Source: an uncultured Bacteroidota bacterium (GTDB taxonomy: Bacteria; Bacteroidota; Bacteroidia; 2-12-FULL-35-15). From it: a stretch of 38,289 nt of DNA. The stretch lies in contig CAIWDF010000196.1 of assembly GCA_903911435.1 (NCBI GenBank), positions 1 to 38,289 of the forward strand, given 5' to 3'. The position numbers and the translations under genes are program-made. The notes under the pieces are model-generated. The model saw only the letters and a list, made by a program, of their open reading frames with translations, was not told the origin of the DNA and searched no databases. Below, one piece after another: positions 1-38,289 of the stretch (positions are counted from its first letter, which is position 1; each line of letters opens with the position of its first letter).

Positions 1-360
1 CGTATAATTATAAAAATCATTCGCCTTTGCAACAGCTTGTTGAAATCTTTGAATAGAAAACGGTTTTAACAAATAATCAATCGCGTTCAAATTGAAACCT
101 TCCAAAGCAAACTGACTGTGTGCTGTAGTGAAAATTACCATAGTCTCTTGATTCAGGCTTTTGTAAAAATCAATACCCGACATTGAAGGCATTTGTATAT
201 CCAAAAACAATAAATCTACTGGAAATTTCCGGAGATGTTTTAAAGCTTCATTAGGCTGAGTAAAGCTTTTTACTAATTCTATTGAATCTGTTTGTCCGCA
301 AAAACTCTCAATTACTTTAAGAGCTGGCGGTTCATCATCTAAGGCTATTGCAGAAATCAT
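1..360 (-). CDS. LytTR-type response regulator, N-terminal part (cut by window edge)
   Basis: The first 120 codons of a response regulator, starting at the ATG at 360 and running off the window start. A receiver domain is readable: the acidic pair D8-D9, the phospho-acceptor D54 in LFLDIQMPSMSG, a conserved T78/T79 and K99-P100 in DYLLKP. The sequence then continues as in LytR/AlgR-type regulators (FSIQRFQQAVAKA), so a LytTR DNA-binding domain should follow outside the window; that part is inference. The start codon overlaps the stop of the upstream histidine kinase gene by 4 nt (ATGA), so the pair is translationally coupled and the kinase is the likely partner. The target genes cannot be told from this window. 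Confidence 0.9.
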   Translation of the reverse strand, partial: MISAIALDDEPPALKVIESFCGQTDSIELVKSFTQPNEALKHLRKFPVDLLFLDIQMPSMSGIDFYKSLNQETMVIFTTAHSQFALEGFNLNAIDYLLKPFSIQRFQQAVAKANDFYNYT

Positions 361-1400
361 TTTAGTATGAGTTTAAGAAATACTATGAATTGGGTCTCCT
401 TTTCTGTGATTATTAATTGATGAGTAGAAGGATACAATAATTGTAATCTTTGCTTTGTATTTTCAATTCCTAACCCATTTTTTGAAGATGCCTCAAAAGT
501 AGTGTTTACTTTGTTATTGTCAACAATAAATGTAAGTTCATTTTTTATGATGGTAATAGTTATTTTTATAGTTGATTTCTTTTCAGGGTTCACACCATAT
601 TTGAATGCGTTTTCAATAAAGTGGATAAGTAAAAAAGGGGCGATTTTTTTATTTGAAGTCTCCCCAGATACATCAAATAATAAATCAATAGTATCTTCCA
701 ATCGAAGTTTTTGCAAATCAATAAAGTCACTTATGTAATTTATTTCTTTTTCGAGTAAAATAAAATCAGTCTCAGATTCTCTTAACACATAACGCATCAT
801 ACCCGAGAGCTTTACAATTGCATTGGCTGTATGGTTAGATTTCTCTTGAATAGCAAGGGAATAAATGCTATTCAAAGTATTAAAAAGAAAGTGCGGATTC
901 ATTTGAGCTTTGAGATAGGATAATTCAGTTACCAATTTTTCCTTTTCAGTTTGTTTCCACCTATTATATATCTTTAATAAAAACGAAAAAGTAATGACCA
1001 TCAGAAACTGAAAAAAGTAATGACTTATGATTTGTTGAATTAAATGCCTTGAGTGAAAAGAGAAGTTATCCAAATTATCCGGAAGGATTTCAAACTCTGG
1101 GTGAAAAGTCTCCATATAATTTATAATAATTTTGGGGAGTATTGTTATGGCTGTAAAACTGACTAGTATCCCTCCAAAATAGAAAAAATATTTCTTGTTG
1201 AAGAGAAAACGTGGTATAAGAAAGTAATAATGAAAATAGAAGAATAAAATGAGAATTAAATAACCAAGAAAGTCCCTTTGAAAAGGAGGCTCTTTAATAA
1301 GTTCCGAATTTTTGAATTCGGGAGAGAAAATCACTGGTAATGCCAAAAATGCGATGCAACCTAAAATATGGATAAAAAAATACCTTCGCTTTTCCTTCAT
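357..1400 (-). CDS. LytS/YehU-type sensor histidine kinase
   Basis: A 347-residue inner-membrane sensor kinase of the His_kinase (PF06580) type. Hydrophobic segments lie at about residues 8-25, 45-65, 72-95 and 127-143, with no obvious large periplasmic sensor domain. The H-box QMNPHFLFNTLNS places the phospho-accepting histidine at H170. The N-box is around N264 (FIENAFKYGV), and a G-rich ATP-lid motif is at about 309-311 (NGLGIENTKQRL). It should phosphorylate the regulator encoded immediately downstream, whose ATG overlaps its TGA. A TATCTTTG motif (minus strand) sits 5 nt before the ATG. The signal sensed is not apparent. Confidence 0.92.
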   Translation of the reverse strand: MKEKRRYFFIHILGCIAFLALPVIFSPEFKNSELIKEPPFQRDFLGYLILILFFYFHYYFLIPRFLFNKKYFFYFGGILVSFTAITILPKIIINYMETFHPEFEILPDNLDNFSFHSRHLIQQIISHYFFQFLMVITFSFLLKIYNRWKQTEKEKLVTELSYLKAQMNPHFLFNTLNSIYSLAIQEKSNHTANAIVKLSGMMRYVLRESETDFILLEKEINYISDFIDLQKLRLEDTIDLLFDVSGETSNKKIAPFLLIHFIENAFKYGVNPEKKSTIKITITIIKNELTFIVDNNKVNTTFEASSKNGLGIENTKQRLQLLYPSTHQLIITEKETQFIVFLKLILK

Positions 1401-1405
1401 GTTGT

Positions 1406-1413
1406 CAAAGATA
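1406..1413 (-). promoter_or_regulatory. Bacteroidetes -7 element for the LytS-type kinase operon
   Basis: TATCTTTG on the minus strand, an exact fit to TAnnTTTG, ending 5 nt before the kinase ATG. No convincing -33 TTTG is seen. If used, the transcript would start at or next to the ATG. Confidence 0.45.
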
Positions 1414-1529
1414 AATGAAACTTATAAGTATTTTCTATAAATTTCTTTAAATAGCTTCCAAATCATTACTTCACCTGATTTTAACACTTTCTAACAGATG
1501 TTCAATAATTAAGCAAACTCAAAAAGCAC

Positions 1530-1537
1530 TACTTTTG
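1530..1537 (+). promoter_or_regulatory. Bacteroidetes -7 element, leaderless spacing
   Basis: TACTTTTG matches TAnnTTTG and ends 4 nt before the ATG at 1542, so the predicted transcription start falls on or beside the start codon. No clear -33 element is visible. Confidence 0.45.
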
Positions 1538-1541
1538 TAAT

Positions 1542-2225
1542 ATGATTGATTTTGCTAAAATAGATACAACAATTACTTTTAGTGGCGTTGCGGTTCATCA
1601 ACCAGTCACCGTATTAACAGACGTTCTTATTGCTATTTTATGCGTTTACTTTTTCAGAATACTCCGTTTAACAAAGATTACTGATAGAAGTATTAAGCAT
1701 TGGACGCGATTTTTCTTATTACTCGGCTTTGCATCTATTTTTGGTGCGGCTTCACATGCATTCTTTTTGGTACATGAAGGATTTGGCTATGATTCATTTT
1801 GGTTACCAATGCAACTACTAAATGTTTTTTCTGCATTTTCAGCACAACAAGCTACTGTTCATTCTGTCCTAAAAGGTTCGAATTCAAAAAATAAATGGAA
1901 TGTATTTGCCATTCTTCAACTTGTACTTGCTTCAGTATCGGTTTTTGTATTTCATAGTTTTCTTGTGGTTGTAATAAATAGCGCAATCGCCTTGATTCCC
2001 GTAATGTTTATCCATTTCAATGATGCAAAAACAGAAGTTCAAAGTAATTACATTGGATGGGGAATTGTTATTCTATTTCTAACCGCCATAATCAATGGCA
2101 CAAAGTTTTCTATAAATGAGTACTTCACTTATCTTGACATTGCCCATGTTTTTATCATGATCAGCCTTACCGTTATGTTTGTTGGAATTAAGCGAAAAGC
2201 TGTTGGGTTAATGGTATTAGGCTAA
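1542..2225 (+). CDS. Multi-pass integral membrane protein of unknown function
   Basis: A 227-residue protein made almost entirely of hydrophobic segments, about seven: roughly residues 23-42, 54-75, 83-100, 118-140, 142-158, 168-185 and 195-218. A histidine sits in the third conserved-looking stretch (GAASHAFFLVHEGF), and polar residues also occur at W81-L82-P83. The layout resembles uncharacterised Bacteroidetes membrane families with a conserved TD near the N-terminus and GxxSH in the second helix (DUF6962-like), but I cannot confirm this by eye. It stands alone on the plus strand between two minus-strand genes, and its last 9 nt overlap the 3' end of the convergent permease gene. The start is supported by a -7 promoter motif directly upstream. 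Confidence 0.75.
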   Translation: MIDFAKIDTTITFSGVAVHQPVTVLTDVLIAILCVYFFRILRLTKITDRSIKHWTRFFLLLGFASIFGAASHAFFLVHEGFGYDSFWLPMQLLNVFSAFSAQQATVHSVLKGSNSKNKWNVFAILQLVLASVSVFVFHSFLVVVINSAIALIPVMFIHFNDAKTEVQSNYIGWGIVILFLTAIINGTKFSINEYFTYLDIAHVFIMISLTVMFVGIKRKAVGLMVLG

Positions 2226-3428
2226 ACGCATTAAATGTTTCTTTGTAAAAAGTCTTACAGGATACCAAGCCGCTAAGAAGCCAATAAAGATAACTACTCC
2301 CAAAATAAGACTAATATCCCAAAAGTGGATTTTTACAGGATAGGCATCAACAACATAACCTTGAGAAAGTTTTACAAGCGCGAATTTGATTTGTAGCCAA
2401 CAAACGAACAATCCAAAGATTAATCCTAAAGAGGCACCAATAATTGTAATCATTACCCCTTCGAATAAGAAAACCTTTCTTATTAACTGAATATCTGCTC
2501 CCATATTGTTTAATATGGTTATGTCTTTTTTCTTTTCTATTATCAACATGGTGAGCGATCCGATTACATTAAAAGTGGCTATTATCAATATAAAAACTAG
2601 AATTAAGAATGTCCAAAGTTTTTCGGATTTCAGGGTTTTGTAAAGCATCACATTCTGCTGCTCTCTATTCTTAATATCATATTTTTCACCAATCAAAGAA
2701 ATGATTTGCTTTTGTACTTTTTCTTTATCCGCACCAATTGAGTACTTTAGTTCTATACTTGTCACTTCATTTTTATAATCCAAGATGCTTCTTGCATTCT
2801 CAATACTCAGAATAATATATTTATAATCAAATTCATCATTAATTGTAAAAATACCAGAAACGAATGTTTTCAACTCATTCATCCCATCCTCAGGATTGAT
2901 TGAACTAATATTGCCTCGTTTAGGTGCATATATTGAAATTGGGGTAAAAAGTTCTCTTGGTCCTGTCTGAAGCACATTACTAATCCCCCTACCGATAATT
3001 ATATTACGTTTCTCCAGATTAAATAAACCTTCCACAATTAAACTATCAAAACCACTCATTTTCCTAAACTCTTTTCCTACACCTTTTATCGTAGATATAC
3101 ATTGCTTGTCATTAAATTTAAGAAGTGCGTTCCCTTCAACAATTTCAGTGAACGATGCAATACCTTCAAGATTTCTTATGGATTTTATTTCAGGGGAGTT
3201 TGGGTCAAAAGTTTTACCTTGTTTAATGGTGATGGATAAATCTGGGTCAAAAGAATTATAAAGTGATTGCACCAAATCTGACAATCCGTTGAAAGCGGAT
3301 AATACAATAATTAATGCCATTGTACCGATACAGACACCAATTACAGAAATACCAGAGATTATGTTAATGGCATTGTGTGATTTCTTAGAAATCAAATACC
3401 GTTTTGCTATGAAAAAGGGTAGATTCAT
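2217..3428 (-). CDS. FtsX-like permease, LolC/LolE family
   Basis: A 403-residue inner-membrane permease typical of the LolC/LolE/MacB_PCD plus FtsX group. The N-terminus (FFIAKRYLISKKSHNAINIISGISV, with a membrane segment at about 22-45) is characteristic of LolC/E. A large periplasmic domain spans about 46-265, and three C-terminal membrane helices lie at about 272-295, 318-345 and 368-390. It should work with an ATPase such as LolD in releasing outer-membrane lipoproteins; no ATPase is adjacent. It lies 54 nt downstream of rbfA on the same strand, probably co-transcribed, and its 3' end overlaps the convergent membrane protein gene by 9 nt. Confidence 0.88.
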   Translation of the reverse strand: MNLPFFIAKRYLISKKSHNAINIISGISVIGVCIGTMALIIVLSAFNGLSDLVQSLYNSFDPDLSITIKQGKTFDPNSPEIKSIRNLEGIASFTEIVEGNALLKFNDKQCISTIKGVGKEFRKMSGFDSLIVEGLFNLEKRNIIIGRGISNVLQTGPRELFTPISIYAPKRGNISSINPEDGMNELKTFVSGIFTINDEFDYKYIILSIENARSILDYKNEVTSIELKYSIGADKEKVQKQIISLIGEKYDIKNREQQNVMLYKTLKSEKLWTFLILVFILIIATFNVIGSLTMLIIEKKKDITILNNMGADIQLIRKVFLFEGVMITIIGASLGLIFGLFVCWLQIKFALVKLSQGYVVDAYPVKIHFWDISLILGVVIFIGFLAAWYPVRLFTKKHLMRLA

Positions 3429-3482
3429 GTTTGATTAAACATTTGAAAGTTGCTTTAGAGAGTATGCAACATTAAAATGTAA

Positions 3483-3821
3483 TTACTTTTTTAGTAATTC
3501 GTCAATTCGCATAGCATAGTCTAAGGAGTCATCCAGATAAAAAACAAGATTGGGAATTATTCGAACTTGCTTCTTAATCCGATCGGAAAGTTTGGTTCTT
3601 ATATCTTTTGTGTGCTCTTGAATCAATTTCAAAAGAACCTTAGTGTCAGGCACGTTGAATAAACTAACATATACTTTAGCTATACTCAAATCGGGACTTA
3701 CACGAACTTGAGTAACTGTAATAAGGGCATTGCCAAATATCATTCTAGTTTCGCGTTGAAATATTTCTCCTAGTTCTTTTTGTATCAATCGAGATACTTT
3801 TAATTGTCTGGTTGAATCCAT
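3483..3821 (-). CDS. rbfA: 30S ribosome-binding factor RbfA
   Basis: 112 residues, the usual RbfA length. The N-terminal STRQLKVSRLIQKELGEIFQRE and the later LITVTQVRVSPDLSIAKVYVSLF fit the single KH-like fold of RbfA, which binds the 5' region of 16S rRNA during 30S maturation and cold adaptation. The C-terminus, VFYLDDSLDYAMRIDELL, is the conserved end of the family. The start ATG at 3821 is preceded 19 nt upstream by a TAATTTTG -7 motif on the minus strand. The LolC/E-like permease follows, a neighbourhood I recall as common in Bacteroidetes. Confidence 0.93.
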   Translation of the reverse strand: MDSTRQLKVSRLIQKELGEIFQRETRMIFGNALITVTQVRVSPDLSIAKVYVSLFNVPDTKVLLKLIQEHTKDIRTKLSDRIKKQVRIIPNLVFYLDDSLDYAMRIDELLKK

Positions 3822-3840
3822 TTATATTTATTTTGGAATT

Positions 3841-3848
3841 CAAAATTA
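3841..3848 (-). promoter_or_regulatory. -7 element of the rbfA operon
   Basis: TAATTTTG on the minus strand, an exact TAnnTTTG match 19 nt before the rbfA ATG. It is back to back with the -7 element of the divergent ABC exporter gene, only 22 bp away. Confidence 0.45.
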
Positions 3849-3870
3849 ACAATTAAACAAGAGCAAAGCG

Positions 3871-3878
3871 TATATTTG
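3871..3878 (+). promoter_or_regulatory. -7 element of the ABC exporter gene, leaderless spacing
   Basis: TATATTTG fits TAnnTTTG and ends 4 nt before the ATG at 3883. No good -33 TTTG lies at the expected distance. Confidence 0.45.
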
Positions 3879-3882
3879 CGCA

Positions 3883-5727
3883 ATGAAAAAATTTTTCGGA
3901 GTTCTCCGTTATGTAAAAGGGTACTGGCGATATGGAATATTAAATATCTCTTTTAACCTCCTTTCCGTTATATTTTCCACGTTTTCGATTGTTATGGTTT
4001 TCCCATTTCTTCAAATGCTTTTTTCTGAAGACAACACGAAAATGGAAATGCTTGTAAGAGGAGGTAAAAATCATCTAGGGTTTTCTACCACCGAAATTCT
4101 TGACACCATCGATTATTACCTTGCAAAACAAACACTGGATTATGGAAAAATGCCAGTCCTTATATGGATTTGCGTATTTGTTGTTGTTACTTTTTTCTTA
4201 AAAAATCTAACAAGATACATGGCAATGTATTTCCTTGCACCTATTCGCAATGGAGTGGTGAGAGACATCAGAAATAAAATATTTAACAAATCTCTTGATT
4301 TGTCCCTATCATTTTATTCCGAAGAAAGAAAAGGTGATTTAATGTCATTAATGACAACGGATGTGAACGAAATCGAATGGAGTATCATGTCTTCATTGGA
4401 AATGATATTTCGTGAGCCTGTGAATATTGTAGTTTTCCTTGGCTTAATGATAGCTTTAAGTATTAAGTTAACTATTGTTTCATTCGTATTATTGCCATTG
4501 GTAGGTATATTAATAGGAAGAATTGGCAAAAGTTTAAAAAAGAATTCAACCAAAGGGAAAGAGAAAATGGGAATCATTCTTTCTATTATGGAAGAAACAC
4601 TTGGAGGGTTAAGAATTATCAAAGGGTTCAATGCAGAGAAAAAAATTAGTGATCGATTTAAAGATGAAAACAATCAATATACGGCAATTGCAACTAAAGT
4701 GTTTCGGAAGGTGGATTTAGCCTCTCCTTTAAGTGAGTTTCTTGGTGTCAGTGTTTTTGTTGTCATACTCTATATAGGCGGTTTAATGGTATTGGAAGAA
4801 AAAAGCATGGCTGGAGCCATCTTCATCACTTACCTTGCTTTGTTCTCTCAACTTTTGCCTCCCGCTAAATCATTTACACAGGCTTATTATAGTGTGCAGA
4901 AAGGACTAGCATCAGCAGAACGAATTGACAAAATATTGAATGCTGATGTTACTATTAAAGATGCTGTGAACCCTAAATCAATAACTAAATTTGAAAAAGA
5001 AATTGAATATAGAAATGTTTCCTTTGCTTACCGAGAAGGTGAGATTGGATGGGTGCTGAACAAGGTGAATCTTAAAATAGAAAAAGGTAAAACTATTGCT
5101 TTAGTGGGTCAATCGGGTTCAGGAAAAACCACATTAGCCGATATGCTTCCTCGGTTTTATGATGCTACCGAAGGTGAAATTTTAATTGATGGTATTGCTA
5201 TAAAAGAAGCAAGAATAAAAGATGTGCGATCGCTAATGGGAATTGTTACTCAAGAATCAATCCTATTTAATGATACTGTCTTCAATAATATTGCTTTTGG
5301 AATAGAAAATGTAACTGAAGCACAAGTTATAGAAGCTGCAAAAATAGCCAATGCTCATGAATTCATCAGTGAAATGCAAGACGGGTATCAAACTAATATT
5401 GGTGATAGAGGTAATAAAATGAGTGGGGGACAACGTCAACGTATTAGTATTGCAAGAGCTGTATTGAAAAATCCACCGATTCTTATCCTTGATGAAGCCA
5501 CGTCAGCTTTGGATACCGAAAGCGAAAGGCTTGTACAAGATGCACTATATAAATTAATGAAAAACCGCACTTCATTAGTGATAGCTCATCGCTTATCTAC
5601 CATCCAACATGCCGATGAAATAATAGTGATGCAGAAAGGTGAAATAATTGAACGAGGAACGCATACCACCCTCCTTGCGGCCAACAATACATACAAGAAA
5701 CTATACGACCTGCAGGCCTTCGTTTAG
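3883..5727 (+). CDS. ABC exporter, fused permease and ATPase (MsbA-like)
   Basis: A 614-residue half-transporter that should act as a homodimer in the inner membrane. Six membrane helices are expected between about residues 18 and 335 (clear segments at 18-42, 92-115, 180-212, 288-305 and 311-328). The nucleotide-binding domain covers about 375-614: Walker A GQSGSGKTT (409-417), signature MSGGQRQR (513-520), Walker B ILILDEAT (533-540) and switch histidine H569. The Bacteroidetes homologues are annotated as MsbA/lipid A or multidrug exporters. The substrate cannot be decided from sequence, though the intact catalytic motifs argue for an active pump. It is a single-gene unit, divergent from rbfA, with a promoter motif immediately before the ATG. 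Confidence 0.92.
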   Translation: MKKFFGVLRYVKGYWRYGILNISFNLLSVIFSTFSIVMVFPFLQMLFSEDNTKMEMLVRGGKNHLGFSTTEILDTIDYYLAKQTLDYGKMPVLIWICVFVVVTFFLKNLTRYMAMYFLAPIRNGVVRDIRNKIFNKSLDLSLSFYSEERKGDLMSLMTTDVNEIEWSIMSSLEMIFREPVNIVVFLGLMIALSIKLTIVSFVLLPLVGILIGRIGKSLKKNSTKGKEKMGIILSIMEETLGGLRIIKGFNAEKKISDRFKDENNQYTAIATKVFRKVDLASPLSEFLGVSVFVVILYIGGLMVLEEKSMAGAIFITYLALFSQLLPPAKSFTQAYYSVQKGLASAERIDKILNADVTIKDAVNPKSITKFEKEIEYRNVSFAYREGEIGWVLNKVNLKIEKGKTIALVGQSGSGKTTLADMLPRFYDATEGEILIDGIAIKEARIKDVRSLMGIVTQESILFNDTVFNNIAFGIENVTEAQVIEAAKIANAHEFISEMQDGYQTNIGDRGNKMSGGQRQRISIARAVLKNPPILILDEATSALDTESERLVQDALYKLMKNRTSLVIAHRLSTIQHADEIIVMQKGEIIERGTHTTLLAANNTYKKLYDLQAFV

Positions 5728-5777
5728 AAGCGATTTTATTCAAAAAAGAACAAAATTACAAATTGCCACCACCTAAC

Positions 5778-5821
5778 TTAACATTGAGTTAACATTGAAT
5801 TAATGCAATATTAACCCAATA
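5778..5821 (+). promoter_or_regulatory. Four 11-bp TTAAC direct repeats, Pho-box-like
   Basis: Four consecutive 11-bp units start at 5778, 5789, 5800 and 5811: TTAACATTGAG, TTAACATTGAA, TTAATGCAATA and TTAACCCAATA. Hexamers of the TTAACA type repeated every 11 bp are the known architecture of PhoP boxes in Bacillus, and the 11-bp repeat is also that of PhoB boxes. The array ends just upstream of the -33 region of the phosphate transport operon, a position suited to activation. Binding by a PhoB/PhoP-type regulator is inference. Confidence 0.5.
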
Positions 5822-5847
5822 AAAGGTGTTGATATTATTATCTCTAT

Positions 5848-5855
5848 TACTTTTG
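5848..5855 (+). promoter_or_regulatory. -7 element of the phosphate transport operon
   Basis: TACTTTTG is an exact TAnnTTTG match. A TTG at 5829-5831 lies 16 bp upstream and may serve as the -33 element. Predicted transcription start is near 5860, giving a leader of about 40 nt. Confidence 0.5.
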
Positions 5856-5867
5856 CGTAACCTTGAT

Positions 5868-5889
5868 TTAACACTCAATTAACTTAAAT
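5868..5889 (+). promoter_or_regulatory. Two further TTAAC 11-bp repeats in the leader
   Basis: TTAACACTCAA (5868) and TTAACTTAAAT (5879) repeat the 11-bp TTAAC layout seen upstream of the promoter, but downstream of the predicted transcription start. If bound by the same regulator they could act as an extra or a repressing site. Confidence 0.3.
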
Positions 5890-5899
5890 TTTAAATACG

Positions 5900-6544
5900 A
5901 TGAACTTAAACATCTTTCATTTTTTTCAACCAAAGGACAAAATATTTTTCTTGCTTTTTCAAAAGGCTACTGCCAATGCTAACACTACTGCTAAGACCTT
6001 AGTAGAATTAGTTACTACTTCTTCTGTTGAAAGAAGGAAAGAGTTATTTCGCGAAATTGAACGATTGGAACATGTGGGTGATGACATCACACATGAAACC
6101 TACAATCAATTAAGTATTAATTTTATTACTCCATTTGACAGGGATGATATCCATAGTTTGGTATCATCAATAGACGATGTGGTGGATTATATACATGGTG
6201 CTTCGAAACGAATAGAACTTTACAAAGTGGAAACGATGACCCCCGCTATTATTCGATTGGCTGAACTAATTTTGAAGAGTACCGAAGAATTACAGATTGC
6301 TGTTTCGGAACTTCGTAATCTAAAGAATGTTTCCAAAATAAAAGAATCGACAGTGCGTATTAATAGTATTGAAAACCACGCTGACGACATCTTTGATATG
6401 GCTATTGCTAAGTTATTTGAAGAAGAAAAAAATGCAGTGGAAGTAATAAAAATGAAAGATGTTTTATTTGTTCTTGAAACTGCAACCGACAAATGCGAAG
6501 AAGCTGCGAATGTTATAAATACCATCCTAATTAAAAATGCATAG
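5900..6544 (+). CDS. DUF47 family protein (PhoU-like, Pit accessory regulator)
   Basis: A 214-residue, all-helical soluble protein of the DUF47/TIGR00153 family, distant homologues of PhoU. Recognisable stretches are FHFFQPKDKIFFLLFQKATANA at the start, the acidic ERLEHVGDDITHETYNQLSINFITPFDRDDIHSLVSSIDDVVDYI segment (about 50-95), and NHADDIFDMAI / ATDKCEEAANVINTILIK at the end. The two E/DxxxD-type helices are the metal-binding pattern of PhoU proteins. It is followed after 107 nt by the Pit phosphate transporter, the standard partner in bacteria, so it probably modulates Pit activity. Upstream lie a -7 promoter motif and Pho-box-like repeats. Confidence 0.92.
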   Translation: MNLNIFHFFQPKDKIFFLLFQKATANANTTAKTLVELVTTSSVERRKELFREIERLEHVGDDITHETYNQLSINFITPFDRDDIHSLVSSIDDVVDYIHGASKRIELYKVETMTPAIIRLAELILKSTEELQIAVSELRNLKNVSKIKESTVRINSIENHADDIFDMAIAKLFEEEKNAVEVIKMKDVLFVLETATDKCEEAANVINTILIKNA

Positions 6545-6651
6545 TTATGAATTCGGATTATTTTGATTTAGGCTAATGTTTTCAAGATTGTAATAAAATT
6601 GCATTCTTAAGCATTCTCCATATTTTATAATCTAAAATCTAAAAATTAAAA

Positions 6652-8304
6652 ATGACTTTACTTATAATAGTTATAGCACTAGCCCTTATTTTCGATTTTA
6701 TTAATGGGTTCCATGATGCCGCCAATTCAATTGCCACAATTGTTTCCACAAAAGTTCTAACACCATTTCAGGCTGTTTTATGGGCTGCGTTTTTTAATTT
6801 TGTAGCATTCATAATCTTTAAGGATCATGCGGTAGCAAATACAATTGGTAAGACAGTTTATTCAGATTTTATTTCACTTCCTGTAATTTGCAGCGGCCTT
6901 GTAGCTGCTATCCTATGGAATTTGCTTACATGGTGGTATGGAATTCCTTCTTCATCATCACATACTCTTATTGGGGGATTTGCTGGAGCTGCAATTGCAT
7001 ATGCATTCATTAGTAAAGGGATGATGCCTATAGGTGAAATAATAGATAGTGAAAAAATAGGGAAGACTATACTATTTATCCTGTTTGCACCTTTAATTGG
7101 AATGATTATTTCCATCTTTTTTACTCTCATCTTTATTCAGAATCGTACTTGGCTTAAAGTGGGTATTCTTTCTGCCTCTGCTTGTTTGTTATACTTTATG
7201 TTTATCAATTTTCAAGAAAACAAATTATCAGAAAACATTAATAAGTTTTTCAAAGTTGATAAATACACTTATGAAATAACCATTAAACACGATTCGACAA
7301 AAACGCATAAACTAGAAAAAGCAATGTTGAATGCTACACTTTGCAAGCCTTTTCTTTCTAATTATGAATATAAGGGATCGGAATATGTGGCCAATGAAAT
7401 TGTCAATAATGTGGACATGAAAGAAATTACCATTAGTAAACTTGGTGATAAATTGAATACCTATTTCAAAATAGAACAACTTAAAAATAAAGCTAAACAG
7501 GATCCAACTTTTAAAGAAGAGTATTTAGCTACTCAAAAAATTATTGACAGTTTAAAACCACTTACCAAACAATATTTCGAACTCGGACAAGTTGGAATGG
7601 TAAGTGCAATGATTGTCAAAAACCCTATTGAACCAGATAAAATAAAAGATTTTAATAAGGCTATGAAAATTGATATTAAGGCCGATTTGACAAAGGAACT
7701 TAATAAAGCTGATAATAAAATTATTCGTTGGGGATTAGTAATTATGTTAATGATTTTTGCCTTCATGTTTGTGTATAACGAAAAGATAAAAACACCAAGT
7801 GCAAAACGAACTTCAAATTCATTTAAGCGTGCTCAATTATTGTCTTCTGCGGCTTTCAGTATAGGTCATGGTGGTAATGACGCACAGAAAGTAATGGGGA
7901 TTATTGCTGCAGCTTTAGTTGCAAATGGTAGTATTGTTGATATTAAATCAATGCCAGATTGGATTCCATTATCTTGTTATCTCGCCATTGGTTTGGGAAC
8001 TTTAAGCGGAGGTTGGAAAATCGTAAAAACCATGGGAACAAAGATTACCAAAGTAACACCTCTTGAAGGAGTTTGTGCCGAATCAGCTGGTGCAACAACA
8101 TTGTTTCTTACCGAACAAATGGGAATTCCAGTTTCTACAACACATACCATAACAGGTGCAATTATAGGCGTTGGTGCCACCAAAGGTCTTAGTGCTGTAA
8201 GATGGGGTGTTACTGTAAGTTTACTATGGGCTTGGATACTTACTATTCCAATTAGCGCTTTATTAGGTGCCTTGTTCTATTGGATATTCAGTTTGTTTTT
8301 ATAA
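6652..8304 (+). CDS. pit: Inorganic phosphate transporter, PiT family
   Basis: A 550-residue inner-membrane Pi transporter (PF01384). The two family signature repeats are present: FDFINGFHDAANSIATIVSTKVLTP near residues 12-36 and GHGGNDAQKVMGIIAAALVA in the C-terminal half. Both are followed by the paired conserved SSSHTLIGG and GIPVSTTHTITGAIIG motifs. Between the halves, about residues 185-362 form a long polar stretch rich in K, D and N, far larger than the loop of E. coli PitA. It is probably a soluble domain. The gene is co-directional with the DUF47 gene 107 nt upstream, and two hairpin terminators lie downstream. Confidence 0.93.
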   Translation: MTLLIIVIALALIFDFINGFHDAANSIATIVSTKVLTPFQAVLWAAFFNFVAFIIFKDHAVANTIGKTVYSDFISLPVICSGLVAAILWNLLTWWYGIPSSSSHTLIGGFAGAAIAYAFISKGMMPIGEIIDSEKIGKTILFILFAPLIGMIISIFFTLIFIQNRTWLKVGILSASACLLYFMFINFQENKLSENINKFFKVDKYTYEITIKHDSTKTHKLEKAMLNATLCKPFLSNYEYKGSEYVANEIVNNVDMKEITISKLGDKLNTYFKIEQLKNKAKQDPTFKEEYLATQKIIDSLKPLTKQYFELGQVGMVSAMIVKNPIEPDKIKDFNKAMKIDIKADLTKELNKADNKIIRWGLVIMLMIFAFMFVYNEKIKTPSAKRTSNSFKRAQLLSSAAFSIGHGGNDAQKVMGIIAAALVANGSIVDIKSMPDWIPLSCYLAIGLGTLSGGWKIVKTMGTKITKVTPLEGVCAESAGATTLFLTEQMGIPVSTTHTITGAIIGVGATKGLSAVRWGVTVSLLWAWILTIPISALLGALFYWIFSLFL

Positions 8305-8315
8305 AAATTCCATCT

Positions 8316-8350
8316 GCTTTTCATTTCCATTATTTTATTGAATGAAAAGC
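8316..8350 (+). terminator. Hairpin after pit
   Basis: Arms GCTTTTCATT (8316-8325) and AATGAAAAGC (8341-8350) are perfectly complementary with a 15-nt loop, beginning 12 nt after the pit stop and followed by ATTTTCC. Confidence 0.5.
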
Positions 8351-8386
8351 ATTTTCCAGAATAACTTCACATTTAAATTTCAGGAG

Positions 8387-8425
8387 AAAAGGACAAGAAG
8401 GTATACATTACTTTCTTGTCCTTTT
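8387..8425. terminator. Strong hairpin terminator
   Basis: Arms AAAAGGACAAGAA (8387-8399) and TTCTTGTCCTTTT (8413-8425) pair over 13 bp with a 13-nt loop. The right arm ends in a T run followed by AGTTT. A second terminator for pit transcripts; on the other strand the A run also becomes a T run, so it may work both ways. Confidence 0.65.
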
Positions 8426-8639
8426 AGTTTAAAAACCATTAAAAAGAACTGAATTAAGAAAGGTGAATAAGGGATGAGCATTTCACAGAAATGGACTTTA
8501 TTCTGCGGTATTCGCAAGTGGTGAAAACACAGAAACTGGTCATTTTTTAACAAATCTACTTCTGGTTTTACCAAATATTACACCTTTTTTATTATTTGCT
8601 ATTCCTCCAAACCCAATACTGATAGGTGTTTCATCAGAA

Positions 8640-8860
8640 GGTGAACCTTTTTCACCAAAACCTACACCTTTTTGTTCATTTGGTGCACCAAAAACGAAAT
8701 TTGGTGCATCAAAAATGGTAAAAGGTGAACCAAAAATTAAAAATGGTGCATCAAAAAGAGAAAAAGGTGAACCAAAAAAGAGAAAAAGGTGAACCAAAAA
8801 AGGAAAATGGTGCACCAAAAACGAAAAAAGGTGCAGGTTTTGGTGAAAAAGGTGTAGGTT
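8640..8860. repeat. 21-bp tandem repeat array with GGTGMAYC core
   Basis: GGTGCACC, GGTGCATC or GGTGAACC followed by AAAAA occurs at 8682, 8703, 8724, 8745, 8766, 8788 and 8809, with a decayed copy at 8830: a strict 21-bp period with one single-base slip. A GGTGAACC at 8640 is exactly two periods before the first clear unit. The core GGTGCACC is a perfect 8-bp palindrome. Reading frames on both strands give 7-residue repeats (FGSPFxI on minus, GEPKxKx on plus), but neither looks like a gene. The rest of 8426-8945 holds no gene that I recognise. Confidence 0.8.
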
Positions 8861-8945
8861 CTGATAAATTAGGTTTAGCTTCTCACTGAGAAGGAGAAGC
8901 TTTTAATAAAAAAGGTTGAACTTTTACAGAAAAAGGTTGACTTGA

Positions 8946-9635
8946 TTAATGAACCAAACTTAAGATTGATTCGAAAATTACTCGTCCATCCATGTTTGAT
9001 AAATCATTATCAACAGCTCTTTCAGGATGAGGCATCATTCCAAAAACATTTTTACCAGCGTTGCACACTCCTGCAATGTTTTCGGTAGCTCCATTTGGGT
9101 TTGCTTCATCCGTTATTTCGGATGCTTCGTTGCAATAGCGGAAAAGAATTTGTCCGTTTTTGTTCATCTGATCCAAGGTTTCTGCATCTGCATAAAATTT
9201 CCCTTCGCCATGAGCTATCGGAATTTTTAGTGCTTTTCCCATTGGAATTGATGAAGTGATAAGGGTATCAGGTGTTTCGGCTTTTATAAATACATTTTTG
9301 CAAATAAATTTACGTTCGTTGTTGTGCATCAAAGCTCCTGGTACCAAGCCTGCTTCGCATAGTATTTGAAATCCATTACAAACACCAAGTACATATCCAC
9401 CTTTGTTTGCAAATTCAATCACTTTTTCCATGATGGGTGAAAACCGTGCGATAGCGCCCGAACGAAGATAATCGCCATAAGAAAATCCTCCTGGAAGAAC
9501 TATAAAATCACAACCTTTCAGGTCGGTATCTTTATGCCACAATTCCACAACCTCTTGTTTCATTATGTTTCTTAATGCATAAATCATGTCTTGATCGCAG
9601 TTGGACCCAGGAAAAATAACGACTCCGAATTTCAT
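8946..9635 (-). CDS. purQ: Phosphoribosylformylglycinamidine synthase, glutaminase subunit PurQ
   Basis: A 229-residue class I glutamine amidotransferase subunit of FGAM synthase, which supplies ammonia for the fourth step of purine biosynthesis. It opens with the typical MKFGVVIFPGSNCDQD; the catalytic triad is C86 (GVCNGFQIL), H202 and E204 (MMPHPERAV). The length equals that of stand-alone PurQ in organisms with the split PurLQS complex. PurL and PurS partners are not in the window. It lies 34 nt downstream of the DUF6427 gene on the same strand, so the two may share a transcript. Many Bacteroidetes carry a long fused PurL instead, so a split PurQ is worth noting. Confidence 0.95.
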   Translation of the reverse strand: MKFGVVIFPGSNCDQDMIYALRNIMKQEVVELWHKDTDLKGCDFIVLPGGFSYGDYLRSGAIARFSPIMEKVIEFANKGGYVLGVCNGFQILCEAGLVPGALMHNNERKFICKNVFIKAETPDTLITSSIPMGKALKIPIAHGEGKFYADAETLDQMNKNGQILFRYCNEASEITDEANPNGATENIAGVCNAGKNVFGMMPHPERAVDNDLSNMDGRVIFESILSLVH

Positions 9636-9669
9636 TTTTTGTAGTTTAAAAAGTTTTAAGGCTGTAAAG

Positions 9670-10653
9670 TTAAAAATACTTTGAGAAATCGCTGATTAAA
9701 ATAGTAACCTGAAAGAAAAGAAAGAGCAGCTCTCCTAACCATTCTTTTTTCATATTCAGAAAATAATTGGCCGTGAAAACCGATAAAGGTATTGCCAACA
9801 CTGAATAGTTGGGCGAAACTAAGTCGGGAGCCACAGCTATTGAAAGTATAGCAAACAGTAAAAACCAATTGATAAAAATTAAATTCTTTTTTGTTTTTTG
9901 CGAACCACTTCTAATAAAGTTCATCATTTGGCTTAATGCCAACAACACTATAAAACATCCAACTACAAACATTAAATAGAACGAAGATGGAAAATCAAAC
10001 GATGGTTTATCGTGATACACAAAATAGGATGTGATGTGTTTCCAATATTCAGGTAACTTATCGAACCAAAAGTAATAGGTAAAAACAAAGCTATAAGGCA
10101 CCGCAAAACCAAGTATGGAAATCAACCATTCGCGCCAGTTATATGTTCGAAAGATAATTAATCCAATAAAAATAACTGGAAACAGAATAATACTTGGGAA
10201 ATATAACATGGAAGCAAAAGCAAGAAATAATCCAGCATCGAAAGCATTGGAAAAGGCATTGTTTCTGCGAAACGAGGTGAGCAAACTGTTAAGGCAAAGA
10301 ATTAAAAACAAATTGGCAATTAAAGCAGGGTGAAAACAGAGTAAACTCGGATTGTTACTCATCCACACAATGTAAAATAACGCTGGCAAAAAAGTTCGTC
10401 TTGTTATTATTTCGCTACTATTTACAATCTGATTCAACACTAGTCCTTCGGCCACAACAATTAGAAACGAAACCAAAGAATTAATAAAAGGATAGACCAT
10501 CACAGGCTTTGCTAATAGGGTATATAGCATCGTTTGCTGCGAATTAACGATTTGAGTTGGCTCAATAAAACTTACAATCCACAACACAGCCACCATAGCT
10601 GGTAGCAGGAAAAAAGAAGAGGGATTATTATCTTTAAAAAAGCGTATAAACAT
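9670..10653 (-). CDS. DUF6427 family membrane protein
   Basis: A 327-residue integral membrane protein with about nine hydrophobic segments across its length (for example 16-32, 50-75, 90-108, 110-127, 140-170, 178-195, 225-245, 255-275 and 300-322). The start, MFIRFFKDNNPSSFFLLP, and overall layout match the Bacteroidetes-specific DUF6427 family; function unknown. It is divergent from a small membrane protein gene of the DUF6341 type, a pairing I recall from Flavobacteriia. A TAATTTTG -7 motif lies 8 nt before the ATG. PurQ follows 34 nt downstream. Confidence 0.85.
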   Translation of the reverse strand: MFIRFFKDNNPSSFFLLPAMVAVLWIVSFIEPTQIVNSQQTMLYTLLAKPVMVYPFINSLVSFLIVVAEGLVLNQIVNSSEIITRRTFLPALFYIVWMSNNPSLLCFHPALIANLFLILCLNSLLTSFRRNNAFSNAFDAGLFLAFASMLYFPSIILFPVIFIGLIIFRTYNWREWLISILGFAVPYSFVFTYYFWFDKLPEYWKHITSYFVYHDKPSFDFPSSFYLMFVVGCFIVLLALSQMMNFIRSGSQKTKKNLIFINWFLLFAILSIAVAPDLVSPNYSVLAIPLSVFTANYFLNMKKEWLGELLFLFFQVTILISDFSKYF

Positions 10654-10661
10654 TGAGCCGC

Positions 10662-10669
10662 CAAAATTA
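10662..10669 (-). promoter_or_regulatory. -7 element of the DUF6427-purQ unit
   Basis: TAATTTTG on the minus strand fits TAnnTTTG and ends 8 nt before the ATG at 10653, implying a leader of only a few nucleotides. Confidence 0.4.
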
Positions 10670-10703
10670 GTTTAAATAAAGTATGTGTTGTAAAGAAAAT
10701 TTG

Positions 10704-10711
10704 TATTTTTG
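10704..10711 (+). promoter_or_regulatory. -7 element of the small membrane protein gene
   Basis: TATTTTTG fits TAnnTTTG, 23 nt upstream of the ATG at 10735. Confidence 0.4.
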
Positions 10712-10734
10712 ACCACAATAAAAAAGTACTAATT

Positions 10735-10920
10735 ATGAATATGACTGATGTTTTTAACGGAATTGGAAGTTTCTTTCAATGGACATTCCAATTTATGAAG
10801 CCACTAGGTTTCGGAGCCAATCTGTTTTTTTGGCTATTGATTATTTCTCTGATTGTGGTTTGGCTACGTATGCAAGTTAAATTCAACAAAGAAGCAAGAA
10901 CAAACAATACGCTGAAATAG
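10735..10920 (+). CDS. Small DUF6341-like membrane protein
   Basis: 61 residues with an amphipathic N-terminus (FNGIGSFFQWTFQFMKPLGFGANLFFW) and one clear membrane helix (about 28-48, LFFWLLIISLIVVWLRM), then a charged tail. The arrangement and the divergent DUF6427 neighbour fit the short DUF6341 proteins of Flavobacteriia, whose function is unknown. The gene has its own -7 motif upstream and a strong terminator 50 nt downstream, so it is a complete short transcription unit and not a chance ORF. A second ATG two codons in (10741) is an alternative start. Confidence 0.8.
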   Translation: MNMTDVFNGIGSFFQWTFQFMKPLGFGANLFFWLLIISLIVVWLRMQVKFNKEARTNNTLK

Positions 10921-10971
10921 ATTTCCGAATCTCTTTCATTGGTATTTCACTTCGCGTGAATAAATTTATTA

Positions 10972-11014
10972 AAAACGGTTTCCTTAACCATGAGTTAAGG
11001 AAACCGTTTTTTTT
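10972..11014. terminator. Bidirectional rho-independent terminator
   Basis: Arms AAAACGGTTTCCTTAAC (10972-10988) and GTTAAGGAAACCGTTTT (10994-11010) pair perfectly over 17 bp around the loop CATGA, followed by a T tract to 11014. Confidence 0.9.
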
Positions 11015-11046
11015 ATTCCCAAATAATTTTCAATAACCAATATTGC

Positions 11047-11811
11047 ATGTCTTTTTACGATTTAAATAAAGAAGATAGAATGAAAATGGTGAACACCATT
11101 CATCAGCAGATATTATCTGATTTAAAATCCCATTCAACAAAAAGCTGCATTCTTTATTTTTCTGATGAAGACACCTATATTCGAAAGGCCGCTTATTTAG
11201 CGATTGGAAAAATACACAAAGTCAATGTTGATTTGAAAGAAGAAATTCTCAATTTATTAAATGAACTTTTTGAGTCGAAGAATGAAAAAATTCGGCAAAC
11301 AGTAATAAATGCAGCAGGCGAAATAGGCATTCTCAAGTTTCCCCCTATTGAACATTTCATGGAGCAAGGTCTTTCCGACCCACATCATTCAGTAAGAAAT
11401 GCAGTTATTGGTTCACTCAAAAAAATGGGAGAAAAGAATCCTCTACCAGTTTTATCCTTTTCTAAAAAATTTCTGCATCATCCTAATCCAGAAATACGAA
11501 GAGAAATTTGTCATGGCTTAGAACTAAGGGGAAGAACACATCCCCAAGATATTTTACCTTTACTTAAAGAGCTTCAACATGAGAAAAAAGCAAGGATTAG
11601 AAATACCTTAATTCATGTCCTAGGTCAAATTGCTTATAAAAAAGGTTGCCTTGCTATCGTAGTAAATGATTTGAAAAACTGGGACAATAAAGAAGTTGTG
11701 ATGGAGGCATTGAAAGAAATTATTGATGTGCATGATCGATACAAAAACTTCTCAGAACTTTCTCAAGCCGAAGCCATTGTTTTTATCCAGCAATTCTTCC
11801 CTCAACTATAA
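11047..11811 (+). CDS. HEAT-repeat protein
   Basis: A 254-residue soluble protein built from tandem helical pairs of about 30-40 residues with the HEAT pattern: SDEDTYIRKAAYLAIGKI, SKNEKIRQTVINAAGEIGI, DPHHSVRNAVIGSLKKMG, HPNPEIRREICHGLELRG and EKKARIRNTLIHVLGQI. These show five recurring D/N-x-x-x-R-x-x-x-x-x-x-G-x-x motifs. Such scaffolds mediate protein-protein contacts. Many Bacteroidetes homologues are annotated as putative DNA alkylation repair (AlkD-like) proteins, which I cannot confirm from motifs. No signal peptide, so probably cytoplasmic. It is a single gene after a strong terminator; its stop overlaps the end of the convergent deacetylase gene by 6 nt. Confidence 0.8.
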   Translation: MSFYDLNKEDRMKMVNTIHQQILSDLKSHSTKSCILYFSDEDTYIRKAAYLAIGKIHKVNVDLKEEILNLLNELFESKNEKIRQTVINAAGEIGILKFPPIEHFMEQGLSDPHHSVRNAVIGSLKKMGEKNPLPVLSFSKKFLHHPNPEIRREICHGLELRGRTHPQDILPLLKELQHEKKARIRNTLIHVLGQIAYKKGCLAIVVNDLKNWDNKEVVMEALKEIIDVHDRYKNFSELSQAEAIVFIQQFFPQL

Positions 11812-12414
11812 TTTTTCGAACTCAAAACCTTTCTGTTTGGCGAATGTAATAAATCTTGGCAAGGCGTATTCCATGTTAACTTTTGCTTTGATGCTATCAT
11901 GAAAAAGTACAATTGCGCCATTTTTCAAATGCTTGGTTGCGTTTTGTAAGCACTTTTCAGGAGAGGTTGCTTTGTCAAAATCGCCACTTAACACATTCCA
12001 CATGATAATTGAATACTCATTAGAAAGAATTGAAGATTGCGACTTTCTTAACTTACCATATGGAGGTCGAAACAATTTCGAATCGACCACTTGACTGCAT
12101 TGTTTGACATTGTCTATATAAGTTGTGTTGTTAGTTTTCCAACCATTCAGATGGTTAAAACTATGATTCCCTACCGCATGCCCTTCCGCTAAAATTTGTC
12201 GGAAATTTTCTGGGTGCTTTTCAACATTGGCTCCAACACAAAAAAAAGTGGCTTTCACATTTTCTTTGTTTAATAGCTCCAAAACCCAAGGAGTAACCTC
12301 AGGAATAGGGCCATCATCAAAGGTTAAATAAATTTTTTTCTCCAAAGGGTTCATTCGCCACACCGCCTTTGGAAGGTACTTCTTGTAAAGAAATGGAGGG
12401 CGAATTGAATACAA
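11806..12414 (-). CDS. Polysaccharide deacetylase (NodB homology domain)
   Basis: A 202-residue carbohydrate esterase family 4 protein. The metal/catalytic motifs are intact: TFDDGP (D33-D34), HSFNH (H84, H88) and RPPYGK (R116), with LFHDS near the C-terminus. It removes N-acetyl groups from a polysaccharide or peptidoglycan; the substrate is unknown. No clear signal peptide. The start is a TTG at 12414: an in-frame TAA lies six codons before it and the next Met is residue 22. Family members begin with a similar IRPPFLYKKYLPKAVWR stretch, so the TTG start is favoured. A perfect 15-bp hairpin separates it from the DUF2723 gene upstream. Confidence 0.9.
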   Translation of the reverse strand: MYSIRPPFLYKKYLPKAVWRMNPLEKKIYLTFDDGPIPEVTPWVLELLNKENVKATFFCVGANVEKHPENFRQILAEGHAVGNHSFNHLNGWKTNNTTYIDNVKQCSQVVDSKLFRPPYGKLRKSQSSILSNEYSIIMWNVLSGDFDKATSPEKCLQNATKHLKNGAIVLFHDSIKAKVNMEYALPRFITFAKQKGFEFEKL

Positions 12415-12432
12415 GATTAATGATTTAGATAG

Positions 12433-12472
12433 TTAGAGAATTAGGATTTGTGATACCATCCTAATTCTCTAA
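12433..12472 (-). terminator. Perfect 15-bp inverted repeat after the DUF2723 gene
   Basis: TTAGAGAATTAGGAT (12433-12447) and ATCCTAATTCTCTAA (12458-12472) are exact inverse complements around a 10-nt loop, beginning 6 nt after the DUF2723 stop. No U tract follows on either strand, so it may be an mRNA-stabilising or processing hairpin and not a classic terminator. Confidence 0.55.
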
Positions 12473-12477
12473 ATTAA

Positions 12478-15400
12478 TTATCTTTGTTTCAACGAAGACA
12501 AATTGTATGCCTGTAACAATTTCGTGTATCTATCTTCAAGCTCTTTTGATAAGGCTGTTTGCTTAAAATTATTTGCAAAATAAATCAATCGTTCCATGAT
12601 ATCTTGAGCTGTTTCTGGGTCGCTTCCAAAAGTTGGTATTTCTTTTCTATCGAATGAATAGTAATACCTAATGTTACTTTCATAATTAGTGAACAATTTT
12701 TTAGACAATGCACTTGCTTTATCCAAAGCTCCCGCTTGATAGTATCCCATTGTAATAGCGTACATAGTTACATCATAAGGAACGTTTTCTTGAGGAGTAA
12801 CTTGCAAACATTTGTCAAGTACTTTTATTGCCTTATCTTTCTTGCCTTCTTCTATCAATGCGTTTGCTAATGCACCACAACGTTGACGAATATTCAATGC
12901 ACATGAAGAAATGAAAACATTATCCAAGAAGACACCTGGTTTGTCCATTCCTCCCCATTTAAATTTATTCATAATGTTGTCGTACATCACCTCCGTATTG
13001 ATACGACCTTCCGGTTGTTGTTGTTCAGGATTTTGTTTAATCGGTACCAAACGATAAGCCAATCCTTCTAACTGAAGGTAAGGAGCGAGGTTAAGGTATG
13101 ATTTTGGAGGTGCTGTTGCAGCAAAATAAACAGGACGTTTCCAATCATTATGAGCTAATAAATCTAAAACCATTAAATGGTTCTTCTGAACATAATTACC
13201 TGTCATTGTCCAATCGATGCTTTTCACAATACGATTTACTAATGCTTTTGGAACAGTACCATTATTTACAACAGTTGCACTATCAACAGGTACGCTCATA
13301 TTTTTGGTTGGGAAGTAATTGTAGCTTACACCTCCACCCATTTCAAGCTTATGGTCAGCATCATCATTCTTTGCAAACTCCACTAAATCTTTCACAGGAA
13401 TAAATCCTTTTATTCCTCTATCCTTAAACAATACCGCTTCACGAGAACCTTGCTGATATTGTGCTTTGGTTAATGAAAAAGGAACAGGGTCTGAATCATA
13501 TGCCTTATGAACCAATTGGTCAATATACCAATCTGTATTCAACAACTCCAAACAGATAACACGTACATCCGTTCTAATACCTTCTACCTCTTGTGCATAC
13601 CAAAGAGGGAATGTATCATTATCTCCATTTGTAAATAGAATAGCATTTGGGGCGCATGAATTCAAATAGTTGTATGCAAAGTCTCTTGCAATTGTTCTGT
13701 GACTTCTATCATGGTCATTCCATTCTTCTTTAGCCATTAAAGCAGGAACTGCCAATAAACACAAACCTGTTGCAACTAAAACACTTCTGGTTTGATTCAT
13801 TTTCTTTTCAAGGAAATCATATATAGCGAGAACACCTAATCCTATCCAAAATGCAAAGGCATAGAACGAACCAGCATAAGCATAATCCCGCTCACGTGGT
13901 TCAAATGGTTTTTGATTTAAGTAGACAACAATTGCAATTCCTGTGAAGAAAAACAATAATGCCACCACAGTGAAGTTTTTATTATCCTTTTTAAGTTGAT
14001 ACCATAACCCCAATAAACCAAGAATAAATGGCAGTCCAAATAACGTATTTCTAGCTTTGTTATTATCTGCACCGTCTGGCAATCCTGTTTGTGGTCCTAA
14101 TCGAGCCTTGTCAAACGGAGTGATGCCCGAAATCCAATTGCCGTCAGCACTATTGCCATGTCCCTGAATATCACTTTGTCTTCCAACAAAATTCCAAAGG
14201 AAGTAACGAGTGTACATCCAACCGGTTTGATATGCAAAGAAGAAATATAAATTCTGACCAAAAGTTGGTTTTTCTAATGATTCAGGTTCTCCTGTTTGCG
14301 GATTGGTGACACTTATATGTTGATAATTCCTGGGATTGGTCCAGTTTCTATATCCTGTAACATGGTTTTGTTGGCTACTCCACATACGTGGGAATAATGT
14401 GCAGAAACGGTCATCGTAATTAGGAATTGATCCTTTTCTATCATCAATCACAACATACTTTCCTACCTTTTTATCTTGAGCATAAACAGGGTTACCATCT
14501 CTTGATGGGTCTTTAGGATCTTGAGGTGCAGAAAAATACTGACCATACAATATTGGCCATGTTCCGTATTGCTCTCTGTTGAGGTATGATAGTAGGTTTA
14601 CAGCATTTTCTGGATTGTTTTCATCCATTGGGGTATTAGCCTGCGAACGAATCACAAGTACTAAGAAAGAAGAGTATCCGATTAAGATAACCGTAAAACA
14701 AAGAATTACGGTGTTTGCTATGGGTTTTGCCTTTTTAATGGTATACATCAAACCAAACACAATACCTCCAACTAATAATACCGCATATAATATGGTGCCA
14801 CTATTGAAAGGTAAACCTACACTATTGACTGCCTTTATTTCGAACCAAGCTGCAAGCTTAACAATCAAAGGAATTACCCCGCCTTGAATTCCGCCCAATA
14901 TGAAAACCGAAATTGCAGATGTAATAATTACCCCTTTGCGACTGATGGTTTCGAATTTCTTGAAATAATAAATAAAGACCACTGCTGGAATTACCAATAA
15001 GTTCAATAAATGGACACCAACAGCTAAACCAATCAAATAAGCTATCAAGATAATCCATCTATTCGCGTGTGGTTCATCTGCTTCACGTTCCCAACGAGTA
15101 ATTGCCCAAAAAGTAATAGCAGTGAAAAAACTTGACATTGCGTAAACTTCACCCTCGACAGCTGAAAACCAAAAAGAATCGGAAAAGGTGTAAGCCAAAG
15201 CACCAACTGTGCCTGAACCCAAAACAGCATACATTCTACCTGTAGTTAACTCACCTGTTTTATCAACTATTTTACGAGCTAAAGCTGTGATTGACCAGAA
15301 TAAAAATAAAATTGTAAATGCACTACATAAAGCTGACATACTATTCACCATAGCACCCACTTTACTAGTATCGCCAAAAGCCATAAGACTAAACACTCTA

Positions 15401-15591
15401 CCAATTAACAAAAAGAGTGGTGCGCCTGGAGGATGACCAACTTCTAATTTATATGCACAAGCTATGTACTCGCCACAATCCCAAAAAGAAGCAGTAGCTT
15501 CCATCGTACTCAGATAAACAAATGCTGCAACTAAAAAAACTCCCCAACCAACAATATTGTTTAACCGTTGATAATTAGACGTATTATTCAT
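12478..15591 (-). CDS. DUF2723 (TMEM260-like) GT-C membrane protein with TPR-like tail
   Basis: A 1037-residue protein. The N-terminal half has about 12-14 membrane helices. The DUF2723 hallmark is MEATASFWDCGEYIACAYKLEVGHPPGAPLF at about residues 29-59, with the acidic D/E pair expected of GT-C glycosyltransferases in the first loop. After helices to about residue 640, a soluble periplasmic domain follows (starting near HDRSHRTIARDFAYNYLNSC, including FTNGDNDTFPLWYAQEVEGIR). The C-terminal 130 residues look like TPR helices (ALIEEGKKDKAIKVLDKCLQ). Human TMEM260, which shares DUF2723, is an O-mannosyltransferase, so a role in protein O-glycosylation outside the inner membrane is plausible inference. 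The sugar donor and target are unknown. Confidence 0.87.
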   Translation of the reverse strand: MNNTSNYQRLNNIVGWGVFLVAAFVYLSTMEATASFWDCGEYIACAYKLEVGHPPGAPLFLLIGRVFSLMAFGDTSKVGAMVNSMSALCSAFTILFLFWSITALARKIVDKTGELTTGRMYAVLGSGTVGALAYTFSDSFWFSAVEGEVYAMSSFFTAITFWAITRWEREADEPHANRWIILIAYLIGLAVGVHLLNLLVIPAVVFIYYFKKFETISRKGVIITSAISVFILGGIQGGVIPLIVKLAAWFEIKAVNSVGLPFNSGTILYAVLLVGGIVFGLMYTIKKAKPIANTVILCFTVILIGYSSFLVLVIRSQANTPMDENNPENAVNLLSYLNREQYGTWPILYGQYFSAPQDPKDPSRDGNPVYAQDKKVGKYVVIDDRKGSIPNYDDRFCTLFPRMWSSQQNHVTGYRNWTNPRNYQHISVTNPQTGEPESLEKPTFGQNLYFFFAYQTGWMYTRYFLWNFVGRQSDIQGHGNSADGNWISGITPFDKARLGPQTGLPDGADNNKARNTLFGLPFILGLLGLWYQLKKDNKNFTVVALLFFFTGIAIVVYLNQKPFEPRERDYAYAGSFYAFAFWIGLGVLAIYDFLEKKMNQTRSVLVATGLCLLAVPALMAKEEWNDHDRSHRTIARDFAYNYLNSCAPNAILFTNGDNDTFPLWYAQEVEGIRTDVRVICLELLNTDWYIDQLVHKAYDSDPVPFSLTKAQYQQGSREAVLFKDRGIKGFIPVKDLVEFAKNDDADHKLEMGGGVSYNYFPTKNMSVPVDSATVVNNGTVPKALVNRIVKSIDWTMTGNYVQKNHLMVLDLLAHNDWKRPVYFAATAPPKSYLNLAPYLQLEGLAYRLVPIKQNPEQQQPEGRINTEVMYDNIMNKFKWGGMDKPGVFLDNVFISSCALNIRQRCGALANALIEEGKKDKAIKVLDKCLQVTPQENVPYDVTMYAITMGYYQAGALDKASALSKKLFTNYESNIRYYYSFDRKEIPTFGSDPETAQDIMERLIYFANNFKQTALSKELEDRYTKLLQAYNLSSLKQR

Positions 15592-15690
15592 AAAAAAATC
15601 TATATGTGTTATTTGCTTTATTAGCAGGGCGAAGATAGAAAAATATATTTGTTAGGAGTCGTTAAAAAATGCCAAGAACAAAATAAAAGT

Positions 15691-15720
15691 TTTGATGATT
15701 AAGTTTATTTATTATTTTTG
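15691..15720 (+). promoter_or_regulatory. Promoter of tRNA-Gln (-33 TTTG, -7 TATTTTTG)
   Basis: TTTG at 15691-15694 and TATTTTTG at 15713-15720 are separated by 18 bp, the best two-part fit to the Bacteroidetes TTTG / TAnnTTTG consensus in the window. Predicted transcription start is near 15725, about 24 nt before the tRNA. Confidence 0.6.
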
Positions 15721-15748
15721 CAGCCCAATTCGAAAAAATTGGTGTTAA

Positions 15749-15821
15749 TGTCCGATGGTGTAATTGGCAACACGTCTGGTTTTGGTCCAGAAGAGTTCAG
15801 GTTCGAGACCTGATCGGACAA
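15749..15821 (+). tRNA. tRNA-Gln (anticodon TTG)
   Basis: A full cloverleaf. The acceptor arms TGTCCGA (15749-15755) and TCGGACA (15814-15820) are followed by discriminator A at 15821. The anticodon stem TCTGG/CCAGA encloses loop TTTTGGT with anticodon TTG, and the T loop is GTTCGAGAC. The first pair is T-A, as usual in tRNA-Gln. CCA is not encoded. It is bracketed by its own promoter and a terminator. Confidence 0.95.
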
Positions 15822-15831
15822 CAACGAATGG

Positions 15832-15873
15832 AACCGCCCTTATTAAACTTGTTTTTATAAGGGCGGTTTTTTT
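15832..15873 (+). terminator. Rho-independent terminator of tRNA-Gln
   Basis: AACCGCCCTTAT (15832-15843) pairs with ATAAGGGCGGTT (15857-15868) across a 13-nt loop, followed by a run of seven T residues (15867-15873). Confidence 0.9.
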
Positions 15874-15963
15874 ATTGTTGTTTATCCAAAAATAATTCTC
15901 TAATATTGCCTTCCAATTATTATGGATATTGAAGAAATCTTTAATTCCAAAAAATGATACTCT

Positions 15964-16536
15964 ATGAAAGCAACTAATTACATTGTTTTTTTTATTCTTC
16001 TTTTATGTACGATTAGTGTCAAGTCTTTTGGGCAACAACTACCACCATTGAACGACACTGTGGAAGTGATGCATGTAATTGGGATGGCAGTAGAAAATGG
16101 CATACCGGTGGACGGTGTAAGCGTAAAACTTTTCAAGGCAAACGAAGAGTTAGAATATGAAGAAATCTCATCGGTGCCAAAACATGATCATCATTTTACG
16201 TTCGACTTGATGGGGAATGCTTATTACACCATACAAGTTTCAAAAGAAGGTTATGCAACACGCTCAGTTGGGATTACAACTAACGTTCCTGAAACGTTTG
16301 TGATTAGTGAAGTGAATCCTAAAACTTCTTTTGACTTTGAAGTTGAGTTTTTTAAATTAAAAAAAGGAGCTGATGATGAATATGTTGATTTCCCTATAGC
16401 TATGGTTAAGTTTAATCCTAAACGAGGAAAATTTGAAAGAGACGAAGCGTATACGAATAAACTTAAATTAAAAATGGGTGATATTGCCGAGCACGCTATG
16501 ACAACAAGCTCGGACAATCCAAAAAAGAAAAAGTAA
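15964..16536 (+). CDS. Secreted protein with carboxypeptidase-regulatory-like domain
   Basis: 190 residues. Residues 1-23 form a signal peptide ending near SFGQ, so the product is exported. Residues about 35-110 (VIGMAVENGIPVDGVSVKLFKANEEL ... YTIQVSKEGYATRSVGITTNVP) have the beta-sandwich pattern of CarboxypepD_reg/peptidase-associated domains. These often form the N-terminal part of Bacteroidetes OmpA-family and TonB-dependent proteins; here it stands alone with a charged C-terminal tail ending in lysines. Function unknown. It lies alone between the tRNA-Gln terminator and a palindrome at 16554-16588, so it is probably its own unit. The ATG at 15964 is chosen because the signal peptide begins there. 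Confidence 0.75.
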   Translation: MKATNYIVFFILLLCTISVKSFGQQLPPLNDTVEVMHVIGMAVENGIPVDGVSVKLFKANEELEYEEISSVPKHDHHFTFDLMGNAYYTIQVSKEGYATRSVGITTNVPETFVISEVNPKTSFDFEVEFFKLKKGADDEYVDFPIAMVKFNPKRGKFERDEAYTNKLKLKMGDIAEHAMTTSSDNPKKKK

Positions 16537-16553
16537 TCTACACACAATTAGCC

Positions 16554-16588
16554 AGAAACACATTAAGGTTACCTTAATGATAGTTTCT
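16554..16588. other. Palindrome / hairpin between secreted protein gene and coaX
   Basis: CATTAAGGT-T-ACCTTAATG (16561-16579) is a perfect palindrome around one central base. It is flanked by AGAAAC (16554-16559) and GTTTCT (16583-16588), which extend the stem. It may terminate the upstream gene or serve as an operator; the downstream DNA is only moderately T-rich. Confidence 0.5.
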
Positions 16589-16642
16589 ATACTTCTACTT
16601 TGAGTTATACTTTCTGTCTCCTCTTTCATCTTCAAATAAAAT

Positions 16643-16650
16643 TACCTTTG
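16643..16650 (+). promoter_or_regulatory. -7 element of the coaX operon
   Basis: TACCTTTG fits TAnnTTTG and ends 18 nt before the coaX TTG start, supporting that start. Confidence 0.45.
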
Positions 16651-16668
16651 TATTCCAATTAATAAAAC

Positions 16669-17403
16669 TTGAATTTAATCATCGACATAGGAAACACAAG
16701 AGTGAAAGCTGCCTTGTTTTCAAATAAAGAGTTGGAGCATTCATTTATTTTTGATTCTACCGAAGAAGTCTTATCCTTTGATTTATTCGCCAAATACCCT
16801 ATCAATAATTGCATTGTAGCCACAGTTGTAAACGAAATTGACACTTTTATTGAGGCTTTGAAAAAGAAAACTAATGTGCTCTTATTCACAAGTTCAACTC
16901 CTATTCCAATCAAAAATCATTACCAATCAGCACAAACTCTAGGTAGCGATAGGTTAGCAGCTGCTGTGGCTGGCAATTATAAGTTTACAAACAAGAACAT
17001 TTTAATAATAGATGCAGGGACCTGTATCAAATACAATTTTGTAAATTCATCAAACCAATACTTAGGTGGTGGAATTTCACCTGGTTTAAAGATGCGCTTG
17101 AAAGCTATCCATGAATTTACATCGCGCCTACCACTGCTTGAACTTGATGAACATTTTGACACCTTGATAGGAACTACAACCAACGAAAGTATTTTATCAG
17201 GAGTAGCATTGGGTGCTGTGGCCGAAGTTGACGGCATAATAGATAGATACCGATTGATTTATGAAGATTTAACAGTAGTTTTTACAGGTGGTGATTTTAA
17301 TTTCTTTGCGAAACGGTTAAAAAACAGCATCTTTGCAGACCAATTTTTAATCCTATATGGATTAAATGTCATTTTAGATTATAACATTAATGCGAAAACA
17401 TAA
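16669..17403 (+). CDS. coaX: Type III pantothenate kinase CoaX
   Basis: A 244-residue cytoplasmic kinase of the ASKHA fold that phosphorylates pantothenate, the first step of coenzyme A synthesis. Motifs: LIIDIGNTRVK with D6 at the N-terminus, the pantothenate-binding GSDRLAAAVAGNY with D94, the LIIDAGTC segment with D115, and the glycine-rich YLGGGISPGL around 131-140. The start is the TTG at 16669, since the DIGNT motif is only five residues in and no nearby ATG is in frame. A -7 promoter motif is 18 nt upstream. The stop overlaps the start of the outer-membrane protein gene by 14 nt, so the two are in one operon. Confidence 0.94.
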   Translation: MNLIIDIGNTRVKAALFSNKELEHSFIFDSTEEVLSFDLFAKYPINNCIVATVVNEIDTFIEALKKKTNVLLFTSSTPIPIKNHYQSAQTLGSDRLAAAVAGNYKFTNKNILIIDAGTCIKYNFVNSSNQYLGGGISPGLKMRLKAIHEFTSRLPLLELDEHFDTLIGTTTNESILSGVALGAVAEVDGIIDRYRLIYEDLTVVFTGGDFNFFAKRLKNSIFADQFLILYGLNVILDYNINAKT

Positions 17404-18892
17404 AGAAAAGCTGTTTATAGGAGTTCGGAATACAACGTTTTCGTTACTAATCATTACTATTTACTTACTTACCTTTTCATCAACTGCATTTGCTCAAGGC
17501 ACTAGTTCACCTTACTCGCGATATGGAATTGGTGATTTGAATAACAAAAACACCGGTCAAGCCGTGTCGATGGGAGGAACAAACATCGCCATGCAAAACG
17601 ATTCGGTTCCTATGTTTTTCATCAATCCAAGTAACCCTGCTTCTAACTCTAACATCCGCTTAACTACTGCGGAACTTGGTTTGAGTTATACGCGTGTGCA
17701 ATTGGAAAGTGCTACCAACAAACAAACCATCAACAATGCATCAATAAGTTATTTCTCATTAGGCTTTCCATTAAAAAAATGGTGGGGTGGAAGTATTGGT
17801 TTGATACCCTTAAGCTCGGTGGGGTATAAAGTTACCGACCAGCAAGCAATTGACAACATCGGTACAGTAAATTATTTATACGAAGGTTCGGGAGGAGTGA
17901 ATCAAATTTATTTTGGAAATGGGATAAAACCTTTGTACGGATTACCTAACCTTTTTGTGAAATCGAAAAAGTACAAGGCTTTGAAGGATGCCAAGAAAGA
18001 TGCAGAAATTGCACAAATATTGAACAGAAAAAAGTCGTGGCAAAACCTTAGCTTAGGATTAAATACTTCTTATTTGTTTGGAGGCTTAGCACATACTAGA
18101 CGCTCCATTTTCCCTTATGGAAGCGGGTTCTTTAATACCCGAACAGGAACCACTACTCGTGTATCGGATGTATATTTCGATTATGGAGCGCAATATGCTT
18201 ACACGTTTAACACAGTAAAATATCACGATAGGAAAGACACGGTAAATCCAATAAAACAACGTGAGCTGAAAGATAAAGTGAACCTTTTGCTGGGTGCCAC
18301 TTTCTCCGCTCAATCAAATGTAAATGCAAAAATTGATAGTCTTTCGTACAGTTATTATAACGATGCTCAAGGTTATGAACGAATAAGAGATACCATTGAA
18401 AATTCGCAAAACTATAATGGTAAAATTGTTTTACCACTTTCGTTTGGTGTGGGTGTTGGTTTCAAAAAAGGAGATAGATGGTTGGTAGCTGCCGACTTTG
18501 CAATGCAAAATTGGAGTTCGTATCAAGCATTTAATCAAGATGGTGGTTTGAAAAACAGTTATCGTGTATCGCTAGGTGCGCAATGGGTGCCGAATGCAAA
18601 AGCGCTTCAGAAAAAATACATGGCTCGTGTACATTATCGACTTGGAGCACGGTATGCACAAACTGCTTTGGAATTAAAATCGACACAACTTACCGAAAAA
18701 GCCCTTACTGCTGGTTTTGGTTTCCCAGTAGGACGAAATTATTTGTTGCAAAACTTTTCGATGATAAACATCGGTGTTGAGTTTGGACAACGAGGTACTA
18801 CTGAGAACAATTTAATAAAAGAAAACTTCTTAAGAGCAACTGTAGGGTTCACAATAAACGACCGCTGGTTTGTGAAACCAAAATTTGATTAA
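17390..18892 (+). CDS. Outer-membrane beta-barrel protein (FadL-like layout)
   Basis: 500 residues. The N-terminus has a basic start and a signal segment (LLIITIYLLTFSSTAFAQ, cleavage near 36). The mature start SSPYSRYGIGDL is typical of a Bacteroidetes outer-membrane protein family that sits next to coaX and lptC. Alternating hydrophobic strands continue to the end (RATVGFTINDRWFVKPKFD), as expected of a barrel closing with an aromatic-rich strand. MGGTNIAMQNDSVPMFFINPSNPA resembles FadL/PorV-like barrels. Function is unproven. Its start overlaps coaX by 14 nt and lptC follows after 15 nt, which suggests a role in envelope assembly or lipid handling. Confidence 0.8.
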   Translation: MRKHKEKLFIGVRNTTFSLLIITIYLLTFSSTAFAQGTSSPYSRYGIGDLNNKNTGQAVSMGGTNIAMQNDSVPMFFINPSNPASNSNIRLTTAELGLSYTRVQLESATNKQTINNASISYFSLGFPLKKWWGGSIGLIPLSSVGYKVTDQQAIDNIGTVNYLYEGSGGVNQIYFGNGIKPLYGLPNLFVKSKKYKALKDAKKDAEIAQILNRKKSWQNLSLGLNTSYLFGGLAHTRRSIFPYGSGFFNTRTGTTTRVSDVYFDYGAQYAYTFNTVKYHDRKDTVNPIKQRELKDKVNLLLGATFSAQSNVNAKIDSLSYSYYNDAQGYERIRDTIENSQNYNGKIVLPLSFGVGVGFKKGDRWLVAADFAMQNWSSYQAFNQDGGLKNSYRVSLGAQWVPNAKALQKKYMARVHYRLGARYAQTALELKSTQLTEKALTAGFGFPVGRNYLLQNFSMINIGVEFGQRGTTENNLIKENFLRATVGFTINDRWFVKPKFD

Positions 18893-18907
18893 TTTTACCT
18901 CATTCTT

Positions 18908-19501
18908 ATGATGAGTGCTGTAAAATATCTGTTTCGTATTTTTCCAATTCTTCTTCTCCTTTTGTTGGCGTTCTCTTCGTGCGAAAACGACATTGCAGTG
19001 GTAAACACCGTGACGTTGGAAGCTGAAAAGAAATTGCCTATCGAGTCGGGGGTGAATATTGAAATCATGTACAGCGATTCGGCACAGGTAAGAGCAAAGC
19101 TTACTGCACCTGTATTGAACAGCTATGCTGGAAAAAAACCTTACCGCGAAATGCCTAAAGGATTGGAGATTATTTTTTATGATGCACATCGTGCGCAACA
19201 AACCAAATTGACTGCCGACTATGGAATTGGTTTCGATAACGGCAATGGAATGGAACACATGGAGGTGAAACGAAATGTGGTGGTGGTGAATCAGAAAGGT
19301 GATAAACTGAATACCGAACACTTGATATGGAATGCGGTGACTAAAAAAATATTTACCGATGAATTTGTGAAAATAACTACCAAAGATCAAATCATTTGGG
19401 GCGATGGATTGGTGGCTAATCAAGATTTCTCGGTGTACGAAATAAAAAATGTGAAAGGACAGATTTACGTGAAAGACGAAGACCTGAACAAGAAAAAATA
19501 A
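18908..19501 (+). CDS. lptC: LPS export protein LptC (lipoprotein form)
   Basis: A 197-residue protein. The N-terminal hydrophobic stretch ends in LAFSSCEND, a lipobox with the lipidated cysteine at about position 26, followed by the LptC beta-jellyroll (PF06835). Readable parts are MYSDSAQVRAKLTAPVLNSY, LEIIFYDAHRAQQTKLTADYG and the closing TKDQIIWGDGLVANQDFSVYEIKNVKGQIYV. LptC takes LPS from the LptBFG pump and passes it towards LptA. In E. coli LptC is anchored by a membrane helix; here a lipid anchor replaces it. Two consecutive ATGs (18908, 18911) are possible starts. It lies 15 nt after the outer-membrane protein gene in the same operon. Confidence 0.88.
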   Translation: MMSAVKYLFRIFPILLLLLLAFSSCENDIAVVNTVTLEAEKKLPIESGVNIEIMYSDSAQVRAKLTAPVLNSYAGKKPYREMPKGLEIIFYDAHRAQQTKLTADYGIGFDNGNGMEHMEVKRNVVVVNQKGDKLNTEHLIWNAVTKKIFTDEFVKITTKDQIIWGDGLVANQDFSVYEIKNVKGQIYVKDEDLNKKK

Positions 19502-19531
19502 TGAACTCATCATCCCAATCCGAATTGAACA

Positions 19532-19744
19532 ATGAACAAAACTTTTAGAATACTCGAATTGATATGGCTCTTTATTGGCTGTATCTCCATTTTGCTTTGT
19601 GCTTATAGCATCATTTCGCAAGACAACCGAGGAGCCATTTACTTTTTGGTGCTTACCTTTGCCAGCGGATTAATGTATGCTGTGCGAAGACGACAACGCA
19701 TAAAGTATGATACCAAACAAAAAGAAAAAGAACAAAAAAAATAA
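19532..19744 (+). CDS. Small two-helix membrane protein
   Basis: A 70-residue protein with two membrane helices (about 9-27, LIWLFIGCISILLCAYSII, and 36-52, IYFLVLTFASGLMYAVR) joined by a short QDNRGA turn. It ends in a very basic tail rich in K, E and R. Family unknown to me, but it fills the usual place of a short conserved hypothetical gene between lptC and the CNNM gene in related genomes. Spacing is 30 nt after lptC and 3 nt before the CNNM gene, so it is clearly part of the operon. Confidence 0.75.
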   Translation: MNKTFRILELIWLFIGCISILLCAYSIISQDNRGAIYFLVLTFASGLMYAVRRRQRIKYDTKQKEKEQKK

Positions 19745-19747
19745 CCC

Positions 19748-21001
19748 TTGAGTAGTACTCTTATTATATTGCTTACACTCGTTGCTTCCGCTTTTTTTTC
19801 GGGGCTCGAAATAGCATTTATTACTTCCAACAAACTTCGCATCGAACTCGAAAGCAAGCAAGGAAGTTTAGCTGCTAGGGTGCTCTCTTTTTTTACAAAA
19901 AACCCTTCGCGCTATTTGGGCACCATGTTGCTGGGCAACAACATTGCTTTGGTTATTTTCAGTATTTATATGGACGAGGCGCTGGAGCCTTATATCCATC
20001 ATTTCACCACCTCAAAAGTGCTGATACTTTTGCTCTCTACCTTTTTATCGACCATGCTTATATTGGTGACTGCCGAATACCTGCCAAAGAATTTATTTCG
20101 CATCAACCCCAATAAATCGTTGCGATTGTTTTGGTTTCCGTTGACCATTATTTTTGGAGTTCTTTACCCCTTTGTATTAATCACCATTGGGCTTGCCGAA
20201 TTTATGTTGACTTACCTCTTTCGTATGAAAATACAAAAAGAGAAAACTGTGTTTACCATGATTGACCTCGACAACTATCTGAAAGAGGGCACTTCGGCCA
20301 ACGAGCAACAAAAAGAAGTGGACCACGAGATACAAATATTTCAGAATGCGCTGGATTTTTCGTCCGTAAAAGCCCGTGAGTGCATGGTGCCTCGCACAGA
20401 GATAATAGCACTAGATGTGGAAAGCAGCATGGAGGTATTGCTCGACAAATTTGTACAAACTCGATTGTCGAAGATATTGATTTATGCCGGAAGCATTGAT
20501 AATATTATTGGTTATGTGTATTCGAAAGAACTATTCAAAAACCCTGAGAGCATCCGTAGCATCCTCATTCCGGTGAGTGTGGTACCCGAGTCGATGGCGG
20601 CTAGCGAAGTGTTAACAGTTTTTATTCAACAGCGCAAAGGAGTGGTGCTGGTGGTGGACGAGTTTGGTGGAACATCGGGCATGCTGACCATGGAAGATGT
20701 GATGGAAGAAATTTTTGGTGAGATAGAAGACGAACACGACAAAGAAGATTTGATTGAAAAACAAATTTCCGAAACCGAGTTTATGTTTTCGGCTCGCCTA
20801 GAAACTGATTATATCAACGATAAATACAACCTCGAATTGCCCATACTCGACAATTTCGAAACCATTGGTGGGCTCATCATGCATTATCACGAAAGCATCC
20901 CGAAGGTAAACGAAGTGATAAAAGTAGAACAATTTGTATTCACCATTGTGGCTGCTACCCGCACTCGCATCGACCAAGTGAATTTGAAAATAAGAAAATA
21001 A
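19748..21001 (+). CDS. CNNM/CorC-HlyC family transporter-associated protein (hemolysin family)
   Basis: 417 residues. A DUF21/CNNM membrane domain covers about 1-180, with the family start LASAFFSGLEIAFITSNKLRIE and GTMLLGNNIALV. A pair of CBS domains covers about 205-325 (RECMVPRTEIIALD ... VLVVDEFGGTSGMLTMEDVMEEIFGEIEDEHD), then a CorC_HlyC domain at about 335-415. The family is linked to Mg2+ or Co2+ efflux; the old name hemolysin is misleading. The start is a TTG at 19748, 3 nt after the preceding stop, needed to keep the conserved first helix; the next Met is about residue 59. Last gene of the coaX-lptC operon. Confidence 0.9.
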   Translation: MSSTLIILLTLVASAFFSGLEIAFITSNKLRIELESKQGSLAARVLSFFTKNPSRYLGTMLLGNNIALVIFSIYMDEALEPYIHHFTTSKVLILLLSTFLSTMLILVTAEYLPKNLFRINPNKSLRLFWFPLTIIFGVLYPFVLITIGLAEFMLTYLFRMKIQKEKTVFTMIDLDNYLKEGTSANEQQKEVDHEIQIFQNALDFSSVKARECMVPRTEIIALDVESSMEVLLDKFVQTRLSKILIYAGSIDNIIGYVYSKELFKNPESIRSILIPVSVVPESMAASEVLTVFIQQRKGVVLVVDEFGGTSGMLTMEDVMEEIFGEIEDEHDKEDLIEKQISETEFMFSARLETDYINDKYNLELPILDNFETIGGLIMHYHESIPKVNEVIKVEQFVFTIVAATRTRIDQVNLKIRK

Positions 21002-21131
21002 TTTCTTGTTGAGTAAATAGTCAATTGGGCAATTCGACAATTGTGCAGTAGGCAATTCTTGTTTTATCAATTTTGTGCTAAATCTTCTTATCTTTTTCGG
21101 AAAAATAAGGACTAAAAGATGGGTAAAAAGC

Positions 21132-21186
21132 GACCGCAGTTTGACCGCAATCTCACCGCAGTCTCACCGCAATTATCCCGCAATTA
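21132..21186. repeat. Five 11-bp CCGCA repeats
   Basis: GACCGCAGTTT, GACCGCAATCT, CACCGCAGTCT, CACCGCAATTA and TCCCGCAATTA follow each other without gaps, an 11-bp period in a non-coding stretch. They are more GC-rich than their surroundings. Confidence 0.75.
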
Positions 21187-21240
21187 TCTCTGAGGGTTTT
21201 TTTGCCTCATAAACAGAAAAATGTTACAATCAATTTTACC

Positions 21241-21464
21241 TAAAAAAGTGATTTTGCCCATTTGTTGATCAGCAACTACACAAAATGAACTCTTTGACCC
21301 TATTTGTCAAACAACAAATACACAAAATGAAGTGATTTTGCCCATTTGTTAATCAGCAACTACATAAAATGAACTCTTCGAGCCTATTTGTCAAACAACA
21401 AATACATAAAATGAAGTGCAAAAGCTTATTTGTTAATCAACAACTACACAAAATCACTTTTTTA
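21241..21464. repeat. Five 42-bp repeats enclosed by a 16-bp perfect inverted repeat
   Basis: Units of exactly 42 bp start at 21246, 21288, 21330, 21372 and 21414. They alternate between two subtypes: odd units start AAGTG and carry TTGTTRATCA, even units start AACTC and carry TTGTCAAACA. The true period is therefore 84 bp. All units share an ATTTGT core and a TACAYAAAATS end. Even units can fold as ATTTGT/ACAAAT hairpins. The whole array is closed by TAAAAAAGTGATTTTG (21241-21256) and its exact inverse complement (21449-21464). No ORF runs through it. The surrounding non-coding stretch 21002-21628 holds no recognisable gene. Confidence 0.85.
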
Positions 21465-21616
21465 TGACTTTAGGGGGACAAACGAACTTAGTTTTAAGTG
21501 TTAAATTGCTTTCGGACTGCTTGATTTTTGCAAAAAATGAACATAAAGTGCGAGCGAGTCAAACGAGACGAATAGGGTTATTCAATTAATCCTTCCGAGG
21601 TTTTATACATGAATAG

Positions 21617-21624
21617 TATATTTG
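21617..21624 (+). promoter_or_regulatory. -7 element before a 13-codon mini-ORF
   Basis: TATATTTG fits TAnnTTTG and ends 4 nt before an ATG at 21629, the same tight spacing as at the genes at 1542 and 3883. Confidence 0.35.
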
Positions 21625-21628
21625 TCAG

Positions 21629-21670
21629 ATGAAAAAAATAACCTTAGTAAAAAACATAGTATTGCACTGA
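21629..21670 (+). pseudogene. 13-codon mini-ORF, possible remnant of a secreted protein gene
   Basis: ATG at 21629 directly after a -7 motif encodes MKKITLVKNIVLH and then stops at 21670. The Lys-Lys start followed by hydrophobic residues looks like the beginning of a signal peptide. It may be the 5' stub of a lost gene or a leader peptide; chance is also possible. Confidence 0.25.
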
Positions 21671-21820
21671 ATAAAATGAACATATGAAAGAAGTCGCTGA
21701 GCAACATAAGTCTGTGGTTCTTTTTTTATCAAAAACTCTTCTTTATCAGCTATTAAACCTTCATTCCAAATTCCTTCATATTGAATTAATCTCAATCTTA
21801 ATTTTTTCACTACTTTTATT

Positions 21821-21871
21821 GCCTCAAATAGTTGACATCAATCATTAATTGATGATGCAACCTTTTGAGGC
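21821..21871. other. Interrupted 51-nt hairpin upstream of secreted protein genes
   Basis: Three nested complementary segments share one axis: GCCTCAAA (21821) with TTTGAGGC (21864-21871), TTG (21832-21834) with CAA (21858-21860), and CATCAAT (21836-21842) with ATTGATG (21848-21854), loop of 5 nt. It starts 113 nt before the ATG at 21934. There is no U tract, so a structured leader or binding site is more likely than a terminator. Confidence 0.5.
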
Positions 21872-21933
21872 GAAATAGCATCTAATAAGTTACAAAGGAA
21901 AACCATTCCTAAAAAACACATTAAATATTGAGA

Positions 21934-22344
21934 ATGAACAACACTTTTACAAAAAAAATAGTTAGTCTTTTACTTCTTATGATGGTTGGTACCACAGGTG
22001 TTTGGGCACAAAACCACATCACCCCGTTGACTAAAGTCGAAGTACAAAACGAAATGGACCAAAACAAAATAAATGGTCACCCTTATTATCAAGGGCTTTT
22101 TTCAGAATATAAAATCACCACCACCACTACCTCAGTTTCGGCAACCGATTCGGCAATGGTGGTAAATAGTATTAAATCCAATCCCGATGTAATTTCTTGC
22201 GTGTATTCGCCACAGCTCCATAGCCTCAATGTGAAAGCCAAGAAACAAGAATCGGGCACCGTATTGAAACAAATAAAAACAAGTTTAATCACCCATCAAG
22301 TAGCCATCACACAGCTCGAAGAAGTGAATTATAAACTGAACTAA
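21934..22344 (+). CDS. Small secreted protein of unknown function
   Basis: 136 residues starting at the ATG at 21934; a TTG two codons earlier is possible but less likely. Residues 1-24 form a signal peptide (KKIVSLLLLMMVGTTGVWAQ). The mature part has about 110 residues, with YYQGLFSEYKI and a Thr-rich turn. It then shows a beta-alpha-beta-like layout (SAMVVNSIKSNPDVISCVYSPQLHSLNVKAKK, then VLKQIKTSLITHQVAITQLEEVNYKL) that faintly recalls the HMA/ferredoxin-like fold without a CxxC metal motif. No confident family. It ends 21 nt before the giant T9SS protein gene on the same strand, so the two are probably co-transcribed. Confidence 0.7.
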   Translation: MNNTFTKKIVSLLLLMMVGTTGVWAQNHITPLTKVEVQNEMDQNKINGHPYYQGLFSEYKITTTTTSVSATDSAMVVNSIKSNPDVISCVYSPQLHSLNVKAKKQESGTVLKQIKTSLITHQVAITQLEEVNYKLN

Positions 22345-22365
22345 TAAAAGTACCAAATCTACCCA

Positions 22366-25300
22366 ATGAAGAAGTTCAATCAAATCACTCATCAATTGTA
22401 TTTGCTTATGATTGTTGCTTTCACCAGCTTGGCGGGCCAGTTGACGGCTGCGCCAAACGATACACCGTGCAATGCCATTACCATCAATGTAAATAACTAT
22501 TGCAATCCTACAACTTTTGACAATGTAGGACAAAGTACATCTTCAGGAATACCAGCACCTAGTTGTGGTAGTTTTGCTGGAGGTGATGTATGGTTCTCTT
22601 TGATAGTTCCGGCAAGTGGAGCTATTCACATTTCAACTAGTTCGGGCACCATGTCGGACGGAGCAATGGCCATTTACACTGGCAATTGCAATGCACTTAC
22701 CCTTGTTGATTGTAATGATGATGGAAATTCGGGATTGATGCCTGAGATAGATGCAAACAACCTTGTAGCAGGCTCTACCCTTTGGATAAGAATATGGAGT
22801 GTTCAGAATGTTAGCAATGGAAGTTTTGACATTTGTGCCACCGAACCGTCAACTCAAAGAGGACCAACCATACCACCAACTATAGCCAATACTTGCGCTA
22901 CTGCTGGTTGCCCAACAGATGGACCGTTTCCAAATCAAAGTGGCCCTAGCATGGGAGGAGGAGGAGCTTTTGGATGCTTAGGCAGTACACCTAATCCTAT
23001 TTGGTCAGTATTTCAGGCTGCCGTATCCACCCCAATTACAGTAGGAGCAAATTCCTCTAACGGAGCAGATATTGATTACGTTATGTGGGGTCCATTCGCA
23101 AATCCTGCAGCAGCTTGTGCAGGCTATTCCGCTTCCAACGTCATTAGTTGTAGTTATTCCACATCAGGTTCAAACTCTTGGACCTTCACTCCGGTGGTGG
23201 GTCAATTCTACCTTTTGTTGGTAACCAATTATTCAGGGCAAACAGGCATCACTATGAGTATGCCTATTACTCCATCTTCATCAGCTATTAACTGTGCATG
23301 TTCTACCACTGCCTCCATTTCTCCTACTTCAATTTGTCCGAATATGCCTTTCTCTATTTCGTGTACAGCTGTACCCACTGCTACTGCCTACAATTGGACA
23401 GGGCCTAGTGGGTTTAGTGCAACAGGAACAAGCACATCGAGTACAGCGCCTTCTACCGCAGGGCCACTTACTTATACCGTTTCTGTTGTTACATCAGGCT
23501 ATACGTGTACTTCTACTGCCACCGTTACGGTAAATGCTAAACCTACTATTACAAATTTCCCTTTGCCCGCAACCATTTGTGATGGGCAAGTGGCGCAATA
23601 CACACCAACAATACCTACACCTGCAGGTTCTACCTACACTTGGGCAGCTAGTTGTGTGCCAGCAGGTGCAGTCTGGGGCTTTCCTGCTTCGGGTAGCAAC
23701 CTCACACCTATCAATTATACCTTACATAATTCAGGAACAGCCTCTGCAGTCGTCACGTTTACCATAACACCTCAGGGGCCTGGGCCAACTAATTGTACAG
23801 GGCCTCAAGTATTTTATCAGGTTACGGTAAATCCTAAACCGAGCATTAATAATCCACCTGCAATGGCATTTATCTGTTCAGGTTCTTCGGCACAATATAC
23901 TCCTACGGCAAGTCTCGCAGGCACCACTTTTACCTATACCGCATCTGCGTCATCAGTTAATGTTTCAGGATTTACACCTGGAGGTGCTGCATCCATCAAC
24001 GATGTGATATTGAACAATGGAACCACACCCGAAACGGTGACCTATATAGTAACTCCACATGGCATTGCTCCTTCGTTATGTGCAGGCACAACTGCCAACT
24101 TTGTGGTGAACGTATTGCCCACTCCTTCTCCTGCCAATGCAGGTGTCGACCAAAATATTTGTGGAGATACCACACTTTTAGCAGGAGTTGTACCTTTAGT
24201 CGGAACAGGAACATGGACAGCTGTTACCTCAGGATTGATTACCAATATCTCTCAACCAAATTCGTTTGTTAGTACTTTGAACAATGGAGCAAATATCTTT
24301 CAATGGGTAGTAACCAATGCTCCATGCCCCGCTTCGGTAGATACCGTAGTGGTCAACGTTGCTGTGTCGCCAACTATTTCTAATCCTATTGCTGACTTCA
24401 CTCAATCCATTTGCTCAGCTACTGCTACCTCTATTACACCAACTGCTAGTATAGCAGGAGGTACATTCAATTGGACAGCCACCACCTCGTCTGCTAGTTT
24501 GCTTGGTTTCACTTCAGGGAACAACGCTGCTGTGGGAACTACCATTGCTGACGTAATTACCAACTCGGGAACAACCTCTGATACGGTGAAATACACCATC
24601 ACTCCAGTTGGTCCTGCACCGGTTTCTTGTTCTGGACCACCAACCGATTTTTATGTAATTGTTGATCCAAGGCCAAGTTTAACCAATGCGGTTTTGTCAC
24701 AATCATTCTGCTCGGGAGATACCGTTTCATTCACACCTACTGCTAATTTCACAGGAGCTACATTCAGTTGGACTGCTACCAATGCATCAGGAAATATCTC
24801 GGGCTACAATTCTGCACCTGCAGGCACTACTGCTGCTATCAACGATATTCTTTTCAATACGGGAACTGCAACTGATTCGGTTGTTTATTCCATCACACCT
24901 GCTGGTCCAGCACCAAACACATGTACTGGTACACCTGTTGATTTTATAGTTCATGTAGACCCTTCTCCTGCCATTACCAATGCCGCTTTGACTCAAAGTA
25001 TCTGTACAGGAGGTACCGTTTCCATTACCCCTCAGTTCAATGTAACGGGAGCTACTTTTACTTGGACAGCCACATCTGCCTTGGGAACTTCGAATGGATT
25101 CACAGCTTCAGGTTCAGGTCCAAATCCTATTTCGGAAGTAGTAAACAATACTGGAACATTAACCGATACCATTCGATACGTACTCACCCCTTCAAGTCCA
25201 CTGTTGGCATGTACAGGAACGAACACCACTTTCATTGCAATCATTGACCCAATTCCAACAATTACCAATGTCAACTTACATCAAATTGTTTGTTCTGGAA

Positions 25301-27663
25301 CAGCAGGAAGTATATCACCAACTTCAAATGTAACTGGAGCAAGTTATAGTTATACAGCCACTTCTTCATCGGCTAACCTTTCAGGGTTTACTGCTTCCGG
25401 CACCATTGCTTCAGGTGGTAGTTTGGCTGAGGTAATTAACAATTCAGGCAGCACAATCGATTCAGTAACGTATTCCATCACTGCCATTGGTCCTGCTCCA
25501 TTGCTTTGTCCTGCTGCAAATTCAACACCTTTTGTAGTAGTGGTTAATCCTAATCCTGCACTTTCTAACCCTGTTGCAAGTTTCACACAATCGCTTTGTT
25601 CGGGCAATACAGCCACCTTTACCCCAACATCAAATGCAACAGGAACAACCTTTCAATGGAACGTGACAGCATCAGCAGGATGCACAGGATTTACGAACGC
25701 TCCTGCAGGCACCTCCACACCGATTAATGATTTACTAACGAATTCAGGAACCACATTAGGAACGGTTACTTATTCCATAACTCCTACCGGTCCTGCTCCA
25801 GCTTCGTGTGTTGGTACTTCACAAAATTTTGTGGTGAATTTAGCTCCTATTCCGGCCATCAACAATGCAGTGGTGAATCAAACCATCTGCTCTGGAGCAA
25901 CTGCTACCATAACACCAACATCAAGTGTAGCGAATACACTATTCAGTTGGACCGCAACTTCCACGTCTGTAAATCTTACAGGATTTACTGCATCAGGCAG
26001 TTTTATTGCAGGAGGTAGTATTAACGATGTAATCAACAATTCAGGAACAAGCTCCGAAGTTGTGACCTATATCATCACCTCAACAGGTGCAGCGCCTACT
26101 TCGTGTGCAAGTGATACTGTACATTTCAAGGTTTTTGTTAATCCAATACCGGCAGCACCAACCGTAGCTCCTTTGAGTTATTGTCCGAATGCAGTGGCAC
26201 CCGCATTAACTGCGGTTGGAAGTAACCTATTGTGGTACACAGTGGCTGTTGGAGGGGTTAGTTCAAACATAGCGCCCGTACCTTCTACTGCCACTTCTGG
26301 GACTTTCCATTATTATGTTTCACAAACTGTGATTGGTTGCGAAAGCCAACGTGCAGATTTAGTCATCACTATTTATGCGCCTACCGTAGCGCCTACTGGC
26401 AGTTCGCCAATAGTGTACTGCTTGAATTCGGCACCCGCAGTGTTGACAGCCACAGGAACATCCTTGCTTTGGTATACAGTTCCTGTAGGAGGTGTAAGCT
26501 CGATAAATGCACCAACTCCAGTAACTACAACGGCAGGTACCACGAGCTATTATGTAACACAAACATTGAATGGTTGCGAAAGTACCCGTTTGCAAATTGA
26601 TGTAATTGTTCATGCCTTACCAACAGCAACAGTTGGAGGAGGAGGCCAAACGTGTTTCGGTGACCCAACAGCATCTGTATCCATCACACTTATTGGTTCT
26701 GCACCTTGGAACATCACTTACTCTAACGGAGTTGCCAACACATCAGTGGTTGCTCTTGCGTCACCCTATGTAATTGCGAACCCTGCACAAGGAAATTATA
26801 CTGTGATAAGTGTATCTGATGCTAACTGCACTGGAACTTCAAGTTTAAGTGCACTGGTAAGTGTTCTTCCTTTACCAACGGTTGCCTTTACACCAGATGT
26901 AAATTCAGGTTGTATACCTGTTTGTGTCAACTTTACTGACCTTTCTTCAATTCCTGTAGGCAGTATAGCAGGATGGAATTGGAATTTTGGAGATGGTAGC
27001 ACTTCCACTTCTCAAAATGGCCAACACTGTTATTCTTCAGCAGCCAACTATTCGGTGTCACTCACCGTTACATCATTAGCAGGTTGTCCTAACACTTTGC
27101 TTTCTACCAATCTTATTAATGTAGTTTCGTTACCTGATGCAAGCTTTTCGATACCATCAAATATTAGCATATTAAATCCGACTGTCACCTTCTCCGACTA
27201 TTCTTCACATGCAATTAGCTGGGCGTGGTATTTCGGTGACCAATACAACCCAACAACGAATACAAGTACCGTTCAAAATCCAACACATACTTATTCTGCA
27301 ACAGGCCACTACTGTGTTACTTTAGTGGTGTCAAGTGCGGGAAGTTGTTTTGACACTACTAGAATTTATTTGGATGTTTTACCAGAATACTCTATGTATA
27401 TTCCGAATGCATTCTCTCCAAATCACGATGGAATTAACGATGAATTCTTCTGTAAGGGAACAAACATTATAGACTTCGAAATGTATATCTACGATCGTTG
27501 GGGCAACTTTGTTTTCTATACCAATACCATGGACAAACATTGGGATGGAAGTGTAAACGGAACCTCAGTGGCGCAAGAAGATGTGTACGTTTATATAATC
27601 AAGGTGAAGGATAACATGAAAGAGAACCACGAGTATATTGGGAACATCACTTTGGTGAAGTAA
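22366..27663 (+). CDS. Giant surface protein with PKD-like modules and T9SS type B (CHU_C) sorting domain
   Basis: A 1765-residue secreted protein with a signal peptide (about 1-27). Two N-terminal beta-rich modules (about 30-155 and 170-300) resemble bacterial pre-peptidase C-terminal domains (NDTPCNAI ... GGDVWFSLIVP). About residues 315-1260 hold a tandem of PKD-like modules of about 95-100 residues, eight starting with an ITNxxxxQSICSG-type line and ending in YSITPxGPAP. Two near-identical Ig-like modules follow (YCPNAVAPALTAVGSNLLWYT and YCLNSAPAVLTATGTSLLWYT), then a SprB-like module (TCFGDPTASVSITLIGSAPWNITYSNG) and two true PKD domains (WNWNFGDGS, WAWYFGDQY). The last 85 residues, IPNAFSPNHDGINDEFFCKG to the end, are the gliding-motility C-terminal domain that directs type IX secretion. 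A surface adhesin or matrix protein is the likely role. Confidence 0.92.
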   Translation: MKKFNQITHQLYLLMIVAFTSLAGQLTAAPNDTPCNAITINVNNYCNPTTFDNVGQSTSSGIPAPSCGSFAGGDVWFSLIVPASGAIHISTSSGTMSDGAMAIYTGNCNALTLVDCNDDGNSGLMPEIDANNLVAGSTLWIRIWSVQNVSNGSFDICATEPSTQRGPTIPPTIANTCATAGCPTDGPFPNQSGPSMGGGGAFGCLGSTPNPIWSVFQAAVSTPITVGANSSNGADIDYVMWGPFANPAAACAGYSASNVISCSYSTSGSNSWTFTPVVGQFYLLLVTNYSGQTGITMSMPITPSSSAINCACSTTASISPTSICPNMPFSISCTAVPTATAYNWTGPSGFSATGTSTSSTAPSTAGPLTYTVSVVTSGYTCTSTATVTVNAKPTITNFPLPATICDGQVAQYTPTIPTPAGSTYTWAASCVPAGAVWGFPASGSNLTPINYTLHNSGTASAVVTFTITPQGPGPTNCTGPQVFYQVTVNPKPSINNPPAMAFICSGSSAQYTPTASLAGTTFTYTASASSVNVSGFTPGGAASINDVILNNGTTPETVTYIVTPHGIAPSLCAGTTANFVVNVLPTPSPANAGVDQNICGDTTLLAGVVPLVGTGTWTAVTSGLITNISQPNSFVSTLNNGANIFQWVVTNAPCPASVDTVVVNVAVSPTISNPIADFTQSICSATATSITPTASIAGGTFNWTATTSSASLLGFTSGNNAAVGTTIADVITNSGTTSDTVKYTITPVGPAPVSCSGPPTDFYVIVDPRPSLTNAVLSQSFCSGDTVSFTPTANFTGATFSWTATNASGNISGYNSAPAGTTAAINDILFNTGTATDSVVYSITPAGPAPNTCTGTPVDFIVHVDPSPAITNAALTQSICTGGTVSITPQFNVTGATFTWTATSALGTSNGFTASGSGPNPISEVVNNTGTLTDTIRYVLTPSSPLLACTGTNTTFIAIIDPIPTITNVNLHQIVCSGTAGSISPTSNVTGASYSYTATSSSANLSGFTASGTIASGGSLAEVINNSGSTIDSVTYSITAIGPAPLLCPAANSTPFVVVVNPNPALSNPVASFTQSLCSGNTATFTPTSNATGTTFQWNVTASAGCTGFTNAPAGTSTPINDLLTNSGTTLGTVTYSITPTGPAPASCVGTSQNFVVNLAPIPAINNAVVNQTICSGATATITPTSSVANTLFSWTATSTSVNLTGFTASGSFIAGGSINDVINNSGTSSEVVTYIITSTGAAPTSCASDTVHFKVFVNPIPAAPTVAPLSYCPNAVAPALTAVGSNLLWYTVAVGGVSSNIAPVPSTATSGTFHYYVSQTVIGCESQRADLVITIYAPTVAPTGSSPIVYCLNSAPAVLTATGTSLLWYTVPVGGVSSINAPTPVTTTAGTTSYYVTQTLNGCESTRLQIDVIVHALPTATVGGGGQTCFGDPTASVSITLIGSAPWNITYSNGVANTSVVALASPYVIANPAQGNYTVISVSDANCTGTSSLSALVSVLPLPTVAFTPDVNSGCIPVCVNFTDLSSIPVGSIAGWNWNFGDGSTSTSQNGQHCYSSAANYSVSLTVTSLAGCPNTLLSTNLINVVSLPDASFSIPSNISILNPTVTFSDYSSHAISWAWYFGDQYNPTTNTSTVQNPTHTYSATGHYCVTLVVSSAGSCFDTTRIYLDVLPEYSMYIPNAFSPNHDGINDEFFCKGTNIIDFEMYIYDRWGNFVFYTNTMDKHWDGSVNGTSVAQEDVYVYIIKVKDNMKENHEYIGNITLVK
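23536..26150 (+). repeat. Coding tandem repeat: eight PKD-like modules
   Basis: Within the giant surface protein gene, modules of roughly 295 bp recur, each opening with a sequence like SPTISN or IPAINN and a cysteine in the motif IC(S/T)G. One unrelated spacer module (GVDQNICGDTTLLAGVVPL) interrupts them at about 24130-24370. The copies are clearly divergent at the DNA level, so they are old duplications. Confidence 0.7.
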
Positions 27664-27674
27664 TCGAATAGTTT

Positions 27675-28898
27675 TTACTCATCTCTCAATGCTTCCACTG
27701 GCTGCACTTTTGCAGCTTTAAGCGCAGGAAACAATCCTGCTAATGCTCCAGCAGCAATAATAAGGATGGTGGCAGATATAGCCACCTGAAAATCTACTTC
27801 GGGGTGTCGAAAAAAATCTGTTTCGGTGGTATAGAATAATTGTAACAATCCAACTCCAAGAACCAATCCAGTATATCCTGCAATAGCCGTTATAAATATT
27901 GCTTCCTGTACAATTAACATGACGATGGAAGTTGGTGTTGCTCCCAATGCTTTGCGCACACCTATTTCTTTTGTCCTCTCCTTAACAATAATCATCATGA
28001 TATTGCTAACCCCAACAACTCCAGCTATCAGAGTAAAGGTTCCGATTATCCAAATAAACAAATTGATTCCATCCAACATATCCATGATGCGTTTATAATC
28101 TTCCGACCAATTTTCGATTCGAATTGCGTTCACATCGGCAGGACTGAAATTATGTTTCTGTGCAAGTAATTCACGCACTTTCTTGATGATAGCACCACTA
28201 TTATTCACCGCATCGTTATCTAAACTTGACCAGATGTTATCAATTCTATTTTGAGCATTCATGGCCCTTTGAGCTGTTGTGAGTGGGATGTAGATGCGTT
28301 CATTATCTCCATTACCAGGATCAGTGAACACACCAACCACCTTATAAGGAGTTCCACCTACATCGATAAATTTACCGATAGGGGTTTCGTTTTTAAATAA
28401 TGCATCCTTAACAGGAACACCAATGGCACATACTTTTCTGAATTCTTTAATATCCAATTGATCAATAAAACGACCTTCAATCGTGGTTGCATTCTCGAGG
28501 TAATTATGATCGGGCATACACGACCTTACTGTAAAGGTTGAGTGTTGGTTTCCATAACTTAATACTTCGGTATTTCTTCGTTCGAACACGGCCGAAGAGT
28601 GTAAGATGTGTCCTATCTTACTATTGATAATCTCAAAATCATTATTATCGAGTTGAATGTTTCTACCGGGTTTAATTCCTCTGTATGGAACAACGGTTTG
28701 TCCACCTTCAATGTTTAGGCTGTTAACCGCATCGTGCAAAAACTCTTTGTGCGCACCGTTGCTTAATCCTTTTCCAGCACCTAATAATACAATAAGGATA
28801 AAGATACCCCAAGCCACACTGAAGGCCGTGAGAAAAGTTCGCAACTTATTTTTACTGATGGTGGCAAATATTTCCTGCCATTTATCGCTGTCGAACAT
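27675..28898 (-). CDS. ABC transporter permease, MacB/FtsX type
   Basis: A 407-residue inner-membrane protein with the MacB layout. It has an N-terminal helix at about 18-42 (KNKLRTFLTAFSVAWGIFILIVLLGAGKGL) and a MacB_PCD periplasmic domain to about 265. FtsX helices lie at about 278-302, 328-355 and 370-392, ending in the conserved LFPALKAAKVQPVEALR. It works with the ATPase encoded 9 nt upstream. Substrates of this group in Bacteroidetes range from peptides to lipoproteins and cannot be assigned here. Its 3' end faces the giant surface protein gene, 11 nt away. Confidence 0.92.
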   Translation of the reverse strand: MFDSDKWQEIFATISKNKLRTFLTAFSVAWGIFILIVLLGAGKGLSNGAHKEFLHDAVNSLNIEGGQTVVPYRGIKPGRNIQLDNNDFEIINSKIGHILHSSAVFERRNTEVLSYGNQHSTFTVRSCMPDHNYLENATTIEGRFIDQLDIKEFRKVCAIGVPVKDALFKNETPIGKFIDVGGTPYKVVGVFTDPGNGDNERIYIPLTTAQRAMNAQNRIDNIWSSLDNDAVNNSGAIIKKVRELLAQKHNFSPADVNAIRIENWSEDYKRIMDMLDGINLFIWIIGTFTLIAGVVGVSNIMMIIVKERTKEIGVRKALGATPTSIVMLIVQEAIFITAIAGYTGLVLGVGLLQLFYTTETDFFRHPEVDFQVAISATILIIAAGALAGLFPALKAAKVQPVEALRDE

Positions 28899-28907
28899 CA
28901 GAAAATA

Positions 28908-29573
28908 CTATTGGTTTAGAATGATACCATCTTTTAATCGGATGATGCGATCAGTCATTTTACTTATGTCATCTTCGTGTGTTACGATGACAATGGTAAT
29001 GCCTTGCTTATTCACTTCACGAAAAATATCGATTACTTCTTTCGAAGTCTGACTATCTAAGGCACCCGTTGGTTCATCCGCGAATATTACCTTAGGTTGC
29101 GAAATTAATGCTCGGGCAATGGCTACACGCTGTTTCTGTCCACCACTCATCTCACTCGGTAGGTGGTTAGCCCAGTCTTTTAAGCCCACTCTATCCAAAT
29201 ATTCAAGTGCTATTTTATTCCTTTCTTTTCTATTTACTTTCTGATAGTATAAAGGTAAGGCAACATTTTCAACTGCATTTTTAAACGAAAGCAAGTTGAA
29301 CGATTGGAATACAAATCCTAAAAATTTGTTTCGCAACTGTGCCGCTTTTGTTTGTGAAAGATTGCGAATGAGCATATCGTTTAGGTAATATTCTCCTGAA
29401 TCGTAGTTGTCAAGAAGACCCAAAATATTCAACAAGGTAGATTTGCCTGAACCTGAAGAACCCATGATGGAAATAAGTTCGCCTTTGGCAATATTCACAT
29501 CAATGCCTTTTAGCACATGCATTTTGTTGTGCCCTATCGAATACGATTTATTAACTTGATTTAATCGAATCAC
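28908..29573 (-). CDS. ABC transporter ATP-binding protein, LolD/MacB type
   Basis: The ATPase partner of the downstream FtsX-type permease. Walker A GSSGSGKST is at about 39-47, Q-loop FQSFNLLSF at about 86-94, signature MSGGQKQRV and Walker B VIFADEPTGALD follow, and the switch histidine is in IVTHE. The start is uncertain: I use the GTG at 29573 (MIRLNQVNKSY, 221 residues), the usual LolD/MacB N-terminus. An in-frame TTG at 29600 would give 230 residues but overlaps an AATATTTG promoter-like motif. The stop is 9 nt before the permease start. Confidence 0.9.
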   Translation of the reverse strand: MIRLNQVNKSYSIGHNKMHVLKGIDVNIAKGELISIMGSSGSGKSTLLNILGLLDNYDSGEYYLNDMLIRNLSQTKAAQLRNKFLGFVFQSFNLLSFKNAVENVALPLYYQKVNRKERNKIALEYLDRVGLKDWANHLPSEMSGGQKQRVAIARALISQPKVIFADEPTGALDSQTSKEVIDIFREVNKQGITIVIVTHEDDISKMTDRIIRLKDGIILNQ

Positions 29574-29609
29574 CTTGTAGTTATTATTCGGGAAGTACAA
29601 ATATTGGAA

Positions 29610-30005
29610 TTACCTCCCAATATTCTGTCCTTTTCGGTTTATATACGTTTCTTCTCCACTTATCATTCTTACTTTCGCTTTACCATCAACAAAGTCAGAA
29701 ATATAATTAAACTCCGTAACAAGAACGATATTTCCAGTTGTATCAATCAAACCCCAACCTTTAATGGTTCTCACTCTCGCCAATCCTTCATCAAAATTTT
29801 CAGCCTGAAGGTATTTTGGTTTGACCACTACACCTCCATCTTTTTTAATATAACCCCATTTATGATTGGTACACACTTTAGCTAGGCCATTGCAAAATGG
29901 GCCTTGAATATCATATTTCGATGATTTCACTTCTTTCTTTTGAGCAAAAACGATGTTAATGCTTCCGAATACTATAACAAGAAATAACTGTAAAATACGC
30001 TTCAT
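29610..30005 (-). CDS. Secreted WG-repeat protein
   Basis: 131 residues with a signal peptide (MKRILQLFLVIVFGSINIVFAQ). Three WG-type beta repeats follow, of about 28 residues each: GLAKVCTNHKWGYIKKDGGVVVKPKYLQAENF, GLARVRTIKGWGLIDTTGNIVLVTEFNYISDF, and GKAKVRMISGEETYINRKGQ, the last lacking the WG. WG_beta_rep (PF14903) proteins are common in Bacteroidetes, and their function is poorly known. With only three repeats this is short for the family, and the degenerate last repeat may mean a C-terminal truncation. A TACCTTTG -7 motif is 16 nt before the ATG, and the ABC ATPase gene follows directly. Confidence 0.85.
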   Translation of the reverse strand: MKRILQLFLVIVFGSINIVFAQKKEVKSSKYDIQGPFCNGLAKVCTNHKWGYIKKDGGVVVKPKYLQAENFDEGLARVRTIKGWGLIDTTGNIVLVTEFNYISDFVDGKAKVRMISGEETYINRKGQNIGR

Positions 30006-30021
30006 AATAATTAATAAAATC

Positions 30022-30029
30022 CAAAGGTA
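30022..30029 (-). promoter_or_regulatory. -7 element of the WG protein / ABC operon
   Basis: TACCTTTG on the minus strand fits TAnnTTTG and ends 16 nt before the ATG at 30005. Confidence 0.45.
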
Positions 30030-30154
30030 AACAAAAATCTGTTCTTTAATTGTTCTTAATCTTGTCCTTCCATTGAACGAAATTTGTGTGCATTATTTAA
30101 GTCCCTTTTTATAACATTGAAAGTTATTTTCGATTGTCAACATCAAAAAAGAAT

Positions 30155-30162
30155 ACATTTGC
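30155..30162 (+). promoter_or_regulatory. -7 element of the DUF3109 gene
   Basis: TACATTTG fits TAnnTTTG, 29 nt upstream of the ATG at 30192. Its position inside a longer open frame argues that the true start is at 30192 and not at 30084. Confidence 0.45.
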
Positions 30163-30191
30163 ACCTCACCATAAGCGATAAAAAATACAAG

Positions 30192-30755
30192 ATGATAGCC
30201 ATAGATAACACCATTATTTCAGAACATTTGCTAGAAAAGAAATTCGTTTGCGATATAAATGCTTGCAAAGGAGAGTGCTGTGTGGCAGGTGATTCGGGAG
30301 CACCTTTGGATTTGGATGAAATTGCGATCATGGAAGATATACTAGATGAGGTAAAACCTTATTTACCTAAGGATGGGTTGAAAGCAATTGAAAAGCAAGG
30401 TGTGTTTGTGATTGATGACGATGGTGATTATACCACTCCATTAGTTAAAGGAAAACATTGCGCTTTTACCTATTTTGATGAGGGCATTGCTAAATGCGCA
30501 ATCGAGAAAGCGTATTATGAAGGAAAGGTAAGTTGGAAGAAACCCATTTCTTGCCATTTGTACCCAGTTCGAATTACCAAATACAAGGATTACGATGCGG
30601 TAAATTACCATAAATGGGAGGTATGCAAACCTGCCTGCGAATGTGGAGCAAAACTAGATGTGCCCGTTTATAAATTCCTTCGCGAACCCTTAATTAGGAA
30701 ATATGGAGAGGATTGGTACAAGCAACTGGAGCTTGCTCACAAAATGAAAAAATAA
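30192..30755 (+). CDS. DUF3109 family cysteine-rich protein
   Basis: 187 residues from the ATG at 30192; the open frame extends upstream to 30084, but that part is unlike the family and holds a promoter motif. The N-terminal cluster C20, C25, C29, C30 (FVCDINACKGECC) and later cysteines in KHCAF, KCAIEKAYYEG, SCHLYPVR and CKPACECG recall YkgJ-like Fe-S or zinc proteins. Function unknown; no signal peptide, so cytoplasmic. It sits upstream of nrdB, a neighbourhood I recall from other Bacteroidetes. Because class Ia ribonucleotide reductase needs iron, a link to metal supply is conceivable but is only inference. Confidence 0.87.
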   Translation: MIAIDNTIISEHLLEKKFVCDINACKGECCVAGDSGAPLDLDEIAIMEDILDEVKPYLPKDGLKAIEKQGVFVIDDDGDYTTPLVKGKHCAFTYFDEGIAKCAIEKAYYEGKVSWKKPISCHLYPVRITKYKDYDAVNYHKWEVCKPACECGAKLDVPVYKFLREPLIRKYGEDWYKQLELAHKMKK

Positions 30756-31152
30756 GCCTTCCCAAAACCCTTAATTTTAAAGGCGAATAAGGCATTACCT
30801 TCGAAAACATCAATGTTTTCTAAAAAGATTTTTTTTGAGTACTGCAACTTTTTTCGTCACTTTTTTTCAAATATTTTTAGCAATTTATCTAATCCCATGT
30901 AGATAAAGAGATTGATGATTTATCAACACTTTATTGTTAATACCCAATGTTTATAACTTGGCGAAAATGTTAATTCTATTGGCTTGGCGAGTGCATTATT
31001 TTTCTGAACATTTGTACACCTTTAATTAACTAAGCTGTACTTTATTAAAATTTGAACAGAAAGCTATATCGCTTTCAGGGATTTCTAGCCCCAAATTTCA
31101 AGGAAATACGGTAAAAAACAAGGATACAAACAACATATTATATAGAATTAAA
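30756..31152 (+). other. 397-bp intergenic region upstream of nrdB
   Basis: No ORF of interest. It contains a TTATCAACA (30920-30928), one base from a DnaA box, two CTTGGCGA direct repeats (30957 and 30983), a small hairpin GAAAGC/GCTTTC (31059-31076), and T-rich tracts. No exact TAnnTTTG was found, so the nrdB promoter is not assigned. Confidence 0.4.
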
Positions 31153-32121
31153 ATGGCTGAAGAATCAATATTAAAAGAGAATAAAGACAGATTTGTGCTT
31201 TTTCCAATTAAACATCACGATATATGGGAGATGTATAAAAAGGAAGAAGCAAGTTTTTGGACTGCCGAAGAAATTGACTTGAACCCTGATTTACAAGATT
31301 GGGAAAACAAATTAAACGAAGACGAAAAACATTTTATTAAACACGTGCTTGCTTTTTTTGCTGCAAGTGATGGAATCGTGAACGAAAATTTAGCTGTCAA
31401 CTTCATGAAAGAAGTGCAGTACCCAGAAGCGAGATGCTTCTATGGGTTTCAGATAATGATGGAAAACATCCATTCCGAAACCTACTCTTTACTCATCGAT
31501 TCGTATATCAAAGACCCAAAGGAAAAGGATAGACTTTTTCATTCAATAGACACATTGCCATGTGTTGGTAAAAAAGCCGAGTGGGCAATAAAATGGATAG
31601 GAAACGGAACTTTTGCGGAAAGATTAATTGCCTTTGCTGCCGTTGAAGGTATTTTCTTTTCCGGAAGTTTCTGTTCCATATTCTGGTTAAAGAAACGTGG
31701 ATTAATGCCGGGTCTAACTTTTTCGAACGAATTAATTTCACGTGACGAAGGTTTACATTGCGACTTTGCATGTCTGCTTTATTCTCAATTAGACCACCCA
31801 TTGCCAAAAGAACAAGTTACAGCAATTATCACCAATGCCGTGGAAATTGAAAAAGAATTTGTATCGGATGCTTTACCGGTGAGTCTTATTGGCATGAACG
31901 CAAAATTGATGTGTCAATACATCGAGTTTGTGGCCGACAGACTTTTGGTGGCATTAGGATGCGAGAAAGCATACAATGCAATTAACCCTTTTGATTTTAT
32001 GGAACTTATTTCACTACAAGGGAAAACTAATTTCTTCGAAAAACGTGTGGCTGAGTATCAGAAATCAGGCGTTATGGGCAAGAAAGAAGATAACATCTTT
32101 TCTTTAGATGAAGATTTTTAA
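31153..32121 (+). CDS. nrdB: Ribonucleoside-diphosphate reductase, small subunit (class Ia R2)
   Basis: A 322-residue R2 protein that houses the di-iron tyrosyl radical needed for deoxyribonucleotide synthesis. Metal ligands are visible in [13 protein letters not shown] (Asp), [13 protein letters not shown] (Glu, His and the radical-bearing Tyr in ETYSLL), AVEGIFFSG (Glu), and [14 protein letters not shown] (Glu and His). The sequence is closer to the eukaryotic-type R2 ([20 protein letters not shown]) than to E. coli NrdB. The C-terminal tail NIFSLDEDF should dock to NrdA. The stop is followed 2 nt later by the left arm of the inverted repeat that bounds the inserted four-helix gene; nrdA follows that element. 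Confidence 0.96.
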
Positions 32122-32123
32122 AA

Positions 32124-32610
32124 AAGTATTAAGTACAATGTATTATGAAATAACCTTAACTTAAATATCAGTTTAAATTGATCTTATCGAAAATACTAAA
32201 TACAGAATTTAAAATATAATTAATAATGCATAAATTTAAAGAACTAACCGTATGGACTAAGGCTGTAGATTTAGCGGCAGATATGTACAAAATAACAGGG
32301 AGATTTCCTTCAGATGAAAAATTCGGACTAATTGCACAAATCAACAGATGCGCTGTTTCTATTCCGTCAAATATTGCCGAAGGTTCAGGGAGAAATACAA
32401 GTGGAGAATTTATCCATTTCTTAGGAATTTCTATTGGATCTTCATTTGAACTAGAAACTCAACTTATTATTGCAAACAAACTCGATTACATAGATAACGA
32501 AACACTTGAAATTACCGTAAAGAAAATAAATGACATTCAGAATATGACATTTGGATTACTAAAGAAAATCAAAGAACAACAGAAATCATAATACATAATA
32601 CTTAATACTT
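32124..32610 (+). mobile_element. IVS-like element: four-helix-bundle gene bounded by 25-bp inverted repeats
   Basis: The left arm 32124-32148 (starting AAGTATTAAGTA, ending ATGTATTATGA) and the right arm 32586-32610 are inverse complements at 23 of 25 positions, differing only at the central two bases. They enclose a leader of 77 nt and the S23/IVP gene, whose stop codon lies inside the right arm. The element starts 2 nt after the nrdB stop and ends 8 nt before the nrdA start. Removing it would leave about 10 nt between the two genes, normal operon spacing. In 23S rRNA, intervening sequences have the same plan and are cut out by RNase III. The AT-rich flanks do not allow a target duplication to be called. 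Confidence 0.6.
32226..32591 (+). CDS. Four-helix-bundle protein (S23 / 23S rRNA intervening-sequence protein family)
   Basis: 121 residues with the full IVP signature: FKELTVWTKAVDLAADMY, FPSDEKFGLIAQINRCAVSIPSNIAEGSGR, EFIHFLGISIGSSFELETQL, and a last helix ending in basic residues. These proteins form pentameric four-helix bundles and are relatives of Avd of diversity-generating retroelements; their cellular role is not settled. Usually they occur in 23S rRNA intervening sequences or as scattered genes in Bacteroidetes. Here the gene separates nrdB from nrdA and is bounded by inverted repeats, with the TAA stop overlapping the right arm. In its leader an 8-bp inverted repeat (TTTAAATT at 32172, AATTTAAA at 32206) may fold. 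Confidence 0.93.
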   Translation: MHKFKELTVWTKAVDLAADMYKITGRFPSDEKFGLIAQINRCAVSIPSNIAEGSGRNTSGEFIHFLGISIGSSFELETQLIIANKLDYIDNETLEITVKKINDIQNMTFGLLKKIKEQQKS

Positions 32611-32618
32611 AAATAAAA

Positions 32619-35045
32619 ATGTACGTAATAAAAAGAGATGGAAACCGAGAGTCGGTGAAGTTTGATAAAGTAACAGCTCGAATTCAGAAGCTTTGTTATG
32701 GTCTAGACCCTCATCATGTAAACCCTATTAATGTTGCCATGAAGGTGATCGAAGGAATATATGAAGGAGTAACCACCATTGAATTGGATAATCTTGCTGC
32801 CGAAACTGCCGCTTCGTTGACAACAAAACACCCCGACTATGCATTATTAGCGAGCCGCATAGCAGTTTCTAACCTTCACAAAAACACTAACAAATCGTTC
32901 TCGAAAACGATGGAAGCTTTGTATCAATTTGTGGACCCTAAAACAGGAAAAAAAGCACCGTTAATTGCTGATGATGTATTTGAAATAATACAAAAGAATG
33001 CACAAGAACTTGATTCAACCATCATCTATGATAGGGATTTTGGTTATGATTACTTTGGATTCAAAACACTAGAACGTTCGTATTTATTAAAAATAAATGG
33101 CAAGGTAGCCGAACGTCCTCAGCACATGATTATGCGTGTATCGGTGGGCATTCACAAAGACGATATTGCATCGGTTATCGAAACGTATAATTTAATGAGT
33201 GAACGCTGGTTTACACATGCTACTCCTACTTTGTTTAACGCAGGTACTCCTAAGCCTCAAATGTCTTCTTGTTTCTTATTAACCATGAAAGAGGACAGCA
33301 TTGATGGAATTTATGATACCTTAAAATCATGTGCTAAAATTTCGCAAAGTGCAGGAGGAATTGGCTTGAGTATTCACAATGTACGTGCTACTGGCTCGTA
33401 CATCAGAGGAACAAATGGCACTTCGAATGGAATTATTCCCATGTTGCGCGTATTCAACGACACCGCTCGTTACGTTGACCAAGGTGGAGGAAAACGAAAA
33501 GGTTCGTTTGCAGTTTATATCGAACCATGGCATGCCGACATCTTTGAGTTTCTAGATTTACGAAAGAATACTGGTAAGGAAGAAGCACGTGCCCGCGATT
33601 TGTTTACCGCTTTATGGACTCCCGATTTATTTATGAAACGTGTGGAAGCAAACGGTGAATGGTCTTTATTTTGCCCGAACGAAGCACCCGGCTTATCGGA
33701 ATGTTGGGGAGCCGAATTCGAGAAATTATACACTCAATATGAAACGGAAGGCCGTGCTCGCAAAACAATAAAAGCGCGTGAACTATGGACTGCTATTATT
33801 GACTCGCAAATAGAAACAGGAAACCCTTATATGTTGTACAAAGATGCATGTAACGGAAAAAGCAATCAACAAAACTTAGGAACCATCAAATCATCGAACC
33901 TGTGTACCGAAATAATGGAGTACACAGCGCCTGATGAAATAGCGGTGTGTAACCTTGCCTCCATCGCATTGCCTCGTTTTGTGGAAGGAGGAAAATTCGA
34001 CCATCAAAAATTATTCGAAGTAACCATTGCTATCACCAAAAACTTGAATAAGATTATCGACCGTAACTATTACCCAGTGGCCGAGGCACGCAATTCGAAC
34101 ATGCGTCATCGCCCAATAGGAATAGGAGTGCAAGGTCTGGCTGATGCATTTATTTTGCTTCGTTATCCATTCGATTCTCCTGAAGCCATTCAGTTGAATA
34201 AAGAAATACACGAAACCATTTATTATGCTGCAATGACAGCTAGTAAAGATTTGGCGATACAAGAAGGTCCTTACGAAACTTTCGTTGGCTCACCGGTTTC
34301 GAAAGGAATATTTCAGTTCGACATGTGGGGTGTAACTCCATCGCCACGTTGGGAATGGGATGTATTGAAAGAGGAAGTAATAAAACATGGTGTGCGCAAT
34401 AGTTTATTGCTTGCTCCGATGCCAACTGCTAGTACCTCGCAAATACTAGGTAATAACGAATGTTTCGAACCATACACTTCGAATATTTATGCTCGCAGAG
34501 TATTGTCGGGTGAATTTGCAATTGTGAATAAACACTTATTGAAAGACCTTGTAAAGCTAGGTATATGGAATGATGGATTAAAAAACAAAATCATTATTGC
34601 TAATGGTTCTGTTCAGAATATTCCTGAAATACCCGATAATATTAAAGCGTTGTATAAAACCGTTTGGGAAATCTCTCAGAAAGTCATTATCAATATGGCT
34701 GCCGACCGTGGTGCGTATATCTGTCAATCGCAATCTATGAACTTGTTTGTGCAAGACGCCAACTTTGCTAAACTTTCTTCGATGCATTTTTATGGTTGGA
34801 AAGCAGGTTTAAAAACAGGAATGTATTACCTAAGAACAAAAGCTGCAGCTGATGCCATTAAATTTACTGTAGACACATCAGTAGCTAAAGAAGTGCCAGA
34901 AGTATTGGGCAACGAAGATACCCTTGTGCTTGAGCGCCAACAACAATTGGCTGCCGACCGTCAAGCTTTGTTAGAAGCAGAAAAGATTGCACAGATTACT
35001 TGTTCTATCGACAACAAAGACGATTGTGAAGCATGTGGTAGTTAG
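32619..35045 (+). CDS. nrdA: Ribonucleoside-diphosphate reductase, large subunit (class Ia R1)
   Basis: An 808-residue catalytic subunit. The N-terminal ATP-cone (about 1-95, [22 protein letters not shown]) gives allosteric activity control. Active-site features are the first redox cysteine in [11 protein letters not shown], the NLCTEI cysteine region, the radical-transfer tyrosine pair in [11 protein letters not shown], and the phosphate-binding [20 protein letters not shown]. The C-terminal tail carries the CEAC cysteine pair that exchanges with thioredoxin or glutaredoxin. It works with NrdB encoded upstream. The start is 8 nt after the end of the right inverted-repeat arm, so its ribosome entry may be affected by that stem. 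A strong terminator lies between it and polA. Confidence 0.96.
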
Positions 35046-35061
35046 TAATTAGATATCCATT

Positions 35062-35106
35062 AAAAAAGAAGAGGCTGCTTTATACCAAAGCAGCCTCTTC
35101 TTTTTT
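35062..35106. terminator. Bidirectional terminator between nrdA and polA
   Basis: A 20-bp stem (35062-35081 with 35087-35106; core AGAAGAGGCTGC / GCAGCCTCTTCT) around the loop ATACC. An A run on the left and a T run on the right serve both converging genes. Confidence 0.92.
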
Positions 35107-35119
35107 TAGCTATACATTA

Positions 35120-38008
35120 TTAATGAGCTTCGAGCCAGTTTACACCCGTTCCCATTCCTACTTCCATAGGTATGGTTAATCCTGGAATGGCATTCATCAT
35201 GCGGTTTTTGATAATCGGTTTCACTTGTTCAAGTTCTTCCTTCCATACATCGAACACCAATTCATCGTGCACCTGAAGTAGCATTTTCGATTTTATATTC
35301 ATGGTGGTAAAATCTTGCTGAATATTGATCATTGCTATTTTTATCATATCGGCTGCGCTACCTTGTATAGGAGCATTAATTGCATTGCGCTCGGCAAAAC
35401 CACGCACGGTGTGGTTGTTCGAATTGATATCGCGCAGGTACCTTCGTCTGCCCATGATGGTTTCTACATATCCATTTTCGCGAGCAAGGTTGATGCTCTC
35501 GTCCATATAAGCTTTGATGCGAGGATATTTCAAGAAATAGTTTTCGATGATTTCGGCTGCTTCTTTTCGAGGAATGTTCAATCGTTCGGCTAAACCAAAA
35601 GCGGAGATGCCATAGATGATACCGAAGTTAACCATCTTGGCTCTACTACGCATATCCGAACTTACTTCGTCAAGCGAAACGTTGTACACTTTGGCAGCAG
35701 TAGCCTTATGTATGTCTTGCCCCGAAAGAAAGGCTTCTTGCATTCCTTGGTCTTTGCTCAGTTCGGCAATTATTCTCAATTCTATTTGTGAATAATCGGC
35801 AGAAAGGAGGATGTGGTTTTCATCGCGAGCAATAAATGCTTTGCGTATTTCTCTGCCTCGTGCGGTGCGAATAGGTATGTTCTGAAGGTTGGGATTATCA
35901 GAACTTAACCTGCCCGTAACAGCTACCACCTGATTGTACGAAGTATGTATTCGTCCCGTACGTGGATTGACCAGCAAAGGCAAGCTATCTACATAGGTGT
36001 TTTTCAACTTCACTAGTTCGCGGTAATCCAAAATTTTGCTCACAATCTCGTGTTTGCTTGCCAACTTCGACAGCACGTCTTCGCCTGTGGCGTATTGTCC
36101 GGTTTTGGTTTTCTTTGGTTTCTCCACTATTTTGAGCACCTCGAACAATATTTCGCCAACTTGTTTGGGCGATGAAATATTAAAAGGTGTTCCGGCAAGT
36201 TTCTGAATCTCGTCATCTGCTGTAAGTATGTCTTTCGCAAGTTCTTCCGATATTTCTTTCAATGCATTTTTGTCGAGGGCTATTCCTTCGGCTTCCATAG
36301 CCGCTAACACAGGGATGAGCGGAATCTCAATTTCTTGAAACAGCTTTGTAGTATTGGTTTGAGCAAGCATGGGCTCAAATTTGTTTTTGAGTTGAAGCGT
36401 GATGTCGGCATCTTCGGCTGCATATTCTTTTATTTCTTCCAACGGAACATCGCGCATGGAGGTTTGGTCTTTTCCTTTTTTACCTATCAATGTTTCTATC
36501 GATACTGGCGAATAATGCAGATAGGTTTCGGCTAGCACGTTCATGTTGTGGCGCATTTCGGGCTGAATGAGAAAATGCGCTACCATGGTATCGAATAGTT
36601 GACCTTTGATTTCTACTCCATACCATTTCAAAACCGATAAATCGTATTTAATGTTTTGACCAACCTTCATGATGTTGGGGTTGGCGAACAATGGTTTAAA
36701 TGCATTCACTAATTCTTGTGCTTGGGCAGCATCGGCCGGAACTGGAACATAATAGGCTTCGGAGGTTTGATAGGCAAATGACATGCCTACTAATTCTACA
36801 TTGTGCGCATCCAACCCTGTAGTTTCGGTATCGAAACAAATGCAAGGCTGAGCTGATAATTGCTGAATGAGTTGTTCTCTTTTTTCCGAAGTATCTATCA
36901 AATAATAAGTATGCGGAGTGTCGGACAGGGTAGCTACTTGCCCTATGGTTTGCTCTTCGCTTTGGGTTGATGTTTCGCCCAATTCATCATTCATCTCCTC
37001 CTCTATGGCCGCATCCGATGTTTCTTCCGCTTGTCCGAAAAGGTCGCCTTGATTGGGATTCGACTTTACCGGTTTTGCTTTTGGCTTTTCGCGCATCACA
37101 GGTTTTTCCGTCTCAGGAGCAGCAGCGTTGGTGTTGAACAATTTATCGGCCAAGTTTCTAAATTCGAGCTCGGCAAACAATTCTCGCAAGGCTTCTTTGT
37201 TAGGTTCTTCAAGCAAAAGCGCTTCTTCGTTCAGTTCCACCGGTACATCGCAAATGATGGTTGCCAACCATTTCGATTGTATGGCTTTTTCGGTATTTAA
37301 CTCTACTTTTTCTTTTAGTTTTCCTTTTAATTTATCGGTGTTCTTCAACAAATTATCAATGCTTCCAAAGTCTTTTATAAGTTGTATCGCTGTTTTTTCG
37401 CCTACACCAGGTATGCCGGGTATGTTATCCGAAGCATCGCCCATGAGGCCAAGTATGTCTATCACTTGTTCCACCTGTTGTATGTCCCATTTTTTGCAAA
37501 TTTCGGCAACACCCATTACCTCGGCACCATTGCCAAGGCGTGCAGGTTTGTACATGAATATTTTGTCGGTTACCAGCTGACCATAGTCTTTGTCGGGAGT
37601 CATCATATAGGTAACAAAACCTTTTTTCTCGGCCATTTTGGCCAAAGTACCTATCACATCATCGGCCTCGTAGCCTGCTTTTTTAATTACCGGTATGTTG
37701 AACCCTTCAATTATTTTTATAATATAAGGTATGGCAGTGCGCAGGTCTTCGGGCATTTCCTCGCGATGCGCTTTGTAATCGGCAAACTCTATGTGCCGAA
37801 CCGTTTGTTCGGGTGTGTCGAACACCACCGCTATATGCGTAGGCTTTTCTTTTTTCAACACATCGAGCAAGGTATTGGTAAAACCAAACACTGCCGAGGT
37901 ATTGAGGCCTTTGGAATTGATACGATGATTGTTGCTAAACGCAAAATAAGCACGATAGATTAATGCAAACGCATCGAGCAAAAAAAGTTTTTTTGTTGGT
38001 TCTTCCAT
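35120..38008 (-). CDS. polA: DNA polymerase I
   Basis: A 962-residue repair and Okazaki-fragment polymerase. The 5'-3' nuclease spans about 1-290 (YEADDVIGTLA, GDASDNIPGIPGVGEKTA). A low-complexity acidic linker spans about 292-360. The 3'-5' proofreading domain spans about 365-545 with all four metal ligands present: D393 and E395 (CFDTETTGLD), D456 and D533. The polymerase domain spans about 565-962: LSADYSQIELR (D738), KMVNFGIIYG (791-800) and QVHDELVFD (D915, E916). Proofreading therefore looks active, unlike in many polymerases I. A weak TACTTTTA motif lies about 26 nt before the ATG. Convergent with nrdA. The start at 38008 leaves the usual short N-terminal lead before FLLDAFALIYRAYFA. 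Confidence 0.96.
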   Translation of the reverse strand: MEEPTKKLFLLDAFALIYRAYFAFSNNHRINSKGLNTSAVFGFTNTLLDVLKKEKPTHIAVVFDTPEQTVRHIEFADYKAHREEMPEDLRTAIPYIIKIIEGFNIPVIKKAGYEADDVIGTLAKMAEKKGFVTYMMTPDKDYGQLVTDKIFMYKPARLGNGAEVMGVAEICKKWDIQQVEQVIDILGLMGDASDNIPGIPGVGEKTAIQLIKDFGSIDNLLKNTDKLKGKLKEKVELNTEKAIQSKWLATIICDVPVELNEEALLLEEPNKEALRELFAELEFRNLADKLFNTNAAAPETEKPVMREKPKAKPVKSNPNQGDLFGQAEETSDAAIEEEMNDELGETSTQSEEQTIGQVATLSDTPHTYYLIDTSEKREQLIQQLSAQPCICFDTETTGLDAHNVELVGMSFAYQTSEAYYVPVPADAAQAQELVNAFKPLFANPNIMKVGQNIKYDLSVLKWYGVEIKGQLFDTMVAHFLIQPEMRHNMNVLAETYLHYSPVSIETLIGKKGKDQTSMRDVPLEEIKEYAAEDADITLQLKNKFEPMLAQTNTTKLFQEIEIPLIPVLAAMEAEGIALDKNALKEISEELAKDILTADDEIQKLAGTPFNISSPKQVGEILFEVLKIVEKPKKTKTGQYATGEDVLSKLASKHEIVSKILDYRELVKLKNTYVDSLPLLVNPRTGRIHTSYNQVVAVTGRLSSDNPNLQNIPIRTARGREIRKAFIARDENHILLSADYSQIELRIIAELSKDQGMQEAFLSGQDIHKATAAKVYNVSLDEVSSDMRSRAKMVNFGIIYGISAFGLAERLNIPRKEAAEIIENYFLKYPRIKAYMDESINLARENGYVETIMGRRRYLRDINSNNHTVRGFAERNAINAPIQGSAADMIKIAMINIQQDFTTMNIKSKMLLQVHDELVFDVWKEELEQVKPIIKNRMMNAIPGLTIPMEVGMGTGVNWLEAH

Positions 38009-38139
38009 TTGGTTATTCGTTTTTTTAGGGTGGATAAAAGTAAGAAGAATATGTTAGTTGGAGTGTTTAAAGTTGGGAAGTTGTAAGCAAGGCAATAGCG
38101 AATAGCGAATAGGCAATCCCGAAGGGGCGAAGAACACCT

Positions 38140-38289
38140 CCTGCGATATAGCGAAGGGCATAAAAGTTTTTAGTAGCATGTCCTGCGATATAGCGGAGGG
38201 CATAAAAGTTTTTAGTGGCATGTCCTGCGATATATCGAAGGGCATAAAAGTTTTTAGTAGCATGTCCTGCGATATAGCGGAGGGCATAA
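38140..38289. repeat. 42-bp tandem repeats at the window end (at least 3.5 copies)
   Basis: Units start with CCTGCGATATAGCG at 38140, 38182, 38224 and 38266, each exactly 42 bp. The last is cut by the window. They differ at a few positions (GAAGG/GGAGG, TAGTAG/TAGTGG, ATAGCG/ATATCG). In the third unit CGATATATCG is a perfect palindrome. The minus strand stays open through the array as 14-residue repeats (MPSAISQDMLLKTF), which I read as a by-product of the period. Confidence 0.85.

Follow-up and report, generated by a model that had tools for sequence, protein, structure and literature searches.

We propose that the gap between the ribonucleotide reductase genes nrdB and nrdA of an uncultured Bacteroidota bacterium is occupied by a small mobile element. 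The DNA analysed is a stretch of 38,289 nucleotides (hereafter the window), and we put at roughly three in four the probability that its positions 32124-32610 are one copy of a widespread mobile IVP element in which the two arms pair, RNase III likely cuts the paired arms, and the IVP likely recognises them. As we picture it, the element is a single IVP (PF05635) gene between inverted arrays of degenerate 7-nt, sometimes 8-nt, repeats, and it would have inserted in sense into the nrdB-nrdA gap. The nrd element is an operon-borne relative of the rRNA intervening sequences (IVSs). Heptamer fences of this kind surround most IVP relatives in many phyla, which points to a type of mobile element that is widespread but has drawn little notice.

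All parts of the locus lie on the plus strand. Upstream is nrdB, the gene for the ribonucleotide reductase small subunit (31153-32121; Pfam PF00268, E 7e-120), and 2 nt beyond its stop codon lies the left arm (32124-32148), AAGTATTAAGTACAATGTATTATGA, which reads as the degenerate heptamers AAGTATT-AAGTACA-ATGTATT-ATGA, with G present and only one C. It is followed by an AT-rich leader (32149-32225, delimited on the basis of sequence), by a 121-aa open reading frame for the IVP, an S23 four-helix-bundle protein (32226-32591; PF05635, E 5e-37), and by the right arm (32586-32610), whose reverse complement, AAGTATTAAGTATTATGTATTATGA, matches the left arm at 23/25 positions. The IVP stop codon (32589-32591) falls inside the right arm, which is separated by 8 nt from the ATG of nrdA, the large-subunit gene (32619-35045; PF02867, PF00317 and PF03477). 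Both arms, their 23/25 complementarity, the two distances and the place of the stop codon are exactly as the preliminary description of this DNA had given them, and the Pfam match confirms that the gene filling the gap belongs to the S23/IVP family, as it had proposed; the degenerate 7-nt repetition within the arm is a point beyond that description. The leader holds AATACTAAATACA (about 32193-32205), a short piece resembling the right arm, and some relatives carry full hairpins at this leader position, between the left arm and the IVP start.

The score of the arms was reached by none of 5000 dinucleotide shuffles of both flanks (p about 2e-4), and elsewhere in the 38-kb window only a single site has an inverted pair of 25-mers that match at 23/25 positions within 620 nt. 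In the predicted transcript fold, MFE and centroid structure alike, one arm is base-paired to the other, and the energy of the duplex is -24.3 kcal/mol; this suggests that a stem would form in the nrd transcript. Terminal inverted repeats predicted to pair, and an ORF on the strand of its host transcript, are thus present as in an IVS; the location is a different one, between nrdB and nrdA and not within a 16S or 23S rRNA gene. By a crude test with eight 23S signature motifs, none of the fetched loci contained more than one. No Rfam family covers the nrd locus, where the sole match is Ocean-VII (E 0.33, far under the gathering score), and INPHARED holds no matching phage record. Readings of the locus as a type III toxin-antitoxin system or an intrinsic terminator were discarded as wrong in fold, repeat length and position.

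The nrd-site IVP scores 126.8 bits against PF05635 (curated cut-off 33.8) and 119 bits against TIGR02436 (cut-off 24), and its AlphaFold model (pLDDT 96.6) is a four-helix bundle with helices at residues 8-24, 29-54, 59-85 and 91-120. The best PDB matches are 2gsc, which is XCC0516 (TM 0.91), and 2rld, which is BT_0352, followed by Avd of diversity-generating retroelements (DGRs); among these structure matches no catalytic relatives are known. XCC0516 has been reported to be a homopentamer (PMC4990558), and the IVP is probably pentameric. The four-helix fold, shared with Avd (4dwl), and weak matches to the bAvd and DivGenRetAVD profiles would allow the IVP to be taken for an Avd-like subunit of a DGR, Avd being part of solved DGR reverse-transcriptase RNPs (e.g., 8ube). 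We hold this to be extremely improbable: both matches fall below the curated cut-offs, and since the genome has no RVT_1 (reverse transcriptase) match, the nrd element is not a DGR. The IVP gene is present in 116/148 sampled Bacteroidota genomes, and its median dN/dS of 0.09 (81 pairs) indicates purifying selection.

Inverted arms are a feature of the IVP family as a whole. They were found at 79% of 227 distinct IVP loci, as compared to 1.2% of shuffled flanks, these loci coming from all of the collections (Bacteroidota, Cyanobacteria, Gemmatimonadota, Geobacter and viral contigs). For the genomes of the same genus, arms were scored as present when the flanks matched in inverted orientation at least as well as they do in 4.5% of the 292 control genes; 84.5% of 84 distinct IVP genes passed this threshold (p 1e-37). 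Where the GC content of the flanks is 45% or more, 70% of IVP loci still have arms, and arms accompany 85% of the 27 IVPs on viral contigs and 9/9 IVP loci on cyanobacterial plasmids; armed examples come also from Flavobacterium, Pedobacter, Mucilaginibacter, Geobacter, a Gemmatimonadetes MAG, Gemmatirosa and a Riemerella plasmid. About 20% of IVP loci are armless by the arm test, and at these the arms may have decayed, may lie beyond 250 nt, or may be missing from a whole subfamily. Three other IVP loci are present in the genome of the nrd element, each adjoining a different heptamer-like array: one in the sdhA-sdhB gap with AATAGCG arms, one at a contig end with a TGAGATG array, and a broken copy with AATGTGCC around the IVP.

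The arms have a marked 7-nt period. The best period was 7 in 140/169 cases and 8 in 18/169, and the arm autocorrelation is 0.63, 0.61 and 0.57 at lags of 7, 14 and 21, as compared to about 0.28 at other lags. Because left arms are richer in G than in C (151 of 160), a single arm could hardly fold upon itself and would pair with its partner arm. Stops in all three frames are also in excess in the arms (43% of left arms against 24% when shuffled), an observation that we set aside as evidence because any 7-nt period with a stop triplet mostly gives the same.

Arms and IVP are linked. Arm similarity tracks IVP identity (Mantel p 0.001), and arms from the same locus pair better than arms from different loci in 87% of 216 same-subfamily pairs. 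For 16 pairs of IVPs that are at least 70% identical and lie at different sites, arm likeness is 0.51, as compared to 0.53 for the same site and a background of 0.19. From these comparisons the IVP and its arms appear to travel as one unit. Alternatively, the heptamer arrays might be pre-existing, slippage-prone repeats in which IVP genes land, an idea encouraged by the IVP-less arrays and hairpins in the same genomes, even at the same sites. We find it doubtful, however, as the two arms are inverted and not direct, the arm family moves with the IVP subfamily to different sites, and no array is present at the insertion point of the empty plasmid sites described below.

Of 28 genomes in which the nrdB-nrdA gap was examined, three (G000, G005 and G019) contain an IVP gene there, and in the nrd tree each of these falls in a separate clade. 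Their nrd-site IVPs are mutual nearest relatives (67-72%), so an old insertion followed by many losses is as likely as repeated insertion, and both histories fit; right-arm-like remnants found 5' of nrdA in G020, G013, G018 and G006 favour loss. At the sdhA-sdhB junction, AATAGCG-type elements are present in five genomes, G032 has a different IVP with TTTGATAATTTGG arms, and G024 has an empty 30-nt gap, its SdhB and that of G000 sharing 99% identity. In Mucilaginibacter and a Prolixibacteraceae MAG, elements of other arm families occupy this junction. Such a distribution bears on whether the element serves the nrd operon as a fixed regulator that sets the R2:R1 ratio, as its position directly before nrdA and its stable predicted stem might lead one to suppose. 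We consider this very unlikely, given that it is missing from 25/28 relatives and that the same architecture recurs in sdhA-sdhB, cas6-cas4, plasmid tra operons and many others.

Side observations at these junctions concern other repeats. The IVP-free nrdB-nrdA gaps of G003, G009, G014, G017, G026 and G035 (L083, L088, L089, L091, L084 and L081) hold other short repeats, of the CCTTCGACTACGCTCAGGGTGAC and ACGAATTTACGAA types, so the nrdB-nrdA junction accepts many small elements. In the nrdB-nrdA gap of G019 (L095) and the sdhA-sdhB gap of G026 (L117) each arm resembles a complete hairpin, which makes the layout there hairpin-IVP-hairpin and not a single long-range stem.

Complete, closely related plasmids of Nostoc, Calothrix and their kin provided five sets of filled and empty sites. 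An IVP element in pNsp_a, pC052_D and pNPM1 occupies a site that is a 3-nt gap in pC052_A. At the adjoining junction of that operon pNsp_c has another IVP element, and in the empty form of this site the stop and start codons overlap as TAATG. Further filled and empty pairs were found between Nostoc C052 and C057, and between Calothrix brevissima and both Aulosira and Tolypothrix. On a Nostoc edaphicum plasmid (L222, 1495-1863) the genes for the alpha and beta subunits of ribonucleotide reductase flank an IVP element that has TAGGGAG arms and is antisense to both, and the site is empty in a Calothrix relative (L317). IVP-less hairpins of the same arm family occur in an upstream gap of pNsp_a and pC052_B, and in pNPM1 (L323, 1231-1795) a 182-nt IVP-less heptamer hairpin splits an IVP gene of which 98% identical copies are intact; this insertion has blunt ends and no target-site duplication. 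Among the plasmid filled and empty sites no consistent target-site duplication was found, the candidates ATTCTAA (L320/L323 site) and ATG (L230 site) being possible and unconvincing. Nor does the element have the transposase and target-site duplication of a DNA transposon or IS: its sole ORF is the IVP, the one clean insertion is blunt and the rest are ambiguous.

The preliminary description had supposed that a mobile IVS-like unit had entered an mRNA. That supposition is backed by the junctions that are empty in 25/28 relatives, by further IVP copies bounded by inverted repeats in the same genome and across phyla, by the plasmid pairs and by the heptamer arm of the Coxiella IVS, and the mobility of the IVP family appears well supported by these sequence comparisons. 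Presumably the IVP, or the IVP RNA, takes part in the movement. One might argue instead that the IVP is host cargo carried by chance, for instance a CRISPR accessory or defence gene, and 18 IVP genes have indeed been reported in cas loci, where they were discussed as an assorted associated function (PMC3936711). There is in our view little chance that this holds, as the cas6-IVP-cas4 copies on Pseudanabaena and Anabaena plasmids (L223, 1501-1860; L225, 1483-1851) bear heptamer arms, and IVP hosts are a range of unrelated operons. The IVPs between cas6 and cas4 look like insertions, and if that is true, IVP genes in cas operons would be insertions and not CRISPR parts.

Across the family, IVP elements fill intergenic gaps almost exactly. 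The median distances are 1 nt from the upstream stop to the left arm and 8.5 nt from the right arm to the downstream ATG, which makes the 2 and 8 nt at the nrd site typical; the precise intergenic placement stressed in the preliminary description is indeed precise, and it is the rule throughout the IVP family and not special to the nrd site. Both neighbours are co-directional with the IVP at 142/147 loci of the same-genus and named-genome sets, as compared to 37/74 small control genes, and the upstream neighbour is so at 145/147, as if the IVP depended on read-through from the host transcript in the manner of the rRNA IVS ORF. The sense bias is not absolute, since 3/9 copies on cyanobacterial plasmids are antisense to both neighbours, and it could come from selection and not from mechanism.

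With regard to mechanism, we propose that in the polycistronic RNA the paired arms would loop out the IVP message and leave no more than about 10 nt plus the width of a helix between nrdB stop and nrdA start. RNase III would then most likely cut the stem, as in the rRNA IVSs, releasing the IVP RNA and splitting the nrd transcript; for the nrd-site stem we infer this by analogy. Alternatively, the arms might be a loop-out device only, one that hides the insertion and keeps the nrdB stop and nrdA start close for translational coupling, with no cut by RNase III. Consistent with this are the family-wide spacing, in which the left arm adjoins the stop of the gene before it and some 8 nt separate the right arm from the following ATG, and the pairing of the arms in the predicted fold. 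Stems of 25-35 bp are, however, typical RNase III substrates, and an RNase III gene is present in the genome carrying the nrd element. Moreover, the heptamer-armed IVS of Coxiella 23S rRNA, which has a 28-bp stem, tandem GACAGAT heptamers in the 5' arm and an ORF in sense, serves in vitro as a substrate of RNase III, which cleaves where the first heptamer repeat begins (PMC4990558). A role in looping out alone is therefore one that we rate as unlikely, if worth keeping in mind, and we prefer a stem that is cut. Recognition of the arms, in RNA or ssDNA form, is most likely a function of the IVP itself, which would aid the persistence or spread of the element, as the purifying selection on the IVP and the dependence of arm sequence on IVP subfamily suggest. 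Such an element would tolerate essential operons by occupying only the gap between genes, and it may cut host mRNAs.

To our knowledge, IVP genes have since 1993 been known only as curiosities of 23S rRNA. The rRNA IVSs of Leptospira and Coxiella resemble the nrd element in having one sense S23/IVP ORF, a stem of 25-28 bp and a length of about 430-510 nt, whereas the host of the IVP element here is a protein-coding operon, the arm families are very diverse and there are many copies per genome. Given the anatomy that the Coxiella IVS shares with it, rRNA IVSs are by analogy probably copies of the heptamer-armed IVP element in rRNA genes. There is some likeness also to REPIN/RAYT systems, in which RAYT is a tyrosine transposase, and to MITEs. 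These too are short inverted intergenic units, presumably moved by the protein of a fuller copy (PMC3116915), whereas no catalysis is known for the IVP, a four-helix bundle, and its arms are heptamer arrays.

Heptameric repeats have been described as over-represented in bacteria, with no source given, and each Xanthomonas genome contains 70-75 convergent inverted pairs of GGGAATC, close to the ends of upstream genes (PMC4692102); TAACTGA repeats have likewise been reported in Beggiatoaceae, Cyanobacteria and Bacteroidetes (PMC4679880). The heptameric repeats, or STRR, of Nostoc, Calothrix, Xanthomonas and Beggiatoaceae share with IVP arms the 7-nt unit, the tandem arrangement and an intergenic position close to the end of the upstream gene. 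They were published without a link to IVP, whereas the heptamers seen here are arms of IVP elements or their IVP-less derivatives, Xanthomonas being compared by description. We found no paper in the open-access literature that ties IVP genes generally to heptamer repeats, and others may exist beyond it. We suggest, tentatively and at somewhat less than even odds, that the IVP is the recognition or mobility protein of a new minimal class of mobile element, made up of one 120-residue protein and inverted heptamer arrays, which inserts in sense at gene boundaries within transcripts, and that this class is the source of the IVP-less hairpins, of the heptameric repeats of Cyanobacteria, Xanthomonas and Bacteroidota, and of the rRNA IVSs. 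IVP elements may in this way account for the puzzling seven-letter repeats of bacterial genomes, and the joining of IVP genes with heptameric repeats makes a testable unit and a very small candidate mobile element.

Several further repeats were observed. The 12-mer AAGTATTAAGTA occurs 16 times in the genome, as compared to 0 for the reversed letters. Long IVP-free AAGTATT/AAGTACA/ATGTATT arrays are present on G000 contigs 53, 141, 149, 173 and 225 (L009, L011, L015, L020 and L023), 3' of genes whose 3' ends resemble secretion-sorting domains, and at some of these arrays AATAGCG-like repeats lie just upstream. The abundance of IVP-less heptamer hairpins genome-wide was dropped as a line of argument, a strict scan of 400 kb of control DNA having returned 3 as compared to 1 in shuffled DNA. 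Within the window, positions 8644-8854, where no long ORF is present, contain a further strong inverted repeat embedded in arrayed AAAAAGGTGAACCAAAAA-type repeats, and tandem repeats by the contig end (38054-38288) give a translation that repeats FMP(S/F)AISQDMLLKT.
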